Source of the DNA: an uncultured Verrucomicrobiales bacterium
Lineage (GTDB): Bacteria; Verrucomicrobiota; Verrucomicrobiia; Verrucomicrobiales; Akkermansiaceae
Length of the DNA stretch: 53,128 bases
Assembly (NCBI GenBank): GCA_937934595.1
Contig: CALGZA010000066.1
Location: 1 to 53,128 of the forward strand
Direction: 5' to 3'
The first letter of the stretch is position 1, and every line of letters starts with the position of its first letter. A program made the position numbers and the translations under genes. Below are positions 1 to 53,128 of this stretch, one piece after another. The notes below the pieces were generated by a model. It saw nothing but the letters and a program-made list of their open reading frames with translations. It was not told where the DNA came from and did no database searches.

Positions 1-315
1 AACGGCGTATGAGACCATCTTGAATACCAACATTCACCTCGCTATTAAAAATAAGAAAAAAACATTCAGCCTAGCACTCTTCACAAACTATTTTCTTAGC
101 AAAATAGCCACTAACCTACAAATACCCCCACTCACAAAATAATTAAAAAGTTGAGGAATACACATGTAAAATGAAAATAACATGAAACTTGACCATACGT
201 ACATTCTCTGACTCTAACCTTTTCTCTTTAAACAAATAGAAGTTAAAAATCAAACACTCACTGCTTGATTTCTAATTTCTAAATGAAACACGTAGTCTAG
301 GTGCTGCCCCCAGTA

Positions 316-336
316 GTAGCGGTTTTGGAAACCGCT
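316..336 (+). repeat. REP-like GTAG hairpin
   Basis: A GTAG tetranucleotide (316-319) runs directly into the perfect inverted repeat AGCGGTTT / AAACCGCT (318-325 and 329-336, 3-nt loop). GTAG followed by a palindrome is the layout of REP sequences recognised by RAYT/IS200-like transposases. Only a single copy of this stem is visible in the window, so the REP assignment rests on layout. Confidence 0.4.
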
Positions 337-540
337 CTGCATGCTGATGCCCTACGTATTTAAATAAATCGACTCACTAACTCTCATAATAAACTACTAT
401 GATTCAATTAGAATCGCCATCACCTTTACTATCCTGTGCTGATTCAACAGCTGCGATTTAGATGGTGTTATACCGTCATTCGCTCTCGTAGTTTGTTTTT
501 ATTATTTATATACAGGCTGGCCTCATCGGATCTTGAATCA

Positions 541-726
541 CTAAACATTATAAATATGATCAGTAAGTCGATTTTTCATTTTTAAGAAACGAACACCCTT
601 GCCGCTCAACTTCTGAGCCACAGCCGCAGGATTTCTCTGACGGTCGTTTTGGTGATTCAGGCTCACCTCCCAATGGATACCTTTTAGACACAAAATATAA
701 CTATCAATAAATGTATTATTAACTAG
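541..726 (-). pseudogene. Decayed coding remnant, 61 codons
   Basis: On the - strand a frame stays open between two stops and reads as protein-like, including GIHWEVSLNHQNDRQRNPAA and then GKGVRFLKMKNRLTDH. It has no start codon except a Met about 12 codons before its end, and nothing continues it on either side. The composition (Trp, balanced polar residues, Arg/Asp pairs) looks like real protein rather than noise. The HW and DRQR spacing loosely recalls the C-terminal part of some transposases, but I do not recognise the family. It is best treated as a fragment of a gene lost to deletion. Confidence 0.35.
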
Positions 727-837
727 TTAATTAGACATAGGTCTCCCTATACTTGACTTTTTACATCTAAAATTGTAACCTTTCTTTATCGTAGATTGAT
801 TGCTATTTAGACTATTTGTCAGTGATCTAATCCGAGG

Positions 838-867
838 CCTTCACCAGTTGCCGCTGGTGGAGGCTAC
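838..867 (-). repeat. REP-like GTAG hairpin
   Basis: Read on the - strand, GTAG (867-864) is followed immediately by CCTCCACCAG, a 6-nt loop and CTGGTGAAGG. The 10-bp stem has one T-G wobble. The layout is the same as at 316-336 but with a different stem sequence and the opposite orientation. It is consistent with a REP-type element. Confidence 0.4.
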
Positions 868-1017
868 CTCAATATCTTGCTATATATATTTGTTATAAAT
901 TCTCTGTTTTTCAGACGCTCTTAAGCGCCTTCATTTTTTCCTTACATGTTCTATTTAATTAATAATCCTTCCTATTTTCTTCCCTTCCTTCTCCTAAGAA
1001 TTGACCATTCAGGGCAA

Positions 1018-1050
1018 TAAAAAACTCGCTTCTTATTTAGAGAGCGAGTC
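1018..1050 (-). terminator. Rho-independent terminator (- strand)
   Basis: On the - strand ACTCGCT and AGCGAGT (1043-1049 and 1024-1030) form a 7-bp stem around a 12-nt loop, followed by a run of T (1019-1024 read as A on +). It sits 35 bases past the stop of the 75-aa ORF at 1085-1312 and would end a transcript coming from the right. Confidence 0.7.
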
Positions 1051-1084
1051 AGTATAGTTCCTAGTAATATAAGGTTTTTTTAAT

Positions 1085-1312
1085 CTATACTGATCCCCTG
1101 CCTCCCTGGTTAAATTTATGTTTCATCTCAGGTTTGAGGTTCTCCGCTGTATACATCACAGCAGATATTTCACTTCGCTCAGATCTCCCAGGAATAGAAC
1201 AAATACCACGCCATCTCAGCTTACTCACTATACCTGCACAAATCCCCGCTAGGGAATTGATACAAGACTGAGCGTCTTGAGTGGTTGTTAGTATGGTTAT
1301 TGTCGTTAACAT
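1085..1312 (-). CDS. Small hypothetical protein, 75 aa
   Basis: I do not recognise this protein. It opens with a Thr/Ile-rich stretch (MLTTITILTTTQ), has Cys at about residues 17, 25 and 38, and ends in a basic, Gly-rich tail (NQGGRGSV). The start is preceded at a short distance by AAAGAGAAACC, a weak purine-rich ribosome site. A good terminator lies 35 bases downstream, so the region is probably transcribed, either alone or as the tail of the 838-aa gene 131 bases upstream. The Thr/Ile start resembles a threonine attenuation leader, but no thr gene follows. It could be non-coding. Confidence 0.35.
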   Translation of the reverse strand: MLTTITILTTTQDAQSCINSLAGICAGIVSKLRWRGICSIPGRSERSEISAVMYTAENLKPEMKHKFNQGGRGSV

Positions 1313-1443
1313 GGTTTCTCTTTAAGTTGATGAAGGCTAGCACAGTTCTAAATAAATAGCAAGACAAAACTATATCTTTTTTTCACAAAGATCTCTTAGA
1401 AAATTTAAAATCCACTCAAGTAAAGATATAGCAACGAATACTC

Positions 1444-3960
1444 TCACATCCTACCCTGCTTTTTTGCTTCAGTCTCATTGTGCTTCTCAGGAACCCAGAT
1501 ACCATCATCATACCAATCTCGTGTTACTACAGTCTCAATTTCATACTCATGCTGATCTTGAATACTCAAACCCAACTGATCTGAAAACTGCTGATTTACG
1601 CGAGCAAAACATGCTTGTATCAATTCCTTACCATATCCGTGATCCGCATGATACACCATAAAACATGCCAACTTCCTTTCCTTAGTTATCGCCAATAATT
1701 GCCTTGCTATAAACTTGCCTTCCTCATCATGCATATACAAAACCCGCTTATTTACATCTAGCGCATTAGCTATCGCAGAATGCTGGTTACACCCACCGAT
1801 CGATAGACAACTGTGAACATAGGTGCCCATTTTCAAAATCTCATCAAACCTTGATTCTGTCTGAACACATACCTCACCAATAGAAGGCAACTGCTCCCTA
1901 ACAGTAATCCCCATCAACCAGACTGCAGGCCGCCAAAAAGATAGAGGCCGCTTTAACCAAGAAATATTAGAAGGGTGCAATAATCGTGTAACATCACCAC
2001 CACGCTGATGCCTCTCCAGAGCACGTTTTCCTGCGCGTCGATTATGGCTAGCACTAGATACAATAGAAACCGTATGTGCATCAGTTTCAAAACTACTCAT
2101 CTCATCAACTACCCTCTCTCTGATCATAGAAAACAACATCCGCATCTCCCCTACCTCAAGTTTTCTCTGCTCTTTTAACAGGACTTCTTCCCTAAGATTC
2201 TCTCCCATTTTACCTTCTCTAATGGAGGCCATTAACTTCGTCGGCAACTCAACGGACCCATACTCGCTAGAGTGATATTCCATCATAGCACACCTCTGCT
2301 TCTTATCTCCTGAATCAATCCCATAAAGAGGGTGATACTCTACCCACTGGAAAACATCTTTCAGTAAATGCCCTGGTAACAAACCCACCTCGCGGACGGC
2401 TTTAAGCGTATCGCTCGGGGCAGCATTTAAGCCTCGTATGACTGTCATTATAAACCCTCTATCGAAACGGATGATCTTATTCAGCCCCTCTAACAATATC
2501 TCCCCCCTATTCTGAGAACGAAAATAACGATCCAAATGCTGCCAACCATGTTGCCCCAACTCATCAAGAAAAACCTTTCCCAAAGACTCATCCTGTATTC
2601 TATTTAATAACTCATCTACATCACTCTTAGGCTCCATTTTACTTGAACACGCTGTCATAACCAGCCTCATCCTCACCTCACATCCTTCAGAACACTCCTC
2701 ACTCCCATATTGAAAATATAACAAATCCCCTAACTTGTCATAGAAATCAGCATCTACTAATGAAAAAGCTTCAGCAGATTTATCTGCATACCACTCTAAT
2801 GATTTCACATCACTGTCCATGTAGTAACACTGTTTCCTCATCAGCGTTATGAAGCGCCGGCTTCTCTCCTCATCAAGCTCGTAATAAAGGATACAACTGT
2901 ATACATAACCCCAGAGTGAAGAATCAAATCTACCCTGCCAGAGTAGAGTAGCTTCATCCCCCTTCATAAAAACTAAAAGCGGCTCTACTGCAGAAAAATC
3001 ATCTAACCCCTCTATACTACAATAAGCATCTCCACTCTTCAGTCCTATCTCCCACTCTATCTCTAAAAGACACCTTATCCTAGCAGCCGACATACCTCGT
3101 AATAGTAAAGTAACAAATCGACTAACACGCTCCTCACCTCCTATCACTCTAGACTCATAAAATAAATAACTAATAATAGCAGCAACGTTATCTTCAACTA
3201 CACCATGAGATACCCCCTTATCGATTAAGGTCAGCAGAAGAGAGTTACCATCGTTAACATCCAAAGCAAGTAGAGAATCCAGCCAGCTCCTCAGGGAGCG
3301 ACTATTACTAAAAGCAAACAATACCTTGCCTGCCAACCCACTATGAAGTCGCTCCCAGTCATCGCACATCACCCTAGACTCCAAAAAGTCAAACTCATCC
3401 AACCACGGCATCAAACCAGATAAATGATATCCAGATATCTCATCGGCACCTAACTCAGATGTCCATCCAAAAAGACGTAACAACTCCACGCCCACTTCCC
3501 CTAAATTATAAGGATTAAATTCAAGAAGCAACCTACGTTTATCACTGCTGATCTCCATCGATTTTATCACCTCTTCCCAATAGACCGATAAATCTAACAA
3601 AATTTGACATGTTAGTTTCTTGTCACATAGATATGACCTAATGTCTCCAGCTATCAATAGTCTATCCGTGTAACACTCACAAGGATTCACACATGTATTC
3701 AACAACACCTCCAGGATATCCCGTAACGTAGCAGCACTCATATCACCATCTCTCAGAGAATACCATGATGCACAGAATGACTGAATATCAACACCATCCC
3801 CTCTGGTATCGATCATATTCTCGTGAGATACCCTCTGCTCATCACAGAACATAACCCTCTTCTTTGCTTTCCTCTTTTGCTTTACAGCCATCAACTTTAT
3901 ACCTGCTGACCAACGCGTCAATTTATGAGGATGACGCACAACCTTTGAAAATCGTTTCAT
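1444..3960 (-). CDS. Large protein of unknown function, 838 aa
   Basis: I do not recognise a named family. The N-terminus is strongly basic (KQKRKAKKR at about residues 27-35), so nucleic-acid contact is possible. The middle 600 residues look like helical, Leu-rich solenoid sequence. The last 150 residues hold the most structured block: GTYVHSCLSIGGCNQHSA, then NALDVNKRVLYMHDEEGK, FIARQLLAITKE and a closing acidic/Trp patch. This Cys/His plus 'vNKrVlY..d..GkfiaRqLlA' pattern is weakly reminiscent of PcfJ-like domains. Met at 3960 is the first Met and directly precedes basic residues. It is transcribed divergently from the SNF2 gene across a 339-base gap. Confidence 0.75.
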   Translation of the reverse strand: MKRFSKVVRHPHKLTRWSAGIKLMAVKQKRKAKKRVMFCDEQRVSHENMIDTRGDGVDIQSFCASWYSLRDGDMSAATLRDILEVLLNTCVNPCECYTDRLLIAGDIRSYLCDKKLTCQILLDLSVYWEEVIKSMEISSDKRRLLLEFNPYNLGEVGVELLRLFGWTSELGADEISGYHLSGLMPWLDEFDFLESRVMCDDWERLHSGLAGKVLFAFSNSRSLRSWLDSLLALDVNDGNSLLLTLIDKGVSHGVVEDNVAAIISYLFYESRVIGGEERVSRFVTLLLRGMSAARIRCLLEIEWEIGLKSGDAYCSIEGLDDFSAVEPLLVFMKGDEATLLWQGRFDSSLWGYVYSCILYYELDEERSRRFITLMRKQCYYMDSDVKSLEWYADKSAEAFSLVDADFYDKLGDLLYFQYGSEECSEGCEVRMRLVMTACSSKMEPKSDVDELLNRIQDESLGKVFLDELGQHGWQHLDRYFRSQNRGEILLEGLNKIIRFDRGFIMTVIRGLNAAPSDTLKAVREVGLLPGHLLKDVFQWVEYHPLYGIDSGDKKQRCAMMEYHSSEYGSVELPTKLMASIREGKMGENLREEVLLKEQRKLEVGEMRMLFSMIRERVVDEMSSFETDAHTVSIVSSASHNRRAGKRALERHQRGGDVTRLLHPSNISWLKRPLSFWRPAVWLMGITVREQLPSIGEVCVQTESRFDEILKMGTYVHSCLSIGGCNQHSAIANALDVNKRVLYMHDEEGKFIARQLLAITKERKLACFMVYHADHGYGKELIQACFARVNQQFSDQLGLSIQDQHEYEIETVVTRDWYDDGIWVPEKHNETEAKKQGRM

Positions 3961-4299
3961 ATATCTAATACATAGTTGCTCTGAACAACGACACTATAAG
4001 GCCGTGTTACAAATGAATGTCCTTGCTTTTAACTAACAAAGACGAATCTCAGACTTAGGCACTGAATCAGTGAACTGAGATAGTCGAATAGCGATGATTA
4101 CACACATATAAAAATCGCGCTATAGATGAAGAGAATCAGATAAACCCTCAAAAAAGCCAGATCAAATATGCGATGTAAGCAAAGCACTAATATACTTTTT
4201 AATGAACATAGTTACTAAATTACATTAAATTTCTATTTGCGCAATCTAACAAATAATATTCCACTTTGATCACACCTCCAAGCATGCTAGTTCTCACGT
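3961..4299. other. Divergent intergenic region
   Basis: A 339-base gap between the divergent 838-aa gene (-) and the SNF2 gene (+), so promoters for both should lie here. It is AT-rich, with several TATAAT-like runs that cannot be ranked by eye. The only distinct structure is a nested dyad at 4046-4081, listed separately. Confidence 0.5.
4046..4081. repeat. Nested inverted repeat (possible operator)
   Basis: The outer arms ATCTCAG (4046-4052) and CTGAGAT (4075-4081) enclose the inner dyad CACTG-AAT-CAGTG (4060-4072). A two-tier palindrome in a divergent promoter region suggests a binding site for a dimeric regulator or a structured leader. No T-run follows, so it is not a terminator. Confidence 0.4.
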
Positions 4300-6942
4300 G
4301 TGAGCATGACCAAACAAAACGTAACAGAATTCTTACAACAGGAAGAGTGGAAAAAAGCATTCAGTGCAAGCGCCCTTTCCAACGGAAAAAAAATTGCTCA
4401 TAGCAGGCTAGTGGCCCAAGCCACTGCAAATAGCCTAGATACCGGAGACGTCGAATTAATAGGCTATGTCATCAATAAAGACGGACATCAACACGAAGCC
4501 ATTATCGCACTATGGAAAGAGAACGACGCAATCATGTTAGATGCATCATGCTCATGCGATCAACAAATCAACTGCCACCACAGCGCCGCAACTCTCATTC
4601 ATCTTGCCCGCGGCAATGGTGAACGCCTTGATAAAGCATTCGGTGATGTAGTCGGAGAAATACCACAACAAAATCTAACAACAAACATATCAGAAAATAC
4701 GCGGATCAACGAAAAAAGTATTAACAACAACAACCTAACATTCCTTCTTCGCATAGAACGAAAACCAGCAGGAGAAAGGCTCGCTTACCTTCCAGACATC
4801 TACGCACACGCATACGCTAAATATAATGATCAAATTTACACCCTAGACCCATCTGGCAATGTCCATCCCCCTCGCGACCGATCCGCAGAAATGCAAGCCC
4901 TCCAAACTCTATACGCCCTTGACCTCATCCCAGGAGCAGAAGAACCTCCACCCACGCTTAAAAAATTAGCGCATCCACCACACAAAGGCACACTTTTCGC
5001 TCCTGATAAACAACAATGGTCACACCCAGATTTCTACTGGCAACGATTCCAACACCAAGCAATCCCCGCCCTAGAAAAACGTGGCTGGACCATTCAGCTT
5101 TCACCACACGTTGGCCTGAAACCCCTCATCTTCAAAACAGATACCTGGAAAGCCGAAATAGTCGAAGAAGGAAAAGGCTGGTTCAACCTATCCGCAGGAT
5201 TCGAAATCGATGGTGAAAAATTCGAACTCCAACCAATCCTAGCTACACTCCTAGATAATAACTTCCTCGAACTCACTCAAGACCTGCCATCAGGACAAGA
5301 ATTCCTCGTCTTCCTCCCTGATGGAAGAGGACTCGCTCTTCCAGTAGGAAGATTCCGCCACATCCTCACCACGCTCGGCCAAATCCTCGAATTCAACTTC
5401 ACCGATGGCCCCATCAAATTGCAGAAACTAGAAGCAGCTCTCCTCGCAGGCGACGATGAAATAGATATCGAAGCTCCTGACGACATCGAACAAATCGCAG
5501 AAAAAATCATGTCGGCTCAGAAAATCAACACAGTACCACTGCCTCTCGGACTCAAAGCCACACTGCGTTCATACCAACTAGACGGCTTTTATTGGATGCA
5601 GTTCCTTTCCAGTTCAAACTTCAACGGCATCCTAGCCGATGACATGGGCCTTGGAAAAACCCTCCAAACACTAACCCACATCCTCGCAGAAAAAGAATCA
5701 GGCCGAGACCAAGGCCTACCCTCTCTCGTTGTCGCCCCAACAAGCGTCGTAGTCAATTGGCAACGTGAAGCAGCTAAATTCGCCCCATCACTCAAAGTCC
5801 TCATCCTACAAGGAGCTCAGCGCCACAAAAAATTCAATCAAATAGCAACATCTGACATCATCCTAAGCTCATTCGCTCTCATCCCCAGAGACCTTGAAAA
5901 CTTCAAAAAACACCACTTCCACCAAATCATCCTCGACGAAGCTCAGCACATCAAAAACCCCTCAGCCAAAATCTCACAAGCCGTCAGAGAACTTAAATCT
6001 AACCACCGCCTGTGCCTCTCAGGAACACCAATAGAAAATCACTTAGGCGAACTATGGAGCCAGTTTTCATTCCTCATGCCCGGACTCCTAGGTTCATCAG
6101 AAAGCTTCAACGAAAACTTCAGAAACCCCATCGAAAAAGAACACAACGAATCCAAACGTAACCTACTCAACGCAAAAGTAGGACCTCTCATCCTCAGAAG
6201 AACAAAAAACGACGTAGCGAAAGAACTACCCCCAAAAACAGAAATCCTTCACACTATCGAGCTACACACTGACCAAAAAGACCTATACGAAACAGTGCGC
6301 TCTACTATGGATAAACAAGTGCGACAAGCCATCATCGCCCGCGGCGGACAAGCTCAGATTGTCTTCCTAGACGCTCTGCTAAAACTAAGACAGATCTGCT
6401 GCCACCCCAGCCTTCTCTCTCAAAGCAATGATGCATCACAATCAGCTAAGTTTGACTACCTCATACAACTACTCGATACCCTCAGAAAAGAAAACCACCG
6501 CGTCCTCATCTTCTCACAGTTCACCTCCATGCTCAGCCTCATAGAAGACCACCTCAACCAAGAAAGCATCAGCTACCTCATCCTAACAGGCGCCACCAAA
6601 GACAGACAATCACTCGTAGAAAGATTCCAAGGCGGCGAAGCTGAAATCTTCCTTATATCCCTTAAAGCCGGTGGCACGGGACTAACCCTAACAGGAGCCG
6701 ATACCGTCATCCATTACGACCCATGGTGGAACCCAGCAGCCGAAAATCAAGCCACCGACAGAGCCTACAGAATCGGCCAAGATAAACCTGTAATGGTCCA
6801 CAAGCTCATCTGCCAAGGCACAGTCGAAGAACGCATCCAGCAAATGCAAAAACGCAAAAACACCCTAGCCGACAACATCTTAGACGGAAGCACACACTCC
6901 ATCGATCTAAACGAAGAAACAATGAAAAAACTCTTAGAATAG
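4300..6942 (+). CDS. SWIM zinc-finger SNF2-family helicase
   Basis: A DNA-dependent ATPase of the SNF2/Rad54 superfamily 2 class, expected to remodel protein-DNA complexes. Residues about 83-100 carry a SWIM finger (CSC...CHH...H). The helicase core has Walker A DDMGLGKT at about 447-454, the DEAQ box at about 546-549, SGTPIENH, and the C-terminal motifs FSQFTSML, KAGGTGLTLT and DRAYRIGQ. At 880 aa it is near the usual size of bacterial SWIM-SNF2 proteins, which typically have an uncharacterised middle region before the core. The GTG at 4300 is the longest start; an ATG at 4306 is equally likely. No Shine-Dalgarno is seen. The gene stands alone and its biological role is not fixed by context. 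Confidence 0.93.
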   Translation: MSMTKQNVTEFLQQEEWKKAFSASALSNGKKIAHSRLVAQATANSLDTGDVELIGYVINKDGHQHEAIIALWKENDAIMLDASCSCDQQINCHHSAATLIHLARGNGERLDKAFGDVVGEIPQQNLTTNISENTRINEKSINNNNLTFLLRIERKPAGERLAYLPDIYAHAYAKYNDQIYTLDPSGNVHPPRDRSAEMQALQTLYALDLIPGAEEPPPTLKKLAHPPHKGTLFAPDKQQWSHPDFYWQRFQHQAIPALEKRGWTIQLSPHVGLKPLIFKTDTWKAEIVEEGKGWFNLSAGFEIDGEKFELQPILATLLDNNFLELTQDLPSGQEFLVFLPDGRGLALPVGRFRHILTTLGQILEFNFTDGPIKLQKLEAALLAGDDEIDIEAPDDIEQIAEKIMSAQKINTVPLPLGLKATLRSYQLDGFYWMQFLSSSNFNGILADDMGLGKTLQTLTHILAEKESGRDQGLPSLVVAPTSVVVNWQREAAKFAPSLKVLILQGAQRHKKFNQIATSDIILSSFALIPRDLENFKKHHFHQIILDEAQHIKNPSAKISQAVRELKSNHRLCLSGTPIENHLGELWSQFSFLMPGLLGSSESFNENFRNPIEKEHNESKRNLLNAKVGPLILRRTKNDVAKELPPKTEILHTIELHTDQKDLYETVRSTMDKQVRQAIIARGGQAQIVFLDALLKLRQICCHPSLLSQSNDASQSAKFDYLIQLLDTLRKENHRVLIFSQFTSMLSLIEDHLNQESISYLILTGATKDRQSLVERFQGGEAEIFLISLKAGGTGLTLTGADTVIHYDPWWNPAAENQATDRAYRIGQDKPVMVHKLICQGTVEERIQQMQKRKNTLADNILDGSTHSIDLNEETMKKLLE

Positions 6943-7063
6943 AATAATCAACATCATACAGCGCATAAAGCCCACGCATTATATCACCATTCAAATACAA
7001 CCGCTCACATTCTATATGCCTTATCACATCTAACACCACACGAGCCTTTGAATCCTCTGCGCC

Positions 7064-7255
7064 TTAATGAATCTCAGATAAAAATACCGACCTATACTTA
7101 AGACGTTTCTTACCCTTATTTCTAAGATATTTAGTATGCTTATTAGCCACAACCTCACAAAGATAACCATGAACACACCGCACAGCACGTAAAGCTTCGT
7201 TAAAATAATTTACACCAATACTGTAATACTCCCAACCAACAATAGCACAACCCAC
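7064..7255 (-). CDS. Small hypothetical ORF, 63 aa
   Basis: Overlaps the 3' end of the membrane-protein gene (7210-7704) by 46 bases in another frame. The part past the overlap (from NYFNEALRAVR through a basic KKRLKYR tail) reads like real protein, so it may be a separate tail gene. It could also be the frame-shifted C-terminus of the upstream gene. I do not recognise it. Confidence 0.25.
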   Translation of the reverse strand: MGCAIVGWEYYSIGVNYFNEALRAVRCVHGYLCEVVANKHTKYLRNKGKKRLKYRSVFLSEIH

Positions 7256-7704
7256 AGCAACACCGAGTAACGCAACTTTTTCCTCTCTCGTATACCTCTC
7301 ATCATGCGCAATAGCCCACTCACATAAAAAGCAAAACTATAAAAGAGCGCTAGTAAACCAACACAAAGCCCCAAAAATAAAATAAAATTCGACAGCATTA
7401 GCCCTACTATAAAAACCAACAAAACTACTACAGCATAAACTACTGCCAAAGCCAACAAACCAAAACACAGAAAACACACAACAACACCAACGGCGTGCAG
7501 CAACCACGGTAAAGCATAGTCAAATTCCGGCACATCATCCTCACCAGCTGCTAACTCAGATACAATCACCGTAAAGCCCATTATAGACAACGGCCCATAC
7601 AAATGCCCAGCATTCATATGAATCACCTCAGCATAATATCCCTCATCTACTTTCCTACTGGCATACAAACTAGCAGAAACCAAATCATCAAATCTAACTA
7701 ACAT
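7210..7704 (-). CDS. Hypothetical membrane protein, 164 aa
   Basis: I do not recognise the family. The first 65 residues are soluble and mixed (MLVRFDDLVSASLYASRKVD). Next come two long Val/Leu/Phe-rich blocks (about residues 66-130) that can hold three to four membrane spans, then a basic loop (MRGIRERKKLR) and a final span ending SITVLV. By the positive-inside rule the basic loop should be cytoplasmic. It lies 47 bases downstream of the Minf_1886-type gene, same strand, so the two may be cotranscribed. The start Met at 7704 has no clear ribosome site. Confidence 0.6.
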   Translation of the reverse strand: MLVRFDDLVSASLYASRKVDEGYYAEVIHMNAGHLYGPLSIMGFTVIVSELAAGEDDVPEFDYALPWLLHAVGVVVCFLCFGLLALAVVYAVVVLLVFIVGLMLSNFILFLGLCVGLLALFYSFAFYVSGLLRMMRGIRERKKLRYSVLLWVVLLLVGSITVLV

Positions 7705-7751
7705 ATATTTATAGTGCTTTTCCCATTGAAAATAAAATACTTAATATAAAA

Positions 7752-8147
7752 TCAAGACACCCCACACTTCGGTAAAAAAGGAGCTACAAACGCATTCTCA
7801 AAAGTATAAATCTCTACGAAATCCTCCTCACGGTCATTATCCTGCTTACCAAAAGCACCCTCCTGAATCAGCAAAAACACCATATCTCCAATATCAGCAC
7901 AACGATGAATCCCCCACTCATTGAATAATGTCGCAGCCATAGGGCCAAACTCCTTCAATGCCAAATCCCTAAATCCATACAATAATTGCTCAGCTGTCAC
8001 ATGCTTCGAATGCTCCTCCGTCTCGTCAGAAGCCTCCTGAACCGTATAATCCAGTGCCTCTTTCAAAAACAAAAAAGCCTCCGGCTCAAAACGCTTATCG
8101 CGAGTTATCACTCTTATTACAGCTTCTTTAAAATGCTCTTTGTGCAT
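7752..8147 (-). CDS. Minf_1886-family protein
   Basis: A 131-aa soluble protein matching my memory of the Minf_1886 family, a conserved hypothetical typical of Planctomycetes and Verrucomicrobia. Recognisable parts are an N-terminal helix running into RFEPEAFLFLKEALDYT, the central HVTAEQLLYGFRDLAL block, the FGPMAATLFNEWGIHRCADIG segment and the final MVFLLIQEGAFGKQDND. Function is unknown. Its presence supports a PVC-group host. The start is the only reasonable Met, and a 572-base AT-rich gap lies upstream. Confidence 0.8.
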   Translation of the reverse strand: MHKEHFKEAVIRVITRDKRFEPEAFLFLKEALDYTVQEASDETEEHSKHVTAEQLLYGFRDLALKEFGPMAATLFNEWGIHRCADIGDMVFLLIQEGAFGKQDNDREEDFVEIYTFENAFVAPFLPKCGVS

Positions 8148-8719
8148 AGACTAACCCTGCAAAGTATTCATTTTCCTGACAAGTGTTACTTTCAACAAGA
8201 GCATTATTTCTTCAAAAACAAAAGAGAACAAAAGCACCCCTAACTTGTGAATAACTTTTGAACAACCTCCTTAAAGCACTCTTTTTTAGTGAAAAATAAA
8301 TACTCACCTTCATCTCTTCTTACCTAGTAAATGAATATCGCATATTCAAAGTTGTTAATACAATACAACCACCAATGAAAAACCATTAACACATTAATAA
8401 TAAAGGAATTAAACTAAAATAAACCACCTCTAACCATGTTCTGCACAAGTTATTCACAAACAGAAATGACCTTTTAAAAAAAATTAGATAGAAAATGTTG
8501 ACCTTAAAATAAGCCCTAAAATAAAGGATTTCAGAGCCTATTAATTGTTTGTGAATAACTTGGTCATAAAAACCCTTATCACGAATCAACAACAAGTATT
8601 TAACATGCCGCTAATCCCAAATCAGACCAGATTACATTCCCCAGCATTCTTTATAATAGCCAAAATTAAAAAATACTGCCAATGATAATTCATAACATAA
8701 ATTTAACACTACAAAACAT
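8148..8719. other. AT-rich intergenic region with DnaA-box-like sites
   Basis: This 572-base non-coding gap between divergent genes (- to the left, nfeD + to the right) is very AT-rich. Short ORFs here are low-complexity and not credible. It contains three exact copies of TTATTCACA (see the next entry). Promoters for both flanking genes must also lie here, but none can be pinned down. Confidence 0.6.
8246..8558. promoter_or_regulatory. Three DnaA-box-like 9-mers
   Basis: TTATTCACA occurs at 8450-8458 on + and as its complement at 8246-8254 and 8550-8558. This matches the relaxed DnaA-box consensus TTATNCACA. The sites lie in an AT-rich, gene-free gap. The only other copy I noticed in the window is inside a coding region near 47330. 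GC skew does not switch sign here, which argues against a main replication origin. They may titrate DnaA or control a flanking gene. Confidence 0.4.
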
Positions 8720-9154
8720 ATGGACGACCCAAAATTAATCTGGTTCCTCGTAGGAATAGCACTCTTATTACTAGAATTCACTGCCCCTGGACTTGTGATT
8801 CTATTCTTCGGAGTTGGCGCTCTGGTAACTTCTTTAGCATGCCTACTTGGCATAGCCGATAGCTCCCTAGCACAATTACTCATCTTCAGCATCTCTTCCC
8901 TAGCATGCCTTTTCATACTAAGAAAGTATGTTCAGAATTGGTTCGTAGGAAACAGCGAAAATGAAACCGACGAAATGAGCACCGAGTTCATTAACCAAGT
9001 AGTAACAGTAGTGATTGCTATCCCTGGTGGCTCAGCCAAAGGCAAGGTAGAACTTAAAGGCGCTAACTGGAACGCCACCAGCGAGTCACCACACGCGGTT
9101 GGTGATACAGTCACAGTAGTCGAACGAAATGGACTAAACCTAGTCGTAAAATAA
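8720..9154 (+). CDS. NfeD family membrane protein
   Basis: A short NfeD protein (144 aa). Membrane segments cover about residues 6-75: IWFLVGIALLLLEFTAPG, then a Gly-rich turn and two more hydrophobic stretches. A small soluble OB-fold-like domain follows (residues about 90-144: VVIAIPGGSAKGKVELKGA ... GDTVTVVERNGLNLVVK). NfeD proteins are classically encoded next to SPFH/stomatin proteins and are thought to help assemble them in the membrane. The SPFH gene follows after 28 bases, so the two form an operon. No Shine-Dalgarno is present. Confidence 0.9.
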   Translation: MDDPKLIWFLVGIALLLLEFTAPGLVILFFGVGALVTSLACLLGIADSSLAQLLIFSISSLACLFILRKYVQNWFVGNSENETDEMSTEFINQVVTVVIAIPGGSAKGKVELKGANWNATSESPHAVGDTVTVVERNGLNLVVK

Positions 9155-9182
9155 ATTTAACAACAACAACAAACAACAAACG

Positions 9183-10136
9183 ATGATAACAACTAACACA
9201 TTACTATTATTTGATCAGATACCAGGAAGCGTCTTCGGCTTAGCTGTCGCCGTATTCATAATCATAGCCCTTGTCAAAACAGCACGTATTGTCCCTCAGC
9301 GAGAGGCATTCGTAATCGAGAGACTCGGAAAATACAGTAAAACCCTAGGAGCTGGATTCCACATCCTCATCCCATTCATAGACAAAATCGCCTACAAGCA
9401 CTCACTCAAAGAGATCGCCATGGACGTCCCACCTCAGAACTGTATCACCAGAGACAACATAACCATCGAAGTCGACGGTGTCCTCTACATGCAAGTCCTA
9501 GACCCTAAAAAAGCAAGTTACGGTATAGACAACTACTTCTACGCATCAACCCAGCTTGCACAAACAACACTACGTTCTGAAATAGGTAAGTTAGAACTAG
9601 ACCGCACCTTCGAAGAACGAGACGCCATCAACTCAAACCTCATCGAAGCACTAGACAAAGCCAGTGACCCATGGGGAATCAAAATCACGCGTTATGAAAT
9701 AGCCAACATCAGCCCTCCTCAGTCAGTGAAAGAAGCGCTCGAAAAACAAATGAGAGCAGAACGTGAGCGTCGTGCTCAAGTAGCACACTCTGAAGGCGAC
9801 CGTGAAGCAAGAATCAACGTCGCAGAAGGTTACAAGCAAGACGTCATCAAACGCTCAGAAGCAGAAAAATCTAAACAGATCAACGAAGCTGAAGGTAAAG
9901 CCCGTGAGATCGAACTACTCGCAGAAGCCACCGCAGCAAGTATCCGCCAAGTAGCAGAATCCATCAACGAGCCAGGTGGTAGCGACGCCGTTAACCTCCG
10001 TATCGCAGAGCAATATGTTGCCGAGTTCGGTAAACTAGCCAAAGAAGGTAACACCATGATCCTTCCCGCTAACCTCGCAGACATCGGAGGAACTGTAGCC
10101 GGACTCACTAAAGTACTAGATAGCATTAAAAAATAG
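9183..10136 (+). CDS. SPFH/stomatin-like (paraslipin) protein
   Basis: A 317-aa Band 7/SPFH membrane scaffold. There is one N-terminal membrane segment (about residues 13-30). The SPFH domain opens with RIVPQREAFVIERLGKYSKT and continues through IAMDVPPQNCITRDNITIEV. A long charged coiled coil follows, rich in Ala/Glu (EGDREARINVAEGYKQ, EAEKSKQINEAEGKAREIE), and then a Gly/Leu-rich C-terminus. This order is typical of bacterial paraslipin/QmcA. Such proteins oligomerise into large rings in the inner membrane. A strong terminator follows at 10165. Confidence 0.92.
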   Translation: MITTNTLLLFDQIPGSVFGLAVAVFIIIALVKTARIVPQREAFVIERLGKYSKTLGAGFHILIPFIDKIAYKHSLKEIAMDVPPQNCITRDNITIEVDGVLYMQVLDPKKASYGIDNYFYASTQLAQTTLRSEIGKLELDRTFEERDAINSNLIEALDKASDPWGIKITRYEIANISPPQSVKEALEKQMRAERERRAQVAHSEGDREARINVAEGYKQDVIKRSEAEKSKQINEAEGKAREIELLAEATAASIRQVAESINEPGGSDAVNLRIAEQYVAEFGKLAKEGNTMILPANLADIGGTVAGLTKVLDSIKK

Positions 10137-10164
10137 ATAAACAAATCTGCTCAACATGATACAA

Positions 10165-10195
10165 GGTCTGTAGTTACAATACTGCAGACCTTTTT
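10165..10195 (+). terminator. Rho-independent terminator
   Basis: GGTCTGTAG (10165-10173) pairs with CTGCAGACC (10182-10190) with one G-T wobble, an 8-nt loop and five T directly after. It ends the nfeD-SPFH operon. Confidence 0.85.
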
Positions 10196-10216
10196 GCATC
10201 TTAACTTATCGTTTCC

Positions 10217-10771
10217 ATGAACCTACTTCTAAAGCTCCGCCAAAAGAAGCAAAGTCACCACCCTAAGATCGCCCCATTCATAGCGTATCTGGAAGGACTG
10301 ACTGTGCGCCCTCAAGCTAATGAACTCAGAGAAAAAATGGAAAAACTAAACATAACACAAGAGGACCTAAATAAACACATCCAGTTCCACAAAAGCCGAT
10401 ACCTTAGAAATCTTATATTCGAGAGCAAACACGTCCAGCTGCTCTGCCTCTGCTGGAAATATAAACAGTCCAGCCCCATACATGACCACGCTGAATCCAT
10501 CTGTGCCGTGAAAGTCATTACAGGAATCGCCACAGAAACCACCTACCAAATCGACCCCACCGGGATCATAAAGCCCGTCGCCACCACCGAATACCCGCCA
10601 GGTGTATTCGTCTCCGAAGACGCAGACATACACAATGTCTCCAACCACCACGAACAAAATTTAATCACTCTGCACTGCTACTCACCACCTCTCAAGAAAA
10701 TGAAAAAATACTACCCCCAGTCAAAAAACTCAAAAATATACGAGCCAAGAAATTCTCAAAATCCAAAATAG
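10217..10771 (+). CDS. Cysteine dioxygenase type I
   Basis: A cupin-fold Fe(II) enzyme that oxidises cysteine to cysteine sulfinate with O2. The iron ligands are visible as H89 and H91 (PIHDHAES) and H139 (DIHNVSN). C96 (SICAVKVITG) and Y155 (LHCYSPP) sit where mammalian CDO forms its Cys-Tyr cofactor. The 184-aa length fits the family. It starts 21 bases after the SPFH terminator, so it is transcribed separately. It sits close to the sulfate assimilation operon on the same strand, so cysteine breakdown and synthesis genes are near neighbours. Confidence 0.88.
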   Translation: MNLLLKLRQKKQSHHPKIAPFIAYLEGLTVRPQANELREKMEKLNITQEDLNKHIQFHKSRYLRNLIFESKHVQLLCLCWKYKQSSPIHDHAESICAVKVITGIATETTYQIDPTGIIKPVATTEYPPGVFVSEDADIHNVSNHHEQNLITLHCYSPPLKKMKKYYPQSKNSKIYEPRNSQNPK

Positions 10772-10797
10772 TAAAACAACAAAACAAAAACTAGTAA

Positions 10798-11547
10798 TCA
10801 ATCTTCAGTCACTAATTTCAAAATCAAATCCACCATAGACGGAGACTTTCCCAAAGCCGTAGTCAACCTCACTGAATAATCACCCATACGGTGTGCCTTA
10901 TACTGATCATAGCTATCACGTGTTACTCCTATCATCTCAGGCATATCCCACCCCCCATGCTGACCGTCAGCTATCAAATAAGGAATAAAAAGCACCTGCT
11001 TCTGCTCCACGCACTCTCTCCACTCATTGATAAAAGGAGGCTCCTCAAGCCAAAGATCCGTTATCTGTGCAAAATCCGTCCTCTCACGTAACCCATCTAT
11101 GTGCTCTAACAACGTATCCTTCGAAGTAGCACTCTTCGTAGAACCATGACCCATCAAAACTAAACTAGTCTCCTCAGCTCTCCAGCCCCCCAAAGCACGC
11201 TCAGCCAAATCAATAATCACATCCTGCAAAAACGAATCCAGTCCCAATGGCTTCATATACCGACAACTTAGCTCCCTACCATCAAGCCCCAGCTTCTCAG
11301 GTATCACCTTCTTCGTATAATACCCTTCCGCTAAAAAATTCGGTAAAATAATCACCTCATCAGCCTCCACATGATCCAAGCACTCCTCAATAAAAGGAGA
11401 CTCCTTAAGAAACCCACAGTGCACAGAACCAAACACACCCATCCGCCTTATCGTATCCGCATGCAACCTACACGGAACCGAAGATCCAGGATGCTTCGAC
11501 GAACCATGACCCAGCAATACAAGCGCCTTATCCTTCATGTTTTTCAT
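10798..11547 (-). CDS. CbiX-type sirohydrochlorin chelatase, two-repeat
   Basis: A 249-aa protein made of two homologous halves. Each begins with a GHGS motif (LVLLGHGSSKHPG at about residue 10 and LVLMGHGSTKSATS at about 130) and continues with a matching 'F..E.PFI.E' and 'v.iP' block. This is the long CbiX/SirB layout; such enzymes insert Co or Fe into sirohydrochlorin. Given the cobA-cysI operon nearby, ferrochelation for siroheme is the likely role (inference). Two Met starts are possible, four codons apart (11547 and 11538). A GGAGG lies 12 bases ahead of the first. Seven bases separate it from rpe, so rpe and cbiX-like form a - strand operon. Confidence 0.8.
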   Translation of the reverse strand: MKNMKDKALVLLGHGSSKHPGSSVPCRLHADTIRRMGVFGSVHCGFLKESPFIEECLDHVEADEVIILPNFLAEGYYTKKVIPEKLGLDGRELSCRYMKPLGLDSFLQDVIIDLAERALGGWRAEETSLVLMGHGSTKSATSKDTLLEHIDGLRERTDFAQITDLWLEEPPFINEWRECVEQKQVLFIPYLIADGQHGGWDMPEMIGVTRDSYDQYKAHRMGDYSVRLTTALGKSPSMVDLILKLVTED

Positions 11548-11554
11548 AACCCCT

Positions 11555-12223
11555 TTAAGCCTCCCTTAGACCCTTCACCGCCTTAGCCATATCCTCTGCC
11601 TTAAATGTAGATGACCCCGCCACCAACACATTAGCCCCTGCAGCAGAAGCTATCACCGCACTCTCCTCACCTATACCCCCATCCACCTCAATGTGATAAC
11701 TCAGCCCCCTCAGATCCCGCATTGCCGCAGCTTGTTCCACCTTCGGCATAACCTCATTCATAAATGACTGACCACCAAAACCAGGCACCACCGTCATACA
11801 AAGCAATAAATCAATTTCCTCCAAATAAGGCAAAACATCCTCCATCGGAGTCTCAGGATTCAAAGCCAAGCCACTCTTACACCCAGCAGCTCTGATCGCC
11901 CTCAGCGTCTCTCTCACATCATGATCCGCCTCCACATGAACCGTTATCAAATCAGCACCCGCCTTCACAAACCTAGCAACATACTCGTCAGGCTTACTGA
12001 TCATCAAATGCACATCCAAGTAAACATCATTACTCTCACTCACCGCATTAACCATATCAGGACCAAATGAAATATTATCAACAAAATTCCCATCCATCAC
12101 ATCCAAATGCATCCAGTCAGCTCCCGCCTGAATCGCACGAGAAACCTCAGAAGTAACCTTACCCCAGTCAGCCGCAAGCAAAGAAGGCGCTATTATTTTG
12201 TCTGTAAATTGCCATTTTTTCAT
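11555..12223 (-). CDS. rpe: Ribulose-phosphate 3-epimerase
   Basis: A TIM-barrel enzyme interconverting ribulose-5-phosphate and xylulose-5-phosphate in the pentose phosphate pathway. Diagnostic motifs run in order: IIAPSLLAADWGKV, MHLDVMDGNFVDNISFGP (metal-binding Asp and His region), DVHLMISKP, GLALNPETP, MTVVPGFGGQSF, and the phosphate loop VDGGIGEES with VAGSSTFKAED. The length of 222 aa is normal. It is divergent from cysC with a 142-base gap that must carry promoters for both. Confidence 0.96.
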   Translation of the reverse strand: MKKWQFTDKIIAPSLLAADWGKVTSEVSRAIQAGADWMHLDVMDGNFVDNISFGPDMVNAVSESNDVYLDVHLMISKPDEYVARFVKAGADLITVHVEADHDVRETLRAIRAAGCKSGLALNPETPMEDVLPYLEEIDLLLCMTVVPGFGGQSFMNEVMPKVEQAAAMRDLRGLSYHIEVDGGIGEESAVIASAAGANVLVAGSSTFKAEDMAKAVKGLREA

Positions 12224-12365
12224 GGCCTAGAACTAAACAATATGCAAAGACTCGCCAAGTCATTTCAAATCTATTTCAATCCCTGCCTTTATGACACAAA
12301 TGACAAGACTTCCTGTTGCCATCCAGCAATACCCCAACTAACACACCTATCACATCCAAACCAAC

Positions 12366-12971
12366 GTGATGACAGAAGACAACATTCACCCAGAGTTCTC
12401 TCGCCAACTCGGAAAAAAAGACAAAGAAACACTACTACGCCAACAAGGATTAGTACTCTGGCTCTGCGGACTCTCAGGATCAGGCAAATCCACACTCGCT
12501 AACGCCCTCGAACGTCACCTCCATAAAAAACAAAAATACTCCATCATCCTCGATGGAGACAACCTCAGAAGCGGACTCAATGCAGACTTAAGCTTCTCCG
12601 ACAATGACAGAAACGAAAACATCCGCCGCACCGCCGAAGTCGCCAAAATACTCAGCAACAACGGCGCCATAGTCATACTCTCACTCATCACACCACAAGA
12701 AAAATTCCGCTCACAAGCACGTAACATCATCGGAAATTCATATCACGAAGTATACATCAAAGCCCAGTTCGATACATGCCAAAAACGTGACGTCAAAGGC
12801 CTCTACGCCAAACAAGCAAAAGGCGAAATCAAAAACTTCACCGGCGCCGGATCTAACTTCACAGAACCAGAAAATCCAGACCTCATCATCGACACAGACC
12901 TCCTCACAGAAGCAGAATCACTCACAAAACTCACCGAATTCTACAATAATCTAGATCATGGAAAACTATAA
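12366..12971 (+). CDS. cysC: Adenylyl-sulfate kinase (APS kinase)
   Basis: Phosphorylates APS to PAPS with ATP. The P-loop is GLSGSGKST at about residues 35-43, followed by the family signatures LDGDNLRSGLN, FSDNDRNENIRR and KGLYAKQAKGEIKNFTG. It starts at GTG 12366 or ATG 12369; no Shine-Dalgarno is visible. First gene of the sulfate operon; its last 14 bases overlap cysD, so translation is probably coupled. The upstream gap (12224-12365) carries loosely spaced GTCATTT / AAATGAC arms (from about 12259 and 12299), which could be a regulatory dyad. CysC implies that the downstream reductase uses PAPS. Confidence 0.95.
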   Translation: MMTEDNIHPEFSRQLGKKDKETLLRQQGLVLWLCGLSGSGKSTLANALERHLHKKQKYSIILDGDNLRSGLNADLSFSDNDRNENIRRTAEVAKILSNNGAIVILSLITPQEKFRSQARNIIGNSYHEVYIKAQFDTCQKRDVKGLYAKQAKGEIKNFTGAGSNFTEPENPDLIIDTDLLTEAESLTKLTEFYNNLDHGKL

Positions 12972-13863
12972 CCTAAGCCATCTCAAGCAACTAGAATCCG
13001 AGGCCATATTCGTCCTCAGAGAAGCTGCCGCCCAGTTTGACACCCCAGCACTTCTCTTCTCTGGAGGTAAAGACTCCATCGTCATGGCATACCTCGCATA
13101 CAAAGCATTCTACCCAGCAAAAATACCTTTCCCACTCGTACACATCGACACTGGCCACAACTTCCCAGAATGCCTCACATTCCGAGACGCCTTCGCAAAA
13201 CAATACAAAGCAAAACTAATCATAGGCAGCGTCCAAAAATCAATAGACGACGGCTCCGTCAAAGAAGAAACCGGACTCAACGCCAGCAGAAACGCTCTAC
13301 AAACCGTCACCCTCCTAGACACCATCGAAGAACACGGATTCGATGCCGCAGGCGGTGGCGGCCGGCGTGACGAAGAAAAAGCGCGAGCCAAAGAAAGATT
13401 CTTCTCACACAGAAATGACTTCGGAGAATGGCAACCACAAAACCAACGACCAGAACTCTGGAACATCTTCAACGGCAGAAAACAACACGGCGAACACTTC
13501 AGATTCTTCCCCATATCAAACTGGACAGAAATGGACATCTGGCAATACATCAAAGCAGAAAACATCGAACTACCATCACTCTACTTCGCTCGCGAACGCC
13601 AAGTCATCAAACGCAGCGGAACCTACCTCGAAGTAAACGAACTCGTCCAGCCTCGTGAAGGAGAAACAGTTGAAACCCTCGTCACAAGATTCCGAACCAT
13701 GGGAGACGCTACCATCACAGGTGCCGTCCTCTCAGACGCCGCAGACCTAGACGCCATCATCGATGAAGTCGCCGCCGCCAGAGAAACAGAACGCGGAAAC
13801 CGCGCAGACGACAAACGATCAGAAACATCCATGGAAGACCGCAAAAAAGAAGGATACTTCTAG
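12958..13863 (+). CDS. cysD: Sulfate adenylyltransferase subunit 2
   Basis: The catalytic ATP-sulfurylase subunit, making APS from sulfate and ATP. It has the PP-loop LLFSGGKDSIVMAYLA at about residues 32-47, the conserved GRRDEEKARAKER block, GEWQPQNQRPELWN and SNWTEMDIWQYI. The C-terminus shows RTMGDATITG and an Arg-rich closing segment ending KKEGYF, typical of CysD. The 301-aa length is standard. It overlaps cysC by 14 bases, and cysN follows after 53. Confidence 0.97.
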   Translation: MENYNLSHLKQLESEAIFVLREAAAQFDTPALLFSGGKDSIVMAYLAYKAFYPAKIPFPLVHIDTGHNFPECLTFRDAFAKQYKAKLIIGSVQKSIDDGSVKEETGLNASRNALQTVTLLDTIEEHGFDAAGGGGRRDEEKARAKERFFSHRNDFGEWQPQNQRPELWNIFNGRKQHGEHFRFFPISNWTEMDIWQYIKAENIELPSLYFARERQVIKRSGTYLEVNELVQPREGETVETLVTRFRTMGDATITGAVLSDAADLDAIIDEVAAARETERGNRADDKRSETSMEDRKKEGYF

Positions 13864-13916
13864 GCCTCAATCTATCACCCACTCAAACCATTTAAAATCT
13901 CAACACCACAAAAACA

Positions 13917-15191
13917 ATGTCAGACACCACAGGCTACTTAGACATGGACCTACTCCGCCTCACAACCGCAGGTAGCGTAGATGACGGAAAATCCACACTA
14001 ATAGGCAGACTCCTCTACGACTCAAAGAACACCTTTGATGACCAAATGGAAGCCGTAGAACTATCTTCCACCAAACGTGGTGACGAACACATCAACCTCG
14101 CACTCCTAACAGACGGACTCAAAGCAGAACGAGAACAAGGAATCACCATCGACGTTGCATACAGATACTTCGCCACACCAAAACGTAAATTCATCGTATC
14201 AGACACACCAGGTCATATCCAATACACCAGAAACATGGTAACAGGCGCCTCCACAGCGAACCTCGCCATCATCCTAGTAGACGCTCGCCACGGAGTCATT
14301 GAGCAAACCATGCGTCACGCATTCATCGCCAGCCTGCTACGCATCCAGCACATCGTCATCTGTGTCAATAAAATGGACCTCGTAGACTACGCAGAAAAAG
14401 CCTACAACAAAGTCGTAGAAGACTTCAAACAATTCGCATCACGCCTAGAAAACGTCGTCGACGTCAGCTTCATCCCCATCAGCGCACTAAAAGGAGACAA
14501 CGTAGTAGACCAATCCACCAACATGGACTGGTACCACGGAAGCACACTCCTATACCACCTAGAAACCGTCTACGTCGGTAACCAAGAAAACCACGTAGAA
14601 GCCAGATTCCCCGTCCAATGGGTCATCAGACCTCAGTCAGATGAATTCCACGACTTCCGCGGATTCGCAGGCAGAGTCGCAGGAGGAGTCTTCAAACCAG
14701 GAGACGAAATCATCGTCCACCCATCAGGATTCACCACCAAAATAAAAAAAATCTACTCAGCAGACAAAAATATAGACAAAGCATTCAGCCCCCTATCAGT
14801 CACCATAACAACAGAAGATGAAATCGATATCTCCAGAGGTAACATGATCTCCAAAACAAACAACCTACCCAAAGTCAATCAAGACATCGAAGCAATGATC
14901 TGCTGGTTCTCAGAAACCTCCAAACTCGCTAACCGCGCCAAATACATCATCCGCCACACATCCAATGAAGCACGCGCCGTCGTCAAAGAAGTAAAATACA
15001 AAGTAAACATCAACACACTCCATAAAGTAGAAGATGACAAAGACTTCAAACTAAACGATATAGGAAAAATCACCCTCCGCACATCAGCACCACTCATCTA
15101 CGACAGCTACCGTAAAAACCGCTCCACAGGATCCTTCATTCTCATCGACCCCCAAACCAATGAAACCATCGCAGCAGGAATGATCGTATAA
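13917..15191 (+). CDS. cysN: Sulfate adenylyltransferase GTPase subunit 1
   Basis: An EF-Tu-like GTPase that activates CysD. The G motifs are clear: G1 SVDDGKSTLIGRLLYDS near residue 20, G3 SDTPGHIQYTRNM near residue 95, and G4 VNKMDLVDY near residue 160. After the G domain come the two beta-barrel domains (FRGFAGRVAGGVFKPGDE, ...). The 424 aa length is CysN only, with no fused APS kinase, in line with the separate cysC. Fifteen bases separate it from cobA. Confidence 0.97.
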   Translation: MSDTTGYLDMDLLRLTTAGSVDDGKSTLIGRLLYDSKNTFDDQMEAVELSSTKRGDEHINLALLTDGLKAEREQGITIDVAYRYFATPKRKFIVSDTPGHIQYTRNMVTGASTANLAIILVDARHGVIEQTMRHAFIASLLRIQHIVICVNKMDLVDYAEKAYNKVVEDFKQFASRLENVVDVSFIPISALKGDNVVDQSTNMDWYHGSTLLYHLETVYVGNQENHVEARFPVQWVIRPQSDEFHDFRGFAGRVAGGVFKPGDEIIVHPSGFTTKIKKIYSADKNIDKAFSPLSVTITTEDEIDISRGNMISKTNNLPKVNQDIEAMICWFSETSKLANRAKYIIRHTSNEARAVVKEVKYKVNINTLHKVEDDKDFKLNDIGKITLRTSAPLIYDSYRKNRSTGSFILIDPQTNETIAAGMIV

Positions 15192-15205
15192 CCATAAAAA
15201 TCATA

Positions 15206-15982
15206 ATGACAGGCATTTGCTACCTCACAGGAGCAGGTCCAGGTGACCCAGACCTACTCACACTCAAAGCACACCGCTGTATCCAGCAAGCGGATGTGGT
15301 GGTCTATGACGCACTCGTGAATCCAGAAATACTCACCCTCGTCAAAAAAAACTGTGAAATGATAGACGCTGGCAAACGCTCAAAATGCCACACCATGAAA
15401 CAAGAGCAGATCAACCAAGCACTCGTGGATCACACCCGTGCTGGAAAAACCGTCGTCAGACTCAAAGGCGGCGACCCCATGATCTTCGGCAGAGCAGGTG
15501 AAGAAGCAGCAGAACTCGCCAAACACGGACTAAAATTCGAAATCATCCCAGGCATCTCATCAGCACTCGCCGGCCCCGTAGCCGCCGGCATCCCCCTCAC
15601 ACACCGTGACCACGGCGCCCAACTAACCATATTCTCAGGTCACGAATGCAATAAAGACTACTCCGGAGAAACCGCTCTCAACTACCAACAACTCGCTACA
15701 GCACCAGGAACAAAAGTCTTCCTCATGGGAGTCTCATCCCTCCGCAGAATCACTGAAAAACTCATCTCCCACGGAGCACCAGAGAATACACCCATCGCCA
15801 TGGTCCGCTGGGCAACCATGCCAGAACAAAAAACCATACGCGGAACACTTTCTTCCATTGCAGATATCGCAGAATCAGCTAACTTCTCATCACCAGCCGT
15901 AGGAATCATAGGCAATGTAGTCAACGAGATAGATAACCTTAACCTCTGCCAAACAGCCAATCAATTCAAACCACAACTCTAA
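15206..15982 (+). CDS. cobA: Uroporphyrinogen-III C-methyltransferase
   Basis: The SAM-dependent enzyme methylating uroporphyrinogen III to precorrin-2, the first committed step to siroheme. The signatures are YLTGAGPGDPDLLTLKA at the N-terminus, VVYDALVNPEIL, RLKGGDPMIFGRAGEEA and IPGISSALAGPVAAGIP. The 258 aa correspond to the C-terminal methyltransferase part of CysG only; the dehydrogenase/ferrochelatase half is absent. Its place between cysN and cysJ shows it serves the siroheme enzyme CysI. Chelation could be done by the CbiX-type protein at 10798-11547. I see no precorrin-2 dehydrogenase in the window. Confidence 0.95.
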   Translation: MTGICYLTGAGPGDPDLLTLKAHRCIQQADVVVYDALVNPEILTLVKKNCEMIDAGKRSKCHTMKQEQINQALVDHTRAGKTVVRLKGGDPMIFGRAGEEAAELAKHGLKFEIIPGISSALAGPVAAGIPLTHRDHGAQLTIFSGHECNKDYSGETALNYQQLATAPGTKVFLMGVSSLRRITEKLISHGAPENTPIAMVRWATMPEQKTIRGTLSSIADIAESANFSSPAVGIIGNVVNEIDNLNLCQTANQFKPQL

Positions 15983-16002
15983 AATCTCACACTCACTTAA
16001 TC

Positions 16003-17748
16003 ATGTCTTCACCACTAGACCAAAACCAACAAGCCCTCCTAGACTCACTCACCGCATCGCTTAATCCTACACAAGCCATCTGGATCAGTGGATACACCGC
16101 CGCACTCGGAAAAGGTGCAGCAGCCACAACCAACAACAAAAACATCACCATACTCTACGGCACCGAATCAGGAAACTCAGAAATGCTCGCAGAAAAAGTC
16201 TCCAAAGCAGCCAAAAAACAAGGACACAAAGCCACCCTCACCAACATGGCTGACATCGCACCAAAAGACCTCGCCGGCATAGACACACTATTCGTTGTCA
16301 TCAGCACATGGGGTGACGGCGAACCACCAGAAACAGCAGAAACATTCTACAACGAACTAATGCAAGGCGGCATTGACCTCAAAGGCCTAAACTTCTCAGT
16401 CTGCGCGCTCGGAGACACATCCTACGAAAAATTCTGCCAAACAGGTATCGACATCGACCAACAACTCGAAAAACTAGGAGCCAAACGCATCGCAGACAGA
16501 GTCGACTGTGACGTCGACTTCGACGAAACATTCGCAACATGGGAAAAAATAATCTGGGAAAAACTCGGATCAGCAACTGCTACCTCAGACATCTCAACAA
16601 CCAGCAACGACCCAGCCATAGCCTTCGATAAGAAAAACCCCTTCCCTGCTGAAGTCATAGACAATGTCCTCCTCAGCGGAGCATGCTCAGCTAAAGAAAC
16701 CATTCACGTCGAATTCTCACTAGAAGGATCAGGATTCCAATACGAACCCGGTGACGTCCTCTGCGTCATCCCCCAAAACGCTGAAGACACCGTCTCTAAC
16801 ATACTCTCAGCCACTGACATCACCTCAAGTGCAGAAGTAGAACTTAAAAATATAGGAAAAGTCACCCTGGGTAACGCTCTAAAAAACCACCTAGACATCA
16901 CCAGTATATCCAAAAAAGTCGCCACTAACATCCAAACACTCAGCAGCTCAGATGAACTAGCATCACTCATCGCAGGTGAAGAAGAAATAAGCTTCAAAGA
17001 CTGGTCCTACGGAAGAGAAATCATCGACCTCCTCGAGTTCGTAACTCTCCCAGCCACCCTCACCGCACAACAACTCGTGAACTGCTTCCGCACACTCCCC
17101 CCTCGCCTCTACTCCATCGCATCCAGCCCAGCAGCACACCCAGACGAGGTCCACCTTACAGTCGCCGCTGTCCGCTACCAAACCTACGATAAAGAACGCA
17201 AAGGAGTCGCATCCACCTACCTCGCAGACAACGCTACCAAAGGAACAAAAGTAAACGTCTACCTCCACAAAAATAAAAACTTCCGCCTCCCAGAAAACAG
17301 CGACACACCCATCATCATGGTCGGCCCCGGCACAGGTATCGCACCATTCAGAGCCTTCATCGAACAACGCGCTGAAGACCAAGCAAATGGAAAAAACTGG
17401 CTCTTCTTCGGCGACCAAAAATACAACGAAGACTTCCTCTACCAACTAGAACTCCAAGACCACCTCAAAACAGGCGCCCTCACTAAACTTGACCTCGCAT
17501 TCTCTCGCGACCAACCAGAAAAAGTCTACGTCCAACACAAAATGCTCGAATCCGCACCAGAACTCTGGGCATGGCTCGAACAAGGAGCACACTTCTACGT
17601 CTGCGGTGACGCATCTCGTATGGCAAAAGACGTAAACGACACCCTAATAGAAATCATCTCAACTCAAGGAAACAAATCAACAGAACAAGCAACAGAATAC
17701 CTAAACGCTCTCAAAAAAGCCAAACGCTACCAAAGAGACGTATACTAA
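16003..17748 (+). CDS. cysJ: Sulfite reductase flavoprotein alpha subunit
   Basis: The diflavin electron-transfer subunit: NADPH to FAD to FMN to CysI. The FMN flavodoxin domain is at about residues 47-190 (ILYGTESGNSEMLAEK; STWGDGEPPETAE; CALGDTSYEKFCQTG). The FAD/connecting domain includes LPPRLYSIASSP, and the NADPH domain has MVGPGTGIAPFRAFIEQR and YVCGDASRMAKDV. It ends KRYQRDVY, the usual C-terminal aromatic stop over FAD. The 581 aa are close to E. coli CysJ. A variable, low-complexity linker sits at about residues 190-206. Confidence 0.96.
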   Translation: MSSPLDQNQQALLDSLTASLNPTQAIWISGYTAALGKGAAATTNNKNITILYGTESGNSEMLAEKVSKAAKKQGHKATLTNMADIAPKDLAGIDTLFVVISTWGDGEPPETAETFYNELMQGGIDLKGLNFSVCALGDTSYEKFCQTGIDIDQQLEKLGAKRIADRVDCDVDFDETFATWEKIIWEKLGSATATSDISTTSNDPAIAFDKKNPFPAEVIDNVLLSGACSAKETIHVEFSLEGSGFQYEPGDVLCVIPQNAEDTVSNILSATDITSSAEVELKNIGKVTLGNALKNHLDITSISKKVATNIQTLSSSDELASLIAGEEEISFKDWSYGREIIDLLEFVTLPATLTAQQLVNCFRTLPPRLYSIASSPAAHPDEVHLTVAAVRYQTYDKERKGVASTYLADNATKGTKVNVYLHKNKNFRLPENSDTPIIMVGPGTGIAPFRAFIEQRAEDQANGKNWLFFGDQKYNEDFLYQLELQDHLKTGALTKLDLAFSRDQPEKVYVQHKMLESAPELWAWLEQGAHFYVCGDASRMAKDVNDTLIEIISTQGNKSTEQATEYLNALKKAKRYQRDVY

Positions 17749-17795
17749 CCCCCCTAATCAAAATCCATTCATTCACTCTAAACCACCACACCCAC

Positions 17796-19490
17796 ATGTC
17801 CGATAAACTACACCCTAACGAAGCACTCAAAGAAAACAGTGATTTCCTCAGAGGAAACCTAGCTGAAGAATTTGCAGACACCTCAACAGGTGCCATCTCA
17901 GCAGACAACCAACAGCTAAGTAAATTCCACGGCATGTACCTACAAGATGACCGGGACGTCCGCGCTGACCGCCGCAAACGTAAACTAGATAAAGCATACA
18001 GCTTCCTCATCCGTGTCCGCATGCCCGGCGGAGTCATCAACCCAGAGCAATGGCTCAAAATGGACTACCTCGCTGACAACTACGCCAACGGAACACTCAA
18101 GCTCACAACCAGACAAGCATTCCAACTACACGGAGTCATCAAGTTTAACCTAGTACAAACCGTCCGCGAAATGCACGACGTCGCACTAGACTCCATCGCC
18201 GCCTGCGGAGACGTTAACAGAAACATCATGTGCAACCCTAACCCAGACCTCTCATCAGCACACGCAGAAACACTACAACTCGCAGACGAAATCAGCGCCC
18301 ACCTACTACCACAAACCGGCGCATACCACGAAATCTTCCTCGAAGGAGAAAAAGTCCTCAGCTCAGAACCAGAAGAAGAAAAAATCTACGGCAAAACATA
18401 CCTCCCTCGTAAATTCAAAATCGCCATCGCCATACCACCATCTAATGACGTAGACATCTACGCTCACTGCCTCTCATTTATAGCCATCATCGAAAACGAA
18501 AAAATCATCGGCTATAACGTCTCAGTCGGTGGCGGTATGGGAATGACTCACGGCGCAGAAGACACATTCCCTCGCCTAGCAGACATCATCGGATTCATCA
18601 CCCCAGAGCAAGCCGTTGACGTCGCAGAAAAAGTAGTCCTCGTCCAGCGTGACTTCGGAAACCGCCAAGACAGAAAACAATCACGCCTCAAATACACCGT
18701 AGAACGAATGGGCCCAGACGGCTTCACATCCAAACTAGAAGAATACCTAGGATACAAACTACAACCAGCTAAACCATTCGAGTTCACCACCAACGGAGAC
18801 CGCTTCGGCTGGTCAGAAAACTCCAACGGCAACCTCAACCTAAACCTATTCATACCAGGTGGACGCGTCATAGACACCACCCACTACCCCATGAAAACTG
18901 GACTCAGAGAAATAGCAAAAATCCATGAAGGAGAATTCAGACTCACTGCCAACCAAAACCTAGTCCTTTCTAACATCTCCCCCTCCAAAAGAAAAGAAAT
19001 CGAACCACTACTAGAAAAATACGGCCTCACCACTGCCCTTGACTCATCAGCCATGAGGCTAAACTCTATCGCCTGTGTCGCACTCCCTACATGCGGATTA
19101 GCTCTAGCAGAAGCCGAGCGCTACCTCCCAGACCTCATCACAGACCTAGAAGAAATACTAGAAAACTGCGGCCTCAGACATGATGCCATAACCATCCGCA
19201 TGACAGGATGCCCAAATGGATGTGGCAGACCATTCATCGCAGAAATCGGATTCGTCGGCAGAAACCCCGGCAAATACAACGTATACCTAGGCGGCGGCTT
19301 CTTCGGCCAAAGACTAAACAAACTCTTCAAAGAATCAATACCAGGAGAAGAAATCAAACCCCTACTCACACCCATCATCCAGCACTACGCCAAAGAAAGA
19401 AACAACGGCGAACGCTTCGGTGACTTCGTCATCAGAACAGGATACGTTAAAGCAACTACAGCAGGAAATAACTTTCACACCCTAACATAA
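17796..19490 (+). CDS. cysI: Sulfite reductase hemoprotein beta subunit
   Basis: Siroheme/4Fe-4S enzyme reducing sulfite to sulfide with six electrons from CysJ. The cluster cysteines are C427 and C433 (CVALPTCGLA) and C472 and C476 (RMTGCPNGCGRP), with the same spacing as E. coli CysI. Other signatures are RLTTRQAFQLHGV-type sequence near residue 105, CGDVNRNIMCNPNP, and the late FVGRNPGKYNVYLGGGFFG. Its stop overlaps the cysH start by one base (TAATG). Length 564 aa, standard. Confidence 0.97.
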   Translation: MSDKLHPNEALKENSDFLRGNLAEEFADTSTGAISADNQQLSKFHGMYLQDDRDVRADRRKRKLDKAYSFLIRVRMPGGVINPEQWLKMDYLADNYANGTLKLTTRQAFQLHGVIKFNLVQTVREMHDVALDSIAACGDVNRNIMCNPNPDLSSAHAETLQLADEISAHLLPQTGAYHEIFLEGEKVLSSEPEEEKIYGKTYLPRKFKIAIAIPPSNDVDIYAHCLSFIAIIENEKIIGYNVSVGGGMGMTHGAEDTFPRLADIIGFITPEQAVDVAEKVVLVQRDFGNRQDRKQSRLKYTVERMGPDGFTSKLEEYLGYKLQPAKPFEFTTNGDRFGWSENSNGNLNLNLFIPGGRVIDTTHYPMKTGLREIAKIHEGEFRLTANQNLVLSNISPSKRKEIEPLLEKYGLTTALDSSAMRLNSIACVALPTCGLALAEAERYLPDLITDLEEILENCGLRHDAITIRMTGCPNGCGRPFIAEIGFVGRNPGKYNVYLGGGFFGQRLNKLFKESIPGEEIKPLLTPIIQHYAKERNNGERFGDFVIRTGYVKATTAGNNFHTLT

Positions 19491-20197
19491 TGTCCACAAC
19501 GTCTGATACTCTAATTGCTTTCGAAAAAATGAAAGCACCTCAGCGTATTCAATGGCTTCAGCAAGAATACGGAAAGCGGCTTGTCCTATCTACAAGCTTC
19601 GGACTTCAAGCCGCCGTCATGCTAGACCTAGTCTCTAAACACGCACCTGAAATCCCCATCATCTGGATAGACACAGGATACCTATTCCCAGAAACCTACC
19701 TATACGTCGAAGAGCTAAAGAATAGACTCAACCTCAACCTCAAAGAATACCATCCACTCATCTCTCCTGCCAGACAAGAAGCTATCCACGGCAAACTCTG
19801 GGAACAAGGTGAAAAAGGTAACACCAAATACGGGCTCATCAATAAAGTCGAACCCATGAACCGAGCACTCACCGAACTAAAAGCAGACGTCTGGATCAGC
19901 GGACTCAGACGCTCGCAATCAAGCACACGCCTCAAAAGACCATTCCTAGAACAACAAAAAAAAACCCTCAAGGTATACCCCATCCTAGACTGGACTCAAC
20001 CACAAGTCCAACAATACTTCCGTGACAACAACCTACCCAAACACCCACTCGAAGCCAAAGGCTACCAAACCATGGGTGACTGGCACAGCACCACACCCGT
20101 CGCAGATGGTGAATCACCAGAACACTCAAGACACGGCGGAAGCAAATACGAATGCGGCCTTCACCTAGACTCAGACGCACAAGACTTCCAAATATAA
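19490..20197 (+). CDS. cysH: Phosphoadenylyl-sulfate (PAPS) reductase
   Basis: Reduces PAPS to sulfite and PAP with thioredoxin. Motifs are VLSTSFGLQAAVMLDL, IDTGYLFPETY, INKVEPMNRAL, WISGLRRSQSSTR and the catalytic tail KYECGLH. The paired cysteines that bind 4Fe-4S in APS reductases are missing, so this is the E. coli-like PAPS type, consistent with cysC. Its ATG overlaps the cysI stop, so translation is coupled. It is the last gene of the operon; the Fur-family gene follows after 53 bases. Confidence 0.96.
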   Translation: MSTTSDTLIAFEKMKAPQRIQWLQQEYGKRLVLSTSFGLQAAVMLDLVSKHAPEIPIIWIDTGYLFPETYLYVEELKNRLNLNLKEYHPLISPARQEAIHGKLWEQGEKGNTKYGLINKVEPMNRALTELKADVWISGLRRSQSSTRLKRPFLEQQKKTLKVYPILDWTQPQVQQYFRDNNLPKHPLEAKGYQTMGDWHSTTPVADGESPEHSRHGGSKYECGLHLDSDAQDFQI

Positions 20198-20250
20198 AAC
20201 AAACATTCTCCCCTTGTCGGAAGACCATAAAAAGGTCAGTATAAAATAAG

Positions 20251-20691
20251 ATGCAGAACTTAAGTGTAAACACAGAGGAAATCCTCAAAAAATGTAAAGA
20301 CAGCGGACTCAGACGCACTAACGCCCTCCAAGTTCTCGTCCAGACTCTTCTTGAGACCAACTCCCCTATGACCCTCGCAGAGCTCACAGAACACGCCAGC
20401 CTCGCTGAACTATGTGACAGAGCTACCGTTTTCCGCCTCCTCCAGCGCCTCACAGATAAAGGCATAGTCAGAAGACTAGGACTCCACGAAAGAGCCGCAT
20501 ACTTCACTCTCCTTCTACCAGGTAGACACCAAGACTTCCTCATCTGTAAATCCTGCGGTGACATCAAACCCATCAAAGCTGCTTGCCCAGTTCATAACCT
20601 AGAAAAAGAAATCGCCAGCTCTACGGGATACACTAACCTCTACCACGAACTAGAATTCTTCGGAACCTGCCCACAATGCGCCACTGCATAA
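20251..20691 (+). CDS. Fur-family metal-responsive regulator
   Basis: A 146-aa transcription factor. The N-terminal winged helix shows GLRRTNALQVLVQTLL, then RATVFRLLQRLTDKGIVRRL. The C-terminal dimerisation domain has HQDFLICKSCGDI and the late FGTCPQCA, two CxxC pairs that make the structural Zn site. The sequence does not settle whether it senses iron, zinc or peroxide. It sits 53 bases after cysH; GACC...GGTC and a TATAAAAT-like run just before the ATG (about 20224-20246) hint at its own promoter. It may link iron supply to the iron-demanding sulfite reductase (inference). Confidence 0.88.
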   Translation: MQNLSVNTEEILKKCKDSGLRRTNALQVLVQTLLETNSPMTLAELTEHASLAELCDRATVFRLLQRLTDKGIVRRLGLHERAAYFTLLLPGRHQDFLICKSCGDIKPIKAACPVHNLEKEIASSTGYTNLYHELEFFGTCPQCATA

Positions 20692-20701
20692 CATCCCGCC
20701 A

Positions 20702-21598
20702 ATGAATGACGACCAGCTCATAGACAACTTCATTAAATTCCATCAGGTAGAAAAAAACTCATCTCCCAGAACACTCAGGAACTACTCACAAGCACTCTCA
20801 GCATTCCAACTCTTCCATGATAAAAAATTCCCCGGCTGGCTAAACTGCATCCCTGACGACTTCAGAGCATACCTTTTCCAATGCATGAAAGACGAAGTAT
20901 CACGCGCCACCATCCGCCTGCGCTTCTCCGCTCTCAGATCATTCTACAAATACCTAGTACACCGTCATGGACTAAACAAATCACCACTAAATGACATCCA
21001 GCTCCCAAAAGCAGAACGAAAACTTCCCGTCGTCTTAAACCAAAAACAAATCGTCGAACTCCTTGAAATCCCCCTCAACCTAGAACTTAACAAACGCGCA
21101 CCAAACTGGATGCCACTCCGTGACACCGCCATACTCGAACTCTTCTACTCAACAGGAATGCGCCTATCAGAACTAGCCAGCCTCGACGTAGCAGACATTG
21201 ACACCCCAAATGACTGCGTAAAAGTCCTCGGCAAAGGCAACAAAGAACGCATCATCCCCATCGGTTCATTCGCCATGAAAGCAGTCCAGAAATACCGCAC
21301 TCAAGCAGATCACCACCACGGACCACTTTTCATCTCTAAACTAAGAAAACGCCTCTCCACACGCTCCATCGGTAAACTACTTAAAAAATACCTAGCCGCC
21401 ACCACCATCCCATTCAACGTAACACCACATAAACTAAGACACTCATTCGCCACGCACCTCCTAGACAACGGTGCAGACCTCAGATCAGTCCAGTCACTCC
21501 TCGGACACGCATCACTATCCACCACACAAATCTATACACATGTCACCAAAGAAAGGCTCAAAGACGCCTATGATCAATCACACCCAAGGGCCAAATAA
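20702..21598 (+). CDS. Tyrosine recombinase XerC/XerD
   Basis: A 298-aa integrase-type recombinase for chromosome dimer resolution. The N-terminal SAM-like core-binding domain (residues about 1-90) is followed by the catalytic domain with Arg in STGMRLSELASLDVADID, HKLRHSFATHLL (H-x-x-R), LLGHASLS (His) and the nucleophile Tyr in TTQIYTHV. The size and intact catalytic set favour a housekeeping Xer protein over a phage integrase. I cannot separate XerC from XerD by eye. It starts only 10 bases after the Fur-family gene. Confidence 0.9.
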   Translation: MNDDQLIDNFIKFHQVEKNSSPRTLRNYSQALSAFQLFHDKKFPGWLNCIPDDFRAYLFQCMKDEVSRATIRLRFSALRSFYKYLVHRHGLNKSPLNDIQLPKAERKLPVVLNQKQIVELLEIPLNLELNKRAPNWMPLRDTAILELFYSTGMRLSELASLDVADIDTPNDCVKVLGKGNKERIIPIGSFAMKAVQKYRTQADHHHGPLFISKLRKRLSTRSIGKLLKKYLAATTIPFNVTPHKLRHSFATHLLDNGADLRSVQSLLGHASLSTTQIYTHVTKERLKDAYDQSHPRAK

Positions 21599-21613
21599 CC
21601 AAAAATAATAACC

Positions 21614-21637
21614 ATCACACAAACCTGCTAGTGTGAT
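21614..21637. terminator. Bidirectional terminator hairpin
   Basis: ATCACAC (21614-21620) and GTGTGAT (21631-21637) form a 7-bp stem with a 10-nt loop, placed between the convergent xer and mechanosensitive-channel genes. A T-rich stretch follows on the - strand; on the + strand the T-run is weak. Confidence 0.55.
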
Positions 21638-21657
21638 GATCAACAAAACCAAAATGA

Positions 21658-22515
21658 CTACTCAGCTGAACGCCCTCTAGTCGTCGTCCCCAGCAAATCA
21701 TCATTAGGAACCATGATGAAGCCTCCATCCTTAGTCATCAACTTAGTCGTTACAGGCCCCACACCAGAAACCCTGGCCTCTTCACCTTCGAAAATAATAA
21801 TCGTCCCCACCTTATAAACATCCCTAGCATATACACCAGAAACAATCTGCGTCGCCATCCTTTTCAAACCTAGCCCCAAACAAATCGCCAAGCCTAGCCC
21901 CAAAGAAGCCAATATAATCTTCACCGAAGCATTCAACAACTCAGTCTCTATCTCCAGCTGGCTAAGAGCCACAGTTAGCACCAATATGAAAACAAAACCA
22001 AACAAGATATTAGCCAGCGCCTTCGCATAATCCAAACCTAAGTTATCAAGCGCCCTATACACAACTCCCTGCACCATATCTGCCACCATAAACCCTACCA
22101 ACATGATAATAGTTGCTATCAGAACCTTCGGTAAAAAAGTGAAAATCTGCTCAATGATGTTAGAGATATCCTCTACTCCCATCAACTTAGCAGCACTCTT
22201 GAAAATAAATAACATCACAACCCAAAACAATATCTTAGCTATCAGCTGACTAATACCATCTTTAACACCTATTTTCTGCAGCACTGAACCTATACCCACC
22301 TTATCCATTACCCCATCAAACTTAATACCCTTAAGAAATTTACCTACAAACTTCTTAAGTATCACAGCAACTATAAAACCCACTATTACTACCACCAGAC
22401 CACTGGCTATATCAGGTATACCAGAGATAATGTCATCCAGCATATCTCCAAAAGTTACCATCAGTTTGCTTAAAAATGACTCAAAATTGGCTAAAGTAAT
22501 CGTGCTTATATTCAT
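21658..22515 (-). CDS. Mechanosensitive channel (TM-helix/MscS-like)
   Basis: A 285-aa membrane protein. Long spans are seen at about residues 38-55 (GLVVVIVGFIVAVILKKF), 90-110, 130-155 and 170-215. Two 'conserved TM helix' repeats are recognisable (LVVVIVGFIVAVILKKF and LIATIIMLVGFMVADMVQG), each leading into an amphipathic Gly-rich segment. The C-terminus carries a small MscS-type beta domain (YKVGTIIIFEGEEARVSGVG ... GGFIMVPNDDLLGTTT). It resembles the CmpX/YnaI-like channels. Upstream on the same strand are an 83-aa protein and an ECF sigma factor, suggesting envelope-stress control. Confidence 0.85.
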   Translation of the reverse strand: MNISTITLANFESFLSKLMVTFGDMLDDIISGIPDIASGLVVVIVGFIVAVILKKFVGKFLKGIKFDGVMDKVGIGSVLQKIGVKDGISQLIAKILFWVVMLFIFKSAAKLMGVEDISNIIEQIFTFLPKVLIATIIMLVGFMVADMVQGVVYRALDNLGLDYAKALANILFGFVFILVLTVALSQLEIETELLNASVKIILASLGLGLAICLGLGLKRMATQIVSGVYARDVYKVGTIIIFEGEEARVSGVGPVTTKLMTKDGGFIMVPNDDLLGTTTRGRSAE

Positions 22516-22530
22516 AGTGTTTATTAAAAT

Positions 22531-22782
22531 TTATGCTTTGTAGTTTATATCTTTGTCCCCTATCACGCATCCAAATGTCGCTCCTACCAGACCATGGATA
22601 GCGGTCCCAAAACTCATGAATACAAAAGTCGTCGTATCCTTTGTTATATTCTCAAACATCGCGCGATCCGCAATCCGCTCAATACGCTCATAATTTATCT
22701 GACGCTCAACATGCCAGCCTGCTTTTTGGAAGAGATCATTGATTTTCGCCTCTTCAACTTGATATGTTTGGTCATTAATCAT
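22531..22782 (-). CDS. Small protein between sigma factor and channel, 83 aa
   Basis: I do not recognise it. It has an acidic/aromatic N-terminus (MINDQTYQVEEAKINDLF), a charged middle (NYERIERIADRAM) and a moderately hydrophobic C-terminal part (FVFMSFGTAIHGLVGATFG), which could be one membrane helix. It overlaps the sigma gene by 8 bases and precedes the channel gene by 15 bases, so it is surely in the same transcript. Position and size would suit an anti-sigma-like partner, but no zinc-binding anti-sigma motif (H-x3-C-x2-C) is present. Confidence 0.65.
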   Translation of the reverse strand: MINDQTYQVEEAKINDLFQKAGWHVERQINYERIERIADRAMFENITKDTTTFVFMSFGTAIHGLVGATFGCVIGDKDINYKA

Positions 22783-23380
22783 TAGTCTCTTTTGCGTAAA
22801 GTGTTTTAAACGAATCTAGCGCCCGGTATAACCTCATCTTAGCCGCAGATAACCCTATATCCATTACTTCTGAAATCTCCTGAATAGTCATCCCAGTAGT
22901 AAACTTCATAACAAGAATCTCGCGCTCCTTCTCCTTCATCTTGTTCATAGCACTCTCTACCTGCTCAGCTACCAATGAAGACTCAGGCTCCTCTACATGT
23001 CCCGCCTCCAGATCACCTACTTGCTTCTGATAAGCCTCCCTACCCTCTCGCTTCCTAGCCAGCTTAGATATTCGGTTTCGGCAATAATTTTGAACTATCT
23101 TATACAACCAGGTCTTAAATGCAGAACGACCTTCAAACTGATGGATCTTATGAAAAACCTGAATCATAGCATCCTGAGCCACCTCCTCTGCATCCTGTGA
23201 AGAACCTATATACTTAGCACAAGTATTGTATACTAACCCCTCATAACGCCTCAAAAGCTCACGGTAAGCAGTAAGATCAGAGGGTAACTCATCTTTACAC
23301 ATAGCCACTATCTCAGAATCAGATAACTCCTCTAATCCCTCGATGCGTCTTGATGCTAATCTTCTCAGTGCTTCAACCAT
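22775..23380 (-). CDS. ECF RNA polymerase sigma factor
   Basis: A 201-aa sigma-70 family ECF factor. The N-terminal tail is about 35 residues long. Region 2 runs through LLRRYEGLVYNTCAKYIGSS, QDAEEVAQDAMIQVFHKI and SAFKTWLYKIVQNYCRNR. A charged linker follows, then region 4 (MKEKEREILVMKFTTGMTIQEISEVM ... SAAKMRLYRALDSF). It heads a three-gene operon with an 83-aa protein and a mechanosensitive channel, divergent from trmL. A canonical ECF auto-promoter cannot be assigned by eye in the 135-base upstream gap. Confidence 0.93.
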   Translation of the reverse strand: MVEALRRLASRRIEGLEELSDSEIVAMCKDELPSDLTAYRELLRRYEGLVYNTCAKYIGSSQDAEEVAQDAMIQVFHKIHQFEGRSAFKTWLYKIVQNYCRNRISKLARKREGREAYQKQVGDLEAGHVEEPESSLVAEQVESAMNKMKEKEREILVMKFTTGMTIQEISEVMDIGLSAAKMRLYRALDSFKTLYAKETND

Positions 23381-23515
23381 ACCAATATCTTAATACAAAA
23401 GCTCGAGCGCCTTCGTAATTCAACCATGAGTCAAAATAAACAAATATGCAAAAAAAATCTACCTAACGACCATTTTACTTTGTAATTCATTAACAGAAAT
23501 TTTACCCTGCATCCC

Positions 23516-23968
23516 ATGTTCAACATCGTAATGGTTAACCCTGAAATACCACACAACACAGGAGCAGCAGGCAGATTAGCCCTCGCCACAGGCGCTACAC
23601 TTCACCTCATAGAACCACTTGGATTTGAAATTGATGACAGAGCAGTAAAACGAGCAGGACTAGACTACTGGAAAGACGTCCCGCTCAAAACATGGAAATC
23701 ATGGGAAGATTTTGAAACCAACCTAGATAAAGAAGCCAGACTCTTTATGCTCACTACAAAATCCTCCCATCCTTATTGGGACAAAAAATTCAAACCCAAT
23801 GACTACCTCGTATTCGGCAAAGAAACAAAAGGTCTAGGTGACAACCTCATCAAAAAATACCAAGAAAACGCCATCACCATACCCATGACCTCTGGAAACA
23901 CTCGCAGCCTCAACCTAGCCACCAGTATCGGAATCGTCCTCTACGAAGCGGTCAGACAAAACAACTAA
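23516..23968 (+). CDS. trmL: tRNA (cytidine(34)-2'-O)-methyltransferase
   Basis: A SPOUT-class methyltransferase acting on wobble base 34 of tRNA-Leu. Diagnostic parts are the start MFNIVMVNPEIPHNTGAAGR, LIEPLGFEIDDRAVKRAGLD, and the knot region VFGKETKGLGDNLI and PMTSGNTRSLNLATSIGIVL. The length of 150 aa matches TrmL, which lacks the extra N-terminal domain of other SpoU enzymes. It is monocistronic, divergent from the ECF sigma gene. Confidence 0.94.
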   Translation: MFNIVMVNPEIPHNTGAAGRLALATGATLHLIEPLGFEIDDRAVKRAGLDYWKDVPLKTWKSWEDFETNLDKEARLFMLTTKSSHPYWDKKFKPNDYLVFGKETKGLGDNLIKKYQENAITIPMTSGNTRSLNLATSIGIVLYEAVRQNN

Positions 23969-24041
23969 CCCACAACCAAAACCTCAAACCAAAAAAACTC
24001 CTCGCCTAGTAAGAATTACCAGACTAATTTATAACTCAATT

Positions 24042-24191
24042 ATGAAAATATACCGCCTCACTGCCATCGCCATCCTCTGCTCACTTCTACAGTCTTGTAA
24101 TGCACCCATAGTCAACAAGGCACTCGGAGCCCCCGCAAGCATCATCAACAAAGTAGCTGGACCCATCATCGGACCACTACTAGGACGCTAA
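24042..24191 (+). CDS. Small predicted lipoprotein, 49 aa
   Basis: A short + strand gene reading MKIYRLTAIAILCSLL then QSCNAPIVNK, i.e. a basic n-region, a hydrophobic core and a lipobox ending LQSC with Cys at residue 19. The mature part is only about 30 residues, rich in Pro/Ile/Gly and ending GPIIGPLLGR. Codon use (ATC, CTC, GCC) matches + strand neighbours. Its stop overlaps the last bases of the convergent gene 24188-24943. No homologue comes to mind; some small entericidin-like lipoproteins have a similar build. Confidence 0.6.
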   Translation: MKIYRLTAIAILCSLLQSCNAPIVNKALGAPASIINKVAGPIIGPLLGR

Positions 24192-24943
24192 TCCCGCATC
24201 ACCTCTAGTAACCTCTCCCTCAGCTGTCTTGCTGCCTGCATAGACAGCTCAACCTGTCCTGAAGTAATTTGGTCGCTCACAGACTTGTGCGGATAAGCCA
24301 ATGCAGGATGCTGAAGCACAGCTCCATCCTCGCGCCAAGAAAGCGCATCATTAACCGTAAAATCACCCCCTGCCCTGATGATCGTCACAGAATCCAGTTT
24401 CTCCTTCTTGCGTCGTAAATCCCTCTCATCCCCATCATAACCCATCGGAAGAAAAACAAACCTCAAAGTATGACCAAAATTCTTCTCACCCGCTACACTC
24501 TGAATAACAGCAGTCGGAATAGCAATCAAAGAAGATAAAGCCACCTGATTCAACTCATTCAGCTCCACTACCACCACCGTTAACCTCCCCTCATCATCTC
24601 CCTTTATATCATAATAACCTAAATTCCCCTCACCACTTAGCGTTGGAATTTTAGTAAGATAGTTATTTATACCCAAAGTACTAGAAATGTGCTGCAAATA
24701 ATAATCCCCCCTCTTGCCCCGTGAAGCAAAAACCTTTTCCATATCATCCTGAAAACTCTCCTCGTTCAGCACCTGAGAGACCCTATATTGATCCAAATTA
24801 AACTTATCCGCCTCTCTTTTCCTAAAGTTAATATTACTAGCCACCACACCCACTGCCAAACCTATAGGAATAAGCATCAGTAGCCACATAAACTTCTTCG
24901 CGCTCTTAGAATCCGCCAGATCCTGCTTAGTATCATCTTCCAT
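24188..24943 (-). CDS. Membrane-anchored protein, possible degenerate M28 fold
   Basis: A 251-aa protein with a short cytoplasmic charged N-terminus, one membrane span at about residues 18-35 (FMWLLMLIPIGLAVGVVAS) and a periplasmic domain. Parts of the domain (FASRGKRGDYYLQHISSTLG, TVVVVELNELNQVALSSLIA, LRFVFLPMGYDGDERD) run parallel to M28 aminopeptidases. However, the zinc-binding His/Asp/Glu set cannot be found, so a non-catalytic relative is possible. It starts 10 bases downstream of lpxB and is likely the last gene of the tgt-yajC-lpxB operon. The family call is weak. Confidence 0.6.
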   Translation of the reverse strand: MEDDTKQDLADSKSAKKFMWLLMLIPIGLAVGVVASNINFRKREADKFNLDQYRVSQVLNEESFQDDMEKVFASRGKRGDYYLQHISSTLGINNYLTKIPTLSGEGNLGYYDIKGDDEGRLTVVVVELNELNQVALSSLIAIPTAVIQSVAGEKNFGHTLRFVFLPMGYDGDERDLRRKKEKLDSVTIIRAGGDFTVNDALSWREDGAVLQHPALAYPHKSVSDQITSGQVELSMQAARQLRERLLEVMRD

Positions 24944-24953
24944 CTCTTTAAAA

Positions 24954-26099
24954 TTACCCTATCGTAGAAATAACCTCTTTCGCAGCCCTCATATGACACC
25001 CAGGCTCACCCAGCTGAGACACAGCCTCAGCCATCTCCCTCTGCACCTTTTCCGTATGATCACCATCCTTTATAAACTTCTCCAAAGCCTCCTTTATATG
25101 CAATGGATCAGCATCACCCTGGATAAACTCATCCACCACCGTCTTCCCAGCCAGTATGTTTACTAAACCTATATGATCTATCTTGACCAGCACCTTACCC
25201 AGCAAATAAGTAGGCAAGGCTATCTTATAAACCAAACAATAAGGCAAACCATACCAAGCCGCCTCCAAAGTAGCCGTCCCACTCGCTATCACACCACATC
25301 GCGCCTTCTGCATCAACTTATGATTGCCACCATCCTCCCTACTCGTAATCTTAACATAATCTCCCCTCAACTTCGCCTTCCCCATCAGCTTATGCATCAA
25401 CTCACCTAACTTCTCAGTAGCTGCAGGAGCCTCAAACCTCAAATTTTCATCCTCATTATGAAGCCTACGTGCAGCCTCCAGCATCACCGGAAACAACTTA
25501 GATATCTCTCGCTCCCTACTACCAGGAAACAAACCTATCAAATGAAGATCCCTCGCCACATCTATCTTATTCTCCTCTAATTCATCAACTATAGGATGAC
25601 CCACAAACGTCGTAGACAAACCTGAATCCTCATACAAAGGCTTCTCAAAAGGCAATATACACAACATCTTATCCAAAACAGCAGCCATCTTAGGAATCCT
25701 GCCCTTATTCCACGCCCATACCTGTGGACTCACATAATAAATGATCTTAATACCAGGCAGCGCCTCCCTCACTGCCCTAGCCATCCTAAGATTGTAACCA
25801 GGATAATCAATAAGCACCAATGCATCAGGCCTTATCTCCCTCAACTCTGCTAGCATCGAACGAAACTGCTTCTTAAACCAAGCATAATGCTTCAACACCT
25901 CAACCAGCCCCATCACCGCAGACTTCTCCACCCAGTCCCGCACTGACTCCCCCCCAGCTTCCCGCATCGCAGGGCCTCCAGCTCCGTAAAAGCTTACCCC
26001 TCCCTGACCAAGCTCAGACTCAATGGCGTGCATGAGCTCAGCTCCATGGGTATCCCCACTGACTTCGCCCGAGATCAGATAGATCTTCTTAGCACTCAT
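24954..26099 (-). CDS. lpxB: Lipid-A-disaccharide synthase
   Basis: A GT-B glycosyltransferase joining UDP-2,3-diacylglucosamine and lipid X to make the lipid A disaccharide. Signatures are IYLISGEVSGDTHGAELM, FYGAGGPAMREAGGE, AVMGLVEVLKHY, LIDYPGYNLRMAR, YYVSPQVWAWNKGRI, FEKPLYE, TFVGHPIVDEL, and LFPGSRERE with the late ASGTATLEAA. The length of 381 aa is standard. It shows the host builds lipopolysaccharide-type outer membrane. It lies 70 bases downstream of yajC. Confidence 0.96.
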   Translation of the reverse strand: MSAKKIYLISGEVSGDTHGAELMHAIESELGQGGVSFYGAGGPAMREAGGESVRDWVEKSAVMGLVEVLKHYAWFKKQFRSMLAELREIRPDALVLIDYPGYNLRMARAVREALPGIKIIYYVSPQVWAWNKGRIPKMAAVLDKMLCILPFEKPLYEDSGLSTTFVGHPIVDELEENKIDVARDLHLIGLFPGSREREISKLFPVMLEAARRLHNEDENLRFEAPAATEKLGELMHKLMGKAKLRGDYVKITSREDGGNHKLMQKARCGVIASGTATLEAAWYGLPYCLVYKIALPTYLLGKVLVKIDHIGLVNILAGKTVVDEFIQGDADPLHIKEALEKFIKDGDHTEKVQREMAEAVSQLGEPGCHMRAAKEVISTIG

Positions 26100-26169
26100 T
26101 AATTTGATTTAAAGCATTTCTTCTAAAAGCTCAACGCAATTATTCCTATAATAAGATAAGCTACACCCA

Positions 26170-26499
26170 CTACTTGTCAGTTTTCTCATCCTTACCACCC
26201 TCTGCATCCTTTGTAAGAACACTCGCAATAGCACTTTTATCATACTTCACAAAATTCCCCTCAGATATCCTCAATGACACAGTCGTATCACTTATCGAAT
26301 TAACAGTAGCATGCATACCTCCTATAGTAACAACATTGTCACCCTTCTTTAAATTAGCCTGACGCTCTCTTAGCGCCTTAGCACGCTTCTGCTGCGGACG
26401 TATCATCACCACCCACATGATGACAAAAAGTAATGCAAAAAATAAGATTTGCGGCAAAGGATTATTCGGACTATTCGCTATGATTTCAAATGTGTTCAT
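26170..26499 (-). CDS. yajC: Preprotein translocase subunit YajC
   Basis: A 109-aa single-span inner-membrane protein of the SecDF-YajC complex. The span at about residues 17-36 (ILFFALLFVIMWVVMIRPQQ) ends in the family hallmark RPQQKRAK. The small soluble domain has KKGDNVVTIGGMHATVNSIS and TVSLRISEGNFVKYDKSAIA. It follows tgt by 3 bases; the tgt-yajC pairing is widespread in bacteria. secD/secF are not in the window. The C-terminus is a charged tail. Confidence 0.95.
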   Translation of the reverse strand: MNTFEIIANSPNNPLPQILFFALLFVIMWVVMIRPQQKRAKALRERQANLKKGDNVVTIGGMHATVNSISDTTVSLRISEGNFVKYDKSAIASVLTKDAEGGKDEKTDK

Positions 26500-26502
26500 T
26501 GT

Positions 26503-27624
26503 TTATTCTTGGTTGTATCGTTTTATAAATTCAGTCTTAAAACTCGCAAAAGTACCATTATCAATAGCCTCTCTCGCTCGCTCCATCAGACCCAGATAGA
26601 AATGCAGATTATGAAAAGAAAGCAACCTCAAAGCTAACATTTCCTTCGCCCTCCACAAATGACGTATGTAACTCCTAGAAAATCGCGCCACACTCGGATG
26701 CGTCGTCTCAGTCAACGGCCGCTTATCCATCTCAAACTCCTTATTCTTTATATGAATAGGCCCATCATCCGTGTAAGCCAAACCATGCCGCGCAACCCGA
26801 GTCGGCATCACACAGTCAAACATATCCACCCCTCGGGCTATCATCTCCAGCATCTGAGGCGGCGTCCCCAGCCCCATCGCATACCTAGGCTTGTCCTCTG
26901 GCAAAAACGGCACCGCATTCTCTATTGCTCGTATCATCTCATACTCAGGCTCACCTACAGAAATCCCACCCACAGCATAACCATCAAATCCTAACTCCAC
27001 CAACTCGCGCGCCGACTGCTCACGAAAATCAGCATAAATACTCCCCTGCACAATCCCAAAATGCATCTGCCTCCCCTCTCCAGATCTAGGCTCATGCTCT
27101 GCCACCCACTCCCTACAACGCCTCGCCCAACGAGTCGTCAACGCCAATGATTCCAACGCATACTTCTCATCGCACGGATAAGGAGGACACTCATCAAACA
27201 ACATCGCTATATCACTTCCCAACACAGACTGTATCTCCATACTCACCTCAGGGGACAACATCATCTTAGAGCCATCCAAATGATTCTGAAAACTCACACC
27301 CTCCTCACTTATCTTCCTTAACTTCGCCAGAGACCAAACCTGAAAACCACCAGAATCCGTCAAAATCGGCATATCCCAATCAATAAAATCATGTAACCCA
27401 CCAAACTCCCTCATAACATCCAGACCTGGCCTCAAATTCAAATGATACGTATTCCCCAATATTATCTGAGACCCTAATGATACCAAATCATCAGGATGCA
27501 ACGTCTTAACAGAACCCTGCGTACCCACAGGCATAAAAATAGGAGTCTCCACCACCCCATGCGCTGTCGTCAACCTCCCGCGCCGCGCCTTACTCTCAGT
27601 ATCAGTTTTCAATAGTTCAAACAC
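26503..27624 (-). CDS. tgt: tRNA-guanine transglycosylase, zinc ligands changed
   Basis: Exchanges guanine-34 for preQ1 in queuosine tRNAs. The core is intact: TPIFMPVGTQGSVKTL, LGNTYHLNLRPG, the catalytic LTDSGGFQVWSL, FGIVQGSIYADFR, YAVGGISVGE and DCVMPTRVARHG with the nucleophile Asp. Bacterial Tgt normally has C-x-C-x2-C before Y/F-S-R-x-Y-x-x-H-L. Here that segment reads TTHPSVARFSRSYIRHL, so all three cysteines are replaced (T, H, V), while the last His (FHNLHFY) is kept. The start is GTG at 27624. It is the first gene of tgt-yajC-lpxB. Confidence 0.93.
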   Translation of the reverse strand: MFELLKTDTESKARRGRLTTAHGVVETPIFMPVGTQGSVKTLHPDDLVSLGSQIILGNTYHLNLRPGLDVMREFGGLHDFIDWDMPILTDSGGFQVWSLAKLRKISEEGVSFQNHLDGSKMMLSPEVSMEIQSVLGSDIAMLFDECPPYPCDEKYALESLALTTRWARRCREWVAEHEPRSGEGRQMHFGIVQGSIYADFREQSARELVELGFDGYAVGGISVGEPEYEMIRAIENAVPFLPEDKPRYAMGLGTPPQMLEMIARGVDMFDCVMPTRVARHGLAYTDDGPIHIKNKEFEMDKRPLTETTHPSVARFSRSYIRHLWRAKEMLALRLLSFHNLHFYLGLMERAREAIDNGTFASFKTEFIKRYNQE

Positions 27625-27750
27625 AACGCCTCATTACACCCTCCAGATTGCCATGAAAAGACACATTTGCAAAATCATCACCATTTCATGTAATTTTTAC
27701 TTCCTCTGCTCCCTCAGTCACTCTACCATCCCCACAACTTACTTACTAAT

Positions 27751-28557
27751 ATGCCTAGAATTATCATCACGGAGCCAGGAAAAACGCCCCAGCCATACCG
27801 CCTTAAAATCGACCGCATCGTCTCAAAAATCGGTCGAGGCAGTGATAACGACATAGTCATCACTACCGCCTCAGCATCCACATACCACTGTAAAATCAAA
27901 CGCGTAGAAGGTGGATTCATCCTAGCCGACAACAATTCCACTAACGGAATCAAATTCAAAGACACAAAATACTCCATCATCGACCTCGAAGATGGCGTCA
28001 CCGTCCAAATCGGCGATGACATCGACATAGAGTTCACTCTAAGCGACGAAGAAAAAGAAATCCTCGAACAAGAAGATTTCGAACCGCATCAAAAAAAAGC
28101 CCCCTCAGAACAAAAAAAGAAAACTAAAAGTAAAATAAAAGAAGAGGAAGAGGAGGAATACGAAGAAGAGGAATACGAAGAAGAGGAAGAAGAGGAAGAA
28201 GAGGAAGAAGAGGAAGAAGAGGAGGAAGAGGAAGAGGAAGAGGAAAGCGTCAGCGCAGTAAAACTCAAACTCAACAACTCTAAGCCCAAAAAGAAAACAG
28301 CGCGTAAAGGCGCACGAAAAAAAGCTAAAAAAGCAGCCAAAAAGGCCAAGCCTAAATTCAACACCGGCTCATCCAAGCCAATGGCAGGGTCATCTATCGG
28401 AGGCGCCGGAGCTCTCGGAACTCCTCCAGTCGCATTCAAATCATCAAGCTCCAACTTCAACTTAGTGCTCTTCCTCATACTCGCTGCACTCTTCTTTACT
28501 GGAGGACTAGCTGTCAGACACTATCAAGACCACGACAGCTTCATATTCTCAAAATAA
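27751..28557 (+). CDS. FHA-domain membrane protein with poly-Glu and Lys tracts
   Basis: A 268-aa protein. It has an N-terminal FHA phosphothreonine-binding domain (about residues 2-95: KIGRGSDNDIVI, STYHCKIKRV, ADNNSTNGIKF). After a Lys-rich linker comes a near-pure Glu stretch of about 40 residues broken by a few Tyr. A histone-H1-like Lys/Ala segment follows (KKKTARKGARKKAKKAAKKA), then a Gly/Ser-rich linker, one membrane span (LVLFLILAALFFTGGLAVR) and a short outside tail. The Glu tract is encoded by a 100-base GAA/GAG purine run (28141-28245). FHA domains read Ser/Thr phosphorylation; no kinase gene is nearby. Confidence 0.88.
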   Translation: MPRIIITEPGKTPQPYRLKIDRIVSKIGRGSDNDIVITTASASTYHCKIKRVEGGFILADNNSTNGIKFKDTKYSIIDLEDGVTVQIGDDIDIEFTLSDEEKEILEQEDFEPHQKKAPSEQKKKTKSKIKEEEEEEYEEEEYEEEEEEEEEEEEEEEEEEEEEEESVSAVKLKLNNSKPKKKTARKGARKKAKKAAKKAKPKFNTGSSKPMAGSSIGGAGALGTPPVAFKSSSSNFNLVLFLILAALFFTGGLAVRHYQDHDSFIFSK

Positions 28558-28558
28558 T

Positions 28559-29794
28559 TCAAAGCCCCACCAGTCTGCTGAGCGCTCTTCGTATACCTTT
28601 AGCCTTATGAAGAGTCTCATCATACTCAGCCGCAGCACATGAATCAGAAACTATACCAGCTCCCACACTATAGTTAAGAACATCACCCTCCCTTACCAAG
28701 GTTCTAATAACTATGTTAAACTGACTCGCTCCATTAAACCCCACATAACCAAGAGCCCCAGTATACAATCCACGCTCACCACCCTCCAACTCATCTATAA
28801 TCTCCATCGCGCGTAACTTAGGCGCACCCGTGATGCTCCCCCCAGGAAAACACTCCCCCACTGCACTAAAATGGTCCACCCCATCACGTAACCTACCACT
28901 GACCCGTGAAACCAAATGGTAAACATGTGCCAACCTCTCCAACTGAAGCATCTCATCCACACGCACACTCCCATACTCACAAATCTTACCCAAATCATTC
29001 CTCTCCAAATCAGTAATCATCACCAACTCCGAACGCTCCTTCTCAGAACCTAATAACTCCATAGCAGACGCATCATCCTCCTTCACACCCTCATACCTTG
29101 GCCGCGTCCCCTTAATCGGCCTAGTCTCAATCACTCTGCCTCGCATCTTCAAAAATACCTCCGGTGAGGAAGACAAAACCTCCCTACCGCATAAATTCAT
29201 ATAAGCCGCCATCGGTGCAGGAGCCTCCTCTCTCAGCACACTATACAAAGAAAATAAAGAACCACCAGACACACTCGCACTATAACGCTGAGTCAGATTC
29301 ACCTGATAAATATCACCTGCCCTTATATACTCCTGCACCCTCATCACACCCGTAATATACTCATCTCGTGAAGTATGCGCCTTAAACTCCCCAAGCTCAA
29401 AGCCACCAACATCACAAGCTCTCAAGCGGCCAGATAAATCCCCCACCTCATACCACTGACAAGCGCCATGATCATAAATCAAAGCACTATCATAAATCCC
29501 AAAACAAAAATCACCACCATAACCAATCCAACCAAACGCTCCTCCATTCGGCATCGGTGAGCCATCCTCAACCATAAAGCCAGACATAACCTCCCTCAAC
29601 TCCCCAAAATCACACCCCACACCCTCAATAACCTGAACCGGATCAGCACATATTATCGACAAAGCACACTCATCACCACTCGGTAAATTACCAGAACTAT
29701 CCAAAAATATCATCCCATCAAGATAAGATAAACCACGCGCCACATCCACAGGCTCAAGATCCAGATCAATCTCCCTTCTAACTAAAACATTCAT
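28559..29794 (-). CDS. pabB: Aminodeoxychorismate synthase component I
   Basis: Chorismate-binding enzyme of folate synthesis, forming 4-amino-4-deoxychorismate. The motifs IRAGDIYQVNLTQRY, SSSPEVFLKM, ETRPIKGTRPR (the PIKGT lysine marks PabB over TrpE), LVMITDLERNDLG, FPGGSITGAPKLRAMEII and SVGAGIVSDS are all present. The length of 411 aa is a little shorter than E. coli PabB. No glutaminase PabA or lyase PabC is adjacent. It sits 21 bases downstream of rsgA on the same strand and is convergent with the FHA gene. Confidence 0.92.
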   Translation of the reverse strand: MNVLVRREIDLDLEPVDVARGLSYLDGMIFLDSSGNLPSGDECALSIICADPVQVIEGVGCDFGELREVMSGFMVEDGSPMPNGGAFGWIGYGGDFCFGIYDSALIYDHGACQWYEVGDLSGRLRACDVGGFELGEFKAHTSRDEYITGVMRVQEYIRAGDIYQVNLTQRYSASVSGGSLFSLYSVLREEAPAPMAAYMNLCGREVLSSSPEVFLKMRGRVIETRPIKGTRPRYEGVKEDDASAMELLGSEKERSELVMITDLERNDLGKICEYGSVRVDEMLQLERLAHVYHLVSRVSGRLRDGVDHFSAVGECFPGGSITGAPKLRAMEIIDELEGGERGLYTGALGYVGFNGASQFNIVIRTLVREGDVLNYSVGAGIVSDSCAAAEYDETLHKAKGIRRALSRLVGL

Positions 29795-29815
29795 CTCCCA
29801 AATTAAATCAATACT

Positions 29816-30922
29816 CTAAAACCTCTCAGGATTCTGCTCCCTATCATAATCTATCCTATCCGCCAGATTTCGAGCCTTCACCCTATGATCCCTCTTCGCC
29901 CTTCGCTCCACTAGCACCTGCCGCTTCTTCTGCCGCTTCTTCAAATCATTAATCTCCTCCTCTAACTTCAAAAAACCCTCATACCTATACACATCCAAAC
30001 TCCCATCCTCCACTCCTGAGCGGATCGCACACCCCTTATCCGCACCATGCTTACAATCATGAAACTTACATCGCCCAGCTATCTCCTCAATATCAGAAAA
30101 ACTCTCCCTCAAAGTAGTCTCATCCGTCCACATCTGAACCTCACGTATCCCAGGATTATCTATCAGAATCCCTCCCCCATCCAGCACCATAAGCTCACGT
30201 GCCGTAGTAGTGTGCCTCCCCTTACCAGTCACCTCATTCACATCACTCGTCCACTGCCACTCCTCACCTAACAACTGATTAACCAAAGTCGACTTACCCA
30301 CACCACTAGAACCTACCAGCGTGATACTAACCCCCTTCTCCAAATAATTCTTTAGCACCCCAAGCCCCTCATTCCTCAGCGCACTAGTCACATAGACATC
30401 AGCCCTTTCACTCAACTCAGCTATCTCAGCCCTAGCCTCCTCATTCACATCATCCGGAAAAAGATCACTCTTATTCACCAAAACCACAGCCTTCGCGCAA
30501 CTCCTCTCTATCAACATAAAATAACGCTCCATCCTCCTCAAATTAAAATCCGCACCAGCATCAGTCACCACCACTACTACACTCACATTAGCCGCCATAA
30601 CCTGCTCTTCACTACTCTTCCCAGGTAACTTCCTTGAAAAACAAGTCTGCCTAGAAAGCCTATAACGAATCACCGACTCCCCTCCATCAGCCCCCACATC
30701 CAGCGCCACCCAGTCACCCACAGCAGGCAATGCCGCATCACACTCCGCATCATGATACACCTTACCACTCATAATCACCTCTAACTCCTCGCCGCCCTCT
30801 AACAAAGCACCATACGTTATCTTATTATCACGTATCAATCTAGCAGGAACCCACCCCTTCGCCCTAAAAGGCTTAAACTCCGCCGCAAAATCCACATTCC
30901 AACCTAAATCTTCTAACTTCAT
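29816..30922 (-). CDS. rsgA: Ribosome small subunit-dependent GTPase A
   Basis: A circularly permuted GTPase for late 30S maturation. An N-terminal OB domain (KAWV-like basic start through RLSRQTCFSRK) is followed by G4 LVNKSDLFPDD, G5, and G1 LVGSSGVGKSTLVN, then G2/G3 GKGRHTTTARE and LIDNPGIREV. The C-terminal zinc finger is CKFHDCKHGADKGCAI. The open frame extends to 30970, but the Met at 30922 (KLEDLGWNVDFAAEF) is the usual family start and avoids overlap with the upstream gene. Member of the menE-like, rsgA, pabB operon. Confidence 0.94.
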   Translation of the reverse strand: MKLEDLGWNVDFAAEFKPFRAKGWVPARLIRDNKITYGALLEGGEELEVIMSGKVYHDAECDAALPAVGDWVALDVGADGGESVIRYRLSRQTCFSRKLPGKSSEEQVMAANVSVVVVVTDAGADFNLRRMERYFMLIERSCAKAVVLVNKSDLFPDDVNEEARAEIAELSERADVYVTSALRNEGLGVLKNYLEKGVSITLVGSSGVGKSTLVNQLLGEEWQWTSDVNEVTGKGRHTTTARELMVLDGGGILIDNPGIREVQMWTDETTLRESFSDIEEIAGRCKFHDCKHGADKGCAIRSGVEDGSLDVYRYEGFLKLEEEINDLKKRQKKRQVLVERRAKRDHRVKARNLADRIDYDREQNPERF

Positions 30923-30938
30923 CAATGCAGACAATAAC

Positions 30939-32069
30939 CTACTCAGCCGAAAAAACAATAGATTCCACAACTTCCATCAACTTACCCCTCTGCAACTTAC
31001 CCATCTCATTCACCGGAAACACATCCACCACTACCGCATCCTCTAAACGCCGCAAACCACCCCAACATAAACCCCCTACCTCACCAGCCATCCTCGCATC
31101 ACTCACCACAGGATACAACCTCACTCCACGCCTCTCATCAGCCAAAGGAACCACATAAACCACACCACCCACAACTACAGCCAGCTCAGCCTCTAACACC
31201 CCTAAATCCACCAGCTCACCTAAAATCTTTACCATCATATCACCCCTCCCAATAAAACTTAACCAAGTAACTCCTCCGCACACCTCCAAACCCACCTTAT
31301 CACTCGTCCTATACCACCCCTCAACCTTAGGATCAACAAACTCAAACCCTCCATCAACCTCACACAAATACCCCTCAAACAAACAATCACCCCTCACCTC
31401 TAAATACCCCTCATCGCTCAACCTCAAATCCCAACCACCCATCACAGGCATAGCCCCCGCTCCCCCACCATCAGCAGCTAAAACACAAGTCGCTATCTGC
31501 GATCCAGTCTCAGTCATCCCATAACTCTCCCTAATAGGCCAGCCTAACTCCAAAGCCCTAGCCCTTACATCACCAGGCAAGCCCCCACCACCTACCACTA
31601 CCAACCTCAGACATGCAGGACTAATCAAACCCTCATCCACCAAATCCACCACCTGTGTCGGAACCATAGAAATAACACTCACCCCACCTCGCTCTATAAA
31701 TCCCAAACACCCACTAGCAGACCACTTCCCAGAATACCTCACCAGCCCAGCACCACCCACCAAAGCTCGCAGAACAACTCCAAGCCCCCCCACATGACAC
31801 AAAGGCAAAACCAAACCAAATACATCATCACCACTAATACACAAATGCCCATTCACACGCCGTGCATGCTCTAACAAACCCTCCTTAGATAAAACCACCC
31901 ACTTTGCTGAACCACTACTTCCAGATGTCTTAACAAACAAACAAGCCGGTAACCCAGCTACCAAACCAACATCAGTAACCCTAACCAAATCAATCGAACC
32001 TTTAACCCCACCACACAGCCAATAAGAATACCCATCAGCCAATCGAGATGATATTAAATCACTATCCAT
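30939..32069 (-). CDS. AMP-forming acyl-CoA synthetase, MenE-like
   Basis: An adenylate-forming enzyme of the ANL family. Core motifs are FVKTSGSSGSAKWVVLS (P-loop), LPLCHVGGLGVVLRALV, ISMVPTQVVDL, ESYGMTETGSQIATCV (A5) and WYRTSDKVGLEV with FIGRGDMMVKILGELVDL. The HVGGL and VPTQ motifs are those of O-succinylbenzoate-CoA ligase (menaquinone synthesis), hence MenE-like. It is short for the family (376 aa), with a reduced C-terminal domain; no Lys equivalent to the A10 lysine is obvious. The first Met of the open frame (32123) lies inside a terminator hairpin, so a start at 32069 or 32087 is preferred. Confidence 0.75.
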   Translation of the reverse strand: MDSDLISSRLADGYSYWLCGGVKGSIDLVRVTDVGLVAGLPACLFVKTSGSSGSAKWVVLSKEGLLEHARRVNGHLCISGDDVFGLVLPLCHVGGLGVVLRALVGGAGLVRYSGKWSASGCLGFIERGGVSVISMVPTQVVDLVDEGLISPACLRLVVVGGGGLPGDVRARALELGWPIRESYGMTETGSQIATCVLAADGGGAGAMPVMGGWDLRLSDEGYLEVRGDCLFEGYLCEVDGGFEFVDPKVEGWYRTSDKVGLEVCGGVTWLSFIGRGDMMVKILGELVDLGVLEAELAVVVGGVVYVVPLADERRGVRLYPVVSDARMAGEVGGLCWGGLRRLEDAVVVDVFPVNEMGKLQRGKLMEVVESIVFSAE

Positions 32070-32103
32070 ATTATTTTCTACCCTCATAAAAGCACAATTA
32101 ATG

Positions 32104-32141
32104 AATAATGCCGCTGAGCCCAAGAGCTCAGCGGCATTATT
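32104..32141. terminator. Strong bidirectional terminator hairpin
   Basis: A perfect 13-bp stem AATGCCGCTGAGC / GCTCAGCGGCATT (32107-32119 and 32126-32138), extended by three A-T pairs, with a 6-nt loop. Flanks are A/T-rich both ways. It separates the export operon (ending at 32277) from the menE-like gene downstream on the same strand. Confidence 0.85.
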
Positions 32142-32276
32142 TAATTATGATAAATGGTAACACTTGATTGAAGAAGCCGCGTTTACCTAAACAAGAAACT
32201 CACTTTTCAAGTAACTCGTATCCCCTACTCTCAATATACAAGATTCACGAACACCAACTTCTAATCTTACCAAAAA

Positions 32277-32876
32277 TTATTTGCCCCAAACATTTTTTTC
32301 CTTCAAAGTAATCTGATCATTAGGATAAACCTTCTCTACCATATGCTGGGGATTCTTCATGTTATATTTATAGACTTTACCATTGCGCAGTAACTCTACT
32401 CTGTTCTGTGCCGCGAAAGTAGTAGGCCCCGCCTGAGATACAACATCAATGATTCTCAGCCCAGGCCTATAAGGCTGCGGCCCAGGCCTTCCAACCTGTC
32501 CAGATACAGTCAGAAACTTCTGGATAGCTTCAGCCACTTGCTTTTTCTGCTTAGCATCAGCAGCTATCTTCTTTCGCTCCACCTCATTCAAACTCTGAAC
32601 AGAAATATTAGGATCAGTATAAATCTCTGCTTTCTTATACGCTACCTCTATCTTTCTTGCTACTGCTGCCGGCGTTAACCCCACAGCTGTTATCGGAGTC
32701 GTTGACAAGTATGGAAGATGCAGCTTTCCTGATTTATCTACCTCATACTGACCATTGATCTGACCCTGCTCTTCCTTAGGCACTCCCTTGATCATTACCA
32801 CAAGCCTGTCTCCTTTCGTAACCTTGGCATACCCTATTGATGCCATCATTAGCGTTATTAATAGTATTAGTTTCAT
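32277..32876 (-). CDS. Polysaccharide export protein (Wza-like)
   Basis: A 199-aa exported protein. It has a signal peptide of about 17 residues (MKLILLITLMMASIGYA) with a normal cleavage site rather than a lipobox, which differs from typical lipidated Wza. The N-terminal Poly_export domain follows (GDRLVVMIKGVPKEEQGQ, VDKSGKLHLPYL, GLTPAAVARKIEVAYKKAEI), then a Lys/Ala helix. An SLBB-type domain closes (TVSGQVGRPGPQPYRPGLRI, NDQITLKEK). Wza-type proteins form the outer-membrane exit for capsule or exopolysaccharide. It is the last gene of the operon, next to the kinase gene. Confidence 0.85.
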   Translation of the reverse strand: MKLILLITLMMASIGYAKVTKGDRLVVMIKGVPKEEQGQINGQYEVDKSGKLHLPYLSTTPITAVGLTPAAVARKIEVAYKKAEIYTDPNISVQSLNEVERKKIAADAKQKKQVAEAIQKFLTVSGQVGRPGPQPYRPGLRIIDVVSQAGPTTFAAQNRVELLRNGKVYKYNMKNPQHMVEKVYPNDQITLKEKNVWGK

Positions 32877-32920
32877 ATGTTATATTAGTTTCTATTTATA
32901 GTTCATGATCAGAATGACGT

Positions 32921-35089
32921 CTAATAGAGATCATTCCCATCGTTCGAGTTCTGAGTAACCGCCCCCGGCGCACTCTCCATAGCATTAGCTGATGTTTTCT
33001 CTCTATCCATCTCTGAGGGAGCATAATAAGTGTAGTAACTCGTGTAATACTGATACTGACTATCACTCCTCACATCCACATTGTTAAGTACTACACCCAA
33101 AACTGTACCACCCACATTCTCTACAGCCTGCTTAACCCTAACCAGCATGTTTCGTGGTAATTTCCGGTGCTGAACTACGATCATCGTTAAATCCACCTCA
33201 GATGCCAATACAGACGCATCACTAACTCCAAGAATCGGAGGCGAATCAATAAGAACAAGATCAAAGCGTTGCTTAACATCCTGAACCATCTCAGACATCC
33301 TTCGTGAGTTCAAAATACCAGCAGCATCCGCAGGTAATATACCAGAGGGCATGAAGAACAAATTATCAACTGGCGTCTGAAGTATCACATCCTCAAGCAT
33401 CAAATCAGTCGTCAGATAATTAGTAAGTCCAACAGTATTATTAATCTCAAAGAAAGTATGCAAGCGAGGACGCCTCAAGTCAGCATCTATCATCAGCGTA
33501 GAATATCCACCCTGTGCACATATATAAGAAAGATTCACCAGCGTAGTTGACTTCCCTTCTCCAGCTCCTCCAGAAACCACCGTTATTGCATTATCATCAG
33601 GATTCTTTCTATTAAACTCAATATTGGTTCTCAATATCCGATAAGCCTCAGCATCAGGGCTAGCTCCAGACTGCTGATGTAATACTCCTACATCCCTCGG
33701 AACTACCGCTAATACAGGAACCTGCAAATACCTCTCAACATCCTCAAGAGACTTTACAGACGTATCCATAAACTCCAAAGCAAACGCGATGCCCACACCA
33801 AAAATCAAACCAGCAAAAGCTCCTAAGCCCATATTTAATGTCCAGTTAGGTGATACATACTCCTTCACATCAGGAGTCTTCGCTCTCTCGTGGAACTCAA
33901 GTGGCTCCCTCTCTAAATCTTCACCTATAGCCTCAGTAAATTCAGCTTGTTTAATAGCGTCCAAAATAGCTACCTCCCTCTCGTAGTCCACACGCACCTT
34001 ACCGAACTTAGTCTTCTCTTCAGCACTCACCATCAAGTCACCTTTCTCATTCAAGGTATCTAATCTCAACTTCTCAACATTCTTATTAAAAATTTTAAGA
34101 TCTTCAGCTAATTTATTCCTCACATTTACTACTGTATTTGAGAGGCGCTCATTAGTTTCCTTTATACTAACTTCCAAGCCAATAATACTTCTGTGCTTTG
34201 GTCCTATTCCACTAGTTAAAGCTGTCGCTTTAAGCTGCTTATATCCATTTAACTGATCATGGTCAGCCTTAACAGCCGCTGCTTCAGGTCTACCTGATGC
34301 TATCAAAGTAACTATCAATGCATGATCATCAAGACCACTCAATGAATTTACAAATGACTCCAGCTGATCTTTGGCTCTTTTTGCATCTTCAAAAGCAGTA
34401 CTAGCTCTATTAGACTCATTGGCGTCAGCATCTCTACCAGCATAAAACTTCCCATCCTTTCCATGATAAGGTATTTTTAAACGCTTTGACAAGCTGTACA
34501 AACGGCTTCTATGATCCTCTACCTTGTCTTCTTGCACCCTTCTCTTCCCCTTAAAGATATTGATCATCTCTAGCCTTCTTTTATTGAGCGTATCTGTCCT
34601 GCGCTGCCCGTATGACTTCGCCACTTGTTCAGCTATTGGCCTAACATCTTCCCTGTCACGGTGCTCCACTGAAATTTCAATAAGATCTGTTCCTCTCTCT
34701 TGTTTAGTCTTAACAATACTAGCTAACATTGCCAAAGCATCCTTATCACTCATATTCCACCTACGAGATAACTTTAGCTGCTCATTTACCCTCTTCAGCG
34801 TCTCCTCAGACTTGATGATAGAAAATTGTGTACTGAAAAACTGTCTCGTCATCATCATTTGAGCATTATCACCCACTTGCAGTGCAGACGTCTTCTGACC
34901 ATCAGGATTTATCTGTATGACAACCTTACTCTCATACATTTTCGGCATCACATAAGTAATCACTGCCGCTGTCAAAAGAACCAAAAGAAATGTTAGGATA
35001 ATTATCCCATACCTATTCTTAACCACCTGCCAGTAATCAATCGCATGCAGATTGGCTTCGCTAGCATTAATATTATTATTCGTTTGCAT
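32921..35089 (-). CDS. Wzc/GumC-type polysaccharide tyrosine autokinase
   Basis: A 722-aa inner-membrane chain-length regulator fused to a BY-kinase. The Wzz domain begins after residue 20, with a span at about 28-50 (YGIIILTFLLVLLTAAVITYV). A long coiled-coil periplasmic part and a second span follow at about 420-440. The cytoplasmic kinase carries Walker A GGAGEGKSTT at about 506-515, Walker A' TLMIDADLRRPR at about 532, and Walker B VLIDSPPI at about 614. The C-terminal tail has a cluster of seven Tyr (QYQYYTSYYTYY, about residues 678-689) for autophosphorylation. No glycosyltransferase is adjacent. Confidence 0.93.
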   Translation of the reverse strand: MQTNNNINASEANLHAIDYWQVVKNRYGIIILTFLLVLLTAAVITYVMPKMYESKVVIQINPDGQKTSALQVGDNAQMMMTRQFFSTQFSIIKSEETLKRVNEQLKLSRRWNMSDKDALAMLASIVKTKQERGTDLIEISVEHRDREDVRPIAEQVAKSYGQRRTDTLNKRRLEMINIFKGKRRVQEDKVEDHRSRLYSLSKRLKIPYHGKDGKFYAGRDADANESNRASTAFEDAKRAKDQLESFVNSLSGLDDHALIVTLIASGRPEAAAVKADHDQLNGYKQLKATALTSGIGPKHRSIIGLEVSIKETNERLSNTVVNVRNKLAEDLKIFNKNVEKLRLDTLNEKGDLMVSAEEKTKFGKVRVDYEREVAILDAIKQAEFTEAIGEDLEREPLEFHERAKTPDVKEYVSPNWTLNMGLGAFAGLIFGVGIAFALEFMDTSVKSLEDVERYLQVPVLAVVPRDVGVLHQQSGASPDAEAYRILRTNIEFNRKNPDDNAITVVSGGAGEGKSTTLVNLSYICAQGGYSTLMIDADLRRPRLHTFFEINNTVGLTNYLTTDLMLEDVILQTPVDNLFFMPSGILPADAAGILNSRRMSEMVQDVKQRFDLVLIDSPPILGVSDASVLASEVDLTMIVVQHRKLPRNMLVRVKQAVENVGGTVLGVVLNNVDVRSDSQYQYYTSYYTYYAPSEMDREKTSANAMESAPGAVTQNSNDGNDLY

Positions 35090-35141
35090 TATATTTATTT
35101 ATTATACCCTCAGGGACTTCACTTATGTCTATTCCAGTCAG

Positions 35142-35176
35142 AAAAAAACCTTCACTATGCATAGACACAGTGAAGG
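35142..35176 (-). terminator. Internal terminator of the export operon
   Basis: On the - strand CCTTCACT and AGTGAAGG form a perfect 8-bp stem with a 12-nt loop followed by seven T (35142-35148). It lies directly between the beta-barrel gene and the kinase gene, so it probably ends most barrel transcripts and lowers expression of the kinase and export genes. Confidence 0.85.
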
Positions 35177-35205
35177 CTGAAATGTTCAGATAATTCTATA
35201 TTTTT

Positions 35206-36369
35206 TTAGAATGTGTAATTAACACCAACTTCGTAACGATTACGGTCATACTCCCTATTAGGAATAACAGTAGCCTCTGATGTTGTATGGTTAGCTGAAG
35301 CCCTTAGTGATAGAGCATCATTTATGCGGTAAGTGAGACCCGCGTAAACGTTGAATAAATCCCAGTCACCATCTCCTACAGTGCTAACTGTATGGTCTTT
35401 ATACTCAGCCATAGTGTAATTACCACCTACAGTAAGCGTAAGCTGAGATGACAATGAGTAGTCAAGAGCTGCTCCAATACGGAGAGCTGTCTTATCCTCA
35501 TATCTTCCTCCAAAGAACACAGTATCTGTGTCTTCCTGTGAGTAACGTGCAAAAACACGTGTCTTCAACTGGCTGTTGACTCTTGAGATAAAGTTAATCT
35601 GACCAAATGCAGAACCAGCATCTCCAATCTGTGCTCCAACTTGTGCTGTAACTGAAGAACTATCAGTTAATCTGTGCTCAATACCAACACTACCTGTCAA
35701 CCTATCAGTATCACCAAAGTCATAGTCTGACATTGAGTAACGTGCTGTCGCAGTAAGTGTAGTCTGTGGGCTTAAAGTATAACGAAACTGATTGTAAATA
35801 GAGAAACTATTCACGTCACGTGCACTGTTGTCATATGAAGCCATTGAGTAAGTAAAACCAGTATAAGTAGCTAGACGATCTGTCCAACGGTAACCGATAG
35901 CATTATCAGTAGACAAATAGACATACTCTTCTACTTCACGTGAAGTAATTGGCCCATAAAAGTTACCGAGATCAACTCCATAGTTTACAAAGTTACGGCT
36001 TACAAAACGAGTCCTGTCATTAATTCTGTGATTAAGGTTGAACGAGAGACGACCATTATAAATCATGTCATTTGTTACTCCATCATCAAGATAGTTAGTA
36101 GCTCCAACTACTGCATTGATATCCCAAGAAGTCTGTGGACCACGAACAATGAGGTTCGCTCCTAATGTACCTTTGATGTAAGTTGAGCTAGTCTCAGCTC
36201 CTGATGAAGTAGGGCTTACGTTATCATCATGACCAAATGACACTCCTGCTGTAAAACGTAGTGGAGACGCATCGTCCTCAACCGCGTTTGGAGTCACATC
36301 GAACAAACCTTGTGCACTAGCTACTCCTGAAAGTAGTGTTGCAACAGCTGTATATTTAATTAGCTTCAT
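35206..36369 (-). CDS. Outer-membrane beta-barrel protein
   Basis: A 387-aa protein with a signal peptide (MKLIKYTAVATLLSGVASAQ) and a body of alternating polar/aromatic strands (LRFTAGVSFGHDDNV, RFVSRNFVNYG, LSPQTTLTATARYSMSDYDF, LTVGGNYTMAEY). It ends YTF; a C-terminal Phe is the assembly signal for BAM. It resembles the BBP2-type barrels found in exopolysaccharide clusters, where they may act as a secretin-like exit or anchor. It starts 39 bases after the small repeat protein gene and ends in a strong terminator. Confidence 0.85.
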   Translation of the reverse strand: MKLIKYTAVATLLSGVASAQGLFDVTPNAVEDDASPLRFTAGVSFGHDDNVSPTSSGAETSSTYIKGTLGANLIVRGPQTSWDINAVVGATNYLDDGVTNDMIYNGRLSFNLNHRINDRTRFVSRNFVNYGVDLGNFYGPITSREVEEYVYLSTDNAIGYRWTDRLATYTGFTYSMASYDNSARDVNSFSIYNQFRYTLSPQTTLTATARYSMSDYDFGDTDRLTGSVGIEHRLTDSSSVTAQVGAQIGDAGSAFGQINFISRVNSQLKTRVFARYSQEDTDTVFFGGRYEDKTALRIGAALDYSLSSQLTLTVGGNYTMAEYKDHTVSTVGDGDWDLFNVYAGLTYRINDALSLRASANHTTSEATVIPNREYDRNRYEVGVNYTF

Positions 36370-36408
36370 AATTATTTAGTATATGTATTACTTATCGTTA
36401 AGTGATGA

Positions 36409-37005
36409 TTAAGGCTGTGAGTAAGGATTACTTGGAGTAGTCAATACCGCTGGTGGAAGTGCTATCTGAACAGGGCTGAAGTTACCAGCTGCATCAAGAC
36501 CTACAAAATCAAGTGGCTCATAGGAGTTCGGTCTGTTAGTAATTCCAGATGGCTTACCACCTTGACCCTGTCCATTACCTCCTTTAGCTGAATAGCCACC
36601 ACCCTTTGCAGAGTAACCTCCCTTAGCAGAATAACCTGCTCCGCTTCCCTTAGAATATTTCGCTGACACCTCCATAACTTCCGCATGCGCATCAGGTGCT
36701 ACAGCAAGAGCACAAGTTGTTATGAGTGACACTCTCTTTGGAGCTGCTACGATAGCCTGCTCAACAATCTGAGCTACTAACTTCTTGTCAGCTTCAGTAA
36801 TTACGATTGCAGCCTTAACTATCTCACATGCGCAAGCCTCATTAGCTGCGATCTGCTGTGAAACAATTGTAAGAACGTGCTTTGGCTTTGCAGCTATCTC
36901 TTTAGCCGCTTGCTTTGAGACCGCATAGCAGTCAGCCGCGCTAGCCACAGGGGCAGCAACAGCAAGGAGGGCACCTACAAGTGCGAATTTTAGTGTATTT
37001 TTCAT
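36409..37005 (-). CDS. Secreted repeat-rich protein, first gene of export operon
   Basis: A 198-aa protein I do not recognise. It has a clear signal peptide (MKNTLKFALVGALLAVAAPVASAA). Then come two to three copies of a helical repeat of about 30 residues rich in Val/Ile/Ala (KHVLTIVSQQIAANEACA, KLVAQIVEQAIVAAPKRVS) with four Cys. Next are three GYSAKGG-type copies (about residues 125-145), and an extended Pro/Asn-rich tail. The Gly-Tyr-Ser-Lys stretch looks like a flexible or adhesive linker. Its place next to the barrel and export genes suggests a surface or matrix component (inference). Confidence 0.7.
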   Translation of the reverse strand: MKNTLKFALVGALLAVAAPVASAADCYAVSKQAAKEIAAKPKHVLTIVSQQIAANEACACEIVKAAIVITEADKKLVAQIVEQAIVAAPKRVSLITTCALAVAPDAHAEVMEVSAKYSKGSGAGYSAKGGYSAKGGGYSAKGGNGQGQGGKPSGITNRPNSYEPLDFVGLDAAGNFSPVQIALPPAVLTTPSNPYSQP

Positions 37006-37241
37006 AATATTATTTTGGGGTGGACTTTAGTTATTGCCTCTCTCGAAGCACTAGCTGCAGCCTTGTTTAACTCATACCATCATGAACTTCCAGAAAGTCT
37101 CAGGATGATTTAAACTGCAGCTACAACCGACATTATTCAGATAAGATGTCATTAGGCAACTATTTTTTATCTGTTTTCCTTATTAATTTAATAAGCTTCT
37201 TTGAAATAATATGTATATTTAGTCACCTAACCCTCTCACAA
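37006..37241 (-). promoter_or_regulatory. Structured leader upstream of export operon
   Basis: A 236-base non-coding gap ahead of the first export gene. AGCTGCAG (from about 37059) pairs with CTGCAGCT (to about 37123), extended by TTTAA/TTAAA with a small bulge, and a further GACAT...ATGTC dyad follows. On the - strand this would form a long RNA stem-loop between promoter and start codon, so leader control is possible. No known riboswitch class is recognised. Confidence 0.35.
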
Positions 37242-38000
37242 CTAAAGACCTGTAGGATGATCCACGAAGTATTTACATAGTGAATATCTTTCCGCCAATT
37301 TTTCAGCAACTCTCCTCACACCAAAAATCTCAGTAGCGTAATGCCCCCCATAAATAATATTAACCCCCAATTCCTCCGCTAACGGATAACTCCAATGCGG
37401 CCCCTCACCAGTTATAAATGTATCCACCCCAGCATCAGCCATCGCCTGTACCTCTGACCCAGCCCCCCCTGTTATCACACCCACCACTCCTACACCCTCC
37501 ACTCCCCTACCCCTACATACATGCACACCACCACCCACTGCCCACTCAACTCGTATCAACAAATCATCTAATGACAAATCCAACTCCCCCTTCAAGCCAA
37601 GCAACTCCCCCTTCCAAGAATGAAAAGCCTCATAGTCATTCAGCCCCACCTCCCTACATAGTAGCGCATTATTACCCCACTCCCCATGAATATCCAAAGG
37701 AATATGCGCACTATATACAGCCATGTTCGCATCCATCGCCAACTTCAATTTCTCATACTGACTCCCCACCACCCTCTGCGCTCCATGCCAATACATCCCA
37801 TGATGCACTACCAATAAATCCGCACCCGCAGCTACCGCCTTCTTAAAAACTGGCAATGAAGCATCAACTGCCGCTGCCACTTTACTCACCGCCCCATCAT
37901 TCTCCAACTGCAGCCCATTCATCGCCCCAGCATAATCAGCTATTTCCGCAATACGTAACTCCTTATCCAAATATCCAACTATCTCTTTCAATTCTGTCAT
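37242..38000 (-). CDS. Nif3-like dinuclear metal-centre protein
   Basis: A 252-aa Nif3/YbgI-family protein, expected to form a hexamer with a two-metal site. Metal-binding parts are visible: LLVVHHGMYWHG (His-His), HIPLDIHGEWGNN and the late ITGEGPHWSY and IYGGHYATEIFG. Cellular function of the family is unsettled; GTP-cyclohydrolase-like or thiol-related roles have been proposed. It begins with a clear GGAG site seven bases ahead of the ATG, within the end of rluA (4-base overlap). Last gene of yjbQ-rluA-nif3. Confidence 0.93.
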   Translation of the reverse strand: MTELKEIVGYLDKELRIAEIADYAGAMNGLQLENDGAVSKVAAAVDASLPVFKKAVAAGADLLVVHHGMYWHGAQRVVGSQYEKLKLAMDANMAVYSAHIPLDIHGEWGNNALLCREVGLNDYEAFHSWKGELLGLKGELDLSLDDLLIRVEWAVGGGVHVCRGRGVEGVGVVGVITGGAGSEVQAMADAGVDTFITGEGPHWSYPLAEELGVNIIYGGHYATEIFGVRRVAEKLAERYSLCKYFVDHPTGL

Positions 38001-38785
38001 AATGATACTCCTCTTTCTAACAACTCCTTCAAATCCTCCGCAAGCTCAATTCGCCAATCATACCGCACACCCCCAGTCACAAGCCCCATCCCACTGGCAT
38101 GTAACGCATGCCTCGGCAACAATAACTCATCCATCATCCCTTCATCCAACACACCACTTTCAATAAATCTCAAATAAAACGCCTCATCCACTCCATAAAT
38201 CTTATCACCCACTATCGCATGCCCAACATGTGAAGCATGCACTCGTATCTGATGCATTCGCCCAGTCTCAGGCTCCACCCTTAATAAGCTCAACTTCCTC
38301 CCCATCACTTCCACCCTCTCTATAACCCTCATCCTAGTCACCGAAACTCTCCCCCCATCATGCACCATCTGCTTCACATAAATCCTACTCTCCTTAACCT
38401 CCCCTTGCCTTAAAATAGGTGCATCCACCATGATCTCTTCCCACTCCGGCCAACCATAAACCAACGCATCATAAAACTTCTTCACCTCTCGCCTCTCCAT
38501 CGCACGCCCCAGCTCCCTCGCCACACTCTTACTCGTAGCTAACAAAACTATCCCACTAGTCTCCCGGTCCAACCTATTAATCATACTAAGCCTCGCCCCA
38601 TTAACCAAATCATAACACAACAACCGCTCAACACCACCCAGCAAAGTCGGCTCATCATTCCTCCCGTTTGCCGGATGAACAATCAACGGCGCCCCCTTAT
38701 TTACAACCATCCAGCCCTCACCCTCATCCACAATAGAAAATTCCTCATCCACCATAATCACCCCACCACCAACACCCCTACCCAT
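37997..38785 (-). CDS. RluA-family pseudouridine synthase
   Basis: A 262-aa RNA pseudouridine synthase. The catalytic motif is INRLDRETSGIVLLATS (Asp within RLD; the family usually has HRLD). It is followed by KKFYDALVYG, the RLLRVEPETGRMHQIRVH motif and GDKIYG. No S4 domain is present at the N-terminus, which is short. Either the Met at 38785 (overlapping yjbQ by 8 bases) or the one at 38755 can be the start. Target RNA (23S or tRNA) cannot be told from sequence. Confidence 0.92.
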   Translation of the reverse strand: MGRGVGGGVIMVDEEFSIVDEGEGWMVVNKGAPLIVHPANGRNDEPTLLGGVERLLCYDLVNGARLSMINRLDRETSGIVLLATSKSVARELGRAMERREVKKFYDALVYGWPEWEEIMVDAPILRQGEVKESRIYVKQMVHDGGRVSVTRMRVIERVEVMGRKLSLLRVEPETGRMHQIRVHASHVGHAIVGDKIYGVDEAFYLRFIESGVLDEGMMDELLLPRHALHASGMGLVTGGVRYDWRIELAEDLKELLERGVSL

Positions 38786-39191
38786 ATACCGTCACCACTA
38801 TCTCCCTATGATGAACCGCACACCTATGCTCAAACAAAAACAAACCCTGCCAAACACCCAACATCAAACCCCCATCACAAAATGGCACCGTCTCACTACT
38901 CCGAGTCAACGCCATCCTCACATGCGATGGCATATCATCAGCACCCTCATAAGTATGACGAAAATACGGCAAATCCTCAGGAACCAACCTATCAAAATAA
39001 GCCTCCAGATCTTCACAAGCAGTCGGATCCGCATTCTCCATCAAAACCAAACTCGAACTCGTATGCCGATTAAAAACACTCACCAAGCCCCTCTCAAAAC
39101 TACTCTCAGCCAACACACCCTCAACCTCAGCAGTCAGCTCATACAAGCCCTTGCCACGTGTCGTAAAATGAATCGTCTTCATGAAAATCAT
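38778..39191 (-). CDS. YjbQ-family protein (UPF0047)
   Basis: A 137-aa single-domain protein of the YjbQ/UPF0047 family, some members of which have weak thiamine-phosphate synthase activity. Conserved blocks are GLVSVFNRHTSSSLVLMENAD, the DDMPSHVRMALTRSSETVP stretch with GLMLGVWQGLFLFEHR, and the end REIVVTVYG. The family's His residues (N-R-H-T and FEHR) are present. The start is 39191 or the Met three codons later (39182). First gene of a three-gene operon. Confidence 0.93.
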   Translation of the reverse strand: MIFMKTIHFTTRGKGLYELTAEVEGVLAESSFERGLVSVFNRHTSSSLVLMENADPTACEDLEAYFDRLVPEDLPYFRHTYEGADDMPSHVRMALTRSSETVPFCDGGLMLGVWQGLFLFEHRCAVHHREIVVTVYG

Positions 39192-39396
39192 TACTCCCTA
39201 ACTATTTAATCAGCCAACCTTTGTCCAACCAAATCATCATTTACTTCAGACAAACTAACCAAAATCCCCTACCCACAAGCCCCACAGCCCCTCACAAGCC
39301 AAACCCAACCCCACCCTTTCCCCATCATAAGAAAAAAGAACATTTAAAGCTTGTTACACCCTCACTTCAATTAATATATTTTAGAGTTATACCAAA

Positions 39397-39414
39397 TAAG
39401 AATAGCTATTCTTA
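39397..39414. promoter_or_regulatory. 18-bp perfect palindrome, candidate operator
   Basis: TAAGAATAGCTATTCTTA is a perfect 18-bp palindrome, ending 27 bases before the ATG of the 98-aa gene. A TACAAT-like -10 element lies just downstream (about 39425-39431). A dyad overlapping the -35 region is typical of a repressor site. I see no second copy in the window. Confidence 0.55.
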
Positions 39415-39441
39415 ACATTTAATGCTACAATCTACAACGTT

Positions 39442-39738
39442 ATGGCAATTACGAAAAGAACACGTTTCTCACGTCGCGTCCCAGATCATGTGACTGATGA
39501 GATCGTTCACGTATTAGGAGACGACGACAGCTTCTTCGGTTTCAATGACCTATTCGAACTCGTTTTCGATAGACTCAAAGAACGCAACGCAGTAAGCGGC
39601 GGTGAAGAAATGCTTCGTCTCAGAGCATATGAGAAACTACAAAACCTCGTCACTCGTGGCATGGTTGAAAAGCAAGGCAAAGAATACAAAGGCCTAGCCA
39701 GACTTCCAGAAGCTCACAGCACATTCGAGGAAGAATAA
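39442..39738 (+). CDS. Small conserved-looking protein, 98 aa
   Basis: I do not recognise the family. It has a basic N-terminus (MAITKRTRFSRRVPDHV), then charged amphipathic helices (FFGFNDLFELVFDRLKERNA, EEMLRLRAYEKLQNLVTRGM) and VEKQGKEYKGLARL, an order that resembles a winged-helix domain with a wing at the end. An acidic tail closes it (EEE). It could be a small DNA-binding protein. It has its own palindromic promoter region and a strong terminator, so it is a single-gene unit. Base composition is more G-rich than neighbouring + strand genes, as in highly expressed genes. Confidence 0.75.
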   Translation: MAITKRTRFSRRVPDHVTDEIVHVLGDDDSFFGFNDLFELVFDRLKERNAVSGGEEMLRLRAYEKLQNLVTRGMVEKQGKEYKGLARLPEAHSTFEEE

Positions 39739-39788
39739 ACATATTCCGCATTTTTATGCTGGATATCATATACCACAAACCTTAAACC

Positions 39789-39821
39789 TTAGCCCGTGCC
39801 GCACAAAGTAGCACGGGCTAA
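39789..39821. terminator. Terminator hairpin
   Basis: A perfect 11-bp stem TTAGCCCGTGC / GCACGGGCTAA (39789-39799 and 39811-39821) with an 11-nt loop, 51 bases past the stop of the 98-aa gene and 25 bases ahead of nuoA. The T-run is short (ATGTTTC), but the stem is very stable. Confidence 0.75.
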
Positions 39822-39846
39822 ATGTTTCAATTAAACCACCAAAACC

Positions 39847-40218
39847 ATGCTAGAACAATATCTACCCATAGTCTTCCAGACCCTCATCGCCATCGGGTTC
39901 GCCGCCACAGCTCTCGGCCTCAGCGTCCTCCTAGGTAAAAAAGGACGCACTGGAGGAGCAAAAGACACAGTCTACGAATGCGGAATGCTACCAGTCGGCG
40001 ACGGCTCACCACGCTTCTCCGTTAAATTCTACCTAGTCGCCATGCTATTCGTACTATTCGACATCGAAGTCGTATTCATGTACCCATGGGCTGTCCAATT
40101 CAAAGAACTCATCGCTGTAAACGCCAACGCACTCTGGTCCATGTTCGGCTTCGTCGGCATCCTCACAGTCGCATACGTATACGCACTCAGAAAAGGCGCG
40201 CTCAGCTGGAATAACTAA
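39847..40218 (+). CDS. nuoA: NADH-quinone oxidoreductase subunit A
   Basis: A 123-aa complex I membrane subunit with three spans: about residues 8-30 (IVFQTLIAIGFAATALGLSV), 63-85 (FYLVAMLFVLFDIEVVFMYP) and 95-115. The hallmark YECGMLPVGDGSPRFSVKFY carries the conserved Glu-Cys-Gly, and the acidic DIEVVF in the second span is also kept. It is normally the first gene of nuoA-N; here no other nuo gene follows and terminators flank it on both sides, so the complex I genes must be split in this genome. Confidence 0.96.
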   Translation: MLEQYLPIVFQTLIAIGFAATALGLSVLLGKKGRTGGAKDTVYECGMLPVGDGSPRFSVKFYLVAMLFVLFDIEVVFMYPWAVQFKELIAVNANALWSMFGFVGILTVAYVYALRKGALSWNN

Positions 40219-40248
40219 GCCACATCCACTCCACAAAAACCATTTTCC

Positions 40249-40278
40249 AGCCGTCAGCTAATCCTGGCGGCTTTTTTA
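40249..40278 (+). terminator. Rho-independent terminator after nuoA
   Basis: AGCCGTCAG (40249-40257) pairs with CTGGCGGCT (40264-40272), one wobble, 6-nt loop, followed directly by TTTTT. Confidence 0.9.
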
Positions 40279-40382
40279 TAATACCCAATTCACCTACATC
40301 ACTGGATTTTTAAAATTCATAGCATAAGTTACCACAACACTTCAGTTTCCTCAGCCACCAAAAACCTGAACCATCTACTCAA

Positions 40383-43300
40383 ATGAAATCCACCAAGCTC
40401 CTCATCATAATCACATCAGCCACCCTTCTCAGCCTCCTATCCCGCGCAGCAGAAATCAAACCCGCCAAAACTGCAGAACAACTCATCGAGAACATATTCA
40501 CCTCCAAAAAAACAACCCGCCCACTCACCAACTTCAAACTCAACCTCAACTACACAGCAGAAAAAACAACCGCCCTCAAAATAGGCAGCCAATACCAACA
40601 AGTCCTACCAGCGGGTAAACACCAACTTAACATTAAGTTCCAACAGATCGGCTCCGCACCAGCTATCCTCTCAGTCACTCAAGACGGCGAAAAACTCATC
40701 AATAACAAAGCCATCTCACCAAACGGCCCATCAAAACATCTCTTCATCGCCAAACCTAATCAATTCCCTCTCCAAAACGACTTCACCATCTTCACCAAAT
40801 TCTCCTCCACTGAAGATAACTCCATCTTCATGCGCACCGACACATCAGGCAAATGGAAACCAAACTCAAAAACACTCGCCATCGATAACGGAAAACTCAT
40901 ATACGACGTCGGCTGGGTAGGCGCCATCAGATCAGAACACAACGTCACCGACGGCAAAGAACACATCGCCGTCGTCCGCTCAAAAGCAGGCACAATCGAA
41001 CTCCACCTCGACGGCAAACTCATCGGAAAAGACCAAAACCTCGCAGTCAATGACACCAAAGGACACCTATTCCAAATCGGACACGGAACAGACTTCATCA
41101 AAACTCTATCCAACGGCTACGTCTCAGAACTCCGCTACTGGAAACGAAGCATCTCAGACAAAGAACTCAAAGACCTCGGCGCAGGAAAACCAGAAAAAAC
41201 CAACACCCCAGACCAAGTCTGGTCACTCAAACAAAACAATACCAACAACACCCCAAACTGGATCCCAGGAGAAAAAGTTACCCTCTCAATCCCAAATACC
41301 GGCATCACCATCCACTCAGCCACCATCCAACCTCTCGACATCACAAACCACGCCAAAATAATCAGAACTCTAAACGCCGCCTCACTAGCAAAAGGCAAAC
41401 AAATCTACAACTCACTCTGCATCACATGCCACGGCGACCTCAAAAAAGAAGGCAGCCTACCAACCGCAATCCGCTTCCACAAAGGAACATTCAAAAACGG
41501 CAGTGACCCATACAGAATGTTCAAAACACTCGAAAAAGGATACGGAATGATGGTCGCCCAAACCCAATACAACCCCGAAGAAAAATACGCCGTCATCCAA
41601 TACATCCGCGAAACATTCCTCAAACAACACAACCCCACACAATACACCAAAATCAACCCCTCATACCTTAACTCACTCCCATCCGCCATCCACACCAAAA
41701 AAATAGCCAAACCCACTAAAAAACCACGCAAAAAACCCTACCTCGAAATGGACTACGGCCCATACATGATGGGAACATTCCAAATCGACGAAAAAATCAG
41801 CAACACCGCTCAAAAAGGAATCATGATCCGCCTCGACCAAGGAACAGGCGGAGTCACAAAAGGAAACACATGGATCCTATACGACCACGACACCATGCGC
41901 ATCGCAACAGCATACCAAGGAGACTTCGTAAACTGGAGAAGCATCGCATTCGATGGCTCACACGGAACCCACCTCTCCATCACAGGAAAACCCATCATCA
42001 CTAACACCAACTCACCAGCTTGGAGAAACCCAGAAACCAAAGACTGGAAAGACCTCAGAGTCATCGGCCGTGACGGCAGAAGATACGGACCACTCCCTAA
42101 ATCCTGGATCCACTACAAAGGACTCTACAAAAACGGCAACAACATCATCCTAAGCTACACCGTAGGAAAAACCCACATCAAAGAAAAAGCCAGCCTCATC
42201 AACAAAAACATAATCACACGCCAACTACAAATAGGACCCAGAGACCAAGAACTCGTCACCCTACTCGGCCCCACATCAGACAAAACAAACTTCGCCATCA
42301 AAAACCAAAAAAACGCCACCATCGTAACCAAAAACAACAACCACTACCTACACATACCAAAAGGCAAACACACCCTCAACATAACCATCGGATTCGCAAA
42401 CACAAGCTCCACAGAAATCGCCGCAGCACTTCCAGAACCCACCAACCTAGAAAAACTATCCCATGGCGGCAAAGGACAACACACACAAATCATCACCACA
42501 AAAGGAACCCATGCCAAAAAACAAAACAACGAACCATTCCTCGTAGACGAACTACCACTACCCAATCGCGAATCCACTCCCGGTAACGTCTGGATGAGAC
42601 TCGGCGGATTTGACTTCTTCCAAAACAACCCAGACCGAGCAGCCATCTGCACCTGGCAAGGAGACGTCTGGCTCGTCGACGGCATAGCAGGTAACCATCT
42701 AGAACTTAAATGGAAACGTATCGCCACAGGACTCTTCCAACCACTCGGACTCAAAATCGTCAAAAACAAAATCTACGTCACATGCAGAGACCAAATCGCA
42801 AAACTTCATGACCTCAACGGAGACGAAGAAATCGACTTCATCGAAAGCTTCAACAACGACCACCAAGTAACTGAACACTTCCACGAATTCGCCATGGGAC
42901 TCCAAACGGACAAACAAGGAAACTTCTACTACACAAAATCAGCCAGACACGCAAAAGTCGCCGTCGTCCCCCAACACGGAACTCTACTCAAAGTCACAGC
43001 AGACGGGTCATCCACTGAAATCATCGCCGCCGGATTCCGCGCCGCTAACGGCGTCTGCATGAACCCAGACGGAACCTGGATCGTAACAGACCAAGAAGGA
43101 CACTGGAACCCAAAAAACAGAATCAACTACGTCAAAAAAGGGGGCTTCTACGGTAACATGTACGGCTACCACAACATCACAGACCCATCAGACAGCGCCA
43201 TGGAAAAACCACTCTGCTGGATCACCAACAACTTCGACAGATCACCAGCAGAACTACTCTGGGTCCCCAAAGACGCTGCATGGGGTAACCTCAACGGAAC

Positions 43301-43832
43301 ACTCCTTAACCTCAGCTACGGATACGGTAAAATCTACACAGTCCCACACGAGATCATAAACGGTCAAGCCCAAGGCGGAATGTGCGCACTCCCTATTCCA
43401 GACGCTCACACAGGACTTCACAGAGGCAGATTCCACCCAGTAAACAAACAACTCTACGCAGCCGGCATGTTCGCCTGGGCAGGAACTCAAAGACGTGACA
43501 GCGGATTCTACCGCATCCGCCACACAGGAGAACCAGCCAAAATGCCTACCACAGTCACTGCAAAAAAAGACACCTACACCATAGAATTCTCCGATGAAAT
43601 CCCACCAAATACAACCTTCAAAGTAAGCGCCTGGGACCTAAAACGCACCAAAAACTACGGCTCTAAACACCACAACGAAAGAAAACTAACCATCACCAAA
43701 ACAACCATAAAAAACAACACAGCCACACTAACCATACCCGGCCTCCCCATTACCCGCGGACTAGAAATACACTGCACATTCCCAGACAAATCCACACGCA
43801 TCATTCACGCCACCATCAATACACTAAACTAA
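40383..43832 (+). CDS. Secreted LamG-cytochrome c-DUF6797-propeller protein
   Basis: A 1149-aa exported protein. Signal peptide ends near residue 22. A LamG/concanavalin-like domain lies at about 125-265 (SKHLFIAKPNQFPLQNDFTI, HIAVVRSKAGTIELHLDGK). A c-type cytochrome domain follows with heme site C346-x2-C349-H350 (NSLCITCHGD) and a likely Met ligand near MMVAQTQ. A DUF6797-type region (about 455-640: DYGPYMMGTFQIDEK, GNTWILYDHDTMRIA) precedes a C-terminal beta-propeller of the PVC membrane-bound dehydrogenase type (about 715-1060: PNRESTPGNVWMRLGG, DQEGHWNPKNRINYV). It probably oxidises a sugar or polysaccharide product in the periplasm (inference). It is a single-gene unit. Confidence 0.88.
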   Translation: MKSTKLLIIITSATLLSLLSRAAEIKPAKTAEQLIENIFTSKKTTRPLTNFKLNLNYTAEKTTALKIGSQYQQVLPAGKHQLNIKFQQIGSAPAILSVTQDGEKLINNKAISPNGPSKHLFIAKPNQFPLQNDFTIFTKFSSTEDNSIFMRTDTSGKWKPNSKTLAIDNGKLIYDVGWVGAIRSEHNVTDGKEHIAVVRSKAGTIELHLDGKLIGKDQNLAVNDTKGHLFQIGHGTDFIKTLSNGYVSELRYWKRSISDKELKDLGAGKPEKTNTPDQVWSLKQNNTNNTPNWIPGEKVTLSIPNTGITIHSATIQPLDITNHAKIIRTLNAASLAKGKQIYNSLCITCHGDLKKEGSLPTAIRFHKGTFKNGSDPYRMFKTLEKGYGMMVAQTQYNPEEKYAVIQYIRETFLKQHNPTQYTKINPSYLNSLPSAIHTKKIAKPTKKPRKKPYLEMDYGPYMMGTFQIDEKISNTAQKGIMIRLDQGTGGVTKGNTWILYDHDTMRIATAYQGDFVNWRSIAFDGSHGTHLSITGKPIITNTNSPAWRNPETKDWKDLRVIGRDGRRYGPLPKSWIHYKGLYKNGNNIILSYTVGKTHIKEKASLINKNIITRQLQIGPRDQELVTLLGPTSDKTNFAIKNQKNATIVTKNNNHYLHIPKGKHTLNITIGFANTSSTEIAAALPEPTNLEKLSHGGKGQHTQIITTKGTHAKKQNNEPFLVDELPLPNRESTPGNVWMRLGGFDFFQNNPDRAAICTWQGDVWLVDGIAGNHLELKWKRIATGLFQPLGLKIVKNKIYVTCRDQIAKLHDLNGDEEIDFIESFNNDHQVTEHFHEFAMGLQTDKQGNFYYTKSARHAKVAVVPQHGTLLKVTADGSSTEIIAAGFRAANGVCMNPDGTWIVTDQEGHWNPKNRINYVKKGGFYGNMYGYHNITDPSDSAMEKPLCWITNNFDRSPAELLWVPKDAAWGNLNGTLLNLSYGYGKIYTVPHEIINGQAQGGMCALPIPDAHTGLHRGRFHPVNKQLYAAGMFAWAGTQRRDSGFYRIRHTGEPAKMPTTVTAKKDTYTIEFSDEIPPNTTFKVSAWDLKRTKNYGSKHHNERKLTITKTTIKNNTATLTIPGLPITRGLEIHCTFPDKSTRIIHATINTLN

Positions 43833-43866
43833 CAACAAATCACACCCACCCACCAAAAAAACAAAA

Positions 43867-43895
43867 AGTCGCTACCAAAAAATAGCGGCTTTTTT
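43867..43895 (+). terminator. Rho-independent terminator
   Basis: AGTCGCTA (43867-43874) pairs with TAGCGGCT (43883-43890), one wobble, 8-nt A-rich loop, followed by five T. It ends the cytochrome/propeller gene. Confidence 0.88.
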
Positions 43896-43995
43896 AATCC
43901 ACCACACACCCACACCACCACCCCACACTTAAAACAAAAAAACACTGTCACAAAAACATCTTCACCCAGCACACAATCTCATCCATACTACACAC

Positions 43996-46770
43996 GTGAA
44001 TACATCGAACATTGAAATCAACCCAGTCCGTGAAAACCTACGTCAAGAAGGCTTCGCACTCATCGACAAAACCATCACCTTCCTCATCGATTCACTCTCA
44101 GACGCTCTAACCTCACTCGGAGAAGACGAACTCATCCCCTTCCTACCCTGGAGAAATAACACCCCAGAATCCACTCCCCCAGAAGGAACACAACAACTCT
44201 ACTCCATTGGATTCCAGCTCCTCAACATGGTCGAAGAACGCGTCTCAGCCGCCATCCGCCGCGAGCGAGAAAACGAACTCGGTGCAGCATCCATCAGAGG
44301 ACTATGGGCTCGCTCACTACACGACATGAAAGAACTAGGCCTCAATGAAGACCAAATCCTAGACATCCTCAAAGACGTCAACGTAGAACCCGTACTCACA
44401 GCTCACCCCACAGAAGCAAAACGTGCCACAGTTCGTGAACGTCACCGCGCCATCTACGAAGAACTCGCCAGAAGCGAACACCCAAAATACACTGACCGTG
44501 AACGCCGCCGCATCAAAGCAAACATCTCAGCAGCCATGGAAACACTCTGGAGAACTGGAGAAATCCACATGACCCGCCCAGACCTCAAGCAAGAACTCCG
44601 TAACGCGCTATTCTACCTTCGTGAAATGTACCCCTCAGTCCTGAACAGACTAGACACACACTTCACAGAAGCATGGAGAGACGCAGGATTCTCCGTAGAT
44701 AAACTCCGGAACTCAGGTAAATTACCCAAAGTCACCTTCGGAACATGGATCGGCGGTGACAGAGATGGACACCCACTTGTCACCCCAGATGTCACCCTAG
44801 ACACACTTACAGACCTCCGCTACCACGCCATCGTACTACTACGTAAAGAACTCAAAAACGTCGCCTTCCACCTCACCATCTCTAAACAATTCCAAGAAAT
44901 ACCCACCGCCCTCACAGAACGCATCCACGAACTCTCTCACCAACTCCTTAACCCCTCATACGCCGCAGACATCCTACACCAAAACCGTGAAGAACCATGG
45001 AGACAATTCGTCTACCTCATTCGCGGAATGCTATTCGACACACAAAACAACCCAGGCCACGGATACCAAAGACCAGAAGAACTAGACGCAGACCTCGAAC
45101 TACTCGAAAAAACGCTACTCACCACAGGATGCCTCCAACTCATCAAACTACACATCACACCACTAAGACATAAACTAGCCATCTTCGGCTTCCACCTCGC
45201 CACCATAGACATCCGCCAAAACTCAGAATACCATGACAAAGCAGTCTCCCAGCTACTCATCGCAGCAGCCATTCCAGACGGCCAAAACTTCAGCTCCTGG
45301 AGCGAAGAAAAACGCTGCCAGTTCCTCAACGCTGAACTACTATCATCCAGACCATTCCTGCATGACTCCATATCCGCAGGCCCAGAAGCAGACTCCGTCC
45401 TAGACACATACCGCATCATCGCTACACAAATAGAAAACTACGGCATGGGCGGCATCGGAGCATTCATCGTCTCCATGACTCGCTCAGTATCAGACCTACT
45501 CGTCGTCTACCTCCTACAACGAGAAGCAGGCATACTCATCCCTCTCGAAGGAGACGGAGGCCTCGCATCACCCATCGAAGTAGTACCACTCTACGAAACA
45601 AAAGGCGACCTAGACTCATCTCAAGACCTCCTAGCAGGATTCCTAGATCACCCCGTCACACAACGTAGCTACAAACTCCGCTACCCAGAAGGGAACCCAT
45701 TCCAGCAAGTCATGCTCGGCTACTCAGACTCTAACAAAGACTGCGGCATCCTCTCCGCCCAATGGTCACTATACCGTGCTGAAAAAGCAATGGTAGACGC
45801 CGCCGCCTCGCGCGGTATCCGCCTATCATACTTCCACGGCAGAGGCGGAACCATCTCCAGAGGCGCAGGCCCCACACAATGGTTCATGGAAGCACTCCCC
45901 CACGGATCACTCAGCGGTCACTTCAGAATGACAGAACAAGGAGAAACCATCGCACAAAAATACGCTAACCTCTCAAACGCTACATTCAACATCGAACTAC
46001 TCATCGCATCCGCTGCATCCACTGCAGCAAAACACAAATACGCCAAAGAAAAACAAGACCCCTGCATCCAGTTCATGCCCCTACTCTCTGAAAAATCAGA
46101 AGCCGCATACCAAAAACTACTCAAAACAGAAGGATTCATCCCCTTCTACCGTGAAGCCACCATCATCGATGCACTAGAAAACTCCCGCATCGGATCTCGC
46201 CCATCACGCCGTACCGGTAAAAAAGAATTCTCACTAGATGACCTCCGCGCCATCCCATGGGTATTCTCATGGACTCAAGCTCGCTTCTACCTCACAGGAT
46301 GGTTCGGTGTCGGATCAGCCCTAAACCACATCAAACAAGACAACCCAAAAGACTACCAAGCACTCAAAGAAGGACTCAAAAAATCCACCTTCCTTCAATA
46401 CGCACTCACTAACGTAGAAACCAACCTCGCCAGCGCAAACCGTGAACTCATGATAACATACAGCGAACTCTGCACTAACTCCACACTAAAAGAACGCTTC
46501 ATGAACATCATCCTACATGAATTCGACCTCACTAAAACACTACTCAGTGACATCTTCAACGGAGAATTCGACCAGCGCAGACCAAGAATGAGCAAAACAC
46601 TCGCCATCCGCGAAGAACCACTAAAAGTCCTCCACCACCAACAAGTCCAACTCATCAAACAATGGCGCACACTCAAAGCAAATGGACATGAAGAACAAGC
46701 AGAAGAACTATTCCCCAAAATACTCCTCAGCATCAACGCCATCTCATCAGGCCTCAGAACAACAGGCTAA
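43996..46770 (+). CDS. ppc: Phosphoenolpyruvate carboxylase
   Basis: Carboxylates PEP to oxaloacetate, an anaplerotic step into the TCA cycle. Motifs are VEPVLTAHPTEAKRATVRERHR with the catalytic His, KVTFGTWIGGDRDGHPLVT, the VMLGYSDSNKDCGI block and FHGRGGTISRGAGPT. The extreme C-terminus SGLRTTG is the usual PEPC end. At 924 aa it is of normal size. It starts at a GTG (43996) with no Shine-Dalgarno; no closer start fits the family N-terminus. It converges on the ACT gene with a 4-base gap. Confidence 0.96.
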   Translation: MNTSNIEINPVRENLRQEGFALIDKTITFLIDSLSDALTSLGEDELIPFLPWRNNTPESTPPEGTQQLYSIGFQLLNMVEERVSAAIRRERENELGAASIRGLWARSLHDMKELGLNEDQILDILKDVNVEPVLTAHPTEAKRATVRERHRAIYEELARSEHPKYTDRERRRIKANISAAMETLWRTGEIHMTRPDLKQELRNALFYLREMYPSVLNRLDTHFTEAWRDAGFSVDKLRNSGKLPKVTFGTWIGGDRDGHPLVTPDVTLDTLTDLRYHAIVLLRKELKNVAFHLTISKQFQEIPTALTERIHELSHQLLNPSYAADILHQNREEPWRQFVYLIRGMLFDTQNNPGHGYQRPEELDADLELLEKTLLTTGCLQLIKLHITPLRHKLAIFGFHLATIDIRQNSEYHDKAVSQLLIAAAIPDGQNFSSWSEEKRCQFLNAELLSSRPFLHDSISAGPEADSVLDTYRIIATQIENYGMGGIGAFIVSMTRSVSDLLVVYLLQREAGILIPLEGDGGLASPIEVVPLYETKGDLDSSQDLLAGFLDHPVTQRSYKLRYPEGNPFQQVMLGYSDSNKDCGILSAQWSLYRAEKAMVDAAASRGIRLSYFHGRGGTISRGAGPTQWFMEALPHGSLSGHFRMTEQGETIAQKYANLSNATFNIELLIASAASTAAKHKYAKEKQDPCIQFMPLLSEKSEAAYQKLLKTEGFIPFYREATIIDALENSRIGSRPSRRTGKKEFSLDDLRAIPWVFSWTQARFYLTGWFGVGSALNHIKQDNPKDYQALKEGLKKSTFLQYALTNVETNLASANRELMITYSELCTNSTLKERFMNIILHEFDLTKTLLSDIFNGEFDQRRPRMSKTLAIREEPLKVLHHQQVQLIKQWRTLKANGHEEQAEELFPKILLSINAISSGLRTTG

Positions 46771-46774
46771 TACA

Positions 46775-47233
46775 TCATCGAGAAAGATCCTCTTGATACA
46801 TCACCTTCACCCCAGCATTACGTAACAACTCCACACCAAAAAAATAATCATCAAGATGGACCCCCATCAGCGTAAAACCCTCCGGATGGGTTAGCAAACT
46901 ATAAGTGAAATCCACATTCGTCTCCCCAGCCATCAAAATATCCAAACACCTCTCCAAATCAGCACTACCCTCACGTAAAGCCACAACAACCAAATGACAA
47001 CTAGTATGAGGAATCCCCTTCTCTAAAAATAACTGCCCCACTAACTCAGGATCAGTCACTATCAACCTAACAATTGCCGCATCCTTAGCATCCTGCATAC
47101 ACAGCCCTATCACATCCTCCCCACACTGCCTCACCAGACGCATAAGTGAAGCCAAGGCTCCCACCCTATTCTGTAACAACACAGAAAACTGCTTAACAGG
47201 CTCACCCTCTTTCTTAATAATCACATCTCCCAT
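46775..47233 (-). CDS. ACT-domain protein, probably two ACT units
   Basis: A 152-aa protein. The N-terminal unit is a classic ACT domain (QFSVLLQNRVGALASLMRLV, then IVRLIVTDPELVGQLFLEKG). A second, weaker unit follows (TSCHLVVVALREGSADLERC ... NVDFTYSLLTHPEGFTLMGVH). Stand-alone tandem ACT proteins bind amino acids and regulate metabolic enzymes; the partner is not evident here. A GGAG lies four bases ahead of the ATG. It is 23 bases downstream of the ankyrin lipoprotein gene. Confidence 0.8.
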   Translation of the reverse strand: MGDVIIKKEGEPVKQFSVLLQNRVGALASLMRLVRQCGEDVIGLCMQDAKDAAIVRLIVTDPELVGQLFLEKGIPHTSCHLVVVALREGSADLERCLDILMAGETNVDFTYSLLTHPEGFTLMGVHLDDYFFGVELLRNAGVKVMYQEDLSR

Positions 47234-47256
47234 ACTCTCCAGTCATTAACTTTAAA

Positions 47257-48837
47257 CTAACGCTTCACACCCATCAGAGGTAACAAAGTCAACTCACCAC
47301 TTGCCAGATTCTCAATAATCACCTCCTTATTATTCACATCCATCACCCTATAAGCCACACCCCCTAAATCATAAAACTCATCATTTCGCTCCACCACCAA
47401 ATGCTCTCCCGTCTTATTTATCCTAAGAACCGCCACAGCCTCAGCCGCCTGTGACTCATATCCCGCATACAGCTCCCTAAGCTTACCTGTCTTCTCATCC
47501 TCTATCATCAAAGTTACCAGCTCCTTATCCTCTCCCGCTGTCAGCTTATTATTCACTATCTTCTTTTTAATAGTCTTCACTCGTAACCCAGTAACCCCTA
47601 TCGAACTTCCCGCCCTCACCACCGGACTTACCTCCTCCTGCTCCATACCACCCCTTAAATCATATACCTCTACCCTACCCGCATCATCAGCCTTAACCTT
47701 GATCGGAAGAGACTTCTCCTGATACGCTGCCATCATCATCTTCGACTCCACAGCCATACTATCAGCCAAAGCCAGCGCCAACTTCTTACCCTTAATCCGC
47801 GCAACAGACACCCTAGTAACTCCAGCATCACTATCTACTATCACCCCACCCTCTCCACTAACAGAATTACTCACACCACCACTCGCCGCATTATTAACCT
47901 GAACACCCACACCGCCAGCAACCGGCTCAGATCGATCCATCGCTTTCTGAACCAGCTTCTCTAACTCCTCCTCACTCCACTCCAAGGCCAGAGCATCCTC
48001 TTTCCCACTCGCCTCAAAAGCTGCCAAAATATCCAAAACAACCTCATCACCCTCAGCATAATCCCTCGCCAACTTACCCTCATCAGAGACAGCATACATA
48101 TTAGCTCCCTCCTTAAGCAGAGCCTTCACAGAATCCCCATTACCCTTCTTAGCAGCTATCATCAAACTCGTCTCACCCTGATTCCTCGCATAAACAGATG
48201 CACCATAACGCACCAATACAGGAATCACCTCATGATGATCCATACTAGCTGCATACAATAAACCAACGTCTAACAGCTTTCTACTCCGCGGCGCCAACAA
48301 ATGAATCGCCTCATCAGATCGACTATCCATCGCATGAATCAAAGCAAATTTCCCACTAGCATCCTTCCGCCTCGCCTTAGCACCCTTCTCTAACAAATAA
48401 CGAATCACATCAGCACTCTCTCCTCGCACAGACCGTGCCGCCACCATCAAAGGAGTCACACCCTTCACATCCGCTAACTCCACATCAGCACCTTGCTTCA
48501 CTAAATACCTCAGCGATTTCAAAGCACCAGACTCAGCAGCCATATGCACACCAGACCTCTTCTTTAAATCCCTCTGCTCAAAATCAAAACCCCTACTCCT
48601 AAACAACTCTAACGCCGGCACATCATCAGTAGAAATAGCCTTCAAAAAACCCACCTGATCTAAATCATAACCATTCAACTTCAAAGTTGCCACATCCTCC
48701 TCAGCCTGACTACTTCTCCCACAACCACTCATCAACATCAAACCAGCACCAAAAACCAAAGCAAAACCCAATTCCCTGACCCATAACTGATCACAGCCAA
48801 ATTGAATCAACATACTAAAGAACTCTTTAATTTTCAT
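47257..48837 (-). CDS. Ankyrin-repeat lipoprotein
   Basis: A 526-aa exported protein. A hydrophobic N-terminus ends in a lipobox at LMLMSGC (Cys about residue 39). The n-region is long, so the true start may be the Met at 48813. At least four ankyrin repeats occupy about residues 70-260 (RSGVHMAAESGALKSLRYLV, GVTPLMVAARSVRG, ETSLMIAAKKGNGDSVKALL). The remaining 250 residues are Val/Lys/Glu-rich, with a Ser/Gly/Val-rich linker (about 300-335), and match nothing I know. It lies between the ACT gene and the SASA-like esterase gene on the same strand. Confidence 0.85.
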   Translation of the reverse strand: MKIKEFFSMLIQFGCDQLWVRELGFALVFGAGLMLMSGCGRSSQAEEDVATLKLNGYDLDQVGFLKAISTDDVPALELFRSRGFDFEQRDLKKRSGVHMAAESGALKSLRYLVKQGADVELADVKGVTPLMVAARSVRGESADVIRYLLEKGAKARRKDASGKFALIHAMDSRSDEAIHLLAPRSRKLLDVGLLYAASMDHHEVIPVLVRYGASVYARNQGETSLMIAAKKGNGDSVKALLKEGANMYAVSDEGKLARDYAEGDEVVLDILAAFEASGKEDALALEWSEEELEKLVQKAMDRSEPVAGGVGVQVNNAASGGVSNSVSGEGGVIVDSDAGVTRVSVARIKGKKLALALADSMAVESKMMMAAYQEKSLPIKVKADDAGRVEVYDLRGGMEQEEVSPVVRAGSSIGVTGLRVKTIKKKIVNNKLTAGEDKELVTLMIEDEKTGKLRELYAGYESQAAEAVAVLRINKTGEHLVVERNDEFYDLGGVAYRVMDVNNKEVIIENLASGELTLLPLMGVKR

Positions 48838-48882
48838 AAATCCATATTAACGCCGACCTCCCAAGCGTCAACTAGAAAGCAA

Positions 48883-50415
48883 TTAAGGCGTTCTCAACTC
48901 ACCAAACCTCCCCACAGCCAAAAGCTTCCTCCCCACCTCACTACCAGTAAGCATATAATACGGAACATTCCCCCCATACGCAGGAGCATAACCACGCCGG
49001 CTCATCATAGACCCACGCACCAACCCACTCGCCACATCACTCTTCCACCTACGCTTACGTAATAACCCATCAGCCACCTTCAACTCCGATGGATAATACC
49101 GATAAGTCTCCATAAAATGCACCTCCTTACCCTCCCTCGCAGCCTTCCTCATCGCCTTATTCCCCTCATGAACCATACTATGCCCCTCAAACAAAAAATC
49201 CCCCGCACCACACAACAACACAGGAACCCCAGACATCCAGCTCTCCTTACCTAACTCACCAAACACCCCCTCTAAAACCTTCCCATAACCCACATTCAAT
49301 GAATCAGAAACACCATGGAACCACAACGCACCAGCCACCTCATAACCAACCTTCTCATCATACCCCGGATGATACTTCCCAAGATCACCCAAAATACTCC
49401 TCACCCTCTTCAAACTCGCAGCCAATGCCCAGCCACCATCACCACCTACTCCCCACTGCTCAGCAAAATCCCCCCTACCCCAAGCACACTTGATAATCAA
49501 AACCGGCCCAGACACCCGCTCCTCCAATACCAAACCCAACGGATACTCCAAACCAAAAGTATGCGCACTATGCCCAAACGTCGGCCCCAACTTCCCCTGA
49601 GCAACCCGTGAGCGATCATCCAGCTTCTCACCCTCCACATTACCCACAGCCGCCACATAAACACCCTCAGAAACCCTCGCCCCCATAAAACGCCCAGCTA
49701 AACCAGAATAAACATCCCGCCTACCCTTCACACCCTTCACACCCTCCACCTTAGCACCCTCCTCAGCCACAGCCTTCGCATAAGCAGCCACATCCACATC
49801 CTTATCACCAAATAACAACTTACTAACAACCTCATACCTACCAGCTCGCCACTTCTGATCAGCTAACACAGTCTCATAAGCCTTCTCCAAACCAAACGGA
49901 TTCTCAGGAGAATCTAAAATAGCCCTAATCTTCGGAGTTATCCCTTTCACCTCAGCCTCCTGATCACACAAATTATACAACCAAAACCCCCTATACCTCT
50001 TATACTTCCTCCCCCTAAAATGCCCACCAGTCCTCTTCAGCTCCGCCACCACCTCAGCCTTAAACTTACGCTTAAAAGCCGCACGCTCAGCCTCAAGCCT
50101 CTTCAACTCAACAGCCTTCTCACCCTGATAAGCACCCATCATCTGCCAATACAAATAAGCACCATTAATCTGCGCTAAATTCCCCTTATGAGCTTCCAAC
50201 GTCTCCTTCCGAGGCAACACCAACTTCGGCTCGCGTAAATAACCAGCCGTCCTAAAATCCGCATGCCCCACCATCTCATCTCCACCCATCATCACCACAA
50301 CGCGCAACTTCCCACCCTCAGCACCCTCAGCACCCTCCACAATTCCACCATAACCAAAACACAGAAAAAACCCAAAAAATAAAAAAACTGAAACCCTAAA
50401 TAATCCTAAACTCAT
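48883..50415 (-). CDS. SASA-family esterase homologue lacking catalytic Ser
   Basis: A 510-aa exported protein (signal peptide to about residue 28). Its fold matches the SASA/sialate O-acetylesterase family: an N-terminal strand (LRVVVMMGGDEMVGHAD), the middle GPTFGHSAHTFGLEYPLGLV, LIIKCAWGRGDFAEQW, ALWFHGVSDSLNVGYGKVL and VPVLLCGAGDFL. However, the GQSNM-G motif that supplies the nucleophilic serine reads GGDEMVG, and the usual WxQGE-D reads WFHGVSD. It may be a binding protein or have another chemistry. About 130 extra residues (helical, charged) are inserted after the N-terminal motif. Confidence 0.8.
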   Translation of the reverse strand: MSLGLFRVSVFLFFGFFLCFGYGGIVEGAEGAEGGKLRVVVMMGGDEMVGHADFRTAGYLREPKLVLPRKETLEAHKGNLAQINGAYLYWQMMGAYQGEKAVELKRLEAERAAFKRKFKAEVVAELKRTGGHFRGRKYKRYRGFWLYNLCDQEAEVKGITPKIRAILDSPENPFGLEKAYETVLADQKWRAGRYEVVSKLLFGDKDVDVAAYAKAVAEEGAKVEGVKGVKGRRDVYSGLAGRFMGARVSEGVYVAAVGNVEGEKLDDRSRVAQGKLGPTFGHSAHTFGLEYPLGLVLEERVSGPVLIIKCAWGRGDFAEQWGVGGDGGWALAASLKRVRSILGDLGKYHPGYDEKVGYEVAGALWFHGVSDSLNVGYGKVLEGVFGELGKESWMSGVPVLLCGAGDFLFEGHSMVHEGNKAMRKAAREGKEVHFMETYRYYPSELKVADGLLRKRRWKSDVASGLVRGSMMSRRGYAPAYGGNVPYYMLTGSEVGRKLLAVGRFGELRTP

Positions 50416-50554
50416 AACTACAAGTAAACAACAAAACTAGCCAACCACACAACCCCAAAATCCAAAAATCCTTCCAAGACACACCCCCACAACCAAAATC
50501 ATCAACCCATAACAGAGTTGACAAGACAAAGAGAAAAGACACACTCCCCCCATC

Positions 50555-50941
50555 ATGTACGAAGCACAAGGCAATCTAAAAATCATCAACGACATCCAGA
50601 CATTTGGATCCGGATTCACTAAAAGAGAGTTCGTAATTACCACAGGTGACTCAAAATACCCTCAAGACATCAAATTCGAAATAGTAAAAGACAAATGCTC
50701 ACTTCTTGACCAATTCAGCATTGGACAACCCGTCAATGTCAGCTTCGACATTAGAGGAAACGAATACCAAGGCAAATACTACGTCAACCTAAACTGCTGG
50801 AAAATCCAAGCAGGAGCCACCTCAGGAAACCAATCAAACCAAGCCCCACCATCATCCAATGACATGCCTGATTTCTCAGATAACAACAACCTAAGCGAAC
50901 CATCCATGGATGACCTCAGAGGAGATGACATACCATTTTAA
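50555..50941 (+). CDS. DUF3127-type protein with SSB-like tail
   Basis: A 128-aa protein. An OB-fold-like domain of the DUF3127 class covers about residues 1-88 (GNLKIINDIQTFGSGFTKRE, VNVSFDIRGNEYQGKYYVNL). It is followed by a Ser/Asn/Gln/Pro-rich disordered linker and the acidic end DDIPF. The final acidic-Ile-Pro-Phe is the hallmark by which SSB recruits partner proteins, so single-strand DNA binding is plausible (inference). TTGACA at 50518-50523 could be its -35 box. It precedes the aldolase gene by 73 bases. Confidence 0.85.
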   Translation: MYEAQGNLKIINDIQTFGSGFTKREFVITTGDSKYPQDIKFEIVKDKCSLLDQFSIGQPVNVSFDIRGNEYQGKYYVNLNCWKIQAGATSGNQSNQAPPSSNDMPDFSDNNNLSEPSMDDLRGDDIPF

Positions 50942-51014
50942 CCCACAAAAATTTATCAAATAACAACATCAACTAATCCCACCATAACCACAACCTAAAC
51001 ACACACACAACACC

Positions 51015-52043
51015 ATGCCCGTAGCAACACCACAACAATACGCTCAAATGCTAGATGCAGCCCAACAAGGTGGCTACGCATACCCCGCTATCAACATCAC
51101 CTCACTAGCAACAATCAATGGCGCCCTCAAAGCATTCGCAGAAGCCGGCTCAGACGGCATCATCCAAGTCTCAACTGGCGGAGGATCATTCGCATCAGGC
51201 CTCTCAGTAAAAGATGAAGCATACGGCGCCATCGTCCTCGCAGAAGCCACTCACAGGCTAGCTGAAAAATATGACATCCTCGTCGCTCTTCACACAGACC
51301 ATTGCCATCCAGCTAAAGTAGAAAGCTTCCTAAAGCCACTCCTACAAGCATCACGTGAACGCATAGCCGAAGGTAAAGGACCACTCTTCCAGTCTCACAT
51401 GTTCGACGGCTCAGTCGTAGACCTAGACCAAAACATGGAAATCTCCAAAGAACTACTCAAAGAATGCGCTGAACTAAACATCATCCTTGAAGTCGAAGCA
51501 GGATGCGTAGGCGGTGAAGAAGATGGCCACGACACCTCAGACCTACCAGCAGAAAAACTCTACACCACCACAGAAGACATGCTCCAAGTCTACGAAACTC
51601 TAGCCCCAATTGGCAGATTCATGTTCGCCGCCACATTCGGTAATGTCCACGGATCATACAAGCCAGGCTCAGTAAAACTCAAACCCACTATCCTACGTGA
51701 CGGCCAAGCCGCCGTCATAGACAAACACGGTGCACAAGCTGAAATGGACTTCGTATTCCACGGAGGATCAGGATCAGACCTAGAAGACATCCGCGAGACA
51801 CTCACCTACGGAGTCGTCAAAATGAATATCGATACAGACACCCAATACGCATTCACTCGCCCCATCGTAACCCACATCTGTGAAAACATAGAAGCAGTTC
51901 TTAAAATAGACGGCGAAGTCGGCGTAAAAGGAAAATACGACCCTCGCTCATACATTAAAAAAGGAGAACAAGGCGTGTGCGACAGACTAAAAATCGCCTG
52001 CGATGACCTCCTCTCAACAGGAAAATCAATCTACAATAAATAA
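51015..52043 (+). CDS. Class II fructose-bisphosphate aldolase
   Basis: A zinc aldolase of glycolysis and gluconeogenesis, cleaving fructose 1,6-bisphosphate to DHAP and glyceraldehyde 3-phosphate. Signatures are YAYPAINITSLATINGALKA, LHTDHCHPAKV (Zn His), EVEAGCVGGEEDGHD, FGNVHGSYKPG, VFHGGSGSDLEDI and VKMNIDTDTQYAF. The 342-aa length and the HTDHC site suit the E. coli FbaA-like subtype. A strong terminator follows 12 bases after the stop. Confidence 0.96.
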   Translation: MPVATPQQYAQMLDAAQQGGYAYPAINITSLATINGALKAFAEAGSDGIIQVSTGGGSFASGLSVKDEAYGAIVLAEATHRLAEKYDILVALHTDHCHPAKVESFLKPLLQASRERIAEGKGPLFQSHMFDGSVVDLDQNMEISKELLKECAELNIILEVEAGCVGGEEDGHDTSDLPAEKLYTTTEDMLQVYETLAPIGRFMFAATFGNVHGSYKPGSVKLKPTILRDGQAAVIDKHGAQAEMDFVFHGGSGSDLEDIRETLTYGVVKMNIDTDTQYAFTRPIVTHICENIEAVLKIDGEVGVKGKYDPRSYIKKGEQGVCDRLKIACDDLLSTGKSIYNK

Positions 52044-52055
52044 AATCATCAACCT

Positions 52056-52092
52056 AAAAAAGCTCTCAAGCCCACACCTTGAGAGCTTTTTT
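52056..52092 (+). terminator. Rho-independent terminator
   Basis: AAAAAAGCTCTCAAG (52056-52070) and CTTGAGAGCTTTTTT (52078-52092) form a 15-bp stem with a 7-nt loop and built-in T-run. It ends the aldolase transcript and, because of the 5' A-run, could stop - strand transcription too. Confidence 0.93.
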
Positions 52093-52525
52093 ACGTACCA
52101 GAAAAACCACCTAATACCATTTGAACTATTAGAATGGATTGATAGCACAACAAGATAGCAAGAGTAGCAAGGCAAGAGGAAAGCGAATAGTGGACTATGC
52201 AACTGACGAATAACAAAGCTAATCTTGATGTATTGTTTTGCACTTCAAAAAATCAGCTCTACTGCTGCTCCCAAATGTATTAACAACTACTATCAACCCA
52301 GAATAACTGTGAAAATAGTACAATCCCAACCTCACAGAGATTCAGGAACAATATAGGTTTATTGCGAAAACAAAACAAACGCACAGATCAGAGGCTGTGG
52401 TGAGTTAGTCACCCATTCCAATCCCTATTTTACCTTCTTTGGTGGATTGAGCGTAGTCATGAACCACTGATGAAGGCCCCTACACACATATCTCAGTTTA
52501 CGGGGATCTCCAACCACAAAACAAC
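52093..52525. other. Gene-poor stretch before IS66 relic
   Basis: About 430 bases with no credible gene on either strand and no hairpin I would call functional. Strand composition is less skewed than in the genes to the left, which suits a region of recent insertions or decayed sequence. Confidence 0.5.
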
Positions 52526-52965
52526 GTAAGCGTCACATATTTCCCCTTATTGACTGGATGCTTTTGGGTGCCGGTTTTGGGTTTTGGCGATAGCTCTGGG
52601 TGTTAGGCTGGCGGCTTCAGCTTGGGTCGGGTTTGCGGGCAAGTGCGTCAGCACTTGTTTCAGGTAGGATTCGGGGTTGAGGCCATGGCGTTTGCAGTTC
52701 TCGATGATGGTGTAGAGCTTGGCGCTGGTGTGACCCGCTTCAGCATCTCCAAAGAACAACCAGTTCTTCATGCCGAGCTTGGTCGGACGTACGCCGTTCT
52801 CCGCTAGGTTGTTGTCGATTTCCAGGTGTCCGTTGCTGAGGTATTCTTTTTGTTGCTCCCATTGTCCAAGCGCGTAGTTGATCGCCAAAGTGATGGGTGA
52901 CTTCGGGCTGTAACGTGGATGGAGTTTGGTGATGATTGCGCGCTTACATTGGACTGCGCGCTTAC
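52526..52965 (-). mobile_element. Internally deleted IS66-family element
   Basis: The element begins with GTAAGCGTCAC (52526), the usual IS66 terminal sequence, and ends with its complement CGCTTAC, present twice (52941-52947 and 52959-52965). Between them is only the C-terminal end of an IS66 transposase, on the - strand. The flanks show no 8-bp target duplication (AAAACAAC on the left versus ATTGAACA or ATTGGACT on the right). The + strand here is G-rich, opposite to its neighbours, marking it as a recent arrival. Confidence 0.75.
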
Positions 52966-52978
52966 ATTGAACAGACAA
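52547..52978 (-). pseudogene. IS66 transposase C-terminal fragment
   Basis: A 143-aa frame whose body matches the C-terminus of IS66 TnpC: LAINYALGQWEQQKEYLSNG, LEIDNNLAENGVRPTKLGMK, NWLFFGDAEAGHTSAKLYTI and the late GLNPESYLKQVLTHLP. It includes the final Glu of the expected DDE triad (in LAENGVRP) but lacks about 350 upstream residues. The first 13 codons (containing QCKRA twice) come from the duplicated element end, not from the transposase. It is not functional. Confidence 0.88.
52937..52972. repeat. Tandem 18-bp duplication of IS66 terminus
   Basis: TGCGCGCTTACATTGGAC (52937-52954) is followed at once by TGCGCGCTTACATTGAAC (52955-52972), 17 of 18 bases the same. Each copy contains the terminal CGCTTAC of the IS66 relic, so the element's end has been duplicated in place. 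Confidence 0.85.
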
Positions 52979-53029
52979 ATTATACTTATTTCCTATTGAT
53001 TCAATACCTCAACCACCTATTCTCAACCC

Positions 53030-53128
53030 ATGGCTAAAGCAAGACTACTAGCACCATGGATCAACCAACATAAAAGATCGGCCACCTACCACGTCATCTC
53101 GCGCGTCGTCGACAGACAATTCATACTC
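53030..53128 (+). CDS. IS200/RAYT-like transposase, N-terminus (partial)
   Basis: The first 33 codons of a gene cut off by the window edge. It starts MAKARLLAPWIN and continues RSATYHVISRVVDRQFIL. The YHVISR...DR-FIL pattern is the opening of Y1 (HUH) transposases of the IS200/RAYT class, common in Verrucomicrobiota and Planctomycetes. The catalytic HUH and Tyr lie beyond the window. Such proteins move or maintain REP hairpins like those at 316-336 and 838-867. Confidence 0.7.
   Translation, partial: MAKARLLAPWINQHKRSATYHVISRVVDRQFIL

Follow-up and report, generated by a model that had tools for sequence, protein, structure and literature searches.

SigX of Pseudomonas, according to available excerpts of a review, is the only studied ECF sigma factor placed under a mechanosensing complex; with the channel CmpX and the small protein CfrX, a putative soluble anti-sigma factor, it makes up group ECF102, and a mechanosensing model with CfrX as the anti-sigma factor has already been proposed (PMC8999054). 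Excerpts of a further paper name CfrX and CmpX as candidate regulators of SigX, place cfrX-cmpX under SigX control and report that SigX responds to membrane-altering treatments (PMC7641640). SigX is also described as influencing membrane fluidity and genes of the envelope, with responses to cold shock and valinomycin (PMC7641640; PMC10986583). In the excerpts available, control of its activity is called unknown or atypical (PMC7641640, PMC3832394), and a 2013 paper found SigX active under the growth conditions used and sigX not clustered with an anti-sigma gene (PMC3832394). Our literature search, which covered many sources in excerpt, returned no description of the trio outside Pseudomonas; earlier notice in the Staron 2009 or Casas-Pastor 2021 classifications is possible. 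A second known arrangement is that of the class I anti-sigma factors (ASDI; RsrA/ChrR/RseA type), whose small gene lies right after the ECF sigma gene and is probably co-transcribed with it; the excerpted literature indicates that the zinc motif is not obligatory for every ASDI (PMC7406223).

We analyzed a locus in a window of 53,128 nucleotides, the whole stretch of DNA under study, from an uncultured Verrucomicrobiales bacterium. An earlier note on this DNA had reported a trio made up of an ECF sigma gene, an 83-amino-acid gene sharing 8 bases with it, and a channel gene. The coordinates proved correct, and all three genes lie on the minus strand, with the following features:

23448-23457, minus strand: T8GC element, some 70 bases ahead of the sigma gene (alignment of close relatives)
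22775-23380, minus strand: ECF sigma factor of the SigX lineage, 201 aa (Pfam, NCBIfam, best matches in Pseudomonas, tree)
22775-22782, minus strand: overlap of the sigma and small genes, 8 bases
22531-22782, minus strand: CfrX-like small protein, 83 aa (adjoins the sigma ortholog in 21/21 genomes; hhalign against gammaproteobacterial CfrX)
22648-22782, minus strand: small protein, N-terminal part (roughly residues 1-45, including RIERIADRA); proposed sigma-binding part, retained without the channel
22534-22635, minus strand: small protein, C-terminal part, hydrophobic/amphipathic (roughly residues 50-83); proposed to act at the channel or membrane
21658-22515, minus strand: CmpX-type MscS-like channel, 285 aa (two PF05552 stretches; best matches in gammaproteobacterial genomes)

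The 8-base overlap likely results in translational coupling, and 15 bases separate the small-gene stop from the channel start. The T8 and GC of the upstream element are invariant in all five aligned close relatives, and this element may be part of a promoter or an autoregulation site; a promoter and regulon search yielded nothing beyond it. Neighbors of the locus are a SpoU-type methyltransferase gene and, by eye, a gene resembling a tyrosine recombinase. Upstream (24188-26499, minus strand) lie genes for LpxB, YajC, and a 251-amino-acid protein without a Pfam match, the last of which also precedes the sigma gene in the nearest relatives (L061-L064).

With an orthologous ECF sigma factor, a CmpX-type channel, and a CfrX-like protein of about 80 amino acids that is encoded directly before the channel and has no zinc motif, the locus resembles SigX-CfrX-CmpX of Pseudomonas aeruginosa and P. 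fluorescens. The gene order differs: it is sigX-cfrX-cmpX in the window, where no oprF adjoins the trio, and cfrX-cmpX-sigX-oprF in Pseudomonas. In P. protegens FD6 (locus L140), cfrX (4835-5086) and cmpX (5083-5913) are followed by sigX (6001-6591) and an OmpA-like gene taken as oprF. The small-channel-sigma order was found at 95 of 96 gammaproteobacterial loci, of which 80 are closely similar loci from Pseudomonas; at the one deviating locus (L180), a gene is divided between contigs and the sequence covers its far half. The small gene thus stands directly before the channel gene in both phyla, while the position of the sigma gene changes: in the window the small gene overlaps it, whereas in Pseudomonas cmpX separates cfrX from sigX. 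The window trio further departs from that of Pseudomonas in its phylum, in a sigma factor that scores under the NCBIfam SigX cut-off, and in the reduced, channel-less forms found among its relatives.

As in the ASDI arrangement, the small gene directly follows the ECF sigma gene and is probably co-transcribed with it; the earlier note was right to place it, with its 8-base overlap, in the anti-sigma position. Unlike ASDI, the protein has no Pfam anti-sigma match (nor any other Pfam match), measures about 80 amino acids with a C-terminal hydrophobic/amphipathic helix, and is partnered with an MscS-like channel. A direct reading also bore out the note's statement that a zinc anti-sigma motif is missing: the protein contains no Hx3Cx2C and only one cysteine.

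Orthology of the sigma factor and the channel

The window sigma factor carries the Pfam domains Sigma70_r2 (E = 4.4e-18) and Sigma70_r4_2 (E = 8.6e-13). Its top NCBIfam model is SigX (NF007222, E = 2.1e-43), at 148 bits where the cut-off is 194; it is related to this narrow equivalog model and not a member of it. SigX was the top match in all three Pseudomonas genomes searched (E of about 1e-35, 39% identity; next ECF at 2e-16), and the sigma factors were reciprocal best matches. In Pseudomonadota, 15 of 299 genomes carry SigX at E ≤ 1e-25. In a tree of 60 rows, verrucomicrobial and gammaproteobacterial SigX formed one clade (support 99/97) that excluded 18 of the 19 other ECF rows; the remaining one (VP_L060), a paralog on a very long branch, falls within the clade by a join that is unsure. 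One row of this tree (VX_L212) is a duplicate entry of another (VX_L202) and is absent from a later tree. These two loci belong to G961:C84 (L202, L212), where about 0.6 kb separates a divergent pair of SigX-like sigma genes, the second with neither a small gene nor a channel detected alongside it. A plasmid tblastn search with the window sigma factor returned 229 records, all below 60% identity, with generic ECFs among the 30 matches listed.

The window channel contains two PF05552 stretches (3.4e-17, Pfam), and its beta-domain falls just below the Pfam threshold (19.1 bits; cut-off 20.2). In six of six gammaproteobacterial genomes its top match was the channel adjoining SigX (E = 4e-42 to 9e-49), with the best non-CmpX match at 1.1e-17. 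Together, these searches show that the sigma factor is a clear ortholog of SigX and the channel a clear ortholog of CmpX, the E-values of the best matches being lower than those of the next by some 20 or more orders of magnitude.

Phmmer comparison with MscS chains (E down to 7.2e-9) covered the pore-lining transmembrane (TM) helix and the beta domain, and channel residues 125-275 of 285 aligned to residues 25-171 of 286 of E. coli MscS, ending 10 residues before the channel does. While TM helices and beta domain are alignable, the window channel differs from E. coli MscS in having about 120 additional N-terminal residues with more TM helices and in stopping before the alpha/beta vestibule. 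This C-terminal vestibule is absent from both the MscS alignment and the predicted structure, a low-confidence model with only a short helix past the beta domain (pLDDT 66; Foldseek MscS matches at TM-scores of only about 0.3). For want of a vestibule, the beta domain would be exposed.

Conservation of the trio and loss of the channel

Of 58 genomes sampled from the genus, family, and order of this bacterium, 21 have a sigma ortholog (E ≤ 2.0e-48; best remaining match 1.1e-21) and 20 a channel ortholog, all 20 being among the 21 (Fisher 1e-14, uncorrected for relatedness). Small-protein homologs were detected in 18 genomes (E ≤ 2.1e-7), and in the other three with a sigma ortholog (G053, G056, G048) the ORF at this place is divergent or shortened; a small ORF therefore follows the sigma gene at all 21 loci and is shortened in one. 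The order sigma-small-channel holds in 20 of the 21 genomes, G048 being without a channel; the locus of G008 is split over two contigs, and its order was read as far as the contig ends permit. At 19 of 20 loci with both ends readable, the sigma stop and the small-gene start lie no more than 11 bases apart, often with a 4-base ATGA overlap, and the sole exception (L072) hinges on the choice of start codon. The earlier note had staked its reading on conservation of the trio and on the small gene accompanying orthologous sigma genes, and accompany them it does, at 21/21 loci here and, in family f2, at all but 1 of 27 (G977).

The trio is rare in wider samples. A sigma factor at E ≤ 1e-25 was found in 5 of 387 genomes sampled from the phylum, and the SigX model matched in 3/188 genomes of the class and 0/14 control genomes. 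One of the five phylum hits (G571, 1.6e-26) was rejected as an ortholog: its neighborhood is different, with a larger next gene that has a TM segment and with no CfrX-like gene or channel. Where it occurs, the trio has been kept together by evolution and is not a chance association.

Within family f2 (74 genomes), the sigma factor is present in 27 genomes, the channel in 22 by profile, and both in 21. Six genomes have the sigma factor only: G048, G980, G981, and G982, which belong to one genus, together with G979 and G977. A shortened small gene persists at five of these six loci; G977 has neither small gene nor channel and is the only such case among the 27. Separately, G978 carries a truncated CmpX-type channel ORF (L213, 4290-4877), apparently a decaying remnant, with no SigX or small gene nearby.

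We compared 42 small proteins with an 83-position family model built from channel-bearing rows only. All 37 proteins encoded beside a channel align through model position 76-83, whereas all 5 channel-less proteins align only over positions 1-43/49. The latter retain the RIxRI..RA stretch along with the helix region at the N terminus and lack the (K/E)(D/E)(S/T)xxF stretch and the C-terminal helix. This helix is hydrophobic in most channel-bearing proteins; that it always is so had to be rejected, as four channel-bearing loci of g17 (L203, L205, L207, L211) have low-hydropathy, amphipathic-looking tails, and our claim on the C-terminal part is limited to the presence of the block. A frameshift as the cause of the lost tail was likewise rejected, no recognizable tail being visible by eye in the three forward frames past the small start at the channel-less loci. 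At four loci of the channel-less genus g27 (L199, L201, L204, L208), a second RIxRI stretch replaces the C-terminal helix. The tree implies three channel changes, only one of which is forced by well-supported branches; the truncation rests on one or two loss events.

That truncation tracks channel absence suggests a bridge, in which the N-terminal part may contact the sigma factor and the C-terminal helix the channel or membrane; an action of the N-terminal part on the sigma factor is proposed because this part is retained at channel-less loci and because the small gene overlaps the sigma gene. Alternatively, the small protein could be an accessory subunit of the channel, the sigma factor merely driving expression of both without being physically regulated. 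Such a role would explain why the small gene always lies just before the channel gene in both phyla while the sigma gene moves, and excerpted work lists cfrX-cmpX as SigX targets in Pseudomonas (PMC7641640). We nevertheless consider it unlikely: the N-terminal part persists beside the sigma gene at five loci in genomes where profile searches found no channel anywhere, which implies a role independent of the channel, and its overlap with the sigma gene in Verrucomicrobia is consistent with a partner of the sigma factor. The small protein might instead aid the sigma factor, as a stabilizer, chaperone, or membrane-localizing activator, and not inhibit it. The same genomic data would fit, and in the excerpts available SigX is reported unstable on overexpression (PMC7641640) and cmpX deletion lowers sigX transcription in P. 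aeruginosa (PMC10965496); however, gene position and coupling are typical of anti-sigma factors, and the excerpted literature on the system holds no activator precedent that we could find, making a helper somewhat less probable still than an accessory subunit.

Relation of the small protein to CfrX

Alone, the 83-amino-acid protein is predicted by AlphaFold at a pLDDT of 41, with three possible helices; the C-terminal part reaches a maximum 19-residue hydropathy of 1.46. The gene has a dN/dS of 0.02-0.08 (from the 3 of 15 pairs with unsaturated dS). Its last four residues (22534-22545) follow the pattern (N/D)Y(K/R)x in 17/17 rows of family f1 (e.g., NYKA, DYRV, DYKP), possibly a docking site or a degron.

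Identity between the verrucomicrobial small protein and CfrX is about 10%. Comparison by hhalign of the verrucomicrobial family (37 rows: the five channel-less proteins and L200 left out, L215 added) with the gammaproteobacterial CfrX family gave scores of 25.3 and 30.0 in the two directions, with probabilities of 34% and 69%. As controls, 500 column shuffles scored no higher than 17.2, and 73 segments taken from the sigma and channel alignments no higher than 14.0. An earlier comparison with 18 verrucomicrobial rows had been weak (probability 11%; score 20.9 versus 20.5 for the best of 300 shuffles) and improved with 37. With HMMER, the gammaproteobacterial model found one verrucomicrobial protein (L069) at E = 8.5e-4, and the verrucomicrobial model matched gammaproteobacterial proteins only at E ≥ 1.4. 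Because the profile scores exceed the controls and the proteins share a similar size, the position before the channel, and orthologous partners, we regard the 83-amino-acid protein as a remote CfrX homolog, an assignment that is unproved but very likely. An unrelated protein independently recruited to the corresponding position next to SigX and CmpX would account for the low identity and the modest hhalign probabilities, but given the margin over shuffled and real-protein controls, the similar size, the shared pre-channel place, and the orthologous partners, we give it little credence.

The trio is therefore the known SigX-CfrX-CmpX system in another phylum, with a permuted order and with reduced channel-less forms. 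The suggestion that the small protein is a new type of sigma partner fell, since excerpted papers describe the same trio in Pseudomonas with a mechanosensing proposal (PMC8999054, PMC7641640); what stood of the earlier reading is a small protein that lacks a zinc motif, occupies the anti-sigma position and is linked to a tension-sensing channel.

Proposed mechanism

We favor, with moderate confidence, a divergent SigX-CfrX-CmpX envelope-stress system of permuted order, in which the small protein holds the sigma factor and is tied to the membrane or channel, so that tension controls the sigma factor. Gene order and evolution link the three genes. Within the 83-amino-acid protein, the N-terminal part would hold the sigma factor, and the C-terminal helix would attach the complex either to the membrane or to the channel, whose beta-domain would be exposed for lack of a vestibule. 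The channel, with its extra N-terminal TM helices, would pass membrane tension to the small protein; on a change in tension or fluidity, its movement would free or license the sigma factor, which, to go by Pseudomonas, would activate genes of the envelope and probably also the operon that encodes it. Both the anti-sigma action and the release by tension are our reading of gene order and sequence.

The model is suggested by the orthology of the sigma factor and channel, by a small-protein profile match exceeding 500/500 shuffles and 73/73 segments, by co-occurrence (20/21 and 21/27), by the constant place of the small gene before the channel gene in both phyla, and by truncation in 5/5 channel-less versus 0/37 channel-bearing proteins. 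Published work adds the control of cfrX-cmpX by SigX, its response to membrane-altering treatments (PMC7641640) and the existing mechanosensing proposal for CfrX (PMC8999054). Counting against it are a putative CfrX link that rests on profiles at about 10% identity, a sigma factor without partners in G977, the few loss events, and the 2013 description of SigX as active during growth and not clustered with an anti-sigma gene (PMC3832394). In addition, the excerpted P. aeruginosa results, in which overexpressing cmpX had no effect on the expression of sigX or cfrX and deleting it had the effect given above (PMC10965496), fit poorly with simple release by the channel.

More tentatively, CfrX-family proteins in general could be two-part bridges, in which a short N-terminal part engages a SigX-type sigma factor and the C-terminal helix, a separable element, docks on a vestibule-less MscS-like channel, whose movement would control transcription directly; on loss of the channel, the docking part would be trimmed, leaving a plain soluble sigma partner.

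Relative to Pseudomonas, what is new is the lineage, the permuted order, and the natural experiment of the channel-less loci. Through the permuted order, the CfrX homolog comes to occupy the position that is classical for anti-sigma factors; its overlap with the sigma gene here strengthens the case for CfrX as a sigma partner. The channel-less relatives supply natural minimal proteins that separate the putative sigma-binding part from the putative channel-binding part, and these make the idea of a mechanosensitive channel acting on a sigma factor directly testable.
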